Source: Lysobacter sp. (GTDB taxonomy: Bacteria; Pseudomonadota; Gammaproteobacteria; Xanthomonadales; Xanthomonadaceae). Taken from it: 64,000 nt of DNA. The stretch lies in NCBI GenBank assembly GCA_008015835.1, contig SSGH01000006.1, forward strand, positions 62,001-126,000, given 5' to 3'. The notes beneath the pieces were generated by a model, which saw nothing but the letters and a program-made list of their open reading frames with translations, made no database searches and was not told the origin of the DNA. Positions 1 to 64,000 of the stretch are shown here, one piece after another. Positions within the stretch are counted from its first letter, which is position 1; each line of letters opens with the position of its first letter. A program made the translations under genes and the position numbers.

Positions 1-940
1 GAGCGATATAGCGCAACGCTTCGCCGCGTTTGCGGGCGGCGGCGTAGGCGTCGCGGAGCAGGGGATCGAGCGTCGACAACGCGGCGTCCACGGTCGTGGG
101 CGTCGCCTCGGCCAATTCCGGGGTCGACAGCGGCGCGACCGCAACCGCCGCCTGCTCCAATTCCGCGCCGGTCGCGCGGGCGAGAATCAACAATTTGCGG
201 CGCATATCCTCGCCGCTCAGATCGTCGCGCGGATCGGGTTCGGTGTAGCCGGCGACCCGCGCTTCGCGCACGAAGCGCGAGAACGGACGCATGCCGTCGT
301 AGCGATCGAACAGCCAGGCGAGCGAGCCGGACAGCGATCCGGCGATGGCGTGGATGCAGTCGCCGCCCGCGCGCAGCGCGCGTATCGTCGACAACACCGG
401 CAGACCCGCACCGACGGTGGCGCTGTCGCCGTAGCGCACCTCGCCGTATCGAGCGCTGCCGATGCGCTGCGCGTCGCGAATCGCGCGCCAACGCGACAAC
501 GCCGTGCCTTGCCCGATCTTGCACGCGGTGACCACATGCACGCCCTGCGCCAGCCATGTGGGATGACGGTCGGCCACGGCTTCGCTCGCGGTCGCATCGA
601 TGACGATGCGCACGTCGCTCGTGCCCAATGCGGGCAGTACATGCGCGAGCGATGCCGTCGTTGCGGTGTCTTCACGCCAGACGACGCCGGCCGTATCGCG
701 CTGATGTTCATGAGGGACGCAGCGATGCCGGGAATTCGCGACATAGCGCAAGCGAAGCCGAGCGCCGAGCGGCGTGCCGGTCCACGCATCGAGCCGCGCA
801 AGCACCGCACGACCGACGGTGCCGGTACCGAGCAACGCGATATTCGCGGCGACCGCCGTCGCGCTGGCCGACGCGCGCAGGTCGTCGTGCGGTTGAGCCC
901 GCGCGATGCGATCGATGCGCGGCACCGATTGCGCGTTCAT
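1..940 (-). CDS. hom: Homoserine dehydrogenase, C-terminus cut by window edge
   Basis: Reduces aspartate semialdehyde to homoserine with NAD(P)H in the threonine/methionine pathway; cytoplasmic. About 313 codons are visible from the ATG at 940 and the frame runs off the left edge. A Rossmann motif GTGTVG lies at residues 38-43, and an IVIDATASEAV stretch and a GSLSGSL stretch, both typical of homoserine dehydrogenase, follow. No aspartokinase domain precedes it, so it is the monofunctional type. The start overlaps the metB stop as ATGA. It is therefore the third gene of a metX-metB-hom operon that makes homoserine and carries it to cystathionine. The family call is secure; the C-terminus, including any ACT domain, cannot be judged. 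Confidence 0.9.
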   Translation of the reverse strand, partial: MNAQSVPRIDRIARAQPHDDLRASASATAVAANIALLGTGTVGRAVLARLDAWTGTPLGARLRLRYVANSRHRCVPHEHQRDTAGVVWREDTATTASLAHVLPALGTSDVRIVIDATASEAVADRHPTWLAQGVHVVTACKIGQGTALSRWRAIRDAQRIGSARYGEVRYGDSATVGAGLPVLSTIRALRAGGDCIHAIAGSLSGSLAWLFDRYDGMRPFSRFVREARVAGYTEPDPRDDLSGEDMRRKLLILARATGAELEQAAVAVAPLSTPELAEATPTTVDAALSTLDPLLRDAYAAARKRGEALRYIA

Positions 941-2310
941 GCGACGGCGGCCTCCGGCGTCTGCGCTTCCGCTTCGCTCGCTTCGGCGGCATCCGTATCG
1001 GTCGTGTGCGTTTCGGCGACATGCGCTCCGACGGCGTGCGCCGCCGCGCGCGTCGCGCGTGCGGCTTCGGCAGCGGCCTGCGCGCGACCCAAGGCCGCGA
1101 GAATGTCCTCGCATAGATCGTCGGCATGCTCGATGCCGACCGACAACCGCAGCAACCCATCGCCGATGCCGGCGGCGGCGCGCGCTTCGGCGCTCATCGA
1201 GGCATGGGTCATCGTCGCCGGGTGCGCGATCAGACTTTCCACCCCGCCTAGCGATTCGGCCAGCGTGAAACAACGCAATCCATCGACGAACTCGCGCACT
1301 GGCGCGAGCGCGTCCTCGCAGCCTTCGGTGTCGAGTTCGAGACTGAGCATCGCGCCGAAGCCTCGCTGCTGCCGCGCCGCGACCGCATGCCCCGGATGAC
1401 TAGCGAGCCCGGGGTAATGCACGGCGCGCACCGCCGGATGGTCGCGCAGCGCGTCGATCAAGGCCTCGGTGTTCTCCTGATGCGCGCGCAGACGCGCGTC
1501 CAAGGTACGTAGCCCGCGCAGCGTGAGAAAGCTGTCGAACGGCGAGCCGGTGATGCCCAACGCATTCGCCCACCACACCAATTGCTGATGCGTCTCCGCC
1601 GTTTTCGCCACCACCGCGCCGCCGACCACATCGCTGTGGCCATTGATGTACTTGGTGGTGGAATGCACCACGAAATCCGCGCCGAACGCGATCGGCATCT
1701 GCAGCGCGGGCGAGAGGAAGGTGTTGTCGACCACCGCCAACGCGCCGACCGCATGCGCGGCGTCGATCGACGCCTGCAAATCGGTAATACGCAGCAACGG
1801 GTTCGACGGCGTTTCGATCCACACCACCGCCGGCCGCGTCGCCAACGCCGCGGCGTAGGCCTCGGGGTCGGTGATGTCGATCGTGCTCAGCTCGAAGGCG
1901 CCCTTGTTCGCCAAGGCGTTGAACAAGCGCCAACTACCGCCGTACGCATCGTGCGGCACCACCAAACGGTCGCCGGGTTTGAGCAGCGCGTGCAGCAGCA
2001 GCGTGATCGCCGACATGCCGGTGGATGTGACCACCGCGCCCGCGCCGCCTTCCAGCTCGGCCAATGCTTCGGCCAGCAGGTCGCGCGTGGGATTGCCGCT
2101 GCGGGTGTAGTCGTATTGCCGCTTCTCGCCGAACCCGGCGAAGCTGAAATTCGACGACAGCACGATCGGCGGCGTCACCGCGCCGAACGCGGTATCGCGA
2201 TCGATGCCCGCGCGCACGGCGCGGGTCGATGCGCGCAGCGGCGGCGCATCCGCATCGTCGATCGCGCGAGCGAAATCGCGGTTGCCGTCGGCGGCGAAAG
2301 TCGCGCTCAT
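937..2310 (-). CDS. metB: Cystathionine gamma-synthase (PLP enzyme) with Ala-rich tail
   Basis: Joins an activated homoserine ester with cysteine to give cystathionine in methionine synthesis. The fold-type I PLP signature is clear: YTRSGNPTRD at residues 68-77, STGMSAI near 96-102, VVDNTF at 193-198, and the Schiff-base lysine K220 in HSTTKYINGHSD. The protein has 457 residues against roughly 390-400 usual for the family. The excess is a C-terminal tail of about 55 residues rich in Ala, Glu and Thr after the normal end near AALGRAQ. The ATG at 2310 overlaps the metX stop as ATGA, and the stop overlaps the hom start the same way. Cystathionine gamma-lyase or O-succinylhomoserine sulfhydrylase are close relatives; the operon favours MetB. 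Confidence 0.92.
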   Translation of the reverse strand: MSATFAADGNRDFARAIDDADAPPLRASTRAVRAGIDRDTAFGAVTPPIVLSSNFSFAGFGEKRQYDYTRSGNPTRDLLAEALAELEGGAGAVVTSTGMSAITLLLHALLKPGDRLVVPHDAYGGSWRLFNALANKGAFELSTIDITDPEAYAAALATRPAVVWIETPSNPLLRITDLQASIDAAHAVGALAVVDNTFLSPALQMPIAFGADFVVHSTTKYINGHSDVVGGAVVAKTAETHQQLVWWANALGITGSPFDSFLTLRGLRTLDARLRAHQENTEALIDALRDHPAVRAVHYPGLASHPGHAVAARQQRGFGAMLSLELDTEGCEDALAPVREFVDGLRCFTLAESLGGVESLIAHPATMTHASMSAEARAAAGIGDGLLRLSVGIEHADDLCEDILAALGRAQAAAEAARATRAAAHAVGAHVAETHTTDTDAAEASEAEAQTPEAAVA

Positions 2311-3443
2311 GCCGCACCTCCCGTACACGCCGCCGCAGCGGACAACGCAGCGCGCAATTGCGCGGCGATGGCCTCGATTTCGGTGAGGAACGCGTCGTGT
2401 CCGTACTTCGAGCGCAGCAGCCGCAATTCCGCCTGCGGCAAACGTTCGGCCAATTCGAAGATGTCCTCGACCGGCACCAAGCGGTCTTCGGCGATCCCGA
2501 TCACCACCGTCGGCACGTTCACCGCTTCCGGTTCGATGCGGTGCAGATCGATCGACTCGGAGAGGCGCAAAAACGCGGTGGGCGATGTGCGCGCGACGTA
2601 GGCGAGGCCGCAATGCTCCAGATAATCCTCGGCGGCGACGCGCGCACGGCCGTGCACCAGCGACGGCGGCGCATCGAATCGTTCGGCGAATTCGCCCGGC
2701 GTGCGATAGCTCAGCATCGCCAACTGCCGCGCCAGCGACAGGCCCTGCGCGTCGTCGCACTGCAGTTGACCGAGACCGACGATCTGCCGCTGCAGCGCGC
2801 GCCACGCGCTGGCGTACGGGTGCGCGCGGTGCGCGCCGCTGATGACCACCAAGCGGCCCACGCGCTGCGGATAACGCACCGCGAACTGCAGCCCGACCAT
2901 CGCGCCGTAGGACGCGCCGACGTAGGCCTCGACCGCGACGATGCCGAGCGCATCGAGCGCGGCGGCGATCGCGTCGGCTTGGTCGCGGGCATCGATCGGC
3001 GCATCGATCGCGCCGTCGGCGCCGAGCCAATCGATCGCCACGATGCGAGTGCGGTCGGCGTCGAGGCCACGGCCGTTTTGGGTGTCCCACCAGCCGGGTT
3101 CCGGAAACGTCTCGCTCGCCAGCACGTGCTTGTGCGCCGAGATGCCGCCGGCGGCGAGCACGACCGGCGCATCGGCCGGGCCCACGCATTCGTAGGCGAT
3201 CTCGACCTCGCGCGTGCCGGCGTAGCGCAGCGGCAAGGCGATGCGCAGACGGCCGCGCACGGCGGCGGAAGGGCGCACTGGCGTTGCGGCCACTGGCGAG
3301 GCGCGGCCATCGCGCTCGGGGCGCGGGGCGGCTTCGCGCGTTTCGGTCAAGGCGTCGGCGAGCGCGACGGCGACATCGTCGCGAACGTAACAGGCCGCAC
3401 CGAGGGCGTCGGCGGCACGGGCGTGAGGGGTGACGAGGCTCAT
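2307..3443 (-). CDS. metX: Homoserine O-acyltransferase of MetX fold, probably succinyl-specific
   Basis: Acylates homoserine at the start of methionine synthesis. It is an alpha/beta hydrolase: the nucleophile S178 sits in YVGASYGAMVG, the acid is in GIAEDRLVP and the histidine in KYGHDAF near the C-terminus. The 378-residue length fits the family. In Xanthomonads this MetX-fold enzyme is usually assigned as a homoserine O-succinyltransferase (MetXS); succinyl against acetyl specificity is inferred, not visible here. I chose the ATG at 3443 (MSLVTPHARA); an in-frame extension upstream enters the leader. The gene is preceded by a SAM-I riboswitch and heads the metX-metB-hom operon, so SAM should switch off all three genes. 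Confidence 0.88.
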   Translation of the reverse strand: MSLVTPHARAADALGAACYVRDDVAVALADALTETREAAPRPERDGRASPVAATPVRPSAAVRGRLRIALPLRYAGTREVEIAYECVGPADAPVVLAAGGISAHKHVLASETFPEPGWWDTQNGRGLDADRTRIVAIDWLGADGAIDAPIDARDQADAIAAALDALGIVAVEAYVGASYGAMVGLQFAVRYPQRVGRLVVISGAHRAHPYASAWRALQRQIVGLGQLQCDDAQGLSLARQLAMLSYRTPGEFAERFDAPPSLVHGRARVAAEDYLEHCGLAYVARTSPTAFLRLSESIDLHRIEPEAVNVPTVVIGIAEDRLVPVEDIFELAERLPQAELRLLRSKYGHDAFLTEIEAIAAQLRAALSAAAACTGGAA

Positions 3444-3527
3444 GGCGGTCTCCGGAAGTGGGCCACCAAGGGCGCGGGGAGACCGAAGAATCGCTGCTGC
3501 GAACCGCGGGCGCGCCGCGAATCGCAA

Positions 3528-3657
3528 CCATCTTCCGGTGGACGCAGGTCCCCGCAGGAGTTGGCACCTTCACGGGGCGCGGCCGATGCGAGATCGACGT
3601 GCGTCCCATCAGGTTGCCCCGGCGTCTTCGGGCCTGTCCCTCAGCCGGTCTTGATGG
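3528..3657 (-). promoter_or_regulatory. SAM-I (S-box) riboswitch of the methionine operon
   Basis: Read on the minus strand, the leader contains the S-box hallmarks in order: CCATCAAGA (P1 5' side), GCTGAGGGACAGGCCCGA, GCCGGGGCAACCTG, AAGGTGCCAACTCCTGCGG and GGAAGATGG (P1 3' side, pairing with CCATC). Order, spacing and core sequences match the SAM-I consensus. It ends about 85 nt before the metX ATG. The intervening sequence should hold the expression platform; no U-tract terminator is obvious, so translational control is possible. Confidence 0.95.
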
Positions 3658-3665
3658 ATGGCCGC

Positions 3666-3694
3666 AGGATGCCCGGGCTTTTCGAGTTTGTCAA
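3666..3694 (-). promoter_or_regulatory. Candidate sigma-70 promoter of metX leader
   Basis: On the minus strand a perfect TTGACA (3694-3689) is followed after 17 nt by CATCCT (3671-3666), a weak -10. Transcription would begin just upstream of the riboswitch. The perfect -35 and the correct location support it; the -10 is poor. Confidence 0.55.
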
Positions 3695-3756
3695 TCGCTT
3701 TATGCGGATGAAGCGATAATTGCCGCTCGCCGCCGGCATTCCGCATACTTGGGGGC

Positions 3757-4878
3757 ATGCCGATCCGTCTTTTCGTCCGCGGGCGCGCCCTCGTCGCCCT
3801 GCTATGCCTCGCGCTTTGCGCCGCCGGCCCCGTCGCTGCGCGCGATCGTCGCGCCCCCGTCGTCGTCGGCGAAACCTACGTCTCTCAGGCCGTGGACGAG
3901 GACGAACTCGATTCGTTGGCGACTTGGCGCCATCCCGACGGCGCGCACTGGCTGATCGCCTCGGGTAAATCCAGCCATCGTCTGGTGATCTTCGATGCCG
4001 AGACCGGCGCGCGTCTGCGCACGTTCGGCGGCAAAGGCAGCGACCCGGGTCGCTTCAAGCGCCCCAATGGCTTGGCCGTGGACGGCGACCGTTTGTTCGT
4101 GGTCGAGCGCGACAACCACCGCGTGCAGGTGCTGTCGCTGCCCGATTTCGTGCCGCTAGGCAGCTTCGGCGAGGCGCAACTGCGCGCGCCCTACGGTTTA
4201 TGGCTGAATCCCGCCGCCGAGGGCGCGGCGGACGGAACGATCGACGTCTACGTGACCGACAGCTTCATGGACGGCGCGAATTACGACGTGGTGCCGCCGC
4301 TGGACCAATTGAACCAGCGCGTTCGCCGCTACCGCGTGCGGTTCGGCGCGGACGGCGCGCCCACCGCCGAAACGCTGGAGCATTTCGGCGCTCCGAACGA
4401 AGCCGCCGCGCTGCGCATGGTCGAATCCATCGCCGGGGATCGCGCGCGCGGGGTGCTGCTGATCGCCGACGAATTCGTCGACCCGGCGCAAAAACGCGAA
4501 TCGACGCTGCGCGAGTACGCGATGGACGGCGTCTTCACCGGCCGCAGCGCGCCGCGCGGCAGCTTCGACGCCGAGGCCGAAGGCGTCGCGCTGTGGGCGT
4601 GCGCGAAATTTCGCGATGCGTCTCGCGGCTATTGGATCGGCGTGGATCAACGCCAAGACCTCACCGCGTTCCGTCTGTTCGATCGCGACAGTCTCGCCTT
4701 GCGCGGAAGTTTCGTCGGGCGCGTGGTCGCGGCGACCGACGGCATCGCGCTGCGCACCGCGCCCAGTCCGCGCTTTCCGGGCGGTGCGCTGTTCGCGGTG
4801 CATCGCGATAAAGCCGTGGCCGCGTTCGATCTGCGCGACGTGACGCGCGCGCTGAGACTTCCGGCCCGCTGCCTGTGA
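3757..4878 (+). CDS. Secreted NHL/beta-propeller protein, phytase-like
   Basis: Residues 1-28 are a signal peptide (MPIRLFVRGR, then a hydrophobic run ending near VAARD). The mature part reads as a beta-propeller with NHL-like blades: TFGGKGSDPGRFKRPNGLAV, GDRLFVVERDNHRVQVLSL and GSFGEAQLRAPYGLW, with further blades containing VYVTDSF and GVLLIADEF. Similar proteins are often annotated as 3-phytase or phytase-like, but substrate residues cannot be verified here. It overlaps the M23 peptidase start (GTGA at 4875-4878), so the two are probably co-transcribed and both act outside the cytoplasm. Confidence 0.65.
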   Translation: MPIRLFVRGRALVALLCLALCAAGPVAARDRRAPVVVGETYVSQAVDEDELDSLATWRHPDGAHWLIASGKSSHRLVIFDAETGARLRTFGGKGSDPGRFKRPNGLAVDGDRLFVVERDNHRVQVLSLPDFVPLGSFGEAQLRAPYGLWLNPAAEGAADGTIDVYVTDSFMDGANYDVVPPLDQLNQRVRRYRVRFGADGAPTAETLEHFGAPNEAAALRMVESIAGDRARGVLLIADEFVDPAQKRESTLREYAMDGVFTGRSAPRGSFDAEAEGVALWACAKFRDASRGYWIGVDQRQDLTAFRLFDRDSLALRGSFVGRVVAATDGIALRTAPSPRFPGGALFAVHRDKAVAAFDLRDVTRALRLPARCL

Positions 4879-5876
4879 GCCGAATGCGAGCGAACGTCGC
4901 GCTGATCGCGGGCGCGGCGGCGTGCCTCGCGATCGGCATCGCGGCATCGGCGCTGCCCGGCGCGGCGCGCGCGGCCAAAGTGTTCCGCTGGGTGGACGGC
5001 AAAGGCGTGACGCAATACGGCGACCACGTGCCGGACAGCGTGGACCCCGCGACGACGCCGATCAGCCGCGTTCCGGTGCCGGCCGAACCGATGCCGATCG
5101 CGCGCCTGAAGTTGGAGCCGGCCGGAAGCGACGTGCATGCCTGGGCCGAAAATAATTTGGCCGGGCCGATCGAAGTGCGCTTGTATCAGCCCGAGGATCG
5201 CGCCCGCGTCGCGCCGGTGCGCTCCGATCCGCCGTTGCCCGCGCGCGCCGTCGTCCCGGGCGAACGGCGGATGCTGCTCGCCACGCTGGTCGGCGATCAC
5301 AACGCCCTGCTGAAACTGGACGTGGTGCCCGGCGACCCGAACGCGCGGCCCCGCGATTTCGAATACGGCTATCCGCTGCGCAGCGATGCGGTGCGCGTGG
5401 AGCAAGGTTATGGCGGCGTTTACAGCCATCAGGACGCGCAGAACCGCTATGCCGTGGATTTCGCCGCCGCGATCGGCACGCAGGTGCTGGCGGCGCGCGC
5501 CGGCACGGTGATGCAGGTCGAAGCGGATTTCGACCGCGGCGGTCTGAACGCCGAGAAGTACGCCGGGCGCGCCAATTTCGTGCGCATCGTGCACGACGAC
5601 GGCACGATGGCGCTCTATGCGCATTTGGATCTCGACGGCGTCTTGGTACGCATCGGCCAGCGCGTGCGCAAAGGCCAAGCGATCGGCCTGTCCGGCAACA
5701 CCGGCTACACCACCGGCCCGCATCTGCATTTCGCCGTGCAGGTCAACCGCGGCATGAAGCTCGAATCGATCCCGTTCCGCATGTTCGGCCCCGGCGGGAT
5801 TTTGCGCTTCACCGAACCGACCCGTATGCCCGCAACGACGACGCCAGCGTCGCCGTCGACATCGCCATCCCCGTAG
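4875..5876 (+). CDS. Secreted M23 peptidase with N-terminal DUF4124-like segment
   Basis: Predicted zinc endopeptidase of the LytM/lysostaphin type acting on peptidoglycan cross-bridges or peptides in the periplasm or outside. A signal peptide ends near AARAAKV; KVFRWVDGKGVTQYGDHVP then matches DUF4124. The catalytic domain holds the zinc ligands H in YSHQDAQNRYAVDF, D of AVDF and the second H of GPHLHF, plus LYAHLD. A Thr/Pro/Ser-rich tail ends the protein. The start is GTG at 4875, overlapping the previous stop; ATG at 4884 is an alternative. The TAG stop at 5874-5876 lies inside the left arm of an inverted-repeat element. Confidence 0.82.
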   Translation: MSRMRANVALIAGAAACLAIGIAASALPGAARAAKVFRWVDGKGVTQYGDHVPDSVDPATTPISRVPVPAEPMPIARLKLEPAGSDVHAWAENNLAGPIEVRLYQPEDRARVAPVRSDPPLPARAVVPGERRMLLATLVGDHNALLKLDVVPGDPNARPRDFEYGYPLRSDAVRVEQGYGGVYSHQDAQNRYAVDFAAAIGTQVLAARAGTVMQVEADFDRGGLNAEKYAGRANFVRIVHDDGTMALYAHLDLDGVLVRIGQRVRKGQAIGLSGNTGYTTGPHLHFAVQVNRGMKLESIPFRMFGPGGILRFTEPTRMPATTTPASPSTSPSP

Positions 5877-5941
5877 AGCGGAGCGCAGCTCCGCTGAAGC
5901 ATCCTCGACATCGAAAAAAGCGGAGCTGCGCTCCGCTCTAC
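5873..5941. repeat. Inverted-repeat element, 23-bp perfect arms
   Basis: The arm GTAGAGCGGAGCGCAGCTCC extended by GCT (5873-5895) is exactly inverted at 5919-5941, with a 23-nt spacer. A second copy lies at 24077-24190. It sits between converging M23 and tag genes and can fold into a strong hairpin, so it may act as a two-way terminator. Both outer TAG trinucleotides are used as stop codons. Confidence 0.9.
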
Positions 5942-6495
5942 GGCGATAGACGCATCCACATCGGCGGGTCAGCCGCGATCCGCGCCTGCACCGGGCAATC
6001 GGCGCGATGCGCGCCGGGCAGATAGCCCAGGCTCATCAGAAACTCGCCGACGATCTCGCCGCCGGTGAAGCGGAAGGATGTTTTGAACAGCTTGACCCAC
6101 GCCGCTTTGTCGCGCGCTTTGCCGTCGACTCGCGCATGCGCATCCAGCCAGTCGGCGAAGCCGCCGTGCGAATCGCGGAGTCCGCGAATCACGCCGGCGT
6201 TATGGATCGCGGCTTCGATCTTCAGTCGATTGCGGATGATGCCGGCGTCGGCCAACAGGCGCGTACGGTCGCGCTCGCCGTAAGCGGCGACGATGTCTAC
6301 ATCGAAACCGTCGTAGGCGCGGCGAAAGCCTTCGCGCTTTTTCAGGATCGTTTCCCAGCTCAGGCCGGCTTGATTGATCTCCAGAATCAGTCGCTCGAAG
6401 AGCGCGGATTCGTCGCGCGTGGGAAAGCCGTACTCGTGGTCGTGATAGGGCCCGTGAACGGGATGACTGGGGGCGATGTCGCAGTAGGCGCTCAT
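5938..6495 (-). CDS. tag: DNA-3-methyladenine glycosylase I
   Basis: Excises 3-methyladenine from alkylated DNA in base-excision repair. The zinc-snap ligands of Tag are present: C5 (MSAYC), H18 in YHDHEYG, and H plus C in the C-terminal GAHRADCPV (H-x3-C). Core family stretches are HDHEYGFPTRDESALFERL, GLSWETILKKREGFR and IIRNRLKIEAAIHNA. The length, 185 residues, is normal. The TAG stop is provided by the right arm of the inverted repeat at 5919-5941, so the last residues (MWMRLSP) abut that element. Confidence 0.93.
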   Translation of the reverse strand: MSAYCDIAPSHPVHGPYHDHEYGFPTRDESALFERLILEINQAGLSWETILKKREGFRRAYDGFDVDIVAAYGERDRTRLLADAGIIRNRLKIEAAIHNAGVIRGLRDSHGGFADWLDAHARVDGKARDKAAWVKLFKTSFRFTGGEIVGEFLMSLGYLPGAHRADCPVQARIAADPPMWMRLSP

Positions 6496-6829
6496 GCGGG
6501 CAGCATACCGCCGCCTGCTGACATGTCATGTCCGTAGGGTGGGCCCCTGGCCCACCATCGCGGCGCATCCGTGGCCAAGGCAATGCGCGGAACCGCTTCG
6601 ATCATCGTCCGGCGCAACCCGTAGCGTGGGTCCCTGGCCCACCTGACCGATCATCGCGATGCATCCGTAGCTGGCAGCGGTAGGCCAGGGGGCCACCCTT
6701 CGTCTACGCTCGCTCTTCCCTCTCCCCGCGCGGCGGGGAGAGGGTGGCCGAAGGCCGGGGGAGGGGCGGCGTCGGTATAATCGCCGGCCTTTCTTACCGA
6801 TCCCCAGGCGCCCTCGGCGCCGAGTCCCC
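6496..6829. repeat. Repeat-filled spacer upstream of prfC
   Basis: This stretch contains no gene. It holds two near-identical direct copies of GTAGSGTGGGYCCCTGGCCC followed by ACC (6534-6556 and 6621-6643), a degenerate inverted copy near 6680-6699, and a perfect 12-bp stem CCCTCTCCCCGC/GCGGGGAGAGGG with a 3-nt loop (6718-6744). The last 60 bases carry the prfC -10. Confidence 0.7.
6776..6781 (+). promoter_or_regulatory. Candidate -10 box of prfC
   Basis: A perfect TATAAT (in GTCGGTATAATCGCC) lies 48 nt before the prfC ATG. No good -35 is visible 16-18 nt upstream because that space is the repeat hairpin and its GC-rich flank. Confidence 0.5.
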
Positions 6830-8434
<1,605 letters not shown>

Positions 8435-8457
8435 CCTCGACCTCCGAACGCAGCTCA

Positions 8458-8532
8458 TAGGAGGGCCTTTAGGCCCGATGCCTGTCGAGAACCTTATCGA
8501 CGGCAAGCGCATCGGGCCTAAAGGCCCTCCTA
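8458..8532. repeat. Inverted repeat, 24-bp perfect arms
   Basis: TAGGAGGGCCTTTAGGCCCG followed by ATGC (8458-8481) is exactly inverted at 8509-8532. The arm contains its own small palindrome, GGGCCTTTAGGCCC, and the spacer holds GTCGA/TCGAC. It follows the prfC stop by 23 nt and may terminate prfC. It is unrelated in sequence to the element at 5873. Confidence 0.88.
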
Positions 8533-8567
8533 CGCCAGAACGCATCATCGTGTCGACCAGAACGCTC

Positions 8568-9056
8568 ATGATCGAAACCCTCCGCACCTGGTGGTTCTAC
8601 CTGCTCGGTAAGCGCGGTGAAGTCGCTCGGATGGACTACAAAGACGCGTACATGGCGAAGGTGGTGCTGGACATCCACCGCAAACGCCGCGACAAGCGCA
8701 TCGTGCTGGTGCCGCTGGAGAAACTCGACCCGATCCACCGGATCGACCGCGAATCGGCGCTGCGCACCACCGCCGAGCGCGCCGCCGCGCTCCGTGCGCA
8801 TCGCGAGGCGCTGCTGGCGACGAAGACGTTGGACGGGGCCACGCTGCAGGCCATCGTCCCGTCGGTGTCGCAGATCAAGGTCGTCGCCGACGGCGACCGC
8901 TGGCTTGCCTTCGAGGGCAACGGCCGGCTCTACGCGATGCGCGAGGTCTTCGCGGCCGAGGACGGCATGCGGGTGGAGGTCGAGGAATACCGCTTCGACG
9001 ACGACCGCAGCATCCGGCGCCGACTGCACCGGGTCCGGCGCTACAACCGGCTGTAG
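8568..9056 (+). CDS. Conserved-looking hypothetical protein, 162 aa
   Basis: I do not recognise a family. The start is ATG at 8568 (MIETLRTWWFYLLGKRGEV); GTG at 8550 is an alternative, and anything earlier would be inside the inverted repeat. The protein is soluble, rich in Arg and Glu, with an amphipathic, possibly helical stretch from residue 45 to 85 (RIDRESALRTTAERAAALRA). It ends in an arginine-rich RSIRRRLHRVRRYNRL. Codon use matches the genome. It stands alone between prfC and a divergent-looking promoter region; no function is proposed. Confidence 0.6.
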   Translation: MIETLRTWWFYLLGKRGEVARMDYKDAYMAKVVLDIHRKRRDKRIVLVPLEKLDPIHRIDRESALRTTAERAAALRAHREALLATKTLDGATLQAIVPSVSQIKVVADGDRWLAFEGNGRLYAMREVFAAEDGMRVEVEEYRFDDDRSIRRRLHRVRRYNRL

Positions 9057-9199
9057 CCGATCTGGCGTTCCGCGTTCGCCGCGGTCCGTCGCGCCTATCG
9101 CGCTCATCGCGGACCCGGGATCGCGTACACCCGAACCCGCAGAGTGTTTGCTCTAACTCCCGGGCATAGTGTCCGGGCACCGTTTTCGAGGGGCTTCGC

Positions 9200-10780
9200 G
9201 TGTTCGACTACATCATCATCGGCGCCGGCTCGGCGGGCTGCGCGCTGGCCCACCGTTTGAGCGAAGACCCCAGCGTCAAGGTTCTGTTGCTGGAAGCCGG
9301 CGGACGCGATTGGCACCCGTTCCTGCATATGCCCGCCGGCTTGGCCAAATTGGTCAATCAAAAAGGCGTGAATTGGGACTACAACACCGTCGCCGAGGCG
9401 CAGCTTAACCGCCGCACGCTGTGGTGGCCGCGGGGCAAGGTGCTGGGCGGCTCCAGTTCGATCAATGCGATGTGCTACATCCGCGGCGTCGCGCGGGATT
9501 ACGACGATTGGGCGGCCGCGGGCGCCGAAGGCTGGCACTGGGACAACGTGCTGCCCTACTTCCGCAAATCCGAAAGCAACCAGCGCGGCGCCGACGCGCT
9601 GCACGGCGGCGACGGTCCGCTCTCGGTGTCGGATCTGCGCTACACCAATCCGCTGTCGCAGACGTTCATCGACGCGGCGCATCAGCACGGCCTGCCGATC
9701 AACGGCGACTTCAACGGCCCGCAACAGCACGGCGTCGGCTTCTACCAGGTGACCCAGCGCGACGGCGCGCGCTGCTCGTCGGCCGTGGCCTATCTCAAAC
9801 CGATCAAAGACCGCCCCAATCTGACCGTCCACACCGGCGCGATGGTGAGCCGCATCACGTTCGACGGCCGACGCGCCAACGGCGTGGCCTACGCGATGCG
9901 CGGCCGCGCCTACCACCAGCCGGCGGCGCGCGAAGTGATCCTCAGCGGCGGCGCGATCAATTCGCCGCAGATCCTGATGCTCTCGGGCATCGGCCCGGCC
10001 GACGAACTGCGCAAGCACGGCATCGACGTGCTGCACGACGCGCCCGGCGTGGGCGCGAATCTGCAGGATCACCTCGACATCTGCACGCTGTTCCACTCGA
10101 CGAAACGCGTCACATACGATCGCGTCGGCGATGCGAAGATCGCGTACCAGTACTACCTGCGCGGCCGCACCGGCCCGGGCACCAGCAATATCGCCGAAGC
10201 CGGCGGCTTCGCGCGTTCGTCGCTGGCGTCGGACGAGCGCGACGACATCCAATTCCATTTCGTGCCGGCGATGCTGGACGATCACGGCCGTCGGCGTTTG
10301 CCCGGCGACGGTTACACGCTGCATGCCTGCTTCCTGCGTCCGCGCAGCCGTGGTCGGGTCTCGCTGGTCAGCGGCCGCGCCGCCGACAAAGTGCGGATCG
10401 AAGCGAATTATCTGAGCGATCCCGAAGGCTTCGACCTGAAGATGATGCTGGAATGCGCGAAGATTTCGCGCGACATCCTGAGCCAGAACGCGTTCGACGC
10501 CTATCGCGGCGCGCCGATCTTCCCGACCCGCAACGATTTGAGCGACGCCGAACTGATCGAATTCGTGCGCGCCAAAGCCGAGTCGGTCTATCACCCGGTC
10601 GGCACCTGCCGCATGGGCAACGACGCCCAGGCCGTGGTCGACACGCAGTTGCGCGTCAACGGCGTGGAAGGTCTGCGCGTGATCGACGCCTCGGTGATGC
10701 CGAACCTGATCGGCGGCAACACCAACGCGCCGACGATCATGATCGCCGAGCGCGCGGCGGACTTGATTCGAGCCGCTTGA
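9200..10780 (+). CDS. GMC-family FAD-dependent alcohol/choline dehydrogenase
   Basis: Flavoenzyme oxidising primary alcohols; substrate unknown. The FAD-binding motif [18 protein letters not shown] is at residues 6-23, the GMC signature [20 protein letters not shown] near 78-97, and the second signature [17 protein letters not shown] near 251-267. The catalytic histidine is in [11 protein letters not shown] and the terminal [17 protein letters not shown] is typical. The 526-residue length fits BetA-like enzymes. The start is GTG at 9200, 7 nt after a GAGGGG Shine-Dalgarno. No betaine-aldehyde dehydrogenase or BetI regulator is nearby, so a role in betaine synthesis is not supported by context. 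Confidence 0.88.
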
Positions 10781-10783
10781 TTA

Positions 10784-10852
10784 GAAAGGCTCGACTGAAA
10801 CCGCTCGACTAAATCGGCTCGATTGAACCGGCTCGATTGAACCGGCTCGATC
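10784..10852. repeat. Tandem 14-bp repeat, about five units
   Basis: Five adjoining units match GAACCGGCTCGATT with variation (10784-10796 is 13 bp; then 10797, 10811, 10825 and 10839 begin 14-bp units). The last two full units differ only at the final base. The array lies between two converging genes and has no coding potential. Confidence 0.85.
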
Positions 10853-10915
10853 AGAACGATTTGATGAGAGCGGACTGATCGGATTCGGATCGCGCTCGAT
10901 TCGCGAGCGCGACGC

Positions 10916-11557
10916 TCAGCGCTCGTGCAAGACCTGCGCCATCACCGCGATGTAATGGCAAACGCTGCCGCCGATCACGAACATGTGCCAAATCGCATGC
11001 GAGTAGCGCATCGAGGGGCGATGGTAGAACACGGTGCCGAGCGTATAGAAGACGCCGCCGGCGAGCAGCCAGCCGAACGTCCAGGCGTCGAGCGCCTGCA
11101 TCGCGGGCTTCGCGGCGACGACGATCAACCAGCCCATCGCGATGTACACCAGCGTCGAGAGCAATTCGAAGCGGCCGGTATAGAACAGCTTGAAGATCAC
11201 GCCGAAGATCGCCAGCGCCCAGATGATGGCGAACAACCACCAACCGACCGTCTCGCGTAGGCCGATCAGCGTGAACGGCGTGTAGGTGCCGGCGATCAGC
11301 AGATAGATCGCGCAGTGATCGAAGACTTTCAGGCGCCCTTTGACCACCGGGTGCTGAATCGCGTGGTACAGCGTCGAGGCGACGTACAGCAGCAACAGTG
11401 TGACGCCGAACACGATCGAGGCGGTGAGCTGCCACGCGTCGCCGAACAAAGCCGCGAGCGTGATCAGGACCGCGCCGCCGGCCAATGCGGCAGTCGCGCC
11501 GAGGCCATGCGTCAATGCGTTGAACAACTCTTCGCGGGGGGATTCGACGGTGGTCAT
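10916..11557 (-). CDS. HlyIII/PAQR-family integral membrane protein
   Basis: Seven predicted membrane helices fill the 213 residues. Family landmarks are the N-terminal EELFNALTHGLGATAA, STLYHAIQHPVVKGRLKVFDHCAIYLLIAGTYTP split across helices 2-3, and the C-terminal YHRPSMRYSHAIWHMFVIGG with conserved histidines that bind metal in PAQR hydrolases. Family members are annotated hemolysin III, but haemolysis is not established for most; a membrane lipid hydrolase activity is more likely by analogy with adiponectin receptors. It is followed by the tandem repeat and preceded by a 33-bp hairpin. Confidence 0.88.
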   Translation of the reverse strand: MTTVESPREELFNALTHGLGATAALAGGAVLITLAALFGDAWQLTASIVFGVTLLLLYVASTLYHAIQHPVVKGRLKVFDHCAIYLLIAGTYTPFTLIGLRETVGWWLFAIIWALAIFGVIFKLFYTGRFELLSTLVYIAMGWLIVVAAKPAMQALDAWTFGWLLAGGVFYTLGTVFYHRPSMRYSHAIWHMFVIGGSVCHYIAVMAQVLHER

Positions 11558-11577
11558 CGGGTCACGATCCGGGGTCT

Positions 11578-11663
11578 GGGGCCTGTTAACGCTATCGGAG
11601 TGTGTTGCGTTGCGAATTCAGCGGCTCGCCACGCAACACACTCCGATAGCGTTAACAGGCCCC
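11578..11663. repeat. Perfect 33-bp inverted repeat, 20-nt loop
   Basis: The arm beginning GGGGCCTGTTAACGCTATCG (11578-11610) is exactly inverted at 11631-11663. The loop carries an EcoRI-type GAATTC. It sits 20 nt upstream of the HlyIII-family ATG (on the opposite strand) and about 190 nt before the sulfotransferase, so it is not a simple terminator of either gene. Confidence 0.92.
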
Positions 11664-11856
11664 CTAGTGTAAACACACCAAACGCCGCGCCGACGACATG
11701 CAGCGTTCCGTTCCGCGACGCGCATCGCGAGATTCGCGCCGCCCGAAGCGCATTCGAGCGTTGCGCGGCATGGACGGCGTGTCGGCGGTGTCGCGTTCTG
11801 GCGCCGCCGGCCCGCGCCCTGTGCGATCATGCGCGGGTTTCCCGCATCGCGCCGGC

Positions 11857-12480
11857 ATGATCGTCTCCCACCTGCACCGCTTCATTTTCGTGCCGATCCC
11901 CAAGACCGGAACCCACTCCGTGCGCCAAGCGCTGCGCGAGTATTTGGGGCCGGACGACATCGAGCAAGTCGGCCTGTTCGTGAACAAGCGGTTTCCCTAC
12001 GCGGACTTGGCCGCGATCCGCCACGGCCACTTCAGCATCGCCCAAGTCCGGCCGTATCTGGGCGAGGAGACGGTGGCGTCGTATTTCAAATTCGGGTTCG
12101 TGCGCAACCCGTTCGATCGCTTCGTGTCGTACTGCGCGTTCATGACCCGGCAATACGGCGCGTTCGAGCGCGACCCGCAGGGCACGATGCGCAAGATCCT
12201 GTTCGAGCTGCGGCCGATGGATCATGTGCATTTCCAAACCCAAGCCAGCCTGCTCACCGACGAACGCGGGCAACTCGATGTGGACGAGGTCGCCCGCGTC
12301 GAGGACATGCAGGCCGGCTACGACCGCATCTGCGCGCGCATCGGCATTCCTTCGCGCGCGCTGGAGAAGGTGAACAGCTCGCGCCGCGGCGATTACCGCC
12401 AGTATTACGATCAAGCGCTGATCGACGGCGTGGCCGAGCTGTATCGCCGCGACCTGGAGTTGTTCGGTTATTCCTTCTGA
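11857..12480 (+). CDS. Sulfotransferase-family protein, 207 aa
   Basis: Predicted PAPS-dependent sulfotransferase of the carbohydrate/heparan type. The 5'-phosphosulfate loop is FVPIPKTGTHSVRQAL at residues 10-25 and the 3'-phosphate region is FKFGFVRNPFDRFVSYCAFM. The ATG at 11857 (MIVSHLHRFIFVPIPKTG) places the loop at the usual distance from the start; earlier in-frame starts add a low-complexity Arg-rich segment. No signal peptide. The acceptor is unknown. It is followed within 30 nt by a dioxygenase gene on the same strand, which may mean a shared modification pathway, but this is inference. Confidence 0.8.
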   Translation: MIVSHLHRFIFVPIPKTGTHSVRQALREYLGPDDIEQVGLFVNKRFPYADLAAIRHGHFSIAQVRPYLGEETVASYFKFGFVRNPFDRFVSYCAFMTRQYGAFERDPQGTMRKILFELRPMDHVHFQTQASLLTDERGQLDVDEVARVEDMQAGYDRICARIGIPSRALEKVNSSRRGDYRQYYDQALIDGVAELYRRDLELFGYSF

Positions 12481-12508
12481 AGTCGTGTCCCCTCAGACGA
12501 GCGCCGCC

Positions 12509-13132
12509 ATGATGTCCGCCCCGCCCCGCGACCCGTACGCCAATCCGCGCAAAACCGCCACGATCCGCCGCCTCGGCGCGGTCGATATCGCCGCGCTCAA
12601 AGCGGCGGTGTTGGCGATTCCCGAATCGGTGTGGGACGCCGAGAACGCCGACAAGCCCAATCGTTTCGAGGCCTTGGACAAAACCCGGCATATCGTGTTC
12701 CGTTTCGTCGACAGCGTTCGCGATTGGCGCAGCTCGCACGACCGTCCGGCCTGGACGCAGTGGCGCGAATTGCTGGAACCGGCGATGCGCGCCGCCGTGG
12801 CCGATTACGGCTACGCCAACGGCGCGTTTCCGCGAGTGATGCTGGCGCGCATGGCGCCCGGCGGCGAAATCAAACCGCATCGCGACGCCAACGCCGCGGC
12901 GAAATGGCCGCACAAAATCCATATCCCGCTGCTCACCAACGACAAGGTGACGTTCTTCGTGGACGGCACCGGCTACCGCCTGCCGGAAGGCGAAGCGGCC
13001 GAGGTCAACAACATGGCCGTGCATGCGGTGCGCAACGACGGCGAGACCGATCGCATCCATTTGATCTTCGAGTATTACGACACCGACCAGCCCGAACCCG
13101 AGTGGCTGGCGCGGGTGCTCGCGGGCGCCTGA
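12509..13132 (+). CDS. Aspartyl/asparaginyl beta-hydroxylase-like 2OG dioxygenase
   Basis: Fe(II)/2-oxoglutarate oxygenase of the AspH type. The HxD metal motif is in GGEIKPHRDANAAAKWPHKI, the distal histidine in NNMAVHAVRNDGETDRIHLI, with a following Arg likely to bind 2-oxoglutarate. WPHKIHIPLLTND matches the family's IH-x-P-L core. The start is ATG at 12509 or 12512; a GTG at 12485 is possible. The gene follows the sulfotransferase by 28 nt. Substrate may be a protein side chain or a small molecule; nothing here decides. Confidence 0.78.
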   Translation: MMSAPPRDPYANPRKTATIRRLGAVDIAALKAAVLAIPESVWDAENADKPNRFEALDKTRHIVFRFVDSVRDWRSSHDRPAWTQWRELLEPAMRAAVADYGYANGAFPRVMLARMAPGGEIKPHRDANAAAKWPHKIHIPLLTNDKVTFFVDGTGYRLPEGEAAEVNNMAVHAVRNDGETDRIHLIFEYYDTDQPEPEWLARVLAGA

Positions 13133-13210
13133 GGCCGGGCGCGGGCACGCTGGCGGCGACGGGCCGGATCGGCTACCGTGCCCGCACGCGCGCACCCCCG
13201 GAACGCATCG

Positions 13211-14530
13211 ATGAGCGACATCCAGACGGCAGAACGGCGGGTCCATCGCGGCGAATGGCCGGCGTTGGCGTGGTCGTTCCTGTTCTTCTTCTGCGTGCTG
13301 TCGGCCTATTACGTGATCCGCCCGGTGCGCGATCAGTTGTCCGGCGCGGTCGGCTCCACCCAACTGCCGTGGTTCTACGCCGCCACCTTCGTCGCCACGC
13401 TGTCGCTCACGCCGGTGTTCGCATGGTTGGCGAGCCGCCTGCCGCGTCGGCGTTTGGTGCCGGCGGTCTATCTGTTCTTCATCGCCTGCCTGCTCGGGTT
13501 CATGCCGCTGTTCACGCACGAGGGCATCGTCTCGCCGCGCGCGCTGGGCATCGTGTTTTTCGTGTGGATCAGCGTGTTCAATCTGGTGGTCGTGTCGGTG
13601 TTCTGGACGTTCATGGCCGACATCTGGAACGACACGCAGGCGCGCCGTTTATTTCCGCTGATCGCGGTCGGCGGCTCGATCGGCTCCATTCTCGGCCCGA
13701 CGATGGCGTTGCGATTGGTCGGGGAAATCGGGGTCGCGCCGCTGCTGTTGGTGGCGTCGGGATTGCTCGGCACCGCGATCGTCTGCGCGATGGCGCTCGG
13801 ACGTTGGGCGGAGCGCTACGGCGCGCGTCGCCACGAACCGGGCAACGCGCAAGCGGTCGGCGGCGGCGTGTTGGATGGCCTCAAGCAGATTTTCGCCGAT
13901 CCGACCATGCGCACCATGGCCATCCTGATGCTGCTGGGCGATTGCATCGGCACCGTCAACTACGCGTTGGTGGTGGATTATTCGAAGGCCACGTTCGTCG
14001 ATGCGGTCGCGCGCACCGAATTCGCCGCGCGGCTCGATCTCTACACCAATCTGTTCGCCATCGGCACGCAGGTATTCGTCACGCGCTGGCTGCTCGCGCG
14101 CCACGGCGCGGCGCCGGCCGTCGCGCTGCACGCCGGCTGCACCGTCGCGGTGATGCTGATGGTGCTGGTCGTGTCCGACCCGCACGGCATCGCCGCGCTG
14201 GGCTTGCCCTGGGTCGCGATCGCGCTGTTGGTCAGCCGCGGCTTGGCCTACGGCGCGCTCGGGCCGGCGCGCGAAAGCCTGTTCGCGCAAGTTCCGCGCA
14301 GCCTGCGCTACAAAGGCAAGAACGCGGTCGACACCGCCGTCTGGCGCTTCGGCGACCTCGTCGTCGGCCTCAGCATCAACGCGCTGCGCGGTCTGGGCGT
14401 GGTGACGCTCGGCTTCGCCGCGATCAACGTACTGCCCGCGCTGGCCTCCGGCGTGCTCGGCTGGCGCTTGGCGCGACGCATCGAACGCCGCGAGACGCGC
14501 GACGCCGCGCCGGTCGCATCGGCTGGTTGA
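13211..14530 (+). CDS. MFS-type transporter, NTP/NDP-antiporter-like
   Basis: An integral membrane protein of 439 residues with about 12 hydrophobic segments. The N-terminal SAYYVIRPVRDQLSGAVGS, the FWTFMADIWNDTQARRLFP stretch and VSRGLAYGALGPARESLFAQ resemble the branch of MFS proteins related to ATP:ADP antiporters in non-obligate intracellular bacteria. Transport of a nucleotide is not established for such proteins. The ATG at 13211 (MSDIQTAERR) is preferred over an in-frame start 33 nt upstream. It is followed by DUF1304 on the same strand. Confidence 0.72.
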   Translation: MSDIQTAERRVHRGEWPALAWSFLFFFCVLSAYYVIRPVRDQLSGAVGSTQLPWFYAATFVATLSLTPVFAWLASRLPRRRLVPAVYLFFIACLLGFMPLFTHEGIVSPRALGIVFFVWISVFNLVVVSVFWTFMADIWNDTQARRLFPLIAVGGSIGSILGPTMALRLVGEIGVAPLLLVASGLLGTAIVCAMALGRWAERYGARRHEPGNAQAVGGGVLDGLKQIFADPTMRTMAILMLLGDCIGTVNYALVVDYSKATFVDAVARTEFAARLDLYTNLFAIGTQVFVTRWLLARHGAAPAVALHAGCTVAVMLMVLVVSDPHGIAALGLPWVAIALLVSRGLAYGALGPARESLFAQVPRSLRYKGKNAVDTAVWRFGDLVVGLSINALRGLGVVTLGFAAINVLPALASGVLGWRLARRIERRETRDAAPVASAG

Positions 14531-14590
14531 GCGCAGCGCTCGACGGCTCACGCAACGCCCCACGCCACCGCCTTTCAACCAGGAATCTTC

Positions 14591-14944
14591 ATGTCGACCA
14601 TCGCTCTCGCACTGATCGCCGTCGTCGCTTTACTGCACGCGTATTTTTTGGTGTTGGAAATGTTTCTCTGGACCAAACCGCTGGGCCTGAAAACCTTCCG
14701 CAACACCCCCGAGAAGGCCGAAGTCACGCGCGTGCTTGCCGCGAACCAAGGCCTGTACAACGGTTTCCTCGCCGCGGGTTTGATCTGGTCGATCGTCGCG
14801 CAGAAAACCGATGTCGCCCTGTTCTTCCTCGGCTGCGTCGTCGTCGCCGCGCTGTACGGCGCCTACAGCGTCAATAAGCGGATTTTCTTCGTGCAGGGCG
14901 TGCCGGCGATCGCGGCGATTCTCGCCGTACTACTGCTGAAATAA
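14591..14944 (+). CDS. DUF1304-family membrane protein
   Basis: 117 residues with four predicted membrane helices. Family hallmarks are HAYFLVLEMFLWTKP near residues 17-31, KTFRNTPEKAEVTRVLAANQ and LYNGFLAAGLIWS. Function unknown. A clear AGGA lies about 6 nt before the ATG. Its last 15 bases overlap the end of the converging gene at 14930-15307. Confidence 0.85.
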   Translation: MSTIALALIAVVALLHAYFLVLEMFLWTKPLGLKTFRNTPEKAEVTRVLAANQGLYNGFLAAGLIWSIVAQKTDVALFFLGCVVVAALYGAYSVNKRIFFVQGVPAIAAILAVLLLK

Positions 14945-15307
14945 CGGCCACGCGAACAAGGCCGCGCCGAGCGCGAACACCACGCTCAGCGCGTGCACCA
15001 GCGGATGATTCACGCGCAGGAATACGAATTGCTGGATCAATCGCACGACCCAGAACCCGCTCATCCCGATCAGCACCGCGCGACCGAGCGCGGTGTCGCG
15101 CAGTTCGCTGGGATAGAGCAGACATAACGTCGCGACCGTCAGGAACAGCCAGATCAATTGGATATTCGCGATCTGCAGGATCGCGCGATTCGGCAGCGTG
15201 GTCTGCTGCAGCGTCCTCGGCCAACGGAATATCTTCCAGAAGCCGATATGAAACAGCGCCAGCGCCAAGCTGTGCGCCGCGCAGGCCATCAAGATCGGAT
15301 CGCTCAT
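14930..15307 (-). CDS. Small integral membrane protein, 125 aa
   Basis: Four hydrophobic helices (starting ILMACAAHSLALALFHIGFW, then IQLIWLFLTVATLCLLYPS, AVLIGMSGFWVVRLIQQFVF and VHALSVVFALGAALFAWPLF). I do not recognise a named family with confidence. The ATG at 15307 (MSDPILMACA) is 17 nt from the end of the upstream hot-dog gene, suggesting an operon of three minus-strand genes from 16180 down to 14930. Function unknown; a membrane-bound quinone- or lipid-related role would be guesswork. Confidence 0.7.
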   Translation of the reverse strand: MSDPILMACAAHSLALALFHIGFWKIFRWPRTLQQTTLPNRAILQIANIQLIWLFLTVATLCLLYPSELRDTALGRAVLIGMSGFWVVRLIQQFVFLRVNHPLVHALSVVFALGAALFAWPLFQQ

Positions 15308-15324
15308 CGCAGTGCTCCCGCGCT

Positions 15325-15792
15325 TCAGCGCCTCGGCGACACCCACATCGAAATCGTCGCGCGGAACACCGCTTCGCCCGACGGGTCGGTCGCCACCACG
15401 TCCACCGGCAGCGCGTAACCGCTCGACGATTCGAGAATTTCCGCCGCGGGTTCGGCGACCGCGCGAATCGTGCCCGTCGCTTTTTTCAGGTACTCGACGG
15501 TCATGCCTTTCGGAATCCAGCGCATCGACGCAGGAATGCTGACGTCGGTCATCAAGCCGCCGACCAACTCGGCCAGATTGCATAGCGCGATCGCATGCAC
15601 GGTGCCGAGATGATTGGTGACGCCGCGGCGATGCCGGATGGTCGCTTCGCAGCGCCCGGGTTCGAGCGTTTCGATGCGCGGCGAAATGCTGCCGAAATAC
15701 GGCGCTTTGAAGCAGACCGCGCGCGAGAACAACCAACCGCCGGCCGGCCAGCGCCGCATGCGGCGGTACAGCGCGAGAATCGATGCGCTCAT
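15325..15792 (-). CDS. Hot-dog fold thioesterase-like protein (DUF4442-type)
   Basis: 155 residues. FSRAVCFKAPYFGSISPRIE, GVTNHLGTVHAIALCNLAEL and PKGMTVEYLKKATGTIRAVA are typical of the DUF4442/PaaI-like hot-dog group, in which the loop NHLGTVHAIAL precedes the long central helix. Likely an acyl-CoA thioesterase or binding protein; substrate unknown. It lies 13 nt after a small membrane-protein gene and 17 nt before another. Confidence 0.75.
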   Translation of the reverse strand: MSASILALYRRMRRWPAGGWLFSRAVCFKAPYFGSISPRIETLEPGRCEATIRHRRGVTNHLGTVHAIALCNLAELVGGLMTDVSIPASMRWIPKGMTVEYLKKATGTIRAVAEPAAEILESSSGYALPVDVVATDPSGEAVFRATISMWVSPRR

Positions 15793-15805
15793 GACGTTCT
15801 CTCCT

Positions 15806-16180
15806 TCAACCGAACCAAATCAACAACGCGACGACCAGCAAACCGATCCAGCCCGGATGGCGTCCGCGCGTCCCGATCGACACCAACAGCGAACCGCCGA
15901 ACATCGATGCGGCGATCGCATGTTCGAGCCACGCGTCGAGCGGCGTCTCGGTCGTCGCGCGCTGGAGCAGCACCGCGCCCATCGCCCAACCGAACAGCGT
16001 CACCACATGCCACGAGGCCCACAAGATGCGCACGTGGCGTTCGTGCAGGATCGGTCGGCCATTGGTCGGAATCCAACCGCCTTCGCGCATCCGCCGAAAG
16101 ATCAGCCGTTCGCCCAAGACCGAATGCACGGCGCCGACGACGAAGGTCAGCGCACCGGCGAGCGCCAGCGCAGTCTGCAT
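15806..16180 (-). CDS. Hypothetical membrane protein, 124 aa
   Basis: Four predicted helices, the first starting at residue 4 (TALALAGALTFVVGAVHSVL). The segment GERLIFRRMREGGWIPTNGR and the following RPILHERHVRILWASWHVV give a cytosolic loop with charged residues leading into helix 2. No family recognised. ATG at 16180 chosen because the upstream extension is Arg/Ala-rich read-through. It starts a three-gene minus-strand cluster with 13- and 17-nt gaps. Confidence 0.65.
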   Translation of the reverse strand: MQTALALAGALTFVVGAVHSVLGERLIFRRMREGGWIPTNGRPILHERHVRILWASWHVVTLFGWAMGAVLLQRATTETPLDAWLEHAIAASMFGGSLLVSIGTRGRHPGWIGLLVVALLIWFG

Positions 16181-16286
16181 GCGACTCTCCTCCGCAGCGC
16201 GCGGCTGCGACTTCGGTGGTGCGATCCGCGCATCCGCTGCGTCGAACGATCGCCGCGACGTGCGGCGATCTCGCGGAGCATCGCGC

Positions 16287-16317
16287 AAAAAACAGGCCGG
16301 CATACGCGCCGGCCTGT
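16287..16317 (-). terminator. Rho-independent terminator of fadE
   Basis: On the minus strand ACAGGCCGGC/GCCGGCCTGT forms a 10-bp stem followed by TTTTTT, 12 nt after the fadE stop. Confidence 0.92.
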
Positions 16318-16328
16318 CGATTCGGAAC

Positions 16329-18809
16329 TTACGCCGCGGCGCGATGCGCGCTGGGCGGCGCGGCGTCGTCTGCGCGATACCCGGCCGAGCGCAGTTCCCA
16401 CGACTCGAAGTCGTCGACCATGATCGTGTCGAGCGTCATCTCGCGCAGTTCTTCCAATTGCTTGCGTTCGTCGACCGTGATCCAACCTTCGCGGACGCCT
16501 TCATCGAGTTGCGCCGGGAATTCCAATGCTTCGATATCGCTGTTCTTCAGCGCCTTGAGGAATTTGCGCTCCACCGGCTCGGCCAGGATCATTTTCGGCA
16601 GATAGCTGTTCACGCGACCGGCGGGGTTGTTCTCGCAGGGTTCGAGGAACAGGCCTTCGGCCAAACGATCGCGCGCTTCGCACGGCGTCATCAGCAGACT
16701 CGCCGCGCGGTGGCCCAAACGATCGCTCGGCGCTTCGGCGCGACGGCCCCACGGAAAGATCAACAGCCACAGCAACCAACCGACCGGACGGATCGGGAAG
16801 TTGCGCAGCGCGCCGGACAGCGCCAGTTCGATCTTGTGGATCGCATCGTGGAACGCCCACGCGAGCAGCGGATGATCCGCCGCCGGGCGGCCCTGATCTT
16901 CGTAACGCTTGAGCATCGCGCTGGCGATGTAGAGCTGGCTCAGCACGTCGCCCAAACGGCCCGACAAGGATTCCTTGAACTTCAGCTTGCCGCCGAGCAG
17001 CAGCATCGAGGTGTCGGCCATCACCGCCAACGCGGCGGAATAACGATCGAGCTTGCGATAGAAACGCTTGGTGTAATCGCCGCCCGGCGCCGCGCCCACG
17101 TAAGAACCGCTGAAGCCGAACCACCAACTGCGCACCGCGTTCGAGAGCGCGTAGCTGATGTGGCCGAACAGCGCACCGTCGAATTGTTCGAGGCGCTGCT
17201 TCGGATCCTCCAACTGCGCCGACTTCATCTCCTTCATCACCCACGGATGGCAGAGAATCGCGCCTTGCCCGAAGATCATCAGGCTGCGCGTCATGATGTT
17301 CGCGCCTTCCACCGTGATCGCGATCGGCGTCGCCTGCCAAGCGCGGCCGGCGTAGTTGCGCGGGCCGAGGATGATGCCCTTGCCGCCGTGGACGTCCATC
17401 ACGTCGCGCGAGACTTCGCGGCCCATTTCGGTGCAGTGATATTTCGCGATGGTGGACGGCACCGCCGGGTTCTCGCCGCGCGCCACAGCGGCGGCGGTGG
17501 CTTCCGACAGCGCGCTCGCGGCGTAAGCGCGGCCAGCGATGCGCGCCAACGCTTCTTCCACGCCCTCGAAGCGGCCGACCGACAAACCGAACTGCTTGCG
17601 GATGCGCGCGTACGCGCCCGTCGCGATCGCGCCCATCTTCGCGCCGCCGCTGGCGGTGGACGGCAGCGTGATCGAGCGGCCGATCGACAGACATTCCATC
17701 AGCATGCGCCAGCCTTGACCGGCGTAGTCTTCGCCGCCGATCAACTGACTCAGCGGAACGAACACGTCCTTACCGCGCACCGGGCCGTTCTGGAACGGCG
17801 TGTTGAGCGGGAAATGACGGCGACCGATCTCCAGCCCCTCGGCGTCGCGCGGCACCAGCGCCAGCGAGATGCCGATGTCTTTCTTGTCGCCGAGCAAGCC
17901 GTCGGGGTCGTACATGCGGAACGCGACGCCGATCAGTGTCGCCACCGGCGCCAACGTGATGTAGCGCTTATTGAGCGTTAGCCGAATGCCCAGCACCTTC
18001 GCGCCGTTCCATTCGCCGGTGCAGACGATGCCGTAGTCGGGAATCGAGGTGGCGTCGGAGCCGGCGAACGGGCCGGTCAGCGCGAAGCACGGAATTTCGC
18101 GGCCATCGGCCAGACGCGGCAGGTAGTAGCGCTTCTGATCTTCGGTGCCGTAGTGCATCAGCAGTTCGGCCGGACCGAGCGAGTTGGGCACGCCCACGGT
18201 GGAGCTGAGCACGGAAGACACCGGCGCGAGCTTCTGAATCACTTTGTGGTTCATCAGCGCCGAGAAGCCCAAACCGCCGTATTCCTTCGGAATGTTCAGG
18301 CCGAAGAATTTGTGCTGCTTCACGTAGTCCCAAATCTGCGGCGGCAGGTCGGCGAGAACGTGGGTGATCTCCCAATCGTTCGTCATCCGACACAGTTCTT
18401 CGCACGGGCCGTCGAGGAACGCTTGCTCTTCCGCGCTCAACTGCGGCTTGGGCTGCGTGAGCAATTTGTTCCAGTCGGGTTTGCCGGAGAACAGTTCGCC
18501 TTCGAAACCGACGGTGCCCGATTCCAGCGCGGTGCGCTCGGTGTCCGACAGCGGCGGCAGCAGCTTGGTGTAGAACTTCAGCAGCGTCGAGGTGATCAGC
18601 CATTTGCGCAGCGGCGCGATCAGCAGCGGGAACGCGACCAAGCCGGCCAACGCGGCGGCGACGATCGTCGCGGTCTTATTCGCGCCGCCCAGCCAACAGG
18701 CGACGAGCGCGGTGGCGATGATCGCGACGCAGACGGCCAACCGTACGCGGTGATACGCGCAGATGGCGCAAGCGAGAACGATAGCGAGAAAAGGAAGTGC
18801 GATGCTCAT
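16329..18809 (-). CDS. fadE: Long-chain acyl-CoA dehydrogenase, FadE type
   Basis: First oxidation step of fatty-acid beta-oxidation. The 826-residue length and an N-terminal hydrophobic segment (residues 1-75, three helices) match the membrane-associated FadE rather than the roughly 380-residue ACADs. The ACAD core reads NIPKEYGGLGFSALMNHKVI, CFALTGPFAGSDATSIPDYG, MDVHGGKGIILGPRNY and AITVEGANIMTRSLMIFGQG (substrate/FAD loop). The C-terminal DUF1974-like part follows. ATG at 18809 (MSIALPFLAI). A terminator follows it, and it is transcribed away from a TetR gene with a palindromic promoter between them. Confidence 0.93.
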   Translation of the reverse strand: MSIALPFLAIVLACAICAYHRVRLAVCVAIIATALVACWLGGANKTATIVAAALAGLVAFPLLIAPLRKWLITSTLLKFYTKLLPPLSDTERTALESGTVGFEGELFSGKPDWNKLLTQPKPQLSAEEQAFLDGPCEELCRMTNDWEITHVLADLPPQIWDYVKQHKFFGLNIPKEYGGLGFSALMNHKVIQKLAPVSSVLSSTVGVPNSLGPAELLMHYGTEDQKRYYLPRLADGREIPCFALTGPFAGSDATSIPDYGIVCTGEWNGAKVLGIRLTLNKRYITLAPVATLIGVAFRMYDPDGLLGDKKDIGISLALVPRDAEGLEIGRRHFPLNTPFQNGPVRGKDVFVPLSQLIGGEDYAGQGWRMLMECLSIGRSITLPSTASGGAKMGAIATGAYARIRKQFGLSVGRFEGVEEALARIAGRAYAASALSEATAAAVARGENPAVPSTIAKYHCTEMGREVSRDVMDVHGGKGIILGPRNYAGRAWQATPIAITVEGANIMTRSLMIFGQGAILCHPWVMKEMKSAQLEDPKQRLEQFDGALFGHISYALSNAVRSWWFGFSGSYVGAAPGGDYTKRFYRKLDRYSAALAVMADTSMLLLGGKLKFKESLSGRLGDVLSQLYIASAMLKRYEDQGRPAADHPLLAWAFHDAIHKIELALSGALRNFPIRPVGWLLWLLIFPWGRRAEAPSDRLGHRAASLLMTPCEARDRLAEGLFLEPCENNPAGRVNSYLPKMILAEPVERKFLKALKNSDIEALEFPAQLDEGVREGWITVDERKQLEELREMTLDTIMVDDFESWELRSAGYRADDAAPPSAHRAAA

Positions 18810-18962
18810 GGCGATAGCTCGTATGTGCGTGCCGCGACCGTAGATTAAGACCAAGCCCCCGCGATGGGGGGATCGACATGGGTTCGGACCCGACCGCGCG
18901 ACGCACGGCGTTCAGCCAGCCGGGAATGCCTTTTCGCCGGCGGCGGCCCGTCGCTGAGCCCG

Positions 18963-19000
18963 AACCATACGCCGAAGTATCGATACGCCGGCGCATGGTT
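18963..19000. promoter_or_regulatory. 38-bp imperfect palindrome, candidate TetR operator
   Basis: The sequence from AACCATACGCCG through the centre GTATCGATAC to CGGCGCATGGTT is identical to its reverse complement at 32 of 38 positions. It lies inside the proposed fadE promoter, between -35 and -10. A ninefold match to one arm (CGTATGGTT, 19095-19103) recurs just before tetR. Confidence 0.72.
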
Positions 19001-19005
19001 GTCAA
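18976..19005 (-). promoter_or_regulatory. Candidate fadE promoter
   Basis: On the minus strand, TTGACA (19005-19000), an 18-nt spacer and GATACT (18981-18976). The spacer is filled by the palindrome, so a protein bound there would block polymerase. The leader to fadE would be about 160 nt. Confidence 0.6.
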
Positions 19006-19114
19006 TGCTGGGGGCGACCCGGGACGCTCCGCTCGTCGGCGACCCGCTTCGCGGGCGCTCACGAGCTCATTCACGATACTATTCCGCACCGCTCCGTATG
19101 GTTACACTAGCGAG

Positions 19115-19741
19115 ATGACAGACACCGCCGCGAAGCCCGAGCGTACCGGGCGGCTCAGCGCCGACGATTGGGCGCAGGCCGCACTCGATTTGATCGCCGA
19201 ACAAGGCGTCGCCGCCGTCGCGGTGGAGCCGCTCGCGCGCCGACTGGGCGTGACGAAAGGCAGCTTCTACTGGCATTTCCCGTCGCGCGAAGCGCTGCTG
19301 GCGGCCGCGCTGGAGCGTTGGGAAACGGTCGAGCAGGAAACCGTCTTCGGCCAGCTCGAAGCGGTCGCCGACCCGCGGCAACGCCTGCGCGCGCTGTTCC
19401 AACTGGTCGCGCACGAAGTGAAGTCGCACGTCATCTACAGCGAACTGCTCAAAGCGCTCGACCACCCGGCGGTGAAGCCGGTGATCGGCCGCGTCTCCGA
19501 GCGCCGCTTGGACTATCTCGCCGCCTCGTTCCGTCAAGCCGGGCTCGCCCGCACCGAGGCGCAGCATCGCGCGCGCTTGGCGTACGCCGCTTACGTCGGT
19601 TTTCTGCAACTGAGCCTGCAACTGCAGCACCCGCGTTTGAATCACGACGAGTTCGAATCCTACGTCGAACACGTGATGGCCACGCTGATTCCGCCCCTCG
19701 TTTCCCCCACCGCATCGGCGCCCAGCGCCGCACGAGTCTGA
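19115..19741 (+). CDS. TetR-family regulator, divergent from fadE
   Basis: 208 residues. The N-terminal helix-turn-helix is ALDLIAEQGVAAVAVEPLAR followed by RLGVTKGSFYWHFPSREALL, the TetR DNA-recognition signature. The remainder is helical and would bind a ligand; given the divergent fadE, an acyl-CoA or fatty acid is plausible but inferred. ATG at 19115 (MTDTAAKPERTGRLSA). A possible -10 TACACT at 19103-19108 would place the start site at or very near the ATG, so the message may be leaderless. pckG follows 10 nt downstream and may be co-transcribed. Confidence 0.85.
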   Translation: MTDTAAKPERTGRLSADDWAQAALDLIAEQGVAAVAVEPLARRLGVTKGSFYWHFPSREALLAAALERWETVEQETVFGQLEAVADPRQRLRALFQLVAHEVKSHVIYSELLKALDHPAVKPVIGRVSERRLDYLAASFRQAGLARTEAQHRARLAYAAYVGFLQLSLQLQHPRLNHDEFESYVEHVMATLIPPLVSPTASAPSAARV

Positions 19742-19751
19742 GAACCGCCGC

Positions 19752-21563
19752 ATGAATGCGATCGCCGCAACGCCGCCCGCCCCGACCACGCACGCCGAAC
19801 TGCTCGATTGGGTCGACCGCGTCGCTCGCCTGACCCGTCCGGACGCCGTGCACTGGTGCGACGGCAGCGCGGCCGAAAACGCCGCCTTGATCGAGAAGAT
19901 GCAGGCCGACGGCACCTTGCTCGCGCTGAACCCCGAGACGCATCCGAATTGCTGGCTGCACCGCTCGCACCCGGACGATGTGGCGCGCGTCGAACACCTG
20001 ACCTTCGTCTGCACGTCGCACGCCGACGATGCCGGCCCGAACAACCACTGGATGGCGCCCGACGAGGGCCACGACACGATGGATCGCTTGTTCGAAGGCT
20101 GCATGACCGGGCGCACGATGTACGTGATTCCCTACTGCATGGGGCCGATCGACTCGCCGCTGTCGCGCTGCGGCGTGGAGATCACCGACTCGCCGTACGT
20201 CGTCGCCAACATGCGGATCATGACCCGCATGGGTGCGGCGGCGCTGGCGCGGATCGAACGCGAAGGCCGCCAAGGCGGCGCGTTCGTGAAAGGCCTGCAT
20301 TCGATCGGCGAGCTCGACCCGAACCGCCGTTTCATCATGCATTTCCCGGAAGAATTGACGATCAAATCGTTCGGCTCGGGCTACGGCGGCAACGCCTTGC
20401 TCGGCAAGAAATGCCACGCGCTGCGCATCGCGTCGTATCAAGCGCGCCGCGAAGGCTGGCTGGCCGAACACATGCTGATTCTGGGCATCGAGAATCCGCA
20501 GGGCGAGACGCATTACATCGCCGCCGCGTTCCCCAGCGCCTGCGGCAAAACCAATCTGGCCATGCTGATTCCGCCGGAAGGCTATCGCCGCGACGGTTGG
20601 AAGGTCTGGACCATCGGCGACGACATTTGCTGGATGCGCCCAGGCGACGACGGTCGCTTGTACGCGATCAATCCGGAGGCCGGCTTCTTCGGCGTGGCGC
20701 CGGGCACCTCGCGCACATCGAACCCGAATGCGCTGGCGACGATCCAACGCGACACCATCTTCACCAACGTCGCGGTGACCGCCGACCGCCAGCCCTGGTG
20801 GGAGGGCTTGGATGGCGGCGTGCCCGTCTTCGATTGGCGCGGCCATGACTACGATTGCAATCACCCGAACCGCGGGCCGGCCGCGCATCCGAACTCGCGC
20901 TTCACGGTGAGCGCGAAACAGTGCCCGTCGTATTCGCCGCATGCCGAGGATCCGCAGGGCGTGCCGATCAGCGCGATTGTTTTCGGCGGCCGCCGCGCTT
21001 CGCTGGTGCCGCTGGTGTTCGAGGCGCGCGATTGGACCCACGGCGTGCTGATCGGCGCGGCGATGGGCTCGGAAACCACCGCCGCCGCCACCGGCGCGGT
21101 GGGCGTGATGCGCCGCGACCCGATGGCGATGAAGCCGTTCTGCGGCTACAACTTCGCCGACTATTTCGCGCATTGGTTGTCGTTCGACAACGCAGCCGCA
21201 CTGCCGAAGCCGGCTCTTCCGAAAATTTTCCACGTCAACTGGTTCCGCAAAGGCGACGACGGCAAATTCCTGTGGCCGGGCTTCGGCGACAACCTGCGCG
21301 TGTTGGAGTGGATGATCGGGCGCGTGAAAGGCGAGGCCGATGCGACCCCGACGCCGATCGGCGCGCTGCCGCGCGCGGAGGACGTGAACCTCGATGGCCT
21401 GTCGCTGAGCGACGAAGCCCGCGCCAAGCTGTTCGGGTTCGATGCGGACGCGTGGCGCGAGGAGTTCGTCGGGATCGGCGAGTATCTCGACGAATACGGC
21501 CCGCGAATGCCGGCCGCGCTGAAAGCCGAACAGGCCCGCATCCTGGCCGAATTGGGCGGTTGA
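19752..21563 (+). CDS. pckG: Phosphoenolpyruvate carboxykinase (GTP)
   Basis: Converts oxaloacetate and GTP to PEP, CO2 and GDP, the entry step of gluconeogenesis. The GTP-type P-loop PSACGKTNL is at residues 261-269, with the reactive Cys264. Other signatures: NPNCWLHRSHP-like substrate loop (written ETHPNCWLHRSHPDDVARVE), KSFGSGYGGNALLGKKC, and kinase-2 region TIGDDICWM. The 603-residue length is standard. It lies 10 nt after tetR; linkage of gluconeogenesis and beta-oxidation control would make sense when fatty acids are the carbon source, but this is inference. Confidence 0.96.
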   Translation: MNAIAATPPAPTTHAELLDWVDRVARLTRPDAVHWCDGSAAENAALIEKMQADGTLLALNPETHPNCWLHRSHPDDVARVEHLTFVCTSHADDAGPNNHWMAPDEGHDTMDRLFEGCMTGRTMYVIPYCMGPIDSPLSRCGVEITDSPYVVANMRIMTRMGAAALARIEREGRQGGAFVKGLHSIGELDPNRRFIMHFPEELTIKSFGSGYGGNALLGKKCHALRIASYQARREGWLAEHMLILGIENPQGETHYIAAAFPSACGKTNLAMLIPPEGYRRDGWKVWTIGDDICWMRPGDDGRLYAINPEAGFFGVAPGTSRTSNPNALATIQRDTIFTNVAVTADRQPWWEGLDGGVPVFDWRGHDYDCNHPNRGPAAHPNSRFTVSAKQCPSYSPHAEDPQGVPISAIVFGGRRASLVPLVFEARDWTHGVLIGAAMGSETTAAATGAVGVMRRDPMAMKPFCGYNFADYFAHWLSFDNAAALPKPALPKIFHVNWFRKGDDGKFLWPGFGDNLRVLEWMIGRVKGEADATPTPIGALPRAEDVNLDGLSLSDEARAKLFGFDADAWREEFVGIGEYLDEYGPRMPAALKAEQARILAELGG

Positions 21564-21573
21564 GGGCTGGAAC

Positions 21574-21601
21574 TTACGGCGGCCGGGCGCGGCTGCCGTA
21601 A
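21574..21601 (+). terminator. Hairpin after pckG
   Basis: TTACGGC-GGCC and GGC-T-GCCGTAA form an interrupted stem around GGGCGC, 11 nt after the pckG stop. It has no long U-tract, so termination strength is uncertain. Confidence 0.55.
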
Positions 21602-21637
21602 AATCGACACCCCCAACGCCCGCCCACGAAGAGCGCG

Positions 21638-23227
21638 ATGTCGAACAAGCAACAAGCGCTCTGGCAGCAGGGCCAACGCCATACCGAACGGAAACAGTGG
21701 CGGCAGGCCGCAGCCGCGTACGAAGCGCTCCTCGAACACGACCCGACCGTCCTGCCGGCGTGGCTCGAACTGTCCAGCGCGGAAGAAGCGCTCGACGGTT
21801 ATCGCAAGGCCTACCATGCGGTGCTGCGCGCGGCGCGCATCGACGGCGCGCCGCCGATGGCGGGCATGGCGGTCGCGCGGCGTTTGCGCCGGTTCGAAGC
21901 GATCCCGGAATTCTTGGCCTACATCGAACGCACGAACCTACCCGCGCGCGTGCCGCCGGAAAAATTGATCGACTTAGCGTCGTTTCTCACCAGCGCCGGC
22001 GTTCACGACAAACCGCTGACGTGGATCGAGCACGCGCTCAAGCTACGGCCGAATTTGCCCGAGGCGCACAACCTCCACGGGCTGGTGCTGATGTTCGCCG
22101 GTCGTTCGCAGGAGTCGGCGGCGGCGTTCGAGCGCGCCCTGGCGCTGCGCCCCCATTACGCCGCGGTGTATTCGGTGCTGTCGCGCGTGGCGAACATCGG
22201 CCCGGACCATCATCACGTCGATCGCTTGCGCGAATTGCTGACGCAGCCGGGGCTTTCGGCGAAGGACGAGGGACATCTCGCCTATGCCTTGCACAACGAG
22301 CTGCACGAACTGGGCGATGTCGACGGCGCCTGGGACGCGTTGATGCGCGGCTGTCGCGCGCGGCGACAAGAACAGCCGTTCGACCCGGTCGAGAACGCTG
22401 CGATGTTCGACGCCTTGCGCCGCGTGTTCGATGCCGCTTTCGTGCGCGAGACCGCACCGAACGTCGCCGCACCCGGGGATCCGACGCCGATTTTCATCGT
22501 CGGCTTGCACCGCAGCGGCACCACGCTGTTGGAACGCATTCTCTCCGGCCACCCGGACGTCGCCGATGCCGGCGAAACCTATACGTTCACCACGCAACTG
22601 CGCTACGCGGCCGACCATTTCTGCAAACTGGTGACCGACCGCACCATCGTCGAGCGCGCGCCGAATTTCGATTACGCCGCGATCGCCCGCGGCTTCCTCA
22701 CCGCGATGCGCACGCGCAGCCGCGGCCGCGCCTTCGTCACCGAAAAACAGAACCCGAATTTCATCGTACTCGGCCCGATCGCCAAAGCGCTGCCCCAGGC
22801 GCGGCTGCTGCATATGCGCCGCGACCCCGCGGACACCTGCTTCTCGAACTTGCGCACGCTGTTCACGCACGAGGCCGGGTATTCCTACGACCCGGTCCAA
22901 ATGGCCGACTACTGCAAGGCGTATCGCGATTTGATGGCGCATTGGCGCGAGGCCATGCCCGACCGCGTGTTCGACATCGACTACGACGCCATGGTGCAAG
23001 ATCCGGACGGTCAGGCGCGGCGCATCGTGGCGCACTGCGGCTTGGCCGATCGCGAGGAGACGCGCGAGGACATGCTGCGCGTGGAGCGACGCAGCGGCAT
23101 GGTCGCCACCGCCAGCTCCAACCAAGTCCGCCAGGGCATCCTGACCAATCGCGGCGGGGTGTGGAAACGCTACGAGCGCCACCTGGGCCCGATGCTGGAC
23201 CGGCTCGCCGCGCACGGCTTGGCCTGA
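21638..23227 (+). CDS. TPR-containing sulfotransferase, 529 aa
   Basis: The first half contains TPR-like helices (ALWQQGQRHTERKQWRQAAA; LPEAHNLHGLVLMFAGRSQE with the following AAAFERALALRPHYAAVYSV). The second half is a sulfotransferase domain with the PAPS loop PIFIVGLHRSGTTLLERILS starting near residue 285 and the 3'-phosphate segment RLLHMRRDPADTCFSNLR. Proteins of this architecture are common in Proteobacteria; acceptors are unknown, possibly proteins recognised through the TPRs. ATG at 21638. No signal peptide. It is the second sulfotransferase within 10 kb. Confidence 0.87.
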   Translation: MSNKQQALWQQGQRHTERKQWRQAAAAYEALLEHDPTVLPAWLELSSAEEALDGYRKAYHAVLRAARIDGAPPMAGMAVARRLRRFEAIPEFLAYIERTNLPARVPPEKLIDLASFLTSAGVHDKPLTWIEHALKLRPNLPEAHNLHGLVLMFAGRSQESAAAFERALALRPHYAAVYSVLSRVANIGPDHHHVDRLRELLTQPGLSAKDEGHLAYALHNELHELGDVDGAWDALMRGCRARRQEQPFDPVENAAMFDALRRVFDAAFVRETAPNVAAPGDPTPIFIVGLHRSGTTLLERILSGHPDVADAGETYTFTTQLRYAADHFCKLVTDRTIVERAPNFDYAAIARGFLTAMRTRSRGRAFVTEKQNPNFIVLGPIAKALPQARLLHMRRDPADTCFSNLRTLFTHEAGYSYDPVQMADYCKAYRDLMAHWREAMPDRVFDIDYDAMVQDPDGQARRIVAHCGLADREETREDMLRVERRSGMVATASSNQVRQGILTNRGGVWKRYERHLGPMLDRLAAHGLA

Positions 23228-23420
23228 ACGACCGGCTCGCCACGGTTCGCCGAGGCGTCCCGTCGACCCAAACGCACCGCTGCCGCGACCGCCCGAGATT
23301 CGCCTCGGCGGGAAAGTTTGATCCGGATCGTGATGCGAGCCCCATGCTGTGCGCTATCGTCCGCCAGCTTGTCCCTCCGCGTCCCGTCGCGCCCTCGAAT
23401 TCGCCCGCTCCGGAGCCCGT

Positions 23421-24080
23421 ATGCCCGTCACCGTCCATCCCGCGTTCGCTGTGCCCTTCGGAGAGGCGTATCACCCCGATCCGGCGGCCTTGAACGCGAA
23501 GCTGCGTGCGCTGATTCTCGAGTTGGAGGCGATGGGCGCGGGCTATCGCAATCCCGACCCGGTGGTGCACCAGCCCGAGGGGCTGTTCGAGAGCGAATTC
23601 GAGTTCTTCGCCCGTGAGGAGCCCTGCGTGCAGGAGCTGCGGCAGTGGGTGTGGCCTTCGCTCGCCGAGTTCATCCGCAGCATCAACCCGACCGTGGCCG
23701 AGAACCCGGCCGGGCTGCGCATCGCCAGTCAAACCTGGTTCCACGTGACCCGCGACGGCGGCTATTTCGGCTACCACAATCATCCGATGGCGAGCTGGTC
23801 GGGCGTCTACTGCGTGTCCGATGGCGACCCCGACCCCGCGCGCTCCAACAACGGTTGCTTGGTGTTCCCGCATCCGTTGACCGCCGGCAACGCGTTCATC
23901 GACGCCGCGAATTCCACCCTGCGTTGGCCCTTCACCCAAGGCAATTTCACGTTGAAGCTGCGCCCCGGGCAGTTGGTGTTTTTCCCGTCCTGGATCGGTC
24001 ATTACGTCACGCCCTATCACGGCAAAGGCCAGCGCATCACCATCGCCTTCAACGCCTGGTTCAAGCGCGAAGAACCGTAG
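23421..24080 (+). CDS. Putative 2OG-Fe(II) oxygenase, TIGR02466-like
   Basis: 219 residues. The dioxygenase core reads LRIASQTWFHVTRDGGYFGY, then HNHPMASWSGVYCVSDGDPD, and the C-terminal LVFFPSWIGHYVTPYHGKGQ with RITIAFNAWF, giving candidate metal ligands H (YHNHP), D and H (SWIGHYVTP) and an Arg for 2-oxoglutarate. TIGR02466 proteins are described as putative 2OG oxygenases without known substrates. ATG at 23421 (MPVTVHPAFA). The TAG stop (24078-24080) belongs to the left arm of an inverted-repeat element. Confidence 0.8.
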   Translation: MPVTVHPAFAVPFGEAYHPDPAALNAKLRALILELEAMGAGYRNPDPVVHQPEGLFESEFEFFAREEPCVQELRQWVWPSLAEFIRSINPTVAENPAGLRIASQTWFHVTRDGGYFGYHNHPMASWSGVYCVSDGDPDPARSNNGCLVFPHPLTAGNAFIDAANSTLRWPFTQGNFTLKLRPGQLVFFPSWIGHYVTPYHGKGQRITIAFNAWFKREEP

Positions 24081-24190
24081 AGCGGAGCGCAGCCCCGCTG
24101 AATACGCCGACGCTGCATCTTCAGGATTTCGACGTCATCGCGTGCGGCGCGATCGATGGCAAGGCTGAGCGGAGCTGCGCTCCGCTCTAC
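24077..24190. repeat. Second copy of the GTAGAGCGGAGC inverted repeat
   Basis: Left arm 24077-24099 and right arm 24168-24190 are 23 bp and differ at one position; the spacer is 68 nt, longer than the 23 nt of the copy at 5873-5941. The right arm is identical to the right arm of that copy. The left arm supplies the stop codon of the upstream oxygenase gene. Confidence 0.9.
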
Positions 24191-24274
24191 GTACGGGCGA
24201 AGACAACGAGCCGATCGGGACATATCGTCGCCGCCGCGCACCGAAATCCGCATCTCATCCCGTATTGCGCGCAT

Positions 24275-24300
24275 AAAAAACGGCCCCCTTTCGGGGGCCG
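24275..24300 (-). terminator. Rho-independent terminator of the TonB receptor gene
   Basis: On the minus strand CGGCCCCC-GAAA-GGGGGCCG is followed by TTTTTT, 26 nt after the stop codon. Confidence 0.95.
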
Positions 24301-24326
24301 TCTTCTTCAAGCGCTTGGCGAAACGA

Positions 24327-27300
24327 TCAGAACTTCTGGTTGTACTGCAGGTACCAGAAGCCGCCTTCCGGCAGATCGTAAGCGCCGTCGAACGAACCGG
24401 CGAACGAGTTGCGGGTGATCGGCGGATCCTTCGCGAAGATGTTGCGGGCGCCGGCGATGACCTTACCGTTCCACGGCGTCTTCCAACCGACCTGCAGGTC
24501 GTGGTAGATGCGCGAACCGATACGGTTCTCGTAACGCAGGAAGTTGCCGTTGGAGTCGTACACGTCGTGGTTGCAGATTTCGCCCGGCGTGATGCCGTAT
24601 TCGAAGTAGTAACCGCCGTCGCAGGACTCGTCGAGCGCGGAGTAGTAACGCATCGACCACGTGGCGTCGAAGTCGCCCTTCTGCCAGTTGGTGACGATGT
24701 TCGAACGCAGACGCCAGGTCGGCGCACCGTTGTACTCGCCGACCGTGCCGAAGAGGTCGTTCTTGGTCTGGTAGGTGTTATCCCACTGGAACGTGAACTT
24801 GCCCCAAGCGGTTTCCGGCATCGCGTAGGACACCGCGAAGTCGTAGCCTTCCACTTCGCCTTCGGCGAGGTTGAAGTTCGACTGACGCAGATCCAGGATG
24901 TTGCCGGTGGCGTCGCGAACGATCAACCGGCTGCAGAGCGGAGCGATGCGCGGATCGCCGTCGATGCGATAGCAGTCGTTGAGGATCGACTGCGCGCCGC
25001 GGAAGGCGATCACGTCTTCCAGCTCGATGTTGTAGTAGTCGAGCGTGAAGTTCAGGCCTTCCAACCAGCTCGGGCTGTAGACCACGCCGAAGCTCTTGGT
25101 GGTGCCGAACTCCGGCTTCAGCGCCGGGTTACCGCCGACCAGCGAACGGATCTGGGTGTTGGCTTGGACGACGCCGTCGCCAGCCACGGGAACGAGGTTC
25201 CCCGGGACGCCATCCGCGATGCAGCGGGCGCGATCGGTCGTCGGGTTCGCGAAGTTGGCCGTGTTGCACGGATCGATCGCCTGCGGGAAGCTTTCGCCAC
25301 CGCCCTGGTACAGATCGGTCACGCCCGGGGCGCGGAACGATTCCGAGTAGGTGCCGCGCAACAGCAGATCGTCGAACACCTGCCACTTGATGCCGATCTT
25401 GCTGGAGGTGTCGCCGCCGATATCGGCGGTCACGTCGTTGGCGCCGAAGCGACCCGACGAATCGTAATCCGAGCGACGCGAAGCCAGGTTAACTTCCAGC
25501 AGCTTGAAGCCCGGGATGTCGGCCAGGATCGGGATGTTCAACTCGGCGTAGTACTCGTCGACCTGGATGTTGCCGCTGGTCGGCTCGCTGAAATTGTCCG
25601 AGGAACCGCCGCCGGCGACCAACGCATCGGGCTGCGCCACGAAGTTGGTGCGACGGTGTTCCGCGCCCACGGCGAAGCCCAGCGGGCCGGCCGGCAACTC
25701 GACGATCTCGCCCGACAGATTGGCGAAGAAATCCTTCGTGTTGTTTTCCTGGAAGTTGTTCTGAGTGTAGCTGATGTAGTTGATCATCGCCTCGTATTCG
25801 GCGCGGCTGATCACACCAGCGCCCAACCCCAGATCCGGGCCGCCGAACACGTTGAACGGCACGCAGCCGGCGATCACGTTGCCCGGCGTACCGCAGTGCA
25901 GGCCGCTGGCGTCGCGGAACGACGGACCCACAGCGCGACGCAGATTGAACAGGTTGATGTAGTTCTCGCCGCGACTGGTCAGACGCGAATTGAGATACGA
26001 GTAACCCGCATCCCAATACATCGAACGGCCGGCGACGTCGAACGAACCGTCCAACCACGCGGTGACCGCGGTGTTGTCGTTGTCGTAGTACGGCTTACGA
26101 GGACCGACAGCGAGCGAACGGAAGTTGAAGCTCAGGATGTCTTCCGTCGTGTAAGGATTGAAAACGTTGTCGCGGGTCGGCGCGAACGCCCATTGCGGGC
26201 CGCTAGCGCCCGAACGGTTCATCGTCAGCGGCACTTCCGCTAACTGCTGATTGGAATCGCGCTTGACGTAGACCGCCTGCACATTGGCGTTGATGCTGTC
26301 GGTCAGGCGCAGGGTGCCCTGCCCGTAGACGTTGAAGCGTTCGATCGGCTGCACCAAGTAGTTGACCGGCGCGAAGTTGTAGCGATCCGAGCTACCCGAG
26401 CCATCGAAGGTGTAGCTGATGAAATTGCGGAAATCGGTCGTGGCCGTACCGGGACGCCCGGGGATCAGGGTCGTAGCGGCGCGCGTACGACCCGCGCCAG
26501 TGGCACCACCCGTTGCGTTCGGGCAGAAATTAAACCCTGTCGCCGGGTTCGTCGCGATCGGACGCACGCAGCGTACGAAGTTGCCGCCCGCGTTGCTGCC
26601 CGAACCGTACAGACCGCCGGATTCGATATCGCCGCCGCCGTAGACCGGCACGGACGAGATTTCGCGGTCGCCCTGATAGACCGGCTCGCCGTCGGTGTAG
26701 GAGATGTTGAACACCGCGTTCCAACGATCGCTATCGGAACCGATGGTGAAGTCGTAGGCCTGCTGGAAGCCGTCGCCCTTCGTGTAACCGCCGAAATAGG
26801 CGGTGGCTTCGGCGCCGTCGAAGTTGCTGCGGGTGATCACGTTGATCACGCCGGCGATGGCGTCGGAACCGTAGATCGCCGAGGCGCCGTCTTTCAGCAC
26901 TTCGATGCGTTCGACGACCGAAATCGGAATGGTGTTGAGGTCCACCGCGCCGCCGTCCGGGCTCACCCAACGGCGACCGTTGACGAGCACGAGGGTACGG
27001 GTCGCGCCGAGGCCGCGGAGCGAGATGTTCTGCGTGCCGTCGCTGCCGTTGGTGCTGGTGGTGATGTTACGCAGCGCGCCGCCGTCGCTGGCGGTGATGT
27101 TGAACAGCACGTCGCCGACCGAGGTCAGACCGGTTTGTTCGATCGCGGTGCGGTCGAGGGTGAGCACCGGAGCGGTGCCTTCGGTGTCGGCGGCGCGCGG
27201 AATGCGCGTACCGATGACGTTGACGCGGTCGAGCTCTTGCTCTTTGTCGTCGCCGTCTTGGGCGTATGCGGCGCCCGTGCCCACGAGGGCGGTGGTGCCC

Positions 27301-27353
27301 GCGGCGAGCGCGAAAGCGATCGCGTCGCGAAGCGTGTTGGTCTTCAAAGTCAT
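24327..27353 (-). CDS. TonB-dependent outer-membrane receptor, 1008 aa
   Basis: Outer-membrane transporter energised by TonB. A signal peptide (MTLKTNTLRDAIAFALAAGT to AYAQ) is followed by a TonB-box-like ELDRVNVIGTRIPR. The plug domain contains SLRGLGATRTLVLVNGRRWV and VVERIEVLKDGASAIYGSDA, then AGVINVITRSNFDGAE. A beta-barrel follows, with a receptor-typical NFTLDYYNIELEDVI, and the last residue is Phe, the BAM signal. Substrate unknown; this branch is often linked to peptides or sugars in Xanthomonads. A good GGAGAGAGAG Shine-Dalgarno precedes the ATG at 27353. No sigma/anti-sigma genes or partner transporter adjoin it. Confidence 0.93.
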   Translation of the reverse strand: MTLKTNTLRDAIAFALAAGTTALVGTGAAYAQDGDDKEQELDRVNVIGTRIPRAADTEGTAPVLTLDRTAIEQTGLTSVGDVLFNITASDGGALRNITTSTNGSDGTQNISLRGLGATRTLVLVNGRRWVSPDGGAVDLNTIPISVVERIEVLKDGASAIYGSDAIAGVINVITRSNFDGAEATAYFGGYTKGDGFQQAYDFTIGSDSDRWNAVFNISYTDGEPVYQGDREISSVPVYGGGDIESGGLYGSGSNAGGNFVRCVRPIATNPATGFNFCPNATGGATGAGRTRAATTLIPGRPGTATTDFRNFISYTFDGSGSSDRYNFAPVNYLVQPIERFNVYGQGTLRLTDSINANVQAVYVKRDSNQQLAEVPLTMNRSGASGPQWAFAPTRDNVFNPYTTEDILSFNFRSLAVGPRKPYYDNDNTAVTAWLDGSFDVAGRSMYWDAGYSYLNSRLTSRGENYINLFNLRRAVGPSFRDASGLHCGTPGNVIAGCVPFNVFGGPDLGLGAGVISRAEYEAMINYISYTQNNFQENNTKDFFANLSGEIVELPAGPLGFAVGAEHRRTNFVAQPDALVAGGGSSDNFSEPTSGNIQVDEYYAELNIPILADIPGFKLLEVNLASRRSDYDSSGRFGANDVTADIGGDTSSKIGIKWQVFDDLLLRGTYSESFRAPGVTDLYQGGGESFPQAIDPCNTANFANPTTDRARCIADGVPGNLVPVAGDGVVQANTQIRSLVGGNPALKPEFGTTKSFGVVYSPSWLEGLNFTLDYYNIELEDVIAFRGAQSILNDCYRIDGDPRIAPLCSRLIVRDATGNILDLRQSNFNLAEGEVEGYDFAVSYAMPETAWGKFTFQWDNTYQTKNDLFGTVGEYNGAPTWRLRSNIVTNWQKGDFDATWSMRYYSALDESCDGGYYFEYGITPGEICNHDVYDSNGNFLRYENRIGSRIYHDLQVGWKTPWNGKVIAGARNIFAKDPPITRNSFAGSFDGAYDLPEGGFWYLQYNQKF

Positions 27354-27441
27354 CTCTCTCTCCAAGCGAGTCTTGGGGTTTCCCATGGGAAGCCGCCCCA
27401 AAGCGTCAAGAAAGACGCCAATACGGGACAGGCCGGGGCCG

Positions 27442-27447
27442 ATAGTA
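27442..27447 (-). promoter_or_regulatory. Candidate -10 of the TonB receptor gene
   Basis: TACTAT on the minus strand, 89 nt before the ATG; an AT-rich stretch (TTTAATTTTT) occupies the -35 region. Weak evidence. Confidence 0.35.
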
Positions 27448-27544
27448 GCCCCACTCGGAGAAAAATTAAAGTGTCGTTAACAACCGGGCTGACGGTCGGC
27501 CGGCCGACGAACGGCGCCCTGCGCGGGCCGCCGAAAAGACGCGA

Positions 27545-28393
27545 TCAGAGGTCCTGCTCGTAGCGGACGTACGGGACAGCGCCCTCTTCCTCGCCCTGGC
27601 TGGTGCGGGGCGAGAAGGGGTTTTTGCCGTGGGTCACCAGATTGTCGGCGCCGACGGTCAACTGGCCGCTCCAGGGGGTGCGCCAGCTCAAGCCGAGGCT
27701 GAGGCCTTCCCATTTGTCGGGACCGGGGGTGTCGACGACTTCGCCGATGATGTTCACGCCGAAAGCGCCGATGCCACCGCCCAAGTTCAACTGGCGGCTG
27801 GTCCAGCGGTCGCTGAAGCCCGGAATTTCGGTCGGGTTCTGGAGCCGGGCCTTGGCGACGGTGCCGGCGATCGACACATACCCTTGGCGCGGTAGGTCTT
27901 TCTGGCTGAAGACCGTGATTTCGTTGATGTCGACTTTGCCGTTGCCCGCGCCCGGCGCCAGCCATTGCGGCATCTGCGTGCGGGTTTGCGCGGCGCCGAC
28001 GCCGACTTTGGTGCCGTTGCGGCCGAACATCGCGGCCGCGGCATTGCGGCGAGACGGGTCCGACGGGACGGAGGCGAGCACGCAGTTTTCGACTAAGTTA
28101 TCCAGCGCGCGGCTTAGGCCTTTTTTGCGATCGCAGAACATGCCCAGCGAGTCGCCGGCGCCCAGGCCGAAGGTGTGATCGAGGTGGCGCATGCCGAAGC
28201 GAGCGAGGGTGCGGGATTTGGCGACATCGGTCGGTTCCAACACCAGCACCGCTTCGAGCTGGCCGCTGTCGCGGTTCCAGACGGGGAGTTCGACGCGTTC
28301 CCGTGCGGCGGGCTTCGACTGCGCGTGCGCGCCGGCCGCGACGCCGAAGGCGAGCAGCAGAGCGATCGACAGTGGACGGAAATGCCTGCGCAT
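27545..28393 (-). CDS. Exported protein with TonB-receptor-like C-terminus, 282 aa
   Basis: Signal peptide MRRHFRPLSIALLLAFGVAA ending at AHAQ. The middle part is not recognised. It includes ALDNLVENCVLASVPSDPSR and a VDINEITVFSQKDLPRQGYV segment. The last 55 residues, WEGLSLGLSWRTPWSGQLTV then GADNLVTHGKNPF, parallel the last barrel strands of the neighbouring TonB receptor (VGWKTPWNGKVIAGARNIFA). It is too short for a receptor barrel and ends in YEQDL rather than a terminal Phe. It lies 191 nt upstream of the receptor on the same strand. Possibly a truncated or accessory outer-membrane partner. A GACCGCC/GGCGGTC hairpin lies just upstream of the ATG at 28393. Confidence 0.65.
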   Translation of the reverse strand: MRRHFRPLSIALLLAFGVAAGAHAQSKPAARERVELPVWNRDSGQLEAVLVLEPTDVAKSRTLARFGMRHLDHTFGLGAGDSLGMFCDRKKGLSRALDNLVENCVLASVPSDPSRRNAAAAMFGRNGTKVGVGAAQTRTQMPQWLAPGAGNGKVDINEITVFSQKDLPRQGYVSIAGTVAKARLQNPTEIPGFSDRWTSRQLNLGGGIGAFGVNIIGEVVDTPGPDKWEGLSLGLSWRTPWSGQLTVGADNLVTHGKNPFSPRTSQGEEEGAVPYVRYEQDL

Positions 28394-28591
28394 GGTGTGC
28401 GTCTGACCGCCGGACGGCGGTCGAGTTCCCTCTTTCCCTCGGATGGACAAGCTAGCAGATTTATGACTCTTTAACAATCCCGAACTCCCGACGGCGGCAC
28501 GTTCGAGGCGTGACGATGGTCGACGTCCGGCATTCTCTCAGACGGTTTTCGCAGCGTTCGAGACCGCCCCGACGACCGTACAGCCGTTTCA

Positions 28592-29509
28592 TTGCAGGCG
28601 TTCGGGCGCCTCCAGCCGGGTCTGCGCCGGGGCGAACAGCCCGGCGATCTCGGCGAGGTCGTAGAGATAGGTCTCCCCGCAGAACTCGCAGCGGATCGAG
28701 GCGGTCCCCGCGTTTTCGGTCGCGGCCGCGCGGGCCTCCTCTTCGCCCAACGAGACCAGCATGCCGTTCACCCGCTCGCGCGAGCAGGAGCAGGCGAAGC
28801 GCAGCGGCTTTTGGTCGAGCACGTGCACGCCGTCCTCGTGGAACAGGCGGTGCAGCAGGTCCTCGGCGGGCACCCGCAGCAATTCGGCCTCGCCCAAGGT
28901 GTCGAACAACGCACCGATGCGATCCCAGCCATCGGCGTCGCCCTCGTCGCCGGGCAGTTTCTGCAGCAGCAGGCCGCGGGCGCGGGTGTCGTCGCAGGCC
29001 AGCAGCAGCCGGGTCGGCAATTGCTCGGACTGGCCGAAATACGCTTCGAACGCGTGCGACAAAGAATCGGTGTCGAGCGCGACCAGCCCCTGGTAATGCG
29101 AAGGTTCCTGGCCGCGGAGCCCCGGGTTTTCGACGGTGATCGCCAGCAGCGCGCCGGCGCCGAGCGCATGCAGGTCCGGGCTTAAGTTTTCGGCGCCTTC
29201 GGCCAAGGTCGCGATGCCGCGCAGCGTGCCGGCGCGCGTGCATTCGGCGAACAAGGTGCGCACCGCGCCTTCGCCGCGCACTTGCACCGACAGCCGGCCC
29301 TCGACTTTCAAATGCCCGGCGAACAGCGCCGCCGCCGCCGCGGCTTGGCCCAGCCAATCGGCGACCGTCGGCGGGTACTCGGCGCGACCGCGGATCTGGC
29401 GCCAGGTGTCGTCGAGCGCGACGTGGACGCCGCGGACGCCCGCTTGTTCGAGCAGACATCGGAGAAGGCGGTCTTGGCCGGGGACGGCGGCGGCGGAATG
29501 TTCGGTCAT
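28592..29509 (-). CDS. hslO: Hsp33 redox-regulated chaperone
   Basis: Holdase chaperone activated by oxidation. The C-terminal zinc centre is present as CSCS and CEFC (C-x-C, about 30 residues, C-x2-C). Upstream family stretches include [40 protein letters not shown] and [23 protein letters not shown] at 29509 ([12 protein letters not shown]). 305 residues, slightly longer than E. coli Hsp33 owing to N- and C-terminal extensions. It is transcribed divergently from mtgA, with a 90-nt gap. Confidence 0.94.
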
Positions 29510-29599
29510 GGCGGAGGCGGGTCCTGCGGGGCGGGCGTCGCCGCCATCGCGCATAATGTCGCGAACGCGCGGGGAGACGATGGTTTGAGAAGCCGAAAG

Positions 29600-30391
29600 A
29601 TGGGGCGATCGGTGACGGATTCAACGCACGATGCGGCCGATGCCGAAGACGGGGAGACGCCGCAGGCCGTCGAGACCGCCCGACCGCGCCGTCGGCGTTG
29701 GCTACGCTGGATGCTGTGGGCGCCGGTGTTGGCCCTGATCGCCAGCGTGCTGCAAGTAGCGATCCTGCGCTTCGTCGACCCGCCGCTCAGCGCCTTCATG
29801 ATCGCCCGCCAGCTCGAAGCCTGGGGCGAGGGCGACCGCGATTTCCGCATCGCCTACGACTGGCGCGACGCCGACGAGATTTCGCAGAACCTGCCGCTGG
29901 CCCTGGTCGCGGCCGAGGATCAACGCTTCCCCGAGCACGAGGGCTTCGATTTCGAGGCGATCGAAAAGGCGCGGAAGAACAACGCAAAGGGCCGCAAAAT
30001 CCGCGGCGCCAGCACGATCAGCCAACAACTCGCGAAAAACCTGTTTTTGTGGCGCGGTACCGGCTGGACCCGCTGGATGCGCAAAGGGCTGGAGGTTTGG
30101 TACACGGTGTTGATCGAGACGCTGTGGCCGAAGGAGCGCATTCTGGAGGTCTACGCCAACGTCATCGAGTACGGCGACGGTGTGTACGGCGCGCAGGCCG
30201 CCGCGCGGACCTACTTCCGCAAGGACGCCGCGAAGCTCACCGCCGCCGAAAGCGCGCGGATGGCCGCTGTCCTGCCGAACCCGCGCAAGTACAGCGTGGC
30301 GAAACCCGGACCTTACGTGCAGCGCCGGGCGCGCGCGATCGAACGGCAGATGCGTTACCTCGGCGGCCCGGCGTATCTCAAGGAACTCTGA
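29600..30391 (+). CDS. mtgA: Monofunctional biosynthetic peptidoglycan transglycosylase
   Basis: Polymerises lipid II into glycan strands at the inner membrane. A membrane anchor ([20 protein letters not shown], residues 35-54) is followed by the GT51 domain: catalytic E106 in [17 protein letters not shown], then [40 protein letters not shown] and [14 protein letters not shown]. The 263-residue length is usual. ATG at 29600 (MGRSVTDS) is preferred; GTG at 29612 is an alternative. Confidence 0.95.
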
Positions 30392-30400
30392 GCGATCGCC

Positions 30401-30496
30401 CTGTGGGAGCGGCGTCAGCCGCGACCGCACTCGTCACGAGAAAGGGATCGCCCAGGTCTTGGCTGGGCAAAGTCGCGGCTGACGCCGCTCCCACAG
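30401..30496. repeat. Inverted repeat, 25-bp perfect arms with inner hairpin
   Basis: CTGTGGGAGCGGCGTCAGCC followed by GCGAC (30401-30425) is exactly inverted at 30472-30496. Inside, GCCCAG/CTGGGC (30450-30468) forms a second hairpin. It follows mtgA by 9 nt and may act as terminator or mRNA stabiliser. It is of a type widespread between genes in Xanthomonads and Pseudomonads. Confidence 0.9.
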
Positions 30497-30546
30497 GGGC
30501 AAGCCAGCGCGGCCGTCTCGCCGCCGCGAGACATTACTATGTGGCG

Positions 30547-31608
30547 ATGACCCAAGACCGCTCCGCCCGCGACCGCCTGACCGTCGTCGTCGCCGCCTAC
30601 AACGAAGCCGAGGCCCTGCCCCTGCTGCATCCGCGGATCGCGGCGGTGCTGGACGGCTTGGCGGCCGACGCGGGCATCGACGGCAGAGTGCTGTACGTCG
30701 ACGACGGCAGCCGGGACGGCACCTGGACGGCGATCGCCGCGATCGCGAACGCCGACCGACGGGTGTCGGCGCTGCGCCTGAGCCGCAACTTCGGCAAGGA
30801 GGCGGCGCTCACCGCCGGTTTGGATCACGTCGAACACGGTGCCGCCGTGGTGGTGCTGGACGCCGACGGCCAAGACCCGCCGGAGTTGATCCCGCAGTTC
30901 GTCGCGAAATGGCGCGAGGGCTACGACGACGTGTACGGCACCCGCACCGCCCGCGACGGCGAGTCCTGGCTCAAACGGGCCACCGCGCATCTGTTCTATC
31001 GCACGATGCAGCGGCTCTCGAAAACGCCGATCCCGGCCGACACCGGCGATTTCCGCCTGCTCTCGCCGCGCGCCCTCGCCGCCCTGCGCCAATTGCGCGA
31101 ACGCCATCGCTTCATGAAGGGCCTGTTCGGCTGGGTCGGCTTCGAGCGCGTTTCGGTGCCTTATCACCGGCAAGCGCGGGTCGCCGGGCGCACCAAATTC
31201 AGTTTTTGGAAGCTGTGGAATTTCGCCCTGGAGGGCGTGACCAGCTTTTCCACCGCGCCGCTGCGGCTGGCGACGTATCTGGGCGTCGCCACCGCCCTGC
31301 TCGCCTTCGTCTACGCCGCCTGGATCGTGATCAAGGCGATGCTGTGGGGCGACCCGGTCGCCGGGTGGCCCTCGATGATGACCGTGATCCTGCTGCTGGG
31401 CGGCGTGCAATTGATGGCGCTGGGCGTGATCGGCGAATACCTGGGCCGGCTGTACGAGGAATCCAAACAGCGCCCGCTGTATCTGGTCGATCGTTGGCAA
31501 CCGGGAGTATCCTCCGGAGACATCGTTTCCGACGGAGGCCCGCGTCATGCGCACGGTACGTCAACTGCTCGAAGCGAAGTCCACATCGATCCGTACCATC
31601 CCTCCTGA
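30547..31608 (+). CDS. Family 2 glycosyltransferase with two C-terminal helices
   Basis: GtrB/DPM1-like enzyme, probably moving a sugar from a nucleotide to a polyprenyl phosphate at the inner membrane. The GT-A core has VVVAAYNEAEALPLLHPRI, VLYVDDGSRDGTW, LRLSRNFGKEAALTAGLDH and VVVLDADGQDPPELIPQF; the acceptor region has ADTGDFRLLSPRALAAL. Two helices follow (ATYLGVATALLAFVYAAWIV; MMTVILLLGGVQLMALGVIG) and EYLGRLYEESKQRPLYLVD ends the family homology. About 30 further residues overlap the next gene by 62 nt in another frame. ATG at 30547. Confidence 0.88.
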   Translation: MTQDRSARDRLTVVVAAYNEAEALPLLHPRIAAVLDGLAADAGIDGRVLYVDDGSRDGTWTAIAAIANADRRVSALRLSRNFGKEAALTAGLDHVEHGAAVVVLDADGQDPPELIPQFVAKWREGYDDVYGTRTARDGESWLKRATAHLFYRTMQRLSKTPIPADTGDFRLLSPRALAALRQLRERHRFMKGLFGWVGFERVSVPYHRQARVAGRTKFSFWKLWNFALEGVTSFSTAPLRLATYLGVATALLAFVYAAWIVIKAMLWGDPVAGWPSMMTVILLLGGVQLMALGVIGEYLGRLYEESKQRPLYLVDRWQPGVSSGDIVSDGGPRHAHGTSTARSEVHIDPYHPS

Positions 31609-31975
31609 CGCGCCCGTACTGGACGCGTTGCGCACGATGGCCGAACACGGCATCGGCGCGGTGCTGGTGATGGACGGCCCGGCGCTGGTCGGCATCCTCT
31701 CCGAACGCGATTACGCCCGCAAAGTCGTGCTGCACGGCCGCACTTCGGCCGACACCCCCGTGCGCGACATCATGAGCGCCGACGTGGTGACCACCGCACC
31801 GAACGACAGCGTCGACCGCTGCATGCAACTGATGACCGACCGCCGCATCCGGCATCTGCCGGTCCTCGAGAACGGCGACGTCGTCGGCGTGATTTCGATC
31901 GGCGATTTGGTGAAGGCGGTGATCGAGGATCAGCAGCAGGAGTTGGATCAGTTGCAGAGGTATATTGCGAGTTAA
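31547..31975 (+). CDS. Two-CBS-domain protein
   Basis: 142 residues forming one Bateman pair. CBS1 spans about residues 13-60 (GIGAVLVMDGPALVGILSER) and CBS2 about 75-130 (VRDIMSADVVTTAP; RRIRHLPVLENGDVVGVISI, GDLVKAV). Such stand-alone proteins bind adenine nucleotides and regulate partners; partner unknown. It starts within the glycosyltransferase gene, so the two are translationally coupled or co-transcribed. The last 15 residues (EDQQQELDQLQRYIAS) could form a short coiled coil. Confidence 0.9.
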   Translation: MRTVRQLLEAKSTSIRTIPPDAPVLDALRTMAEHGIGAVLVMDGPALVGILSERDYARKVVLHGRTSADTPVRDIMSADVVTTAPNDSVDRCMQLMTDRRIRHLPVLENGDVVGVISIGDLVKAVIEDQQQELDQLQRYIAS

Positions 31976-31981
31976 ACAGCA

Positions 31982-32947
31982 ATGACACTTCTCGTAGCAC
32001 TCGCAAATTCTAGACAAGCAGTCCTCGTGGCAGATCGGCGCATAACAAGCGCAGGGAAAGTTGTCGACGACGAGTTCAATAAGCTTTGCGTATTTTGTTG
32101 CGACGATGCTCGGGGCGCTTTTGCATTTACAGGAATCGCTACGGCTGGTAACTTTTCAACATCAGAATGGTTATGGCAGACGTTAAATGCGGCAGGCGCC
32201 GATCATGAAGAGTTGATCGCGGTACTCGCCTTCTTGACGGAGCGCGCTGACCGTGACATCAACACTTTACCTGTCGCAGATCGCCGGCTAAGTGTTCTCT
32301 TCTGCGGATACTTGTACCATGCCGAGCTTCCCGAGCCTGCCTGCTATTTGATGAGCAATTTCGAGTTCGAGGCGGCAGGCACAGGAAAGTTCCAAGTATC
32401 GCGACTTGATCACGGCACTGGACAATTCGTCCACGCCGCAGGCACGAGTACGGGATTTGAGCGCCGGCATCGAGAGCGATTAGAGGCATTGCTTTCAAAG
32501 CCACTTAGCGCTCCAGCCTTGGTGCGGGCGTCGGTGCTGAAACTACAGGAGTCTGCCGGGAATCCTGATGGCTTCGGCGTGATCGGCTCTCAATGTAGCA
32601 GCGCTGCCTTACTCGCTGAACGAGACACTACTATCACTACAACGTACCACTCGAACTTCGAGAGTTTGGTTGCATATGGCCCTCATGTTGTGATTAACCG
32701 AGGCCTTATCGTATGCAGCTCTGAAATATTTTCATGCACCGCACTGGCTGGGCCAGAGATACGTAAGACTGACCCTTGTTGGTGTGAATCCGGCATGACA
32801 TTCGGCGAATGTCATCTACAGAAATTTGGGTCTTACTATGTTAGGTTTGGGACTCTCCGCACACCCATGTATGCGGTTGCGGGCATGGAGTTTGACCCTC
32901 CTAGACGTTCAGGTCGGATTTTCTGGGTTGCAAGCGGATATCAATAA
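31982..32947 (+). CDS. Proteasome-like Ntn-hydrolase fold with C-terminal SEC-C motif
   Basis: 321 residues, no close family recognised. The N-terminus reads like a proteasome or HslV beta subunit: MTLLVALANSRQAVLVADRR. With Thr2 as residue 1 after Met removal, Asp falls at 17 (VADRR) and Lys at 33 (EFNKLCVF), the exact catalytic spacing of proteasomal subunits; FTGIATAG then resembles the family's Gly47 region. A SEC-C zinc motif follows near the end: P265-C266-x-C268 and C277-H278 in DPCWCESGMTFGECH. The gene is distinctly less GC-rich than its neighbours and uses rarer codons, suggesting transfer. No strong Shine-Dalgarno; it begins 6 nt after the CBS gene. Peptidase activity is inferred. 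Confidence 0.62.
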   Translation: MTLLVALANSRQAVLVADRRITSAGKVVDDEFNKLCVFCCDDARGAFAFTGIATAGNFSTSEWLWQTLNAAGADHEELIAVLAFLTERADRDINTLPVADRRLSVLFCGYLYHAELPEPACYLMSNFEFEAAGTGKFQVSRLDHGTGQFVHAAGTSTGFERRHRERLEALLSKPLSAPALVRASVLKLQESAGNPDGFGVIGSQCSSAALLAERDTTITTTYHSNFESLVAYGPHVVINRGLIVCSSEIFSCTALAGPEIRKTDPCWCESGMTFGECHLQKFGSYYVRFGTLRTPMYAVAGMEFDPPRRSGRIFWVASGYQ

Positions 32948-33297
32948 AGCCGCTAAGGATCCAACGTCGGAAACGTCATCGGCGATTCCGCCCTACAATC
33001 ACGCGGGGTTCGCTGCATTCAGCGTCATAACCCGGGTAAGGCCGCAGGCCGCACCCGGGGCTGCTCCAAACACCCAAACGCACGCATACGAATGACCCGC
33101 ACAATCAATCGTAAGATGGCTGTGAACGCAGCGAACCCCACCGCCGCACGATAAACATTCCGGCGACCGGCAATCCCGGGTGCGGCCTGTGGCCTTACCC
33201 AGGCGACGAATCCGTTCAACCGAGAAATCGCAGCGACCCGAATGTTCGAATGGTGAGGTTCGCTGCGCTCACCGCCAACCTACTGGAGTCAACGCAT
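32948..33297. repeat. Mosaic of repeat fragments, no gene seen
   Basis: This spacer holds GGGGTTCGCTGC (33005-33016), its inverted copy GCAGCGAACCCC (33128-33139) and a third, GGTTCGCTGCGCTCACC (33257-33273). Also CCCGGGTAAGGCCGCAGGCC with GCACCCGGG (33031-33059) and an inverted, two-mismatch copy at 33175-33203. It separates the AT-richer gene from GC-rich chromosome and may mark the junction of an insertion. Confidence 0.75.
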
Positions 33298-34764
33298 ATG
33301 GATATTTCCGTTTCGACGCGACGCTTGAACCGCATCGCGGCGACGCTTGCCGTCGCCGCCTTCGGCTTCACCTGTCACGCGCAAACGCAATCGCCGCCGT
33401 ACGCGGCGCAGACGCTCAATCCGAGCGTGCATCGGTTCCATCAGGCGTATTACGCGATGCAGCACAACACCTACGAGCACGGGGCGAGTTTGACCGGTTG
33501 GCTCGATGCGGGCACGCGTGCGGTGGAGTTGGATATCGTGGATGTCGGCGCGTGGTCGAGCGACGTCAACGGCCCGTACGTGAGCCACGATTCGAACGTC
33601 GGGAACCGCAATTGCTCGGGCAATCCCGACCGCATCGGTCATTGCCTGAAGGACATCATGGCGTGGATGGACGCGCACCCGGGGCAAGGGCCGATCAGCG
33701 TGTACGTGGACATGAAGCCTGGCGATTGGTCGTCGTCGAACGTGCGCCTGTTGGACGACAAACTGCGGCAGATTCTCGGCACGCGCATGTACACCTCGGG
33801 CGAGCTGTATCAGTTCGCGACGGGCGTGCCCTATTCGAGCGGAGGTCCGGCGTTTCGCGCGTCGGTAAGCGCGAACGGTTGGCCGTTGCTGAGCGCGCTG
33901 TCGAACAAGATCGTGGTCGCGTACACCGGCGGACGACTGCTGGCGACCAATCAAACCCACGGCGGCGCGATCGAATACATTCGATCGGCGACCGGCCGGC
34001 TGCCGTACGGCTTCTTCTGCCCGGACGTGGAAAGCACGCCGAATCAGATCGTGCCCGGCGGCACCGTCGATGGCGTGTCGAATGCGACCTCGCAGTTCTT
34101 CGTCTGCAGCAACCTGAAGGCGCGCGATCATCACCAAATCGCCGCCAACGCAGCGAATACGCATAAGCAACTGATGCACATGTGGGACAGCCACGTGTAC
34201 GCGAACGATAGCTACACGTTCAACTACATCGCGGTGGCGCACGGCGTCGGCGCGATCGGCCGCGACGGCGACGTGCTGCAGACCTGGGGCGGGTTGATTC
34301 CGCTCAGCGGCGTGCGGCGTTCGCTGCCGGGGTATTTCGAACTGCGCCCGACCTACGCCACCACCAAATGCATGGACGTGAACGGCAGCGGCACCGGCAA
34401 CGGCACGCGGATCGATCTGCGCGATTGCAATGGCGGCAACAACCAGCGCTTCGTCTACACCGCCGAAGGCCAACTGCGGCCGCGTCACGTCAATACGCAA
34501 TGCACCGATATTTCCGGCGGCAACGCCGGCAATCTGGTCAACATCCATCTGTGGGATTGCGACGGCGGCGCCAGCGAAAAATGGGCGATCGGCAGCGATG
34601 GACGCTTCCGCAGCGTCAGCAACGGCTCGCAGTACTGCATGAGCGTGCAGAGCGGCGGCACCGCCAACGGCACGCGCTTCGTCACCTACGCCTGCGGCTC
34701 GACCGCGCACCCGCAGTTCTTCCGCTTGAATGCGGTGCCGGATTGGGCGCAGACCTCGTTTTGA
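33298..34764 (+). CDS. Secreted Ca2+-dependent PI-PLC-like protein with ricin-type lectin domain
   Basis: Signal peptide (RRLNRIAATLAVAAFGFTCH, cut near AQTQ). The catalytic domain carries the PLC-like AMQHNTYEHGASLTGWLDAG and TRAVELDIVD, then VYVDMKPGDW, with candidate histidine and acidic metal ligands. The C-terminal 130 residues are a ricin-B trefoil with three repeats: TKCMDVNGSGTGNGTRIDLR then NNQRFVY; TQCTDISGGNAGNLVNIHLW then ASEKWAIG; QYCMSVQSGGTANGTRFVTY then HPQFFRL. It likely hydrolyses a glycerophospho-diester while bound to glycans. ATG at 33298 has GGAG 10 nt upstream. 488 residues. Confidence 0.8.
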   Translation: MDISVSTRRLNRIAATLAVAAFGFTCHAQTQSPPYAAQTLNPSVHRFHQAYYAMQHNTYEHGASLTGWLDAGTRAVELDIVDVGAWSSDVNGPYVSHDSNVGNRNCSGNPDRIGHCLKDIMAWMDAHPGQGPISVYVDMKPGDWSSSNVRLLDDKLRQILGTRMYTSGELYQFATGVPYSSGGPAFRASVSANGWPLLSALSNKIVVAYTGGRLLATNQTHGGAIEYIRSATGRLPYGFFCPDVESTPNQIVPGGTVDGVSNATSQFFVCSNLKARDHHQIAANAANTHKQLMHMWDSHVYANDSYTFNYIAVAHGVGAIGRDGDVLQTWGGLIPLSGVRRSLPGYFELRPTYATTKCMDVNGSGTGNGTRIDLRDCNGGNNQRFVYTAEGQLRPRHVNTQCTDISGGNAGNLVNIHLWDCDGGASEKWAIGSDGRFRSVSNGSQYCMSVQSGGTANGTRFVTYACGSTAHPQFFRLNAVPDWAQTSF

Positions 34765-34773
34765 TCGACGGGA

Positions 34774-34815
34774 CGCGAAGCCCGCGGCGTCGGTCTCGAC
34801 GCCGCGGGCTTCGCG
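34774..34815. terminator. Perfect 18-bp hairpin between converging genes
   Basis: CGCGAAGCCCGCGGCGTC (34774-34791) is exactly inverted at 34798-34815 with a 6-nt loop. It lies 10 nt after the PLC stop and 22 nt from the end of the converging peptide gene, so it can serve both; no U-tract on either side. Confidence 0.75.
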
Positions 34816-34836
34816 AGCGACAGCGATCTTCGGCGA

Positions 34837-35049
34837 TCAATTCACCCAGCAACGATTGCGCACGCGGCACACTTCGTCGTTGTCGTAGCACGTTTGCGGA
34901 TTGGTGCCGCTGGCGAGGCAGGCATTGAGCGCTTCGCGACACTTGCGGCACGCCAAGGTTTCGGCGGCGGCGGCGGAGATGCCGGCGGCGAACGCGACGG
35001 TCGCGGCCGCGAGGATCAAGGTCTTCTTGAAACCGATGCGAATGTTCAT
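34837..35049 (-). CDS. Secreted six-cysteine small protein, 70 aa
   Basis: The signal peptide (KKTLILAAATVAFAAGISAA, cut near AAAAE) is followed by about 40 residues with six cysteines in the order C-x2-C-x6-C-x10-C-x6-C-x5-C (ACRKC, NACL, TCYD, EVC, RNRC). Three disulfides are likely. A strong CAGGAG Shine-Dalgarno precedes the ATG at 35049. The mature protein is only mildly basic. No family recognised; options are a small periplasmic or extracellular binding, inhibitor or antimicrobial peptide. Nothing in the neighbourhood identifies an export or immunity partner. Confidence 0.7.
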   Translation of the reverse strand: MNIRIGFKKTLILAAATVAFAAGISAAAAETLACRKCREALNACLASGTNPQTCYDNDEVCRVRNRCWVN

Positions 35050-35302
35050 ACGGACTCCTGTCGATGGCGCATCCCCTGCGCGGCAAGCCTAGCGCACCGC
35101 GGCGATACGCGGCAATGCGACAGCGTTCCGGGCAGAGGCGTCGGATTCGTCGCAGCGATTCACGCATCGTCGCCGAAGTCGGCGGCTCGACCGAGCCGAC
35201 GCGAAACGTGCAGAATGTTAGGGGCGAGCGTCGCGCACCCATGCACTCGCGCGCCCGCCACCGTGACGACGCTCGACCCGACGACCGCGCAGGCCCGACA
35301 CC

Positions 35303-35662
35303 ATGAACGACCGATCGAACGACGACACCGACGTCTCGCCCAAGCGCAAGAAGAACGAACGCTGGGGCTATGCGTTGACGGTGCTGCTGTCGCCGCTCGT
35401 GCTCGGCTTCACCGGCTACAACTTCTGGCGGCTCGCCACCGAAGGCGAGATTTATATCCGATACCAAGGCCGCTTCGTCCCGCCGGATTACAGCCTGTAT
35501 TTCTGGGCGACGCTGCTGTTCTACATCGTGATGTTCGTGGGCTCGGCGATCGTCATGCTGCTGTTTTGCGCGTGGGCGACCGGGCGGCTTCGGGACGATG
35601 AAGAGGCGAGGCCTCGGAGTGACGGTCGCGAACGCCAAACGCATCGCTCCGATTGCCACTAG
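35303..35662 (+). CDS. Small membrane protein, 119 aa, unknown
   Basis: A charged N-terminus (NDRSNDDTDVSPKRKKNERW) precedes two membrane helices (GYALTVLLSPLVLGFTGYNF and FWATLLFYIVMFVGSAIVML) joined by a periplasmic loop with EIYIRYQGRFVPPDYS. The C-terminal tail is hydrophilic. No family recognised. Codon use is like the host. ATG at 35303. It leads a same-strand set of three unknown genes (35303-36722). Confidence 0.62.
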   Translation: MNDRSNDDTDVSPKRKKNERWGYALTVLLSPLVLGFTGYNFWRLATEGEIYIRYQGRFVPPDYSLYFWATLLFYIVMFVGSAIVMLLFCAWATGRLRDDEEARPRSDGRERQTHRSDCH

Positions 35663-35749
35663 CGCGAACCTTGTGGGAATCTGATGTCCTTCGCCGACGG
35701 AAGGCGTCGTCGCGAGGACATTTCGGGGGCATAACTCCAGGGGGAAAAG

Positions 35750-36352
35750 ATGGACAAAATGTCGATGCCGCACCGCGGCACGGTCGGGAGAGCGCTGCGA
35801 CTGTGCGGCCTGGCCGTCATGGCGCTCGCAACATCCGGGTGCCTGGTCTACGACGAAGATGTCTCGACCGATCCGCGTTACGAAGCGTTTTATGGGCGGT
35901 GTTTCGAGCTGAAGGCGGCCGCGTTCGTTTGGCGCTGGAGCGACACCAAGGCTCCCGAACTATCCATTCCCGGCGAGGCCGTCGACGACTTGCTGCCTGC
36001 GACCATAGAGGAATACCTGTACAACCCGACCGATTGGCATCGCATGCCGCCATACGATAAGAAATTCGGCGAGTTGTCGATCGGTCCCGGCGAGATCGTC
36101 GCAGTGGTGCCGCAGGGCAGCCGCTTTAAAGTCACGAAAATCCTGCTCCATCACAATATCGAAGTCGGCGAATACCTGAAGGTGGTCGCGCGACTCAACC
36201 AGCCTGTTCCGGGCATCGACGAGTTGGGCCTCAAGGGATTGATCGAAGAGGACTGGAGCACGTCGCGCATCGAATACGACCCGAAACTCGTCGCGCCATG
36301 CCCCGCCGTGTTGCCGCCCGGCGTGAAGATCGGCGAAAAAGTGATCCGCTGA
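35750..36352 (+). CDS. Predicted lipoprotein, 200 aa, unknown
   Basis: The signal peptide ends in a lipobox (ALATSGC, Cys31), so it should be lipidated and reside in an outer or inner membrane facing the periplasm. The mature part has two short motif-like stretches, GELSIGPGEIVAVVPQGSRF and VGEYLKVVARLNQPVPG, that could be beta-rich, resembling small beta-barrel or OB-like folds. I do not recognise a family. ATG at 35750, with GGGGGAAAAG upstream as Shine-Dalgarno. It is 22 nt from the next small gene. Confidence 0.68.
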   Translation: MDKMSMPHRGTVGRALRLCGLAVMALATSGCLVYDEDVSTDPRYEAFYGRCFELKAAAFVWRWSDTKAPELSIPGEAVDDLLPATIEEYLYNPTDWHRMPPYDKKFGELSIGPGEIVAVVPQGSRFKVTKILLHHNIEVGEYLKVVARLNQPVPGIDELGLKGLIEEDWSTSRIEYDPKLVAPCPAVLPPGVKIGEKVIR

Positions 36353-36374
36353 TCGGGTTTCGAGAGACGCCTCG

Positions 36375-36722
36375 ATGTCCGCATCCATCCCCGCGCTGAA
36401 ATGGCTGCGCATTGCCGCCTACGGCAGTTTTCACGATATCCCTCGAAGCATCGTGGCGCTGGACCGCGATTTCGTACTCTGGCTGTTCGATTGTCCGTTC
36501 GAGGACGCTTTGGACGATTACGGCGAGGAATACGGCGTGTATCGCATCGGCACGAATACGATGGACGCGAAGCGCGCACTGCAAGCGCGCTCGGCGATGG
36601 ATGCGTTGCCGGCTGAGGCGTACGTCGGGAAGGTGCCGGTGGAGAACGTCGAGTTCGACGCCACGCGTCGCCACATGATGTTCGTTCACACACGACGTTT
36701 CGTACCGCCGCCAGCTCGATAG
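36375..36722 (+). CDS. Hypothetical protein, 115 aa
   Basis: Cytoplasmic-looking, acidic in the centre (DFVLWLFDCPFEDALDDYGE followed by EYGVYRIG). No signal peptide or membrane segment; no recognised family. It follows the lipoprotein gene by 22 nt and converges on the M48 peptidase gene. The ATG at 36375 is supported by GAGACG 6 nt upstream, a moderate Shine-Dalgarno. Function unknown. Confidence 0.55.
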   Translation: MSASIPALKWLRIAAYGSFHDIPRSIVALDRDFVLWLFDCPFEDALDDYGEEYGVYRIGTNTMDAKRALQARSAMDALPAEAYVGKVPVENVEFDATRRHMMFVHTRRFVPPPAR

Positions 36723-36760
36723 CGGCGCCGCAGGACCGATTCGGATAAGCCGAAAGTCGC

Positions 36761-38695
36761 TCAGCCCCGCTCCAACATCGGCGGCAGCGGGCAATGCAGC
36801 ACCGCGCAGACGGTGCGCAGCAGCTCGGATTCGGCCACGCTGACGCGGCCGTCGTGACCGATCGCCGCGGTGACGGCTTCGACCAAATCCTGTTTCGCCT
36901 GCGGCTGCAGCGCGTCGAGCCAAGGCCAGACCGCATCGAGCGCGCGCATGCCCTCGGCGGGCGGCGCGTAGTCGATGTGCCCCTGCGGCAGCACGCGCTG
37001 CATGCCGGCGAGGTACGCGCGTTTGGCGGCGTCTTCGCCGTCGTGGCCGGCCTGCGCGATCAGCGCGAGCAGCGTCGCGATCTGCGGCCGCGCTTCGGAC
37101 AATTTGCGCCGACCGAATTCGCGATGGCGGCTCGGATCGAGCGACTCGCGAAGCTGCGCGTGCAGCAGGCAGCCCAGACAATACTCGAAGGCGGACACAT
37201 GGCCGTCGGTGTTGACCACCGCGTGCACGGTGTCGAGCACCACGCCCAACTCGGGGCGCGGCCGCAGGCGCAGCACCGGGAACGCCAGCGCGGCCAGCGG
37301 CAGGCGCAGCATCGGGTGCAGGTTCAAAAGATGCTCCTGCCGGAAGGCCACCGCTAAATCGGCGGCTTGCCGGCCCATGCGCGCCGCGATTTCCATGTGC
37401 TGCATGCGCTGGATGCGCGCGTCGTCGTCGAGCAGCAGACCGACGATCAACGGCACCACGTCGTCGCGCTGGGTCGCGAGGGCGCGCAGCGATTCGGGGA
37501 TCGCGCCGACGATGGCGTCCGCGCGACGGTAGTCGTCGGCGGCGGGATGCGCGACCTGCGCCGCCACCATGGGCGGCGACACCGCGAAGCGCGCGTCGGC
37601 GTTCGGCAAGGGCGGCGGCGCCGCGGCGGGCGCGGGCGCGCCGTCGACCAAACCGAGCCGCACGTCTTCCTCTAACCCGTTCGGCGGCGACGCGGCCCAG
37701 CGTTGGTGCAGGGTCAACAGATGATCGGCGCGGAAGCTCGGTTCCAAGACTTGAATGCGCGCCATCAGCGGCGGATGCGTGGCGAACATGCCGCTGAGCC
37801 CCACGCCATCGCCGAACAGCATGTGACTGATCTCTTCGGCGTCGGCGCGATGTTCGAGTTTGGCGCCGTCGTTCAGGCCCGCGATTTTTTTCAAGGCGCC
37901 GGCCAACCCCGCGGTTTGCCGCGTGAACTGCACGGCGGAGGCGTCGGCCAGCGTTTCGCGCGAGCGGCTGACGCCGGCCTTGATCAATCGTCCGAAAAAC
38001 AGGCCGACGTAGCCGATGGCCATCGCCGTCAACGCGGCGACCAACACCGCGCCGGCGCCTTTGTTGTCGCGCCCGGCGAAGCGCCCGTGCTCCAGAATTT
38101 TGCGGCCGATCACCGCCAGCATCAGGATGCCGAACAGCACGCCCATCAGACGGATATTCAGACGCATATCGCCGTTGAGCACGTGGCTGAACTCGTGCGC
38201 GATCACGCCCTGCAACTCGTCGCGGTTCAACCGCTCCAACGCCCCGCGGGTAACGGCGATCGCGGCGTCCGACGGCGCGTAGCCGGCGGCGAACGCGTTG
38301 ATGCCGGACTCGTGTTCCAAGACGTAGAGCTTGGGCATCGGAACGCCGGAGGCGATGGCGATCTCTTCCACCACGTTGCGCAAGCGCCGCAACTGCGGAT
38401 CGCGGCTTTGCTCCGGCACCGGCACGCCGCCGAGCTGCAGCGCGATGGTTTCGCCGCCGCCGCGCAGGCTGGCGATGCGGTACATCGACCCCAAGCCGAT
38501 GATCGCCACCGTCGCGAGGCTGGCCAACACCACCGCCGCGATGCGCTCGCCGCCGCCGATCTGTTCGCGGCCGGCCAGGGCGATCAAGACCGCGACATCG
38601 ACCGCGACGACGATGCCCAGCACCGCCAGCGCGAACAGCAGAATCAAACGCGCCGAAGTCTTGCGCGCGGCGTCTTGGCGTTCGAAAAAGTTCAT
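36761..38695 (-). CDS. M48-family membrane zinc protease (HtpX-like), 644 aa
   Basis: Two N-terminal helices (residues 15-45 and 52-75) precede an M48 domain with the zinc motif HEFSH at 167-171 in GVIAHEFSHVLNGDMRLNI, and NAFAAGYAPSDAAIAVTRGA upstream. Two more helices follow, with EETLADASAVQF-like SRETLADASAVQFTR giving the third ligand. The extra 300 residues of C-terminus, of unknown fold, are longer than classical HtpX. LemA lies 142 nt upstream on the same strand, a common pairing. Likely an inner-membrane quality-control protease. Confidence 0.9.
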   Translation of the reverse strand: MNFFERQDAARKTSARLILLFALAVLGIVVAVDVAVLIALAGREQIGGGERIAAVVLASLATVAIIGLGSMYRIASLRGGGETIALQLGGVPVPEQSRDPQLRRLRNVVEEIAIASGVPMPKLYVLEHESGINAFAAGYAPSDAAIAVTRGALERLNRDELQGVIAHEFSHVLNGDMRLNIRLMGVLFGILMLAVIGRKILEHGRFAGRDNKGAGAVLVAALTAMAIGYVGLFFGRLIKAGVSRSRETLADASAVQFTRQTAGLAGALKKIAGLNDGAKLEHRADAEEISHMLFGDGVGLSGMFATHPPLMARIQVLEPSFRADHLLTLHQRWAASPPNGLEEDVRLGLVDGAPAPAAAPPPLPNADARFAVSPPMVAAQVAHPAADDYRRADAIVGAIPESLRALATQRDDVVPLIVGLLLDDDARIQRMQHMEIAARMGRQAADLAVAFRQEHLLNLHPMLRLPLAALAFPVLRLRPRPELGVVLDTVHAVVNTDGHVSAFEYCLGCLLHAQLRESLDPSRHREFGRRKLSEARPQIATLLALIAQAGHDGEDAAKRAYLAGMQRVLPQGHIDYAPPAEGMRALDAVWPWLDALQPQAKQDLVEAVTAAIGHDGRVSVAESELLRTVCAVLHCPLPPMLERG

Positions 38696-38837
38696 CGGAG
38701 CGCTAGCGGTGGTGAGTCGTGAAGAAAACGGGCGGGAAAGCGGGCGTCGAGAGGCTCAGGCGCGAAGCGCGTGCGGGCGCGACTTCGGAAGAACGACGAG
38801 CGCGAGCGCGTCGTGGCGGCGTCCGCGCGTCGTTCGC

Positions 38838-39431
38838 TCAGAACTGCACCTTCGGCGCTTCGCGCATCTCGGGGCGATCGGCGGGGATGGCGAGTTGGGT
38901 CGCGGCCGGGAAGTCGAACATGCCCGCGATCATGCTGGACGGGAACACTTCGCGCTTGTTGTTGAAGCTCATCACCGCATCGTTGAAGGCCTGGCGCGCG
39001 AACGCGACCTTGTTCTCGGTGCTGGTCAGCTCTTCGGTGAGCTGCATCATGTTCTGGTTGGCTTTGAGGTCCGGGTAGGCCTCGGCGACCGCGAGCAAAC
39101 GGCCCAAGCCCGCGTTGAGTTGACCCTGCGCGGCGGCCAATGCGGCCATCGCCTCGGGGTCGCCCGGGTTCGCCTTGGCGGCAGCCAAACCGGACTGCGC
39201 CGCCGACCGCGCGGCGATCACCGCATCCAAGGTTTCGCGCTCGTGCTTGAGGTAGCCCTTGGCGGTCTCGACCAGATTCGGAATCAAGTCGAAGCGGCGC
39301 TGCAGTTGCACGTCGATCTGCGCGAATGCGTTTTTATAGCCGTTCCGCGAGGTCACCAGACCGTTGTAGACACCGACGGCCCAAATCCCCACCACCACCA
39401 AAATTGCGAGCAAGATCAATAAAATAGTCAT
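38838..39431 (-). CDS. LemA-family protein
   Basis: One N-terminal membrane helix (TILLILLAILVVVGIWAVGV) and a helical periplasmic domain with the family's YKNAFAQIDVQLQRRFDLIP, then NLVETAKGYLKHERETLDAV and AYPDLKANQNMMQLTEELTS, then TENKVAFARQAFNDAVM. 197 residues, normal length. AGGAGG precedes the ATG at 39431. LemA is usually found beside M48 or TPM genes; here it precedes the M48 protease. Biochemical role unknown. Confidence 0.94.
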   Translation of the reverse strand: MTILLILLAILVVVGIWAVGVYNGLVTSRNGYKNAFAQIDVQLQRRFDLIPNLVETAKGYLKHERETLDAVIAARSAAQSGLAAAKANPGDPEAMAALAAAQGQLNAGLGRLLAVAEAYPDLKANQNMMQLTEELTSTENKVAFARQAFNDAVMSFNNKREVFPSSMIAGMFDFPAATQLAIPADRPEMREAPKVQF

Positions 39432-39513
39432 AGAACCTCCTCTTATTCATGCAAACCGCGACGCAGGCGCTATGATCCCCCTGCAAGCGAAGCATACGCA
39501 GGGGACCTCTTCG

Positions 39514-41055
39514 ATGAAAGGCAAGGCGACGACGCCGAACGATCGCAGCACGCGCCGCCTCCGCGCGCCGATGCGAACGCTGAAACTGGCCGCCGCCTGT
39601 TTTTCGCTCTCGATCTCGACCGGGCTCTCGGCGCAGACCCCATTCCGCTGGGACAGCGACCGCGGCGCGAGCCCCACGCAAGACAGCGCGTTGTTCGCCG
39701 TGTATTCCCCGCGCGCCACGATGCGGCGCGTGTACCCCGGCTCGAATCTGAACGTAATGCCGGTGGCGTCGGGCTTCGATGTGCGCGAGTTCGAAGCCCT
39801 CGCGCAGGGCTTGGTCGACAGCGGCAAAACCCCGGGCTTGGCGATGGCGGTGGTGCAAGGCGACCGGATCCTCAGCGCGCGCGGCTACGGCATCACCGAT
39901 ACCGCCAATCCCGAGGCGGTGGATGCGCATACCGTGTTCCGCTTGGCGTCGCTGTCCAAGGCGTTCGCCTCGACCGTGACCGCGCAATTGGTGGCCGACG
40001 GCAAACTGCGTTGGGACAGCCGGCCGCTCGATTACATTCCATCGCTGCGATTCGCCGACCCGAGCGCGGCGCAGCGGCTCACCGTCGCCGACGTGCTGAG
40101 TCATCGCGTCGGCATCGGCCACAACGCGTTCGATCGCGATCTCGAGGCCAACGCCGAATATCCGGTGCTGATGCAGAAATTGGCCTACGCGCCGATGCAG
40201 TGCGCGCCGAGCGAGTGCTACGCCTACCAGAACATCGCCTACAGCTTGATCGGCAACGTCGTCGAATCGGTGTCGGGCAACACCTACGAACAGACCGTCG
40301 CGCGCCGCTTGTTCCGCCCCCTGGGCATGTTCGACGCGAGCTACGGCCTGGAAGGCATCGCCAGCAGCAAGCGCTGGGCGAAGCCGCACGTCGGCAGCGG
40401 CCGGCGCTGGACGCCGGTGTATCCGAAGCCGACCTACTACCGCGTCGCCCCCGCCGCCGGCGTCAACGCCAGCATCACCGACATGGCGAAATGGTTGCTG
40501 GCGCACAACGGCCACCGCCGCGACGTGCTGCCGGGATCGATCCTCGCCACATTGCATGCGCCATTGATCGATACGCCCGCCGAAACCGGCGCATCGGCCT
40601 GGCGTCGTCAGCGCCTCAACGCTGCGGGCTACGCGCTGGGTTGGCGGGTTTACGACTACGCCGGCCATCGTTTGGTCTTCCACGGCGGCGCGGTGCAGGG
40701 CTATCGTGGCGTGGCCGCGCTGCTGCCGGAACGCGATCTCGGCGTGGTCGTGCTCTGGAACAGCGGCAGCTCGGCGCCCTCGGGGCTGCTGCCGACGATT
40801 CTCGACCGCGCCATCGGAGTGACGCCGCAGCGTTGGTTGGATATCGAAATCGAAACGGACATCGGCGCCGACAATCTGTACGCGAACAAGACCGCGATCG
40901 ACGCCGTCGCCGCGACCCCGTCGGCCGCGAACGCGCCGACGACAACGACGGCTTCGCCCGCCTCCGCACCGACCGCCCCAGGCGTCGACGACGGCGAGCG
41001 CGTGCAGGGCGGCGCCGAGAGCGTGCCGCCAACGGCCGTCGAACGGAAAAATTGA
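39514..41055 (+). CDS. Secreted class C-type serine hydrolase (beta-lactamase/esterase fold)
   Basis: 513 residues with a signal peptide (LKLAAACFSLSISTGLSAQT). The active-site trio of class C/PBP-like hydrolases is present: S-x-x-K in RLASLSKAFAST, Y-x-N in CYAYQNIAYSLIG and H-G-G in LVFHGGAVQGYRG. A Thr/Ala/Pro-rich tail of about 50 residues follows the domain. Substrate unknown; candidates are esters, D-amino peptides or beta-lactams. ATG at 39514 is preferred (GGGGA 9 nt upstream) over an in-frame start 42 nt earlier. It converges with the SRPBCC gene, separated by 9 nt. Confidence 0.85.
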   Translation: MKGKATTPNDRSTRRLRAPMRTLKLAAACFSLSISTGLSAQTPFRWDSDRGASPTQDSALFAVYSPRATMRRVYPGSNLNVMPVASGFDVREFEALAQGLVDSGKTPGLAMAVVQGDRILSARGYGITDTANPEAVDAHTVFRLASLSKAFASTVTAQLVADGKLRWDSRPLDYIPSLRFADPSAAQRLTVADVLSHRVGIGHNAFDRDLEANAEYPVLMQKLAYAPMQCAPSECYAYQNIAYSLIGNVVESVSGNTYEQTVARRLFRPLGMFDASYGLEGIASSKRWAKPHVGSGRRWTPVYPKPTYYRVAPAAGVNASITDMAKWLLAHNGHRRDVLPGSILATLHAPLIDTPAETGASAWRRQRLNAAGYALGWRVYDYAGHRLVFHGGAVQGYRGVAALLPERDLGVVVLWNSGSSAPSGLLPTILDRAIGVTPQRWLDIEIETDIGADNLYANKTAIDAVAATPSAANAPTTTTASPASAPTAPGVDDGERVQGGAESVPPTAVERKN

Positions 41056-41064
41056 TCGACGCGC

Positions 41065-41604
41065 TTAGCGCGTCTGACGCTCCATCGTGGCTTTGAGTTT
41101 CGCGAGCCCCTGTTCGTAATCCGGGCCGATCAAGCGATCGAAAAACAGGCCGAACCATCGCGACAGCGGATTGATGCCGTGCTCGGCGTCGAACCCCCAC
41201 ACCAAGCGCGTCCCTTGTCCCTGCGGCGTCAGCTCGAACGTCGCGCGCGCGTCCTTCTGCCCCTCGAACTGCAATCGGGTCACGACGCGCTTATTGGGCA
41301 CGCTCTCGACGATCGTCTGACGGCCGCTGCCGACATCGGGCTGGCGACTGACCCAGCGCATGCTGGCGCCGACGCCCCTCGAAGGACCCTCGTAGGTGTA
41401 CACGGCGTTCGGATCGCGCGCGAACCAGGGCGACCACATGTTGAAGCGCCGGTAGGAGTCGAGCATCGCGAAGACTTCGGCCGGCGGCCGGTCGATCACG
41501 ATCTCGCGCTCGACGTGCGTCCTCTTGGGCAGGGCCAAGCCGATCAGCACGAAGAACATCGCCAGGCCGATCAGCGCACGTAAGGCGTTTTTGAACAGGG
41601 TCAC
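41065..41604 (-). CDS. SRPBCC (START-like) family protein with membrane anchor
   Basis: An N-terminal helix (NALRALIGLAMFFVLIGLAL) precedes a helix-grip domain: VEREIVIDRPPAEVFAMLDS, RRFNMWSPWFARDPNAVYTY and NPLSRWFGLFFDRLIGPDYE. These match polyketide-cyclase/dehydrase-like SRPBCC proteins, which bind hydrophobic ligands. Ligand unknown. The stop (TTA read on plus, 41065-41067) lies in the loop of a GACGCGC/GCGCGTC hairpin at 41058-41074, shared with the end of the converging gene. Confidence 0.8.
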   Translation of the reverse strand: MTLFKNALRALIGLAMFFVLIGLALPKRTHVEREIVIDRPPAEVFAMLDSYRRFNMWSPWFARDPNAVYTYEGPSRGVGASMRWVSRQPDVGSGRQTIVESVPNKRVVTRLQFEGQKDARATFELTPQGQGTRLVWGFDAEHGINPLSRWFGLFFDRLIGPDYEQGLAKLKATMERQTR

Positions 41605-41847
41605 CGCAGCCTCCCCGCGTTCGCGACGTCGGACTCGATCCTACACGGTCGCGGCAGGGTGCGCGCAGCGGAAGCGGCGGAATCGTTGCGAACGATTCGA
41701 GGGGAAGGATTCGGAGGAGACTGCGCCCGCGGGCGCGCTGAATCGCACGAATCTAGGAATGTGTCGTTCGGGGCGAAAAGGGACGTCCAACCGGGCGAGA
41801 CGGCGATTTCCGAGTCGCGAGTGGAGGGCGATCATCCGGACGCACCT

Positions 41848-41888
41848 AAAAAAACTCCCTCTCCGCCTGGGCATGCGGAGAAGGAGTT
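41848..41888 (-). terminator. Rho-independent terminator of the histone-like gene
   Basis: On the minus strand AACTCCTTCTCCGC and GCGGAGAGGGAGTT pair with one mismatch and are followed by TTTTTTT, 30 nt after the stop. Confidence 0.92.
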
Positions 41889-41918
41889 CGGTACCGCTAA
41901 TCGGGGGTCTCGCCCGGG

Positions 41919-42260
41919 TTACATCATCGGCGCAGGAGCGGCCGGAACGGCGGCCGGCGCTGCCTTCTTGCGCCTTACGGCTTTTTTAGCCTTTTTTTTT
42001 GCGGCTTTCTTGGCGGGCTTCTTCGCCGCTTTTTTGGCGGCCTTCTTCGCGGTTTTCTTGGCGGCTTTCTTAGCGGCCTTCTTCGCGGTTTTCTTAGCGA
42101 CTTTCTTGGTCGCCTTTTTCGCGGCCTTGCGGACGGTCTTCTTCGCGGCCTTCTTCGCGGTCTTCTTGGCGGCCTTACGGACGCCCTTCTTCGCTACTTT
42201 CTTCGCGGCTTTTTTGGCCGGTTTCTTCGCAGCTTTCTTTGCAGCTTTCTTAGCAGCCAT
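41919..42260 (-). CDS. Histone H1-like lysine/alanine-repeat protein
   Basis: 113 residues built of AKKAAKK-type repeats from residue 1 to about 95, ending in RRKKAAPAAVPAAPAPMM. More than a third of residues are Lys. It should bind DNA or polyanions non-specifically like eukaryotic H1 tails and the HctB/AlgP group. The repetitive DNA (AAGAAGGCCGCCAAGAA-type) is prone to length change by recombination, so copy number may vary between strains. ATG at 42260 (MAAKKAAKKAAKK); an in-frame start 57 nt upstream is unlikely. A 5' leader of about 400 nt is possible. Confidence 0.88.
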   Translation of the reverse strand: MAAKKAAKKAAKKPAKKAAKKVAKKGVRKAAKKTAKKAAKKTVRKAAKKATKKVAKKTAKKAAKKAAKKTAKKAAKKAAKKPAKKAAKKKAKKAVRRKKAAPAAVPAAPAPMM

Positions 42261-43336
42261 GGGATGGCTCTCCTCGTCAGTGGACTTACGTTCTTTTCGG
42301 TTACGGCCCAGTATCAACGGGATCGCGGGAGTCGGACCCGCGAACCACCGCCGGCGCTCGCAGGCAAGCCGGATCGGATTCGGTCGCGGGCACGGCCAAG
42401 ACCGTGCCCGCTGGAACTGCTTCGGCGCGCGCCGAAGCGAGCGTCGCTATCGCATACGTCGCCAGCGACGACGAGCGCAAAACCCGCACGAGATGGGAAC
42501 CGAATCGGAGATTCGCATCCGGTCAAAGAGCTCGCCGTCGTCGTTCGCGCGGCGACGGTTTTTGCAGAGGAGACGAAGCCTGTTCCCATCGAGGACGATG
42601 CCAGGAGGGAGAGACGATGCATGCTTCGCGTTTTCGTCTTGATCCGACTTACTCGCTTCTGCTGGGGGTGCGCTTGGGGCGAAACCTAATCACGCTTTTT
42701 TCCACTGTCAACACCCCGCGCGAAAAAAATCGCACGACGATGCGCGCGTCGAGCGAACGCGGATGCGCCGGAACGGAAGGTCGACGCGGGTCGCATGCGC
42801 GGAGCTCGCGCGCGACGACGGCGCATCGAAAAATGAAAAGCGCTTTTTTTAAGCTATTTCGATCGCCAGACGAACGCGCGGCGCCCGCGCGAGGCGATAT
42901 AGGATGCGTGCGAACGCGACTCGAAAGCGAGCGCGACGGATGAGTGAATCGCATCGATACGAAATCGGCGCGCGCGGTCCGAATTCGGCGACGCGCGAGC
43001 CCGATTGCGCGAATTTGCGCGAACTTCGACCGCCCTTTCGACGCGCGCGGACACAGCGTCGATGCGCTCGCGACGCGCGTTCGGCATCCCCGGCGAGGCA
43101 TCGGCGACGGTATCGAACGATGCGCGAAACCCATCGCGGCGAGGCCGCAGGTTCGACTTTCGTCGCGCATCCGCACCCGTTTCGATCGACGGTCGTCGAT
43201 GGACAGTGATCGATCGACGGCCACCGATCGACGATCGATGGGCCCGCGGCGTCGGCGACGACGAGGCGACCGGCGCGATGCGCTCCGCCGGGTTCGTCGC
43301 ATGCGCTCGATCGATGCCTAAGCGCGAACGAGGCAC
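42261..43336. other. 1.08-kb stretch without a recognisable gene
   Basis: Open frames here are Arg/Ala/Ser-rich and have no family resemblance, so I take none as real. The stretch holds two adjacent perfect hairpins, GCGGGCACGG/CCGTGCCCGC (42386-42411) and the 20-bp palindrome GCTTCGGCGCGCGCCGAAGC (42419-42438), and a promoter-like site for the histone-like gene. From 43160 to 43280 the DNA is rich in GATCGA/TCGATC words without a clear unit. Confidence 0.6.
42683..42711 (-). promoter_or_regulatory. Candidate promoter of the histone-like gene
   Basis: On the minus strand TTGACA (42711-42706), 17 nt, then TAGGTT (42688-42683). The spacer contains an A-tract (GAAAAAAG). It would give a leader of about 415 nt that includes both perfect hairpins. 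Confidence 0.45.
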
Positions 43337-43365
43337 AAAAAACCGCGCCTGTCGCCGGGCGCGGT
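43337..43365 (-). terminator. Rho-independent terminator of gcvH
   Basis: On the minus strand ACCGCGCC-CGGCGACA-GGCGCGGT is followed by TTTTTT, about 60 nt after the gcvH stop. Confidence 0.92.
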
Positions 43366-43423
43366 CTGCGGGATCGAGCGCGGAACCGGGCGCGCATCCG
43401 CGCCGGCATCGCAGCCAGAAGGT

Positions 43424-43819
43424 TCAGTGCTCGTCGTCTTCGAGCAGTTCGGCGTAGTCGTCCGGGCCGAGCAGATCGTTGAGCTGATCGGGCTCCTCGG
43501 CGTCGACCACGAACAGCCAGCCTTCGCCGTAAGCGTCCTCGTTGATGGTTTCGGGCTTGTCGGCCAAGGGCGCGTTGACCGCGACGACGGTACCGCTGAT
43601 CGGCGCGTACACGTCCGATGCGGCCTTCACCGACTCGACGACCGCGCAGGCGGCGCCGGCTTCGACGCGGTCGCCGACGTTGGGCAACTCGACGTAAACC
43701 AGATCGCCGAGCAGGCTTTGGGCGTGATCGGAGATGCCGACGGTGATCTTGCCGTCGCCTTCGACGCGGGCCCATTCGTGGGACTTCATGAACTTCAGGT
43801 CGCCGGGGATCTCGCTCAT
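43424..43819 (-). CDS. gcvH: Glycine cleavage system H protein
   Basis: Lipoyl carrier of the glycine decarboxylase complex. The lipoylated lysine is K65 in [17 protein letters not shown]. 131 residues. [20 protein letters not shown] is the family's N-terminus. It lies 139 nt downstream of gcvT on the same strand and ends in an acidic tail ([12 protein letters not shown]). A terminator follows. gcvP is not in the window. Confidence 0.96.
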
Positions 43820-43958
43820 GTCGGGCTCCGCTCGTATCGGTTGTTTGGTGTGTGGGGGGACGATCGTGTGCGTAGTTTAGGTGTCCGCGTGCGGCGGTCA
43901 AATCCCGACGTTCGAATCCCGGCGACGAACGCCGAGGCTCGACGGCGGCGCGCGGCGT

Positions 43959-45077
<1,119 letters not shown>

Positions 45078-45160
45078 CGCGGCGGCCTTACGTTAGGGGC
45101 GGCCATTATCCCAGAGCGAAGCGAGGTCTGCGCGAAGCGGCGGCGGAACGGCACGGTATG

Positions 45161-45190
45161 GCGCATCGGCGCGCGGCCGCGCCGATGCGC
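45161..45190 (-). terminator. Hairpin after the lipoprotein gene
   Basis: GCGCATCGGCGCG and CGCGCCGATGCGC form a perfect 13-bp stem with a CGGC loop, directly after the stop at 45191. No U-tract; its strength makes terminator function likely. Confidence 0.7.
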
Positions 45191-45835
45191 TCAGACGCCG
45201 TAGCCGGCGTTGACGCAATCCACTCGGGAGAGTTCGACGGCGAGGAATTTTCCGCTCGCGATGTCCAAACGCTTCGCCCACGCCACATCGGCGGAGTATT
45301 CCTGGTCGCCGTGGCGAACCAACGCGACGATCTCGTTACGCACGTCGCCGTCGAGACGGCAGCCGCCCAGTTGCAATTCCTGACCGCCCTCGGCGCGCGG
45401 CGCATCCAGCGCATCGGTCACGCGCCAAACCGGCTGCTTGGCGTCCGGGTCGGTGTTGGCCGAGGCGATCAAATACACGCCGACGGCCGTACCGTCGGTG
45501 GCTTCGCGCCCCAGCACCGCCATGCCGTAATCGCAAATGCGTTCGGGCTGTTCGCCGCCGGGGACGCAAACGCCCTGCACTTCGCTCATGCCTTGCGGAT
45601 AGGGCGGCAGCGTGCGGCCGATCAGCGACGCGGCGTCGCCCACCTCGGCGACCTCGTCCGCCGCGGGCGGCGGCGTCTCCGCCACGCGCTCGACGGGCGC
45701 AGGCGTTTGCGGCTTAGGCGGCGCATCGCCGCTCCGGGTGCACGCCGACAACACGACCGTCGCGACCAGCGAGGCCGCCAGGGCACGCACGCGAACATCC
45801 GTCGCGCGCGCTGAGCCACACTTCTTCCGACGCAT
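45191..45835 (-). CDS. Predicted lipoprotein, 214 aa, unknown
   Basis: The signal peptide (VRALAASLVATVVLSAC) ends in a lipobox VLSAC, Cys32. A Pro/Ala-rich linker (APPKPQTPAPVERVAETPPP) precedes a globular part with six cysteines or fewer (VCVPGGEQPERICDYGM; LGGCRLDGDVRNEIVALVRH; VDCVNAGYGV), perhaps a disulfide-stabilised beta domain. No family recognised. The upstream NfeD gene ends 42 nt away, so it may belong to the slipin-nfeD operon. Confidence 0.7.
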   Translation of the reverse strand: MRRKKCGSARATDVRVRALAASLVATVVLSACTRSGDAPPKPQTPAPVERVAETPPPAADEVAEVGDAASLIGRTLPPYPQGMSEVQGVCVPGGEQPERICDYGMAVLGREATDGTAVGVYLIASANTDPDAKQPVWRVTDALDAPRAEGGQELQLGGCRLDGDVRNEIVALVRHGDQEYSADVAWAKRLDIASGKFLAVELSRVDCVNAGYGV

Positions 45836-45877
45836 CCGGGGCTTCCTCTTGTGAACGATGACGTCTCGGGGCGGCGA

Positions 45878-46315
45878 TCAATCGACGGCTTCGACGCGTA
45901 GGGTCATGCCGTCGGCGCCGACGATGCGCACGCTGGCGCCGGTCGGCAGATCGGGGCCGCTCACTTCCCAGTACGCATCGGCGATCTGCACGCGGCCGGT
46001 GCCGCGCTCGATCGCGCGCTCCAGCGGCACGATACGACCGACTAACTGCGCGGCGCGGCGATTGAGCGCGGGTTGATCGCTCTCCGGTTCCTGCCGACGC
46101 TGCAGCCATTTGCGATACGCCAAGATCGACGAGAACCCCAGCACCACGAACAGCACCGCCTGCAGCACGATCGGCATCCCCGGCACCAGCCACGCCAACA
46201 CGAACATCGCCGCGGCGGCGAACCCCAGCCACAGCATGAACGCGCCGGGCGCCATCACTTCGGCCGCGACCAGCAGCAGCGCGACCACGGCCCAGAAGAA
46301 CACGTCGCCGCGCAT
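45878..46315 (-). CDS. NfeD-like membrane protein
   Basis: 145 residues: two or three helices (FFWAVVALLLVAAEVMAPGA; AMFVLAWLVPGMPIVLQAVL) and a C-terminal OB-like domain (GRIVPLERAIERGTGRVQIA then DAYWEVSGPDLPTGASVRIV). NfeD short forms are almost always paired with slipins, as here: the ATG at 46315 is 2 nt after the slipin stop. They are thought to assemble in membrane microdomains. Confidence 0.88.
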   Translation of the reverse strand: MRGDVFFWAVVALLLVAAEVMAPGAFMLWLGFAAAAMFVLAWLVPGMPIVLQAVLFVVLGFSSILAYRKWLQRRQEPESDQPALNRRAAQLVGRIVPLERAIERGTGRVQIADAYWEVSGPDLPTGASVRIVGADGMTLRVEAVD

Positions 46316-46317
46316 GC

Positions 46318-47268
46318 TCAGCCTCCGCGCGGCATCGTCGGCGGCTTGCCGCCGCTCTGCTGGTGGTTCAGCGCTTCTTTGGCCAGTTCGGTGATGCCCG
46401 CGAGCGAACCGAGGATACCGCTGGACTCCATCGGCATCATGATGAATTTCTGATTCGGCGCTTCGGCCAGCGCCTTGAACGCTTCGATGTATTTCTGCGC
46501 GATGAAGTAGTTGATCGCATTGACGTTTCCGCCGGCGATCGCGTCCGACACCATCTGCGTCGCCTTGGCCTCGGCTTCGGCCAAACGCTCGCGCGCTTCG
46601 GCCTCGCGGAACGAGGCTTCGCGCTTGCCTTCGGCTTCCAGCACCGCGGCCTGCTTCTCGCCTTCGGCGCGCAGGATCGCCGACTGGCGCACGCCCTCGG
46701 CTTCCAGCACCGCGGCGCGCTTGTTCTGCTCGGCCATCTTCTGCTGCTGCATCGAAGCGACCAAGTCGCGCGGGGGCTGGATGTCCTTCAGCTCGATGCG
46801 ATTGACCTTGATGCCCCACGGATGCGTGGCGTGATCCACCGCGGCCAACACGCGGCTGTTGATCTCGTCGCGCTTGGACAGCGATTCGTCGAGATCCATC
46901 GAACCGATGGCGGTGCGGATGTTGGTCATCACCAAGTTCAGGATGGCGACTTCGAGCTGCGCCACTTCGTAGGCCGCCTTCGCGGCGTCCAGCACTTGGA
47001 AGTAGACCACGCCGTCCACTTTCACGACCGCGTTGTCTTTGGTGATCACGTCCTGGCTGGGCACGTCCATCACCTGTTCCATCATGTTGATCTTGCGGCC
47101 CACGCCGTAAAAGATCGGAATCAGGAAATGCAGGCCGGGACTCAGGGTCCGGGTGTATTTGCCGAAACGTTCGACCGTCCACTCGTAGCCCTGCGGCACC
47201 ATGCGGACCGCCTTGAAGAACAGCACCACGCCCGCGAACAGAATCACGACTGCCAGAAAACCGCCCAT
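46318..47268 (-). CDS. SPFH/slipin (band 7) membrane protein
   Basis: 316 residues. N-terminal helix (GGFLAVVILFAGVVLFFKAV), then the SPFH domain: VPQGYEWTVERFGKYTRTLS, PGLHFLIPIFYGVGRKINMM and VITKDNAVVKVDGVVYFQVL. A long helical repeat region (KRAAVLEAEGVRQSAILRAE then GEKQAAVLEAEGKREASFRE) and the C-terminal GILGSLAGITELAKEALNHQ follow, as in QmcA. It forms oligomeric membrane rings. Followed at 2 nt by the nfeD gene, the usual partner. Confidence 0.93.
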   Translation of the reverse strand: MGGFLAVVILFAGVVLFFKAVRMVPQGYEWTVERFGKYTRTLSPGLHFLIPIFYGVGRKINMMEQVMDVPSQDVITKDNAVVKVDGVVYFQVLDAAKAAYEVAQLEVAILNLVMTNIRTAIGSMDLDESLSKRDEINSRVLAAVDHATHPWGIKVNRIELKDIQPPRDLVASMQQQKMAEQNKRAAVLEAEGVRQSAILRAEGEKQAAVLEAEGKREASFREAEARERLAEAEAKATQMVSDAIAGGNVNAINYFIAQKYIEAFKALAEAPNQKFIMMPMESSGILGSLAGITELAKEALNHQQSGGKPPTMPRGG

Positions 47269-47380
47269 CGGCCTATCTCCCCTACGTAGTTAGGCGCAGT
47301 ATAGAGCCGCGACCCGGCCGGCGGAGGTGCCACCGGAGGGGTTGCGACGGTTTACCGCCGGCCGGCATCCCTATCGACAG

Positions 47381-47998
47381 ATGAGCGCCCCGACCTCCAG
47401 TTTCGCGATCGACGTGCCGGACACGCTGCTGGCGCGGCTGCGTCAGGGCGACCGCGCCGCGTTCGAGCAGATCTACCGCTGGTTCGAGCGCCCGGTGTTC
47501 ACCCTAGCGCTGCGGATGTGCGGCGACCGCGAGCAAGCGGCCGAGGTGCTGCAAGAGACGATGCTGAAGGTGCTGGATCGCATCGGCGATTTTCGCGGCT
47601 TCGGCAGCGCCGGCGAGAACCGTAGCCCGTTCTGGGGTTGGCTTCGGCAGATCGCGATCAACGAAGCGCTGATGGCGCTACGCCGCAATCGCCGCAGCGG
47701 CGATTGGTTGGATCTCGCGGACGGGCCCGAACCCATCGACGACATCACGCCGCCGCCAGCCGCCGCCGCCGACGCCGCCCGTTTGCAGCGCGCGCTGGAC
47801 GCATTGCCGCCGACCACGCGCGCGGTCCTCTGGCTGTATCACGCCGAGGGCTACACCCATGAGGAAATCGCCGAGTTGATGCACCGCACGCCCAGCTTCT
47901 CCAAATCGCAGCTTTCGCGCGGCGGTCGTCGCCTGCGCGCGCTGCTCGAACCCGAGGTTTCGCCGATGTCCGCTGTCGCCGAGGTGGCCCATGGCTGA
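47381..47998 (+). CDS. ECF-type RNA polymerase sigma factor
   Basis: 205 residues. Sigma-2: LRQGDRAAFEQIYRWFERPV and QAAEVLQETMLKVLDRIGDF; then FWGWLRQIAINEALMALRRN. Sigma-4: ALPPTTRAVLWLYHAEGYTH then EEIAELMHRTPSFSKSQLSR. ATG at 47381 (MSAPTSSFAI). The next gene overlaps by 8 nt and has a central membrane helix, the arrangement of a sigma/anti-sigma pair. Target promoters are unknown; the PDZ gene downstream is a likely member of the regulon or operon. Confidence 0.9.
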   Translation: MSAPTSSFAIDVPDTLLARLRQGDRAAFEQIYRWFERPVFTLALRMCGDREQAAEVLQETMLKVLDRIGDFRGFGSAGENRSPFWGWLRQIAINEALMALRRNRRSGDWLDLADGPEPIDDITPPPAAAADAARLQRALDALPPTTRAVLWLYHAEGYTHEEIAELMHRTPSFSKSQLSRGGRRLRALLEPEVSPMSAVAEVAHG

Positions 47999-49034
47999 CG
48001 CGTCCCATCCTTTCGAGGCGCGCCGCCATCGTCCGCGCGATTGGGGCGAAGCGCTTTCGGCGCTGCCGCTGGAAACGCCGCCGCTGTCCGTTTGGACGCA
48101 GATCGAGGCGCGTCTGGGCGCCGCCGATCGCGCTGCGCACGACGAAGCGCTCGCCGACCCGATCGATCGCGCGGTCGACGACGCTTCGCGTCCCCAAGCC
48201 GCGCCGTCGGCGCACCCGCGACGCCGTCGCGGCGCGCTGCCGCTCGGCGGCTGGATGGCGCTGGCCGCCGCCGTGTCCGCGCTCGCGGTCTTGCCCGCGC
48301 TCTGGTTCGTCGGACGCGAAGGCCACGACGATCGATCGCCGACCGTCGCGCGCGCGCAGAACCCCGCGTCGCCGTCCGAGACGGCATCGCCTGCCGAACG
48401 AGCCGCCGCACCGACGACAGCATCGACATCCGACGCCGCGCGCGTCGCGGCTGCGGCCGTACAAGTCGCCAGCACAGTTCCGCCGCGCGCGCGCGCAAGC
48501 GAGATATCGGCGATCCCGACCGACCGCGCGCAGGCGCCCGACCTCCCCACGACGCCGCAGACGATCCACGCCGCGCCGACGCCAGGCGTGCCGCAAATCG
48601 CGTCGGTCGCGCCGCAGAGCCCGTCGCCGAGCGCGCCGAGCGCCGCCGCTCAAGACGGGACGCAAGTCGCAACGAACGTGCGCGACACGCTGCCGCCGGG
48701 CGCGGTGCTGGTCGGCGATGTCGACGCCGACGTCACCGGAAGCGAAATGGAAATGCTGTACGCCGCCTCCGCGCAATTGGAGACCTTGCTGACGTACACC
48801 CACGACCCGCGCGTGGAAAGCGGTCCCGCCGCGGCGCTAGCGAGCCAGATCCACACGCGTTTGGCCAAGATCGATGCGCGGCTGGCGATGCCGGGGCTCA
48901 GCGACGACGAGCAACACGCGCTGTGGCGCGCGCGCGTCGGCACGCTGCGTCAGGCCCTGGCCTTTGAGAGCGAGCAGCGCGCGCTCGCCGCCGAAGGCCA
49001 GACCTACGAAGGCGAGTTGGTCGAAGTCTATTGA
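47991..49034 (+). CDS. Probable anti-sigma factor, membrane protein, 347 aa
   Basis: A cytoplasmic N-terminus of about 85 residues (EARRHRPRDWGEALSALPLE; VWTQIEARLG) that could hold the sigma factor, one helix (LPLGGWMALAAAVSALAVLP), then a long low-complexity Ala/Pro/Thr/Ser linker (about 110-220) and a helical C-terminal domain (AASAQLETLLTYTHDPRVES; LRQALAFESEQRALAAEG). No zinc-binding anti-sigma motif H-x3-C-x2-C is visible. The assignment rests on the 8-nt overlap with the sigma gene and the topology. Confidence 0.65.
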   Translation: MADASHPFEARRHRPRDWGEALSALPLETPPLSVWTQIEARLGAADRAAHDEALADPIDRAVDDASRPQAAPSAHPRRRRGALPLGGWMALAAAVSALAVLPALWFVGREGHDDRSPTVARAQNPASPSETASPAERAAAPTTASTSDAARVAAAAVQVASTVPPRARASEISAIPTDRAQAPDLPTTPQTIHAAPTPGVPQIASVAPQSPSPSAPSAAAQDGTQVATNVRDTLPPGAVLVGDVDADVTGSEMEMLYAASAQLETLLTYTHDPRVESGPAAALASQIHTRLAKIDARLAMPGLSDDEQHALWRARVGTLRQALAFESEQRALAAEGQTYEGELVEVY

Positions 49035-49144
49035 ACGCGCCCGCCCGCCCCGTTCCCGATGCGCCCTTTCACGACATGCTATTTCCCGATCGTTCTATGC
49101 CGAACCCCACGCCGACGTTCTTTCGCTCTTCGATGAGGCGCCCC

Positions 49145-50326
49145 ATGGCTCTCCAACCGCTCGCATCGTCCTTTTCGCCGCTCTCGCGCTTCGCGCTGGC
49201 CTGCGTGCCCCTAGCGCTGTTCGCGACGAGCGCCTTCGCCGGCGACCGCTCCGCCGATACCGAATCGGCCCGACAGACCTTCATGACGCTGCACGACTTG
49301 CTCGAGCGCGGCAACGGTTGGACCGATCCGAAATACATGCGCGGGTGGAGCAACTACTGCGCCAAGAATCCCTCGCGCGGCGGCTGCGAAACGGTATTGC
49401 GGCGATACGGCCATCGCCCGGTGGTGGGCGTGGTGCTGGCGCCGGACGAGACCCGCGGCGTGCGCATCGCGGGCGTCACGCCCGACGGCCCCGCGGCCCG
49501 CGCCGGCGTGAAAGCGGGCGACCGCTTGCTGGCGATCAACGGCAAGGTCATCGCGGGCGACACCGCGCAGGCACGGGTCGAAAACGCGCGCAAAGCGCTG
49601 CTGGGCTTCAAGAGTAAGGACACGGTGCGCTTGGAATACGCGCGCGACGACCGCAACGCGCAGGTCGAGGTGAAACCCCGACTCGACCCGCGGGTGATGA
49701 TTCTCTCCGACGACGGCCGCGTTCTGCGCCCCGATGCGAACATCGTGATCGACCGCGACCGCCGGGGCCGCGTCGACGTATCGGCGGACGGCGTGGGCCT
49801 GCAATTGCTGGACGATGCCACGCCGATCGATACGCTGCCGATCGACGGGCAAGGCAATGCGGTGCTGGTGGCCGGCGTCAGCCCCACGCGCAGTTTGCTG
49901 ATCGACCCGACCTGCGGCGAAAACGGCGATTGCTCGCCGTTGCGCCTGTCGGAAGCGTTCCGCTGGAACGGCTTCAATCTGGCCGCGGTCGACCCGCAGT
50001 TGGGCCGCTATTTCGGCACCGACACCGGCGTGCTGGTGCTCAGCAGCAGTCCGCTGCTGCCGCAACTGCTCAGCGGCGACGTGATCCGCAAGATCGACGA
50101 CGTGGCCGTCGCCACGCCGCGCGCGGTGATGGACGCGCTGCGCAGCAAACCGGCCGACAGCGAAGTCGTGTTCGAGCTGATGCGCGACCGCCGCGACGCG
50201 CGCGAGCGGATCAAACTGCCCGAGGCGCTCGCGGTGATTCCGGCGCTACCCGATCAGTACGCCGACCCGAGCGATCGCAGACCGGCGCCGCCGCAACCGA
50301 AAACCGGCTCTCGCGTACGCCGGTGA
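49145..50326 (+). CDS. Secreted protein with two PDZ domains
   Basis: Signal peptide (PLSRFALACVPLALFATSAF cut near AGDRS). PDZ1 is recognisable at VVGVVLAPDETRGVRIAGVT and GPAARAGVKAGDRLLAINGK; PDZ2 at GTDTGVLVLSSSPLLPQLLS followed by GDVIRKIDDVAVATPRAVMD. No protease triad is present, so it is an adaptor or regulator of periplasmic proteolysis rather than a DegS-like protease. ATG at 49145 is chosen because GAGG lies 6 nt upstream and the signal peptide then starts normally; ATG at 49133 is an alternative. It completes a sigma/anti-sigma/PDZ set. Confidence 0.82.
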   Translation: MALQPLASSFSPLSRFALACVPLALFATSAFAGDRSADTESARQTFMTLHDLLERGNGWTDPKYMRGWSNYCAKNPSRGGCETVLRRYGHRPVVGVVLAPDETRGVRIAGVTPDGPAARAGVKAGDRLLAINGKVIAGDTAQARVENARKALLGFKSKDTVRLEYARDDRNAQVEVKPRLDPRVMILSDDGRVLRPDANIVIDRDRRGRVDVSADGVGLQLLDDATPIDTLPIDGQGNAVLVAGVSPTRSLLIDPTCGENGDCSPLRLSEAFRWNGFNLAAVDPQLGRYFGTDTGVLVLSSSPLLPQLLSGDVIRKIDDVAVATPRAVMDALRSKPADSEVVFELMRDRRDARERIKLPEALAVIPALPDQYADPSDRRPAPPQPKTGSRVRR

Positions 50327-50331
50327 CGAAA

Positions 50332-50357
50332 GAAAGGCCGCCCGAGGGCGGCCTTTC
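50332..50357 (+). terminator. Hairpin terminator after the PDZ gene
   Basis: GAAAGGCCGCCC-GA-GGGCGGCCTTTC, a perfect 12-bp stem, 6 nt after the stop. A short T-run is part of the stem. Confidence 0.8.
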
Positions 50358-50452
50358 GCATCGTTGCCGCGACGATCGACGAGCATCGATAGTCGAGCGA
50401 CCATCGGATGCGGATAGATGCATCTATGCGCCCTCGATCCGAATCGGGATCG

Positions 50453-50647
50453 TTATTTCGTCAAGATCAACTTGTCGTTGCGCGTGTGCCGCAGGCGATA
50501 GCACACGCCGCCATGACGAATGAGGATTTCGCGAGCGCCCTTCAGAAGACCGGCGCTATCGAACACCGCAGGCGGGGGTGCGGCATCGTCCCCGCCCTCG
50601 AGGGCGGTCGGGACCACAACGGCGGCGGAGGAGTCGATCGTCTGCAT
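50453..50647 (-). CDS. hemP: Hemin uptake protein HemP
   Basis: 64 residues. The C-terminus LLKGAREILIRHGGVCYRLR followed by HTRNDKLILTK is the HemP signature (hydrophobic, Y-R-L-R, LT-x-N-x-KLILTK end). ATG at 50647 (MQTIDSS); a longer TTG-initiated frame would begin in the promoter and is rejected. HemP is small, made when iron is short, and in other bacteria activates or helps haem-uptake genes. A Fur-like site overlaps its promoter. No haem receptor is next to it; the TonB receptor at 24-27 kb is unlinked. Confidence 0.9.
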   Translation of the reverse strand: MQTIDSSAAVVVPTALEGGDDAAPPPAVFDSAGLLKGAREILIRHGGVCYRLRHTRNDKLILTK

Positions 50648-50672
50648 AGCGGGACACCGAATGGAGCCCTGC

Positions 50673-50702
50673 AAATGATAACGATTCTCAAATAACCGTC
50701 AA
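50673..50702 (-). promoter_or_regulatory. Fur-box-like site and promoter of hemP
   Basis: On the minus strand TTGACG (50702-50697), 16 nt, TATCAT (50680-50675). Overlapping the -10, AATGATAACGATTCTCA (read on plus, 50674-50690) matches much of the Fur consensus GATAATGATAATCATTATC. Iron-replete repression is inferred. Confidence 0.78.
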
Positions 50703-50746
50703 CCCCGCGTCCCCCCTATGCGCCCGGAATGCAGGGAGGTGCCGTC

Positions 50747-51718
50747 TCAGGCCGCGGTCGCGGCCTCCAGCCGCGCCCAGACGCCGTCTTCGAGTTCGTG
50801 GGCCAAGGTCAAGGCGTCGAGGTTCTGGTGCAGTTGCTCGAGCTTGCTGGCGCCCAAGATCACCGTGGACACGTGCGGATTGCGCAGGCACCAGGCGATC
50901 GCCAGCGCCGCCGGGGGCGCGTCCAGCTCCTCGGCCAGGGCCGCGAATTTTCGCGCGCGCTCCAGGCGTCGGCTCTGCGGTTCGCCCAGCACCATGCCGC
51001 GGAGCCATTCGCTTTCCTTGCCCAAACGGCTGTCGGCCGCGACGCCGTCGTTGTATTTGCCGGTGAGCAAACCCGAGGCCAGCGGCGACCACACCGTGGT
51101 GCCGAGCCCGAGTTCCGCGTACAGCGGGGCGTATTCGAGTTCGACCCGCTCGCGATGCATCAGGTTGTACTGCGGCTGCTCCATCGACGGGCCGTGCAGG
51201 CCGTGCTGGCGCGCGATCTTCGCGGCTTCGCGAATCTGCGCGGCGGACCATTCGGACGTGCCCCAGTACAGCACCTTGCCTTGCCGCACCAAGCCGTCCA
51301 TCGCGGAGACCGTCTCTTCGATCGGCGTGTCCGGATCGGGGCGATGACAGAAATACAGATCGAGATAGTCCACCCGCAATCGTTTGAGGGCGGCATCGCA
51401 GGCGTCGCGCACGTGTTTGCGCGATAAGCCGCGTTGCAGCGGCCGCGGTTGTTCGACGGAACCGAACATGACCTTGCTCGACACCGCGTAACCATCGCGG
51501 GGAAGGCGCAGATCGGCGATCACGTCGCCCATCGTGCGCTCGGCTTCGCCGTGCGCGTAAACCTCGGCGTTGTCGAAGAAATTGATGCCGTGATCCCACG
51601 CCGCCGCGATCAGATCGCGCGCCGCGCTGCGCCCGATCTGTTGACCGAAGGTCAACCAGGCGCCGAAAGACAAAACGGAGAGATGGAGTCCTGTGGACCC
51701 CAAACGACGATATTGCAT
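50747..51718 (-). CDS. Aldo/keto reductase, Kv-beta-like
   Basis: NADP-dependent oxidoreductase of 323 residues. The catalytic tetrad is seen as D and Y in NFFDNAEVYAHGEAERTMG, K in AVSSKVMFG and H in YFCHRPDPDTP. GTSEWSAAQIREAAKIARQH and WSPLASGLLTGKYNDGV are typical of the YghZ/potassium-channel beta subunit branch. Substrate unknown, probably small aldehydes such as methylglyoxal. ATG at 51718 (MQYRRLGSTGLHLS). Confidence 0.92.
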   Translation of the reverse strand: MQYRRLGSTGLHLSVLSFGAWLTFGQQIGRSAARDLIAAAWDHGINFFDNAEVYAHGEAERTMGDVIADLRLPRDGYAVSSKVMFGSVEQPRPLQRGLSRKHVRDACDAALKRLRVDYLDLYFCHRPDPDTPIEETVSAMDGLVRQGKVLYWGTSEWSAAQIREAAKIARQHGLHGPSMEQPQYNLMHRERVELEYAPLYAELGLGTTVWSPLASGLLTGKYNDGVAADSRLGKESEWLRGMVLGEPQSRRLERARKFAALAEELDAPPAALAIAWCLRNPHVSTVILGASKLEQLHQNLDALTLAHELEDGVWARLEAATAA

Positions 51719-52024
51719 AGCGATGTCAGTGGAATGATCGGAACAGGGGAGGGCCAGTGTACCCGCGTCTTGCGACAGGCATTATCATGCGCGTCCCTAC
51801 TCCGGATGCGCGGCCCGCCGATGGCGCGGGCGATCGCATCGATATGCCGGGTTCGCATAACGATAGCGCGAACGCGCGACGAACGCGCGTCCCGCCGCGC
51901 CAGCGCGCACGAAGTCATACGCGAAACCCACCGCGATGCGGCCATCCGGCGATGACTGTCGCGCGGCGATGCGCGCGATCCGCTCGCCGCATTCGCCGCA
52001 ACCGCGAGAGAGAACGACGCTCCG
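51719..52024. other. Spacer upstream of the GDT1-type gene, nothing decisive seen
   Basis: GC-rich sequence with short CGCG palindromes (around 51880-51910: GCGCGAACGCGCGACGAACG). I looked for a manganese yybP-ykoY riboswitch, which often precedes this transporter family, and did not find its conserved core. Confidence 0.4.
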
Positions 52025-52645
52025 ATGGAACATTTGCTGACCTCCACGCTCACCGTCGCGATCGCCGAAATCGGCGACAAAACGCAATTGCTCGCGCTGC
52101 TGCTGGCCGCGCGTTTTCGGCGCCCATGGGCGATCGCGGCCGGCATTCTGGTCGCGACCTTGCTCAATCACGCCCTCGCCGGCTGGCTGGGCGCGTGGGT
52201 TTCGCGATGGCTGCATCCGGAAGCGCTGCGCTGGGGCGTGGTGATCAGCTTCGCCGCGATCGCGGTATGGACGCTGATTCCCGACCGCATCGACGAGGAC
52301 GGCGAGTCCCTCGGCGAAGGCCGCAGCGCATGGTCGGCCTTCGTCGCGACGAGCATCGCGTTCTTTTTGGCCGAGATCGGCGACAAAACGCAGATCGCGA
52401 CGGTGGTGCTGGCGGCGCGTTCGCCGTCGCTGTGGCCCGTCGTGGCCGGCACCACGCTGGGCATGTTGATCGCCAACGTGCCGGTGGTCGCGTTGGGCCA
52501 TCGTTTCGCGAAACGACTGCCGCTGAAGGCGGCGCGGATCGCCGCGACGCTGCTGTTCCTGGCGCTGGCGGCATGGGTCGCGGTGCGCGGCCTGCCGAGC
52601 GAGCCGACGCCGCCGTCCGCCGATTCGGCCGCGACGACGCGATGA
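52025..52645 (+). CDS. TMEM165/GDT1-family (UPF0016) cation transporter
   Basis: Six-helix membrane protein of 206 residues with two copies of the family motif E-x-G-D-K-T: AEIGDKTQLLALLLAARFRR at residues 14-33 and AEIGDKTQIATVVLAARSPS in the second half. Members export Mn2+ (and Ca2+) in bacteria and eukaryotic Golgi; the Xanthomonas homologue MneA is a manganese exporter. Likely the same role here. ATG at 52025, with GAGAGAGA upstream. Confidence 0.9.
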   Translation: MEHLLTSTLTVAIAEIGDKTQLLALLLAARFRRPWAIAAGILVATLLNHALAGWLGAWVSRWLHPEALRWGVVISFAAIAVWTLIPDRIDEDGESLGEGRSAWSAFVATSIAFFLAEIGDKTQIATVVLAARSPSLWPVVAGTTLGMLIANVPVVALGHRFAKRLPLKAARIAATLLFLALAAWVAVRGLPSEPTPPSADSAATTR

Positions 52646-52715
52646 CGCGGCGCGCACGGACGACGCGACCGGCTATGCTGTGGGCGACGATCGATCGGGA
52701 GACGCGCGCATCGCT

Positions 52716-53855
52716 ATGAACGTGACCGGAGAATGGTGGCGGGACGTGTTGCGCACGCTGCTGTCGCGGCCGGACGAGGTCATGCTCGACCTCGGCGCGG
52801 GCGGCGAGTTGCTCGTCGCGCGCGTGCGCGCGCTGCTCTCCGCGCTCATTCTGTTGCTGCCCTTGGTCGCCGGCCTCAGCGGCGACAACGCCACCGAAGT
52901 GCTGATCGGGCTGGGCGCGGCGGTGTTCACCAATATCTGCGCGCAAATCTGGTTGGCGCTGGCGCATCACCGTCGCCGTCACGATTGGCTGCCGTATGCG
53001 ACCACGACGTACGACGTGACCACCACCACGCTGGTGCTGGTCGCGCTGAATCTCTTTCGCGACCCGGTCGCGCCGTTCAACAGCGTGATCGTGTGGTGTT
53101 TCTATCTGCTGGCGATCGGAATGACCGCGCTGCGCAACGACGGGCGCCTGACGCTGTACGCCGGCGGCATGGCGATGCTGCAGTACGCGACGATGGTCGT
53201 CGCGCTGTTCGCATTGGCCGACAATGCCGAGGAATTGGCGTCGGTGGAATACGGCACCGCCGAAATCAGCACCCAAATCATGCGCATTCTACTGATCCTG
53301 CTGATGACGTTGCTGACGACGACGATCGTCTATCGCATGCAGCGTTTGATCGAATCCTCCGGCACCGACGGCCTCACCGGGCTGCCCAATCGCGCCTGGT
53401 TGGTGCAACGCATGCCGCGGATTCTCGAAGCGGTGCGCGAGGAAGGCGAATCGCTGACCTTGGGCCTGTTGGACCTGGACGATTTCAAACGCATCAACGC
53501 GCAGGCCGGGCATCTCGCCGGCGACCGCGCGATCCGCCATGTCGCGGCCTCGATGCGGGACATGCTCGGCCCGCGCGAGCGCATCGTGCGCATCGGCGGC
53601 CAGGAATTCGTGCTGCTGCTGCGCTGCCCGATCGGCAACGCCTGGGAGCGCTTGGATCGGCTGCGGCATTCGATGAACGAGCGTCCGTTCGTGCCCGAGC
53701 GCAGCGCGGAGCCGATGCCGATCAGCTTCAGCGGCGGCTTATCGTCCTATCCGATGGACGGCAGCGACGTGTCCTCGCTGCTGCGCACTGCCGACCGTCG
53801 CCTGCAGGCGGCCAAGAACGAAGGCCGCAACCGCGTGGTGGCGCGGGACGCGTAA
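52716..53855 (+). CDS. Membrane GGDEF protein with degenerate active site (GGQEF)
   Basis: 379 residues: about six helices in residues 40-205 and a C-terminal GGDEF domain (LIESSGTDGLTGLPNRAWLV; LGLLDLDDFKRINAQAGHLA). The signature is GGQEF (VRIGGQEFVLLLR): Gln replaces the acidic third residue that binds Mg2+ and GTP. The inhibitory R-x-x-D site is also absent (G-x-x-E). The first metal Asp in LDLDDFK is kept. It may therefore be inactive as a diguanylate cyclase and act as a GTP or c-di-GMP sensor, or retain low activity. ATG at 52716. It follows the GDT1 gene by 70 nt. Confidence 0.85.
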   Translation: MNVTGEWWRDVLRTLLSRPDEVMLDLGAGGELLVARVRALLSALILLLPLVAGLSGDNATEVLIGLGAAVFTNICAQIWLALAHHRRRHDWLPYATTTYDVTTTTLVLVALNLFRDPVAPFNSVIVWCFYLLAIGMTALRNDGRLTLYAGGMAMLQYATMVVALFALADNAEELASVEYGTAEISTQIMRILLILLMTLLTTTIVYRMQRLIESSGTDGLTGLPNRAWLVQRMPRILEAVREEGESLTLGLLDLDDFKRINAQAGHLAGDRAIRHVAASMRDMLGPRERIVRIGGQEFVLLLRCPIGNAWERLDRLRHSMNERPFVPERSAEPMPISFSGGLSSYPMDGSDVSSLLRTADRRLQAAKNEGRNRVVARDA

Positions 53856-53991
53856 GGCCGCGATAGAAGGCGGCGGCCCCGCGCCGTCGATTCCTCAGCG
53901 CCGCGACGCCGGAACGGCCGCGCCCCATTGCCGATTCCCGGCCCCTGCCCTACCCTGCCCGGGTTTCGGCGTAAGCCTTGGGGAGTCGACG

Positions 53992-55329
53992 ATGGATGCA
54001 GTGATGCGGGTCGCATTCGGCCTGTTCGGTTTGGCGGTGCTGATCGGCTTGGCGTGGGCCTTCTCCAGCAATAAGAAAGCCGTGGACTGGAAATTGGTCG
54101 CCACCGGCGTGGGCCTGCAGATCGCGTTCGCCGCCTTCGTGCTGATGACGCCCTGGGGCAGCCAGATTTTCGAAGGCCTGGGCTCGGTCTTCGTCAAACT
54201 CATCGGCTTCACCAACGAAGGCTCGAAGATGATCCTCGGCGGCTTGGCCGACCAGGACAAATACGGCTTCGTCTTCATCTTCCACGCGCTGCCGACGGTG
54301 ATCTTCTTCGCCTCGTTCATGGCCGTGCTGTACCACCTGGGCGTGATGCAGTGGGTGGTGAAGATCATGGCGATGGCCATCACGAAAGTGATGAAGGTGT
54401 CCGGCGCCGAAACCACCAGCGTCTGCGCCAGCGTGTTCATCGGCCAAACCGAAGCGCCGCTGACCGTGCGTCCGTACATCAATAAGATGACCGAATCCGA
54501 GCTGCTGACGATGATGATCGGCGGCATGGCGCATATCGCCGGCGGCGTGATGGCGGTGTACATCGGCATGCTCGCCGGCACCGACGTGATGCAGCAGCAG
54601 ATCTACGCCAAGCACTTCCTCGCAGCGTCGATCATGGCCGCCCCGGCCACGCTGTTGATCGCGAAAATTCTGATCCCCGAGACCGGCACGCCGCTCACCG
54701 GCGGCAAGGTCACGCTGCACGTCGAGAAAGAAAGCAAGAACATCATCGACGCCGCCGCGGCGGGCGCGTCCGACGGCATGAAGCTGGCGATCAATATCGC
54801 GGCGATGCTGCTGGCGTTCGTCGCGCTGATCGCGATGCTCAATGCGATCATCGGCTGGTTCGGCGATTGGCATATCCCGGGCTACCAAAGCCTCAACATG
54901 ATGCTCAACGACGGCGTCGTCGACGCCGCGCAGCACAAAGTGCGGTTGAACCTGGGCCTGATTCTCGGCTACGTGCTGGCGCCGATCGCCTGGGTGATCG
55001 GCATCGAATGGAAGGACGCGGTGATCGCCGGCGGTTTGATCGGCCAGAAAGTCGTGCTGAACGAATTCATCGCTTACTTGCAGTTGGCGCAGACTCCGGT
55101 GGGCGATCTGCCGGGCCAGATCAGCGAGAACTCGCGCCTGATCCTGACCTACGCGCTGTGCGGCTTCGCCAACTTCGCGTCGATCGCGATCCAGATCGGC
55201 GGCATCGGCGGCATCGCCCCGGAACGCCGCGGCGATCTGGCCCGCTTCGGTCTGCGCGCGGTGCTCGGCGGCTCCATCGCCACACTGATGACCGCCACCA
55301 TCGCCGGTGTGCTCATTCATTTGCGTTGA
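53992..55329 (+). CDS. nupC: Concentrative nucleoside transporter (CNT/NupC family)
   Basis: Nucleoside:cation symporter, 445 residues, many hydrophobic segments. Family stretches: GVMQWVVKIMAMAITKVMKV, SVCASVFIGQTEAPLTVRPY (substrate site, with G-Q-T-E-A-P), then ELLTMMIGGMAHIAGGVMAV and the C-terminal YALCGFANFASIAIQIGGIG. ATG at 53992. A downstream ribokinase-like gene at 55477 would act on ribose from nucleosides, giving the two a common substrate stream (inference). Confidence 0.9.
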   Translation: MDAVMRVAFGLFGLAVLIGLAWAFSSNKKAVDWKLVATGVGLQIAFAAFVLMTPWGSQIFEGLGSVFVKLIGFTNEGSKMILGGLADQDKYGFVFIFHALPTVIFFASFMAVLYHLGVMQWVVKIMAMAITKVMKVSGAETTSVCASVFIGQTEAPLTVRPYINKMTESELLTMMIGGMAHIAGGVMAVYIGMLAGTDVMQQQIYAKHFLAASIMAAPATLLIAKILIPETGTPLTGGKVTLHVEKESKNIIDAAAAGASDGMKLAINIAAMLLAFVALIAMLNAIIGWFGDWHIPGYQSLNMMLNDGVVDAAQHKVRLNLGLILGYVLAPIAWVIGIEWKDAVIAGGLIGQKVVLNEFIAYLQLAQTPVGDLPGQISENSRLILTYALCGFANFASIAIQIGGIGGIAPERRGDLARFGLRAVLGGSIATLMTATIAGVLIHLR

Positions 55330-55337
55330 TGATTTAT

Positions 55338-55361
55338 GAATCGATCCGACAGGATCGATTC
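55338..55361. terminator. Perfect 10-bp hairpin after the nucleoside transporter
   Basis: GAATCGATCC-GACA-GGATCGATTC, 9 nt after the stop. No U-tract follows; terminator function is plausible. Confidence 0.5.
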
Positions 55362-55476
55362 ACGCCAATAATCGAGATTCGACGGCCGTCGCCGCGCGAC
55401 GGCCGCATGCGATCATCGCCGTCGTTCCCGCGCCCCCGGCTCCGTCCGGGGGCGCCGTCGTCCGAGACAATCCCCC

Positions 55477-56463
55477 ATGAAACGCAGCAAATCGTCATCG
55501 CCCGCCCAAGTCGTCGTCGTCGGCTCGTTCAACGTCGATCACGTCTGGCGTTGCGACGCCCTACCCGCCGCCGGCGCGACCCTCGGCGGCGAGTACGCCA
55601 GCGGCCCCGGCGGCAAAGGCTTCAACCAAGCCATCGCCGCCGCCCGCAGCGGCGCGCGCACGGCGTTCGTGTGCGCGCTGGGCAACGACCTCGGCGGCCA
55701 CCACGCGCGCGCGCTGGCCACCGCCGAGGCGATCGATCTGCGCGACGAAGTCGGGATCGCGCCCACCGGCAGCGCCGGCATCTTCGTCGACGCCCAAGGC
55801 CGCAACAGCATCGTCGTCGGCGCCGGCGCGAACGCCGAGCTGTCGGCGGAATTTCTCGATAGCCAAGGCGAGTTGATCGCTGCGGCGTCGGTGGTGCTCG
55901 CGCAGTTGGAAACGCCGGCCGAAGCCGCGGTCGCCGCGCTGCGTCACGCGCGCGCCGCCGGCCGCCTGAGCGTGTTGAACCCGGCCCCGGCGAATGCGCA
56001 AACGACGCCGGAACTGCTGTCGCTGACCGACGTGCTGACCCCGAACGAGACCGAAGCCGCAGCGCTGTTCCGCCGCATCGGCGAGCGCGTGGAACCCGAC
56101 GCGATCGCGCAGCTCGAATCGCCGAAACTGCACGCGTTCTGCCGCGAATTGCTGCACGGCGGCACGGTGGTGGTGACGCTGGGCGTGTCCGGCTGCTTCG
56201 TCTCGCACGCCGAAGGCCAACAGCGCGGCGACGAAACCCTGTGGTACCGCGTGCCGGCCGAATCGGCGAACGCGGTGGACACCACCGGCGCGGGCGACGC
56301 CTTCAACGGCGCGCTGGCAGCGTCGCTGGCGCTGCGTCCGGAAGCGCCGTTCTCGGCGCACGTGCGCTACGCCAGCCGCTACGCCGCGCTCTCGACCGAA
56401 CGCCACGGCGCGGCGCTGTCGATGCCGCGCCGCGACGAACTGGATGCGCGCTTTCCCGGCTGA
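55477..56463 (+). CDS. PfkB-family carbohydrate kinase, ribokinase-like
   Basis: 328 residues. The N-terminal VVVVGSFNVDHVWRCDALPA and GGEYASGPGGKGFNQAIAAA bind sugar and shape the lid; DVLTPNETEAAALF is the PfkB middle and VDTTGAGDAFNGALAASLAL holds the catalytic Asp in GAGDAF. Ribokinase is the nearest match, but fructokinase or nucleoside kinase is possible. Adjacent to the nucleoside transporter, so phosphorylating ribose or a nucleoside is likely. Confidence 0.85.
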   Translation: MKRSKSSSPAQVVVVGSFNVDHVWRCDALPAAGATLGGEYASGPGGKGFNQAIAAARSGARTAFVCALGNDLGGHHARALATAEAIDLRDEVGIAPTGSAGIFVDAQGRNSIVVGAGANAELSAEFLDSQGELIAAASVVLAQLETPAEAAVAALRHARAAGRLSVLNPAPANAQTTPELLSLTDVLTPNETEAAALFRRIGERVEPDAIAQLESPKLHAFCRELLHGGTVVVTLGVSGCFVSHAEGQQRGDETLWYRVPAESANAVDTTGAGDAFNGALAASLALRPEAPFSAHVRYASRYAALSTERHGAALSMPRRDELDARFPG

Positions 56464-56607
56464 AGACGGCCGTTCGCGCCGAACCGGGCCGCACGCCCGC
56501 CGAGACGGCCCGCTCCGGAGCCCCAGGTCCGAAAAACCAGCGCCCGCGGCCCACGCGGGCGGCCCGATTTGCTAAGGTCGGCCGCACATTCCGTCGCGGA
56601 GACCGTC

Positions 56608-56943
56608 ATGGCCGGCACGTTCACGATCAGCAAGCGCAGCAACGGCGAATTCCAATTCAACCTCAGCGCCGGCAACGGCCAGATCGTCCTCACCAGCGAG
56701 GGCTATTCGGACAAAGCCAACTGCAAGAACGGCATCGAGTCGGTGCGCAAGAACAGCCAGGACGACAAGCGCTTCGTGCGCCAAACCGCCGCCAACGGCA
56801 AGTTCTACTTCAACCTCACCGCGACCAACGGCCAGACCATCGGCACCAGCCAGATGTACGCGGACGAATCCGGCCGCGAAAGCGGCAGCGCGTCGGTGGC
56901 GGCGAACGCGCCGGATGCCGAAGTGGTCGACGAAACGGCGTAA
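56608..56943 (+). CDS. YegP-like (DUF1508) tandem-repeat protein
   Basis: 111 residues made of two similar modules: FTISKRSNGEFQFNLSAGNG with VLTSEGYSDKANCKNGIESV, and RFVRQTAANGKFYFNLTATN with GQTIGTSQMYADESGRESGS. Each has the F-x-F-x-L-x-A-x-NGQ-x-I core of DUF1508. A short acidic tail follows. Function unknown. ATG at 56608, with GGAGA upstream. Confidence 0.9.
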   Translation: MAGTFTISKRSNGEFQFNLSAGNGQIVLTSEGYSDKANCKNGIESVRKNSQDDKRFVRQTAANGKFYFNLTATNGQTIGTSQMYADESGRESGSASVAANAPDAEVVDETA

Positions 56944-56993
56944 GCATCCGCGTTCGGTCGCAGTCGACCGTCGATCGCGATCGCCGCAGCGAG

Positions 56994-57017
56994 CGCCCGG
57001 CCCGCGCCGGGCGTTTT
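56994..57017 (+). terminator. Rho-independent terminator of the YegP-like gene
   Basis: CGCCCGG-CCCGCG-CCGGGCG followed by TTTT, about 50 nt after the stop. Confidence 0.75.
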
Positions 57018-57041
57018 CGCGCCCGGGTTTACAATGCGCGC

Positions 57042-58040
57042 ATGCGCATCGGCTCGCACACCATCGAACCCCGCGTGATTCTGGCCCCGATGGCCGGCGT
57101 CACCGATAAGCCGTTCCGACAGTTGTGCAAACGTCTCGGCGCCGGCTTGGCGATGTCGGAAATGACCATTTCCGATCCGCGGTTCTGGACCACGCGCAAA
57201 TCGCTGCGACGCATGGATCACGAAGGCGAACCGGCGCCGGTCGGCGTGCAGATCGCCGGCACCGAGCCCGACGCGATGGCCGAGGCCGCGCGCTACAACG
57301 TGGCGCACGGCGCGCAGATCGTCGACATCAACATGGGTTGCCCAGCGAAAAAAGTCTGCAACGCCTGGGCCGGTTCGGCGCTGATGCGCGACGAAGCCCT
57401 GGTGGCGCGGATTCTGACCGCCGTCGTCGCCGCCGTGGACGTGCCGGTGACGCTGAAGATTCGCACCGGCTGGGCCGCGAATGCGCGCAACGCGCCGACG
57501 ATCGCGCGCATCGCCGAAGACTGCGGCATCGCCGCGCTCGCCGTGCACGGGCGCACCCGCGATCAGCACTACACGGGCACGGCCGAGTACGAGACCATCG
57601 CCGCGATCAAGGCGATGCTGACCATTCCTGTGATCGCCAACGGCGACATCGATTCGCCGCAGAAAGCGAAACAGGTGCTCGACGCCACCGGGTGCGACGC
57701 AGTGATGATCGGCCGCGCCGCGCAGGGGCGGCCGTGGATCTTCCGCGAAGTCGCGCACTTTCTCGCCACCGGCGACACCCTGCCGCCGCCGACGCTGACC
57801 GACGTGCGCGACATTCTGCTGGGTCATCTCGAACATCTGCACGCGTTCTACGGCGAACCGCAGGGCGTGCGCATCGCGCGCAAGCACTTGGGCTGGTACG
57901 CGAAGGATCGGCCGGAGAATCTCGCCTTCCGCGCCGTGGTCAATCGCGCGGAGACGGCGGACGAGCAACTGCGGCTGACGCGCGACTATTTCGACGCGTT
58001 GATCGCGAATGCGACGCTGACGTTGCCGACGGCGGCTTGA
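57042..58040 (+). CDS. dusB: tRNA-dihydrouridine synthase, DusB type
   Basis: FMN enzyme reducing uridine to dihydrouridine in tRNA. The N-terminus RVILAPMAGVTDKPFRQLCK and the DINMGCPAKKVCNAWAGSAL stretch with the catalytic Cys in GCPAKKV are typical, as are VHGRTRDQHYTGTAEYETIA and IGRAAQGRPWIFREVAHFL. 332 residues, the normal length. ATG at 57042; the usual partner fis is not next to it. Confidence 0.94.
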   Translation: MRIGSHTIEPRVILAPMAGVTDKPFRQLCKRLGAGLAMSEMTISDPRFWTTRKSLRRMDHEGEPAPVGVQIAGTEPDAMAEAARYNVAHGAQIVDINMGCPAKKVCNAWAGSALMRDEALVARILTAVVAAVDVPVTLKIRTGWAANARNAPTIARIAEDCGIAALAVHGRTRDQHYTGTAEYETIAAIKAMLTIPVIANGDIDSPQKAKQVLDATGCDAVMIGRAAQGRPWIFREVAHFLATGDTLPPPTLTDVRDILLGHLEHLHAFYGEPQGVRIARKHLGWYAKDRPENLAFRAVVNRAETADEQLRLTRDYFDALIANATLTLPTAA

Positions 58041-58066
58041 GTCGCCCACGAGATTCGAGAGCAGCC

Positions 58067-58432
58067 ATGCCCGAACCCGCGCCGACCTTCACGCTCTGGC
58101 TGGAATTCGAGACATACGCCGGAGGCTACCCGCAGCCCGGCGACGACCCCGACTGCGATTTCTGCAATGCGCTGGTTCGGGCGGACGGCCGCGTCTGCGG
58201 GCTGAATATCTGGACCTTCCGTTTTCTCGATCATGTGCGCCGATTCGATGAGTTCACCGGCGAACCGAAGCCCGCGATCGAGCGTTTTCTGCTGCCGCCG
58301 GATCTTTTGGTCGAGCGGCTCGATCGCGCGTTGATCGAAGCGTCCATCGCGACCCTGTTGCTAGAGGATTTCCCGCCGCAGTGGTGCTGGAAAGACGAAC
58401 AAGAAAGGACAGAAGATGAAAACGACAGATGA
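58067..58432 (+). CDS. Hypothetical protein, 121 aa
   Basis: A small acidic protein: TFTLWLEFETYAGGYPQPGD, DPDCDFCNALVRADGRVCGL, then DRALIEASIATLLLEDFPPQ. It contains C-x2-C and a further Cys, possible metal ligands. No family recognised. Starts 26 nt after dusB; its end overlaps the methyltransferase start by 17 nt, so the two are translationally coupled. Confidence 0.65.
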   Translation: MPEPAPTFTLWLEFETYAGGYPQPGDDPDCDFCNALVRADGRVCGLNIWTFRFLDHVRRFDEFTGEPKPAIERFLLPPDLLVERLDRALIEASIATLLLEDFPPQWCWKDEQERTEDENDR

Positions 58433-59243
58433 TTCGCCCGCCTATCTCCACGGCTTCTCCAGCACCGAACAGGCCCGGCTGGTGAAACAAGCGCGCATCG
58501 CGGAAAGCACGATCTTCCGCAATATCGACTACGGCGGCGCGACGCGTCTGCTCGAAGTCGGCAGCGGCGTCGGCGCGCAGACCGAAATCCTGCTGCGCCG
58601 CTTTCCCGAACTGCACGCGACCTGCGTCGATCTGAACGAAGCGCAACTCGCGGCGGCGCAGGAGAATCTCGGCGCGATGCCCTGGTTGGACGGGCGCTAC
58701 ACCCTGCGACAAGCCGACGCGACCGATCTGCCGTTCGAAGCGCGCAGTTTCGACGCCGCGTTTCTGTGCTGGGTGCTGGAGCATGTGCCCTCGCCCGCGC
58801 GCGTGTTGGCGGAAGTGCGGCGCACGCTCGCCCCGGGCGCGCCGGTCTACATCACCGAAGTGATGAATTCGTCGTTCCTGCTCGACCCGTACTCGCCGAA
58901 CGTGTGGAAGTACTGGATGGCCTTCAACGACTTCCAAATCGAGCAGGGCGGCGACCCGTTCGTCGGCGCCAAGCTAGGCAACCTGCTGCTGGCGGGCGGC
59001 TTCCGCGACCCCACCACCGAAATCAAGACCTTCCACTTCGACAACCGCGAACCGGCCAGGCGCAAGACCATGATCGCGTTCTGGGAAGAATTGCTGCTCT
59101 CCGCATCGGACCAATTGATCGCCGCTGGCGCCGTCACCGAAACGGTGGTGGACAACATGCGCCGCGAGATGCGGCTGGTGCAAAACGACCCCAACGCGGT
59201 GTTTTTCTACTCGTTCGTGCAGGCGAGGGCGACGGCCTACTGA
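58416..59243 (+). CDS. Class I SAM-dependent methyltransferase
   Basis: 275 residues. SAM motif I is RLLEVGSGVGAQTEILLR (residues 44-61), followed by ATCVDLNEAQLAAAQENLGA (acidic loop), ADATDLPFEARSFDAAFLCW (motif II/III region) and GAPVYITEVMN. The shape fits small-molecule methyltransferases of the ubiE/arsM-like group; substrate unknown. Translationally coupled to the small gene upstream. Confidence 0.88.
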   Translation: MKTTDDSPAYLHGFSSTEQARLVKQARIAESTIFRNIDYGGATRLLEVGSGVGAQTEILLRRFPELHATCVDLNEAQLAAAQENLGAMPWLDGRYTLRQADATDLPFEARSFDAAFLCWVLEHVPSPARVLAEVRRTLAPGAPVYITEVMNSSFLLDPYSPNVWKYWMAFNDFQIEQGGDPFVGAKLGNLLLAGGFRDPTTEIKTFHFDNREPARRKTMIAFWEELLLSASDQLIAAGAVTETVVDNMRREMRLVQNDPNAVFFYSFVQARATAY

Positions 59244-59395
59244 TCGGGCAGAGCGGCGACCGCGCCACGCCGCGCCATGAACGGTTCGCCCATGGCGCCC
59301 TCCGCGGACGAAAGCGTCGTTATCGGTTGATTCCGGCTTTTTTTTGCCTCGATAATGGGCCGAACGACGCGATACTCCTCAAGGAGCGGGCCGAA

Positions 59396-60079
59396 ATGGA
59401 ACCCAGCATTACGGATTGGATTCAAGCGATCGCCGAAAGCGTCGCCGCATTCGGCATTGTTTTGGTGCTGATCCAGCTCATGCTCACCGCCAAGCAGATC
59501 AAACTCGCACGGGAGCAAAACGAAGAGATTTGCCGTCAGAACAACGCCACGATTCTATGGAACAGAATGCAGGCCGCATTCGCTTTCTTCCCCGAAGAAC
59601 TCTTCATGAAAAGGGAAATCGAGCTCATCGAGCAGATGAGATTGATGGATATCGAGCTTGTCCCTCGATTCGTCGGCACATTATCCGATGGCGAAGCGCA
59701 GAGAATTTTCGATCATCCCGATTGCGCAAGAGCTCTTCGATACTATTTGAACGTCCTCGAGGATTATTGCCTCGCCGTCAACATGGGCCTGGTGGACGAC
59801 GATCTTGCTTATGCGCAAATGCGCGGCGCCATCATCGCTCGCGCCACTTTTTTCTGGCCTTTGATCGATCTGGTGAGAAAGAAGTCGGACGACGAAGATA
59901 TCTTCTGCGAGCTCGAGATCACCTCGAAAAGGTGGAAAGAAAAAGACGAGCAAACCAGGGAAATGCGCAGAAAAGTGATCGAGGAAGCCAAGTCGATCGC
60001 CGAAAGCATCATCTCGGATGCCGTCAGGGACGTGAAATCGAATCACTTGCGCAACGTATATCCGCCGAAATCGAATTGA
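59396..60079 (+). CDS. DUF4760-like membrane-anchored protein, 227 aa
   Basis: One N-terminal helix (ITDWIQAIAESVAAFGIVLV extended by LIQLML) followed by a coiled, charged region (TAKQIKLAREQNEEICRQNN) and a helical domain containing ALRYYLNVLEDYCLAVNMGL, a DUF4760-type stretch. A long charged C-terminal helix ends the protein (KEKDEQTREMRRKVIEEAKS). The DNA is clearly less GC-rich than its neighbours. AAGGAG lies 10 nt before the ATG at 59396. Function unknown. Confidence 0.6.
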   Translation: MEPSITDWIQAIAESVAAFGIVLVLIQLMLTAKQIKLAREQNEEICRQNNATILWNRMQAAFAFFPEELFMKREIELIEQMRLMDIELVPRFVGTLSDGEAQRIFDHPDCARALRYYLNVLEDYCLAVNMGLVDDDLAYAQMRGAIIARATFFWPLIDLVRKKSDDEDIFCELEITSKRWKEKDEQTREMRRKVIEEAKSIAESIISDAVRDVKSNHLRNVYPPKSN

Positions 60080-60154
60080 CCGAGCGCGACGCTCTCCAGG
60101 AGCGCCAGAAGATCGCCCAGGCGCGGTCGAAGGGCGCTTCCAGCGACGCGCGCA

Positions 60155-60559
60155 TCACCCCGCGAACGGTTCGATCAATCCGATCGGATTGCCTTCCGGG
60201 TCGCGGATCATCGCGAAACGGTATCCGTCGACCTCGGCCGGCGACATCAGGCATTCGCCGCCGGCGGCGAGGGCCGTCTCGATCGTGGCCTGCAGCGATT
60301 CCACGCGCAAATAGAAGTTGTGCCCGGGTTCGAAGCCGGGCACGTCTTTCTTCGCTTGGCCGATCCCGCCCAGCAGCGGCGTGGCTTCGGTCGGGAAATG
60401 CACGTAGGCGAAGCCGCCGGTGCCGGTTTCGTAGGTCCAACCGAACACCGCGCTGTAGAACGCTTTCGCGCGCTCCTGGTCGCGCGCGATGATCTCGAAC
60501 ATCACCGAGGGATGTCGGTTGGACGATCGCCCCTGACGCGGGTGCTTGGACGCGGTCAC
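60155..60559 (-). CDS. VOC-family (glyoxalase-like) protein
   Basis: 134 residues forming two VOC modules: PSVMFEIIARDQERAKAFYS then AVFGWTYE; and GHNFYLRVESLQATIETALA with GYRFAMIRDPEGNPIGLIEP. Candidate ligands are spread over both modules. It starts with GTG at 60559, overlapping the ferritin-like gene stop as GTGA; the sequence upstream of ATG 60502 still looks like a VOC N-terminus, which supports the GTG. It closes the VioB-like operon and might modify its product. Confidence 0.8.
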   Translation of the reverse strand: MTASKHPRQGRSSNRHPSVMFEIIARDQERAKAFYSAVFGWTYETGTGGFAYVHFPTEATPLLGGIGQAKKDVPGFEPGHNFYLRVESLQATIETALAAGGECLMSPAEVDGYRFAMIRDPEGNPIGLIEPFAG

Positions 60560-61608
60560 GACATGCCGCCTTGGGTACCGACGAACTCGTAGCTCGGGCC
60601 GACGGTGAGGCCGGTGTCGGGATCGGCCACGGTCTGCATCATCGCCGCGGACAGCACGCGCAGGTCGTACATCACGCCGATCGCGGCGTCGAGCCGCTCC
60701 GGTTCGCCGTTGAAGGTCAGATGCAGCGCGTTGAGCAGATTCGAATAGTTGTACGCGTATTGCTCGATGCGCGTGCGCGCCTGGGTGCCGGGCGCGAAAT
60801 CGGCGATCTTGCAGTTCGGGCGCAGCGGCCACACGCCGTCGGGATCGTAGGGAATGATCTCGCCGGCGTAGGCGTAGCCGGTCGGGGTTTGCACCAATTC
60901 GCGACCGGCGACGATCGAACCGAACTTGTAGAAATGCGCGGGGTCGTCGGGCGACTGGAACGGCGTGTTCGGCGTGCCTTCGCCTTCGAGTTTGATCAAA
61001 TCGATCGCGTCGCAGGCGCTGGCGACGCCGACGATCGGATAGAGCTTGTTCGGCGAGAACCAACGCGGCGCCACCACCTGCGGCGGCGCGGTCTTCGCGA
61101 CGAAGATGCCCTCGCCGAGCGCTTGGATTTGCGCCTTGATCGCATCGTAGAACTGGCCGATGGTGGCGTATTCGGGCTCGCCTCCCGCCGCCGCGGCTTT
61201 CAAGCGCACCGGAATTTCCTCTTCCGGCTGTTCGATCGCCATGAACACGTTCTTCACCACCGGCATCGAGAACGCCTCGATGCCGACCACCAAACCGTCG
61301 CCGATCTGCATCGGCAGCGGGCCCGGATAGTTCGGCACGAAATCCGGGGTATTGATCTGCGGCCGGCCACCGATCGCGATCAGGATGTTCGCGGCGATGC
61401 TCATGTGCAGCATCTCTTGGATCACGATGCTGCGGATCAATTCGCCGATGCGACGATTGCGGCCGGGGCGCAGCGAGAACATCGCGGTGAGATACGGCGG
61501 AATCGTGCTGTGCTCCAGCTCGATCGCGTTCTGCAGATAGCGATGCAGTTTCTCCGGCGTGTCGGCTTGACGAATGCCTTCGAGAACGGAAGCGTGCAGG
61601 CGAATCAT
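60556..61608 (-). CDS. Ferritin-like protein matching the C-terminal part of VioB/RebD
   Basis: 350 residues. The di-metal-type helical bundle is seen as YLQNAIELEHSTIPPYLTAM (Glu30, Glu32, His33) and RSIVIQEMLHMSIAANILIA (Glu65, His68), with GNLLxALGG-like NILIAIGGRPQIN after it. Recalled VioB has the same order of E-L-E-x-S and E-E-M-I-H in its C-terminal half. VioB, RebD and StaD dimerise an iminophenyl- or indole-pyruvate imine in pigment and indolocarbazole synthesis. Here the N-terminal part is a separate upstream gene, with the ATG at 61608 overlapping its stop. Whether the substrate is tryptophan-derived cannot be seen. Confidence 0.75.
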   Translation of the reverse strand: MIRLHASVLEGIRQADTPEKLHRYLQNAIELEHSTIPPYLTAMFSLRPGRNRRIGELIRSIVIQEMLHMSIAANILIAIGGRPQINTPDFVPNYPGPLPMQIGDGLVVGIEAFSMPVVKNVFMAIEQPEEEIPVRLKAAAAGGEPEYATIGQFYDAIKAQIQALGEGIFVAKTAPPQVVAPRWFSPNKLYPIVGVASACDAIDLIKLEGEGTPNTPFQSPDDPAHFYKFGSIVAGRELVQTPTGYAYAGEIIPYDPDGVWPLRPNCKIADFAPGTQARTRIEQYAYNYSNLLNALHLTFNGEPERLDAAIGVMYDLRVLSAAMMQTVADPDTGLTVGPSYEFVGTQGGMS

Positions 61609-63560
61609 GAGGCGTCTCCCGAGGAGGCCGCGTCGCGGCGACGACGTTCGTATTGCAGGAGGAAGGCGGTCTTGCCGGCGCCTTGTTCCGGCAGCAGGCC
61701 GAGGTCGGGCTGATCGGCGCCTCCGCTCGTCGCGTTCGGCGATGCGGCGTCGGCGGACGCTTTCGGCATCGGCGGGCGGCCCAGACGCGGCTGGCCGTCT
61801 TCGTCCGGCGTGGACAACCACTTCAGGACGATCTCGCGATCGTCGCGCCCCAAGTCGCGCGTCACCGGCATATGGTTCGGATCGCGACGCGGCAGCGAGA
61901 ACGCCAATTGCAGCGTTTTGATCCGCGTGCAGACCGAGGCGTAGTCGTTCAGATCGACCACGTAGCGGCTCATGATCGGATAGAGATTGCCGTACTGCGC
62001 GAACAGCGGCTGGATGTCGTCGTACCAGGTCGGCGCCTCGGGCACGGGTTTGCCGCTGAAGGCCAGCACGCTGACGTAGTTCAACGGGTTCGACAAATAG
62101 CCCGGCGGCTGGTGCGCCAGACGATAGGCCACGCCGTACAACTGCCCGGCGATGTAGCCGCGCGGCGTGCCCGGGCCTTCGTCGCTCATGCGCAACTCCA
62201 CCTTCGCGCGGCCGTCGGGATCGGTGCGCACGCAATTGCGGAACGAGAATGCGTCGGCGGGCGTGGCGATATCGGGAATCGCGGCATCCGGGCGCGTCGG
62301 CGGGGTCATCGTCGCGCCGCCGCCGGAGCCGCCCATCAAGCCCTGCGTCGGTGTGAGCAGGATGTCGGTCTCGGCCATCGGTCGGCCGAAACGGCTCGCG
62401 CGCAGTTCCAGCGCGCCGCATTCGCCCGGGTCCAGACGGAACACGAATTGATCGGCGCGCACGTATTGCCCGTCGAGCGTTTCCTGCAGCAGTACGTTGA
62501 ACGAAGCCGAGCCGGCGATCGGCGTGAGCAGCACCAAGGGCCGCTCGCGCAGCAGCTCGGCCGCCTCGCGTCGGTCGCTCAGGTCGAAATCCTGCACGCC
62601 TGCGGTCTGCGTGTACCAGTTGGGATCGCGATACGGCACTTCGCCGACGATGGCGACCTGCGGCGGCGCCACCGACGCCAGCGTCGCCGGCACGTTCTCG
62701 CGCAGCACGCCCACCAGCACGCGGCCGATGTCTTGCAGCCCGCTGTTGGCGTCTTCGATCGGGAACGTATTGCCAAGATCCAGGCTCAGCACGCGCGCGT
62801 CGGGGTCGAATCGCCCCTGCACGTTGTAGACGCCACCGGCCGGCACCATCAGCGAGGCGGTGGTGTCGGCGACCATCTGCCGGCCGAACACATAATGCTT
62901 CGGCTCGCCGCGACGGTAAGGACCGATGCTGCCGACCACGTGGCCCATCGTGTAGCGCGGGATCGTCGAATCGCGGCCGTAACCGAAGACGTTGAAGCAG
63001 ATCGAGAGCATGCCGTCGTCGCTGCGCTCGCGCAGCGCGCGCAACAGCCGCGAATCCAAATGCTCGGCCCATTGCGTGGCGTCCAGGACCGATTGGTAAT
63101 TCGCGGCGAGCTGTTGATCGCGCGGCACGCCTGTCTGCTGGCGTTTCCACAAGTTGCAGAACGGCCCGGGCACGTATTCGCCGCTCATCGCTTCCTGGCG
63201 TGCGGCGTCGAGCAAGCGCACCTGCATGCCCCAGATTTCCGAAACCATCTGCTGCTGCGGGTCCAGATCGACCAACTTGCCCGGCGCGCGCCGGTCCGCG
63301 TTCTCCACCGACATGCCGATCGCCGGGTCTTGGCTGGGATCGGTCAAGGCCACGCCGTCCAGCATGCCACCGGTGACCACGCAATCGAGGAAGCGATAAA
63401 CGCCGGTGCCCTCCGGGTTCCAACTGCCGTTTTGGTTGAGCTGCTGATATTCCGGCACGAACGACGCGTTCTGAAACGTGCGCACATCGTTGTTGATGGT
63501 CGAAACGTCGGCCTGGAACCAGCCCGCGAAATGCAACCGCGGCGAATCGAGATAACTCAT
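61605..63560 (-). CDS. VioB/RebD-like N-terminal half, 651 aa
   Basis: Starts MSYLDSPRLHFAGWFQADVS and TINNDVRTFQN, closely like the recalled VioB start (MSILDFPRIHFRGW and T-x-N-x-D). Its end has QYGNLYPIMSRYVVDLNDYA and PRRDPNHMPVTRDLGRDDRE with IVLKWL, paralleling VioB's YYELVYPFMSDKV and YMPSTRELS block. The natural VioB polypeptide joins both halves (about 1000 residues); 651 + 350 gives about 1001. A strong AGGAGG lies 7 nt before the ATG at 63560. The enzyme family binds haem; ligands cannot be named here. The linker before the end is Pro/Gly/Ser-rich. Confidence 0.75.
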   Translation of the reverse strand: MSYLDSPRLHFAGWFQADVSTINNDVRTFQNASFVPEYQQLNQNGSWNPEGTGVYRFLDCVVTGGMLDGVALTDPSQDPAIGMSVENADRRAPGKLVDLDPQQQMVSEIWGMQVRLLDAARQEAMSGEYVPGPFCNLWKRQQTGVPRDQQLAANYQSVLDATQWAEHLDSRLLRALRERSDDGMLSICFNVFGYGRDSTIPRYTMGHVVGSIGPYRRGEPKHYVFGRQMVADTTASLMVPAGGVYNVQGRFDPDARVLSLDLGNTFPIEDANSGLQDIGRVLVGVLRENVPATLASVAPPQVAIVGEVPYRDPNWYTQTAGVQDFDLSDRREAAELLRERPLVLLTPIAGSASFNVLLQETLDGQYVRADQFVFRLDPGECGALELRASRFGRPMAETDILLTPTQGLMGGSGGGATMTPPTRPDAAIPDIATPADAFSFRNCVRTDPDGRAKVELRMSDEGPGTPRGYIAGQLYGVAYRLAHQPPGYLSNPLNYVSVLAFSGKPVPEAPTWYDDIQPLFAQYGNLYPIMSRYVVDLNDYASVCTRIKTLQLAFSLPRRDPNHMPVTRDLGRDDREIVLKWLSTPDEDGQPRLGRPPMPKASADAASPNATSGGADQPDLGLLPEQGAGKTAFLLQYERRRRDAASSGDAS

Positions 63561-63621
63561 CGGAAACCTCCTGTTGCGTGGAGTACGGCCTATCGCGCGA
63601 CGATGCGCATCGGCGAACGCC

Positions 63622-64000
63622 TCAGCGGCGCACGTCGGGATTCATGTCCGACCAACTGGCGCCGGCGGGCGTTGACTGCGCGTCGCCCAAGCCTTCGCGT
63701 TTGTTCGGGCAATCGCTCTCGAACAGACAGCACCACTCGGGCTCGGCCGGGCACATCTGCGCCACTTGGTCCCAGGTGTGCGCCGGGTCGGGTTTTTGTT
63801 CGCGGAAGCTGCTGTAGTTCTGGCTGACGATCGGCGCGTTCGGCGGATCGGTCGGCGAACCGGAGAAATAGAACGACTGCGGATGACGGTACGGTACGGC
63901 GTCGGGATTCGTCGGGTCGTCCGAGGTCGCATCGCGCCAGAACGCGTAGCCGAACAGGATTTTCTGCGGGCCGACTTCGCGGGCGTAGGCTTGGATCGCG
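63622..64000 (-). CDS. Unknown protein, N-terminus outside the window
   Basis: 126 codons are visible up to the TGA at 63622-63624. The end contains REVGPQKILFGYAFWRDATS, PYRHPQSFYFSGSPTDPPNA and a cysteine-rich tail (MCPAEPEWCCLFESDCPNKR). It is translated from the right edge, so the start and fold are unknown. It is 61 nt upstream of the VioB-like gene on the same strand, so it may be in the same operon. No family recognised. Confidence 0.6.
   Translation of the reverse strand, partial: AIQAYAREVGPQKILFGYAFWRDATSDDPTNPDAVPYRHPQSFYFSGSPTDPPNAPIVSQNYSSFREQKPDPAHTWDQVAQMCPAEPEWCCLFESDCPNKREGLGDAQSTPAGASWSDMNPDVRR

What the first reader, a model, noticed from the sequence alone, without database searches (positions are those of the whole stretch)
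31982..32947. Orphan proteasome-like Ntn hydrolase fused to a SEC-C zinc motif
After removal of Met, the first 33 residues give Thr1, Asp17 and Lys33, the exact catalytic spacing of proteasome beta subunits and HslV, with a Gly-rich segment near residue 50. Near the C-terminus lies a perfect-spacing SEC-C motif (C266, C268, C277, H278), seen in SecA and in proteins that bind other proteins or nucleic acid. I know of no described family with this order. The gene is much less GC-rich than its surroundings, follows the CBS gene by 6 nt and is bordered downstream by a repeat mosaic, so it looks acquired. It could be a stand-alone protease, a toxin or defence effector, or a non-proteolytic amidase.
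Basis: partly seen in the sequence, partly recalled or inferred. Interest (0 to 1): 0.9.

Follow-up and report, generated by a model that had tools for sequence, protein, structure and literature searches.

The report
Mobile proteasome-like hydrolase with SecA-type tail
This foreign-looking bacterial gene encodes a stand-alone relative of the protein-cutting subunit of the proteasome, carrying near its end the small metal-binding tag known from the protein-export motor SecA, a combination that also occurs in distantly related bacteria.

The parts
31982..32947 (+). Gene for the 321-aa proteasome-like Ntn hydrolase with a SEC-C motif near the C-terminus
31982..32665 (+). Proteasome-like domain, residues 1-228: S1 S2 S3 S4 H1 H2 S5 S6 S7 S8 H3 H4 S9 S10
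31985..31987 (+). Codon of Thr2, the proposed N-terminal nucleophile after Met removal
   Evidence: Thr in 18 of 18; alignment to Anbu 5nyw runs from model residue 2 and chain residue 1
32033..32035 (+). Codon of Asp18 (Asp17 of proteasome beta)
   Evidence: 18 of 18
32081..32083 (+). Codon of Lys34 (Lys33 of proteasome beta)
   Evidence: 18 of 18
32132..32134 (+). Codon of Gly51 (proposed oxyanion-hole Gly47 of proteasome beta)
   Evidence: 18 of 18; the profile matches HslV 1-49 over positions 2-52
32768..32818 (+). SEC-C (SecA-like metal-binding) motif, residues 263-279, C266-x-C268-x8-C277-H278
   Evidence: Pfam PF02810, E 2.8e-6, 27.5 bits over cut-off 20.4; ligands kept in L016 and L017
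31547..31975 (+). CBS-domain gene, the resident left border; homology with nine genus relatives ends at its stop codon
   Evidence: Pfam CBS E 7.2e-28
32948..33290 (.). Right border: intergenic repeat mosaic shared with the variable site of genus relative L031

Best explanation
[quoted passage not shown] The initiator Met is removed, exposing Thr1, which with Asp17 and Lys33 attacks amide bonds, with Gly50 of the mature protein at the oxyanion hole. It has no propeptide, and no partner unfoldase is known (none was searched for), so it may act on unfolded chains or one specific client rather than on proteins fed in by an ATPase. The SecA-like metal-binding motif near the C-terminus is a docking tag that brings the enzyme to a partner, most likely SecB, the ribosome (recalled) or another chaperone. 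The gene travels as mobile cargo. SHOWN (by computation): fold, invariant catalytic residues, SEC-C motif and its recurrence, sporadic distribution, foreign composition, variable insertion site. INFERRED: Met removal, catalysis, metal binding, docking partner, cellular role.
Against: No Pfam Proteasome match for any of 16 members scanned, and none in NCBIfam for the window protein. hhalign against two HslVs is weak (probability 6.6%, E 0.0055). The model rests on 9 rows; the five models have mean pLDDT from 65 down to 44; residues 21-30, 239-259 and 280-321 are under 50 and the SEC-C part about 60-65, so its placement is not known. This copy's SEC-C has lost the basic residues seen in the other two (ESGMTFGEC against GSGRKYKYC and GSGKRYKRC) and is followed by 43 residues, not 15 and 19. 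15 of 18 members lack SEC-C. No docking partner was tested.
Confidence: 0.68

Rival explanations
1. A phage-defence or conflict effector: a proteasome-like protease carried in defence islands and prophages, which cleaves a phage or host protein (or releases a partner toxin) on infection; in some relatives the partner may be a neighbouring protein with an R-x4-H motif as in HEPN ribonucleases.
For: L017 lies by a type II restriction enzyme (PADLOC E 2.8e-87), L028 by a type IIG enzyme (1e-238) and L040 by a TIR-TM gene (8.8e-56). The Gordonia phage copy lies between tail genes and the repressor/integrase region. L015 and L059 adjoin integrases, by eye. In L008, L017, L018 and L028 the next gene on the same strand encodes R-x4-H in its second half.
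Against: No background rate of defence genes was measured; 7 of 17 loci showed neither defence nor mobile genes clear to me. Of 7 neighbour proteins tested, 5 have R-x4-H and 2 do not, and one of the 5 (upstream of L016) lies on the other strand; the motif is expected by chance about 0.4 times per protein of this length (my estimate, no call). The neighbours are not detectably related, and only one has a Pfam hint (DUF4145, 17.7 bits, under its cut-off of 23.1). PADLOC has no match to the catalytic domain. No defence gene was noticed beside the window copy; the variable site holds ordinary-looking genes in relatives.
Confidence: 0.3
2. Not a protease but a specific protein ligase or small-molecule amidase, as connectase became within the same family.
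For: Two of the three PDB hits of the profile are connectase-type, over positions 148-228, with E about 0.6; one of 16 members has a sub-threshold Pfam connectase hit, E 0.16. Fuchs et al. state that connectase is a monomeric ligase.
Against: The helices H1 and H2, which connectase lacks, are predicted here (residues 60-74 and 78-92). The best single PDB sequence hit is HslV.
Confidence: 0.17
3. A decaying import: the catalytic domain is kept intact by selection in relatives, but this copy, with its divergent SEC-C tail, no longer does the family's job.
For: Divergent SEC-C; broken family copies exist elsewhere (L042/L061 and L043); sporadic distribution.
Against: Open over 321 codons, with all four core residues and all four metal ligands kept.
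Confidence: 0.12

Closest known systems
Proteasome-like homologs of Fuchs, Alva and Lupas 2021 (PMC8665760), in particular DAH (Distant Actinobacterial proteasome Homolog)
   Same: Same fold and Thr1/Asp17/Lys33/Gly47 set; DAH is listed for Actinobacteria, Proteobacteria, Cyanobacteria, other bacteria and phages and has an extra C-terminal part that matches no known structure, which resembles the family here in distribution and length.
   Different: The main text has no mention of SEC-C or zinc. No DAH sequence was at hand, so identity with DAH is untested.
HslV
   Same: Register of catalytic residues; fold.
   Different: Long C-terminal part, no PF00227 match; the genome has its own HslV on another contig.
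Anbu
   Different: Anbu is not among the three PDB hits of the profile; its long C-terminal helix is not seen in the low-confidence C-terminal part.
SecA-like metal-binding domain proteins (SecA, YecA/AscA, YchJ)
   Same: CxCx8CH motif towards the C-terminus.
   Different: There the tail sits on a translocation ATPase or proteins of unknown or chaperone-like function, here on a proteasome-like enzyme; basic residues of the motif are lost in this copy.
E2-like proteins in PADLOC-DB
   Same: The only two PADLOC hits of the window protein, over the SEC-C part (E 0.0013 and 0.014).
   Different: No match outside SEC-C, so no E2 domain detected.

Membership tests
Proteasome-like family (sense of Fuchs et al. 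2021) | N-terminal Thr or Ser nucleophile right after the initiator Met | tested here: met
   Thr right after an ATG or GTG start in 18 of 18; starts were placed by me except for the annotated phage and plasmid genes, which agree
Proteasome-like family (sense of Fuchs et al. 2021) | Asp17, Lys33 and Gly47 equivalents | tested here: met
   D18, K34, G51 in 18 of 18
Proteasome-like family (sense of Fuchs et al. 2021) | Beta-sandwich core with helices H1-H4 | tested here: met
   (predicted model)
Proteasome-like family (sense of Fuchs et al. 2021) | Amide hydrolase or transferase activity of Thr1 | not testable with these tools
   needs protein
Pfam PF00227 (Proteasome) | Score above the curated cut-off | tested here: not met
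   0 of 16 members at E up to 1
HslV | HslV-type sequence matching PF00227 | tested here: not met
   the genome's HslV is a different gene on another contig
Connectase | Absence of helices H1-H2 | tested here: not met
   helices 60-74 and 78-92 predicted
DAH subfamily | Clusters with WP_085249540.1 | not testable with these tools
   sequence not held
Anbu | Long C-terminal helix H5 with coiled coil | tested here: inconclusive
   C-terminal part of the model is largely under pLDDT 50
SEC-C / SecA-like metal-binding motif | CxCx8C[HC] above Pfam cut-off | tested here: met
   27.5 bits against 20.4
Known anti-phage defence systems | Match to a described effector outside the SEC-C motif | tested here: inconclusive
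   PADLOC gives only E2 hits over SEC-C

The most novel reading that the evidence does not exclude
A previously undescribed mobile module: a proteasome-like protease spread by phages, plasmids and defence islands across phyla, in one branch equipped with a SecA-type metal-binding tail that targets it to nascent or exported proteins through SecB or the ribosome, so that it destroys a chosen class of newly made proteins (for instance phage proteins) without any ATPase.
Probability: 0.2. Interest if true: 0.82.

Novelty: new variant of a known kind. Interest (0 to 1): 0.58.

Why it matters
Twenty-two new prokaryotic proteasome homolog groups were published in 2021 with no function and no genomic context that hinted at one. 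A branch whose members carry a recognisable docking tag, and some of whose relatives sit beside restriction enzymes, a TIR gene and integrases, gives two direct handles on function: which partner the tag binds, and whether the gene affects phage growth. If active, it would be a proteasome-type enzyme recruited by a SecA-type tag rather than by an ATPase.

Tried and rejected
Chance or partial hits set aside: five of the seven genomes matched matched over SEC-C only (L003, L004, L006 and L007 encode, by eye, another kind of SEC-C protein, L005 SecA); L014 (a transporter by eye), L022 and L046 (hits in frames that encode something else); 37 of the 41 genomes matched only in the C-terminal part, mostly in frames of SecA size. 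Dropped before the 18-row counts: broken copies L042/L061 and L043, eight other Gordonia phage records, and the duplicates L010, L011 and L047.

Ordinary HslV: rejected, the genome's HslV lies elsewhere. Viral scans with P0001, P0002 and A9 found no relative; those with P0005, A4, A10 and A11 gave only L011, L015 and L047. Rfam (31000-35000) and tRNA (whole window) searches: nothing. Homology among the neighbours with R-x4-H: none detectable, so a HEPN partner stays a lead; a model of one such neighbour could not be run because the machine stayed busy. Papers: searches; none listed a report of this fusion (the one 'sec-c' in PMC5777263 is 'SEC-coupled'). Of PMC8665760 I saw the abstract, most of the introduction, methods, results and discussion, no supplement and no figures. 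Of PMC8076867, PMC5777263 and PMC13022661 I saw passages; of all other papers only listings or starts of abstracts.

Bias: the scan of genome contigs used peptide patterns holding Asp18 or residues 25-33, and that held Asp18, so Asp18 is partly selected for; Thr2, Lys34 and Gly51 were in neither. The genome searches used profiles, which favour all conserved columns. By eye only, from reading translations: integrases of L015, L018 and L059, transposases of L016, HsdR-like fragment and toxin-antitoxin-like genes of L044, genes at the variable site of genus relatives.

Full report
1. Observation. The ORF at 31982-32947 is as described. It starts Met-Thr, Asp18 and Lys34 follow at exact proteasome spacing, Gly51 lies in AFTGIA, and C266-x-C268-x8-C277-H278 lies near the end. 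Among 583 Met codons with 100 or more open codons after them in the six frames, this is the only one with M[TSC]-x15-D-x15-K. Pfam gives SEC-C above its cut-off and nothing else; NCBIfam and PHROGs give nothing; PADLOC gives only two E2 models over SEC-C.

2. Relatives. The protein is single copy in its genome. Searches reached 17 relatives: L002, L008 (Mycobacterium marseillense plasmid NZ_AP022585.1), L009 (Gordonia phage Nymphadora gp30, one of nine Gordonia phage records), L013, L015 (viral contig), L016 (Trebonia kvetii), L017 (Terriglobia MAG), L018 (Acidovorax kalamii), L019 (Nocardia carnea), L020 and L028 (one Chloroflexi MAG), L040, L041, L044, L045, L059, L060. The window and plasmid proteins align at 35% over 113 columns (E 1e-13). 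Intact members are rare. Counting the genome at the centre of each search: 2 of 398 (single-sequence query), 2 of 321, 1 of 149, 3 of 345 plus two broken copies, 3 of 300, 0 of 199 beyond the frameshifted one of the centre genome, and 3 of 150 plus one broken copy.

3. Catalytic residues. In a MAFFT alignment of the 18, Thr2, Asp18, Lys34 and Gly51 occur in 18 of 18, Arg19 in 17 of 18 and Arg20 in 15 of 18. Gly202, at the start of strand S9, occurs in 16 of 17 with letters there. The place of L045 is the least sure (longest branch).

5. SEC-C. Three of the 18 have it: the window protein, L016 (PCPCGSGRKYKYCH) and L017, where it lies in another frame behind a frameshift, so that fusion there is inferred. 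In a tree of the N-terminal parts of 16 members (L059 and L060 not included) these three are one side of a branch (support 75/82, 78% of 200 bootstraps; 4 of 500 shuffles as low). So the tail was perhaps gained once and the branch then crossed phyla, but support is moderate. The window copy keeps all four ligands and has lost the Lys/Arg residues of the motif.

6. Setting. Kilobase 32001-33000 has the lowest GC of the 64 (0.524); GC3 of the gene is 0.50 against 0.84 in 44 ORFs that were themselves picked by GC3 over 0.75. In the family search only the window genome of 149 has a true member (the second hit is a weak match inside a 1175-aa frame). The CBS gene is in 10 of 11 genus genomes. In the nine others, alignment with the window ends at window positions 31969-31978, that is at the CBS stop codon (31973-31975). 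Of six of these whose downstream DNA I read, L033 and L039 have, by eye, the same regulator-like gene next, L034 has it further on behind other genes, and L031, L032 and L038 have different DNA. The closest, L031 (89% identical over 1952 columns), carries another small ORF there and then the repeats of the window. The site thus looks like a place of repeated insertion.

7. Neighbours of relatives. I looked at 17 loci. Defence genes found by PADLOC lie beside three: a type II restriction enzyme (L017), a type IIG enzyme (L028, read in L055) and a TIR-TM gene (L040, read in L049). Mobile context: phage (L009), plasmid with an annotated recombinase (L008), and by eye integrase genes beside L015 and L059 and about 4 kb from L018, transposases near L016, an HsdR-like fragment and toxin-antitoxin-like genes at L044 (L051). 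That makes 10 of 17; the other seven showed nothing clear to me. No background rate was measured. Of seven neighbour proteins tested, five carry R-x4-H, the HEPN signature as I recall it, four of them encoded on the same strand as the family member; they are not detectably related, and Pfam has only a sub-threshold DUF4145 hit for one.

8. Known kind. Fuchs et al. 2021 (PMC8665760) describe 22 new proteasome-like groups without known function, with Thr/Ser1, Asp17, Lys33 and Gly47 as shared residues, and state that they found no genomic context suggesting function. Their DAH group (77 sequences; Actinobacteria, Proteobacteria, Cyanobacteria, other bacteria, phages; an extra C-terminal part) fits this family best by distribution, but no DAH sequence was available here. 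SEC-C and zinc occur zero times in the main text. A review (passages, PMC8076867) says that SecA's metal-binding tail binds SecB, that YecA and YchJ bear near-identical domains, and that unreviewed work suggests that YecA interacts with SecB.

9. Verdict. The catalytic part belongs to a known, functionally blank family; the SEC-C branch and its mobile and partly defence-like surroundings were not met in the papers searched. I place it as a new variant of a known kind. The mechanism beyond the catalytic core is inference.

Noticed in passing
L008:648-1367: On the Mycobacterium marseillense plasmid, a 239-aa protein with RNDAGH near its end is encoded 13 nt before the family member; perhaps a HEPN-type partner.
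   Followed up: partly
window 31976-33250 and L031, L032, L033, L034, L038, L039: The stretch behind the CBS gene varies in the genus: of six relatives read, two share the next gene by eye, one has it further on, and three have other DNA; L031 shares the window's intergenic repeats on the right.
   Followed up: partly
window 33250-34764: PI-PLC-like enzyme (sub-threshold PI-PLC-C1) with a ricin-type lectin domain, next gene downstream.
   Followed up: no
L015:7355-7990: A small HEAGH metalloprotease-like gene lies directly upstream of the family member in a prophage-like contig (weak M50/M41 hits).
   Followed up: no
L054:5441-9973: In genome G311 the family member lies within 3 kb of genes that read as hslV and hslU by eye.
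   Followed up: no
L074:5624-6112: Upstream of the L060 member, a small membrane-protein-like ORF with two CxxC-x-G zinc-type repeats near its end.
   Followed up: no
window 59001-60000: Second GC-poor kilobase of the window (GC 0.555).
   Followed up: no
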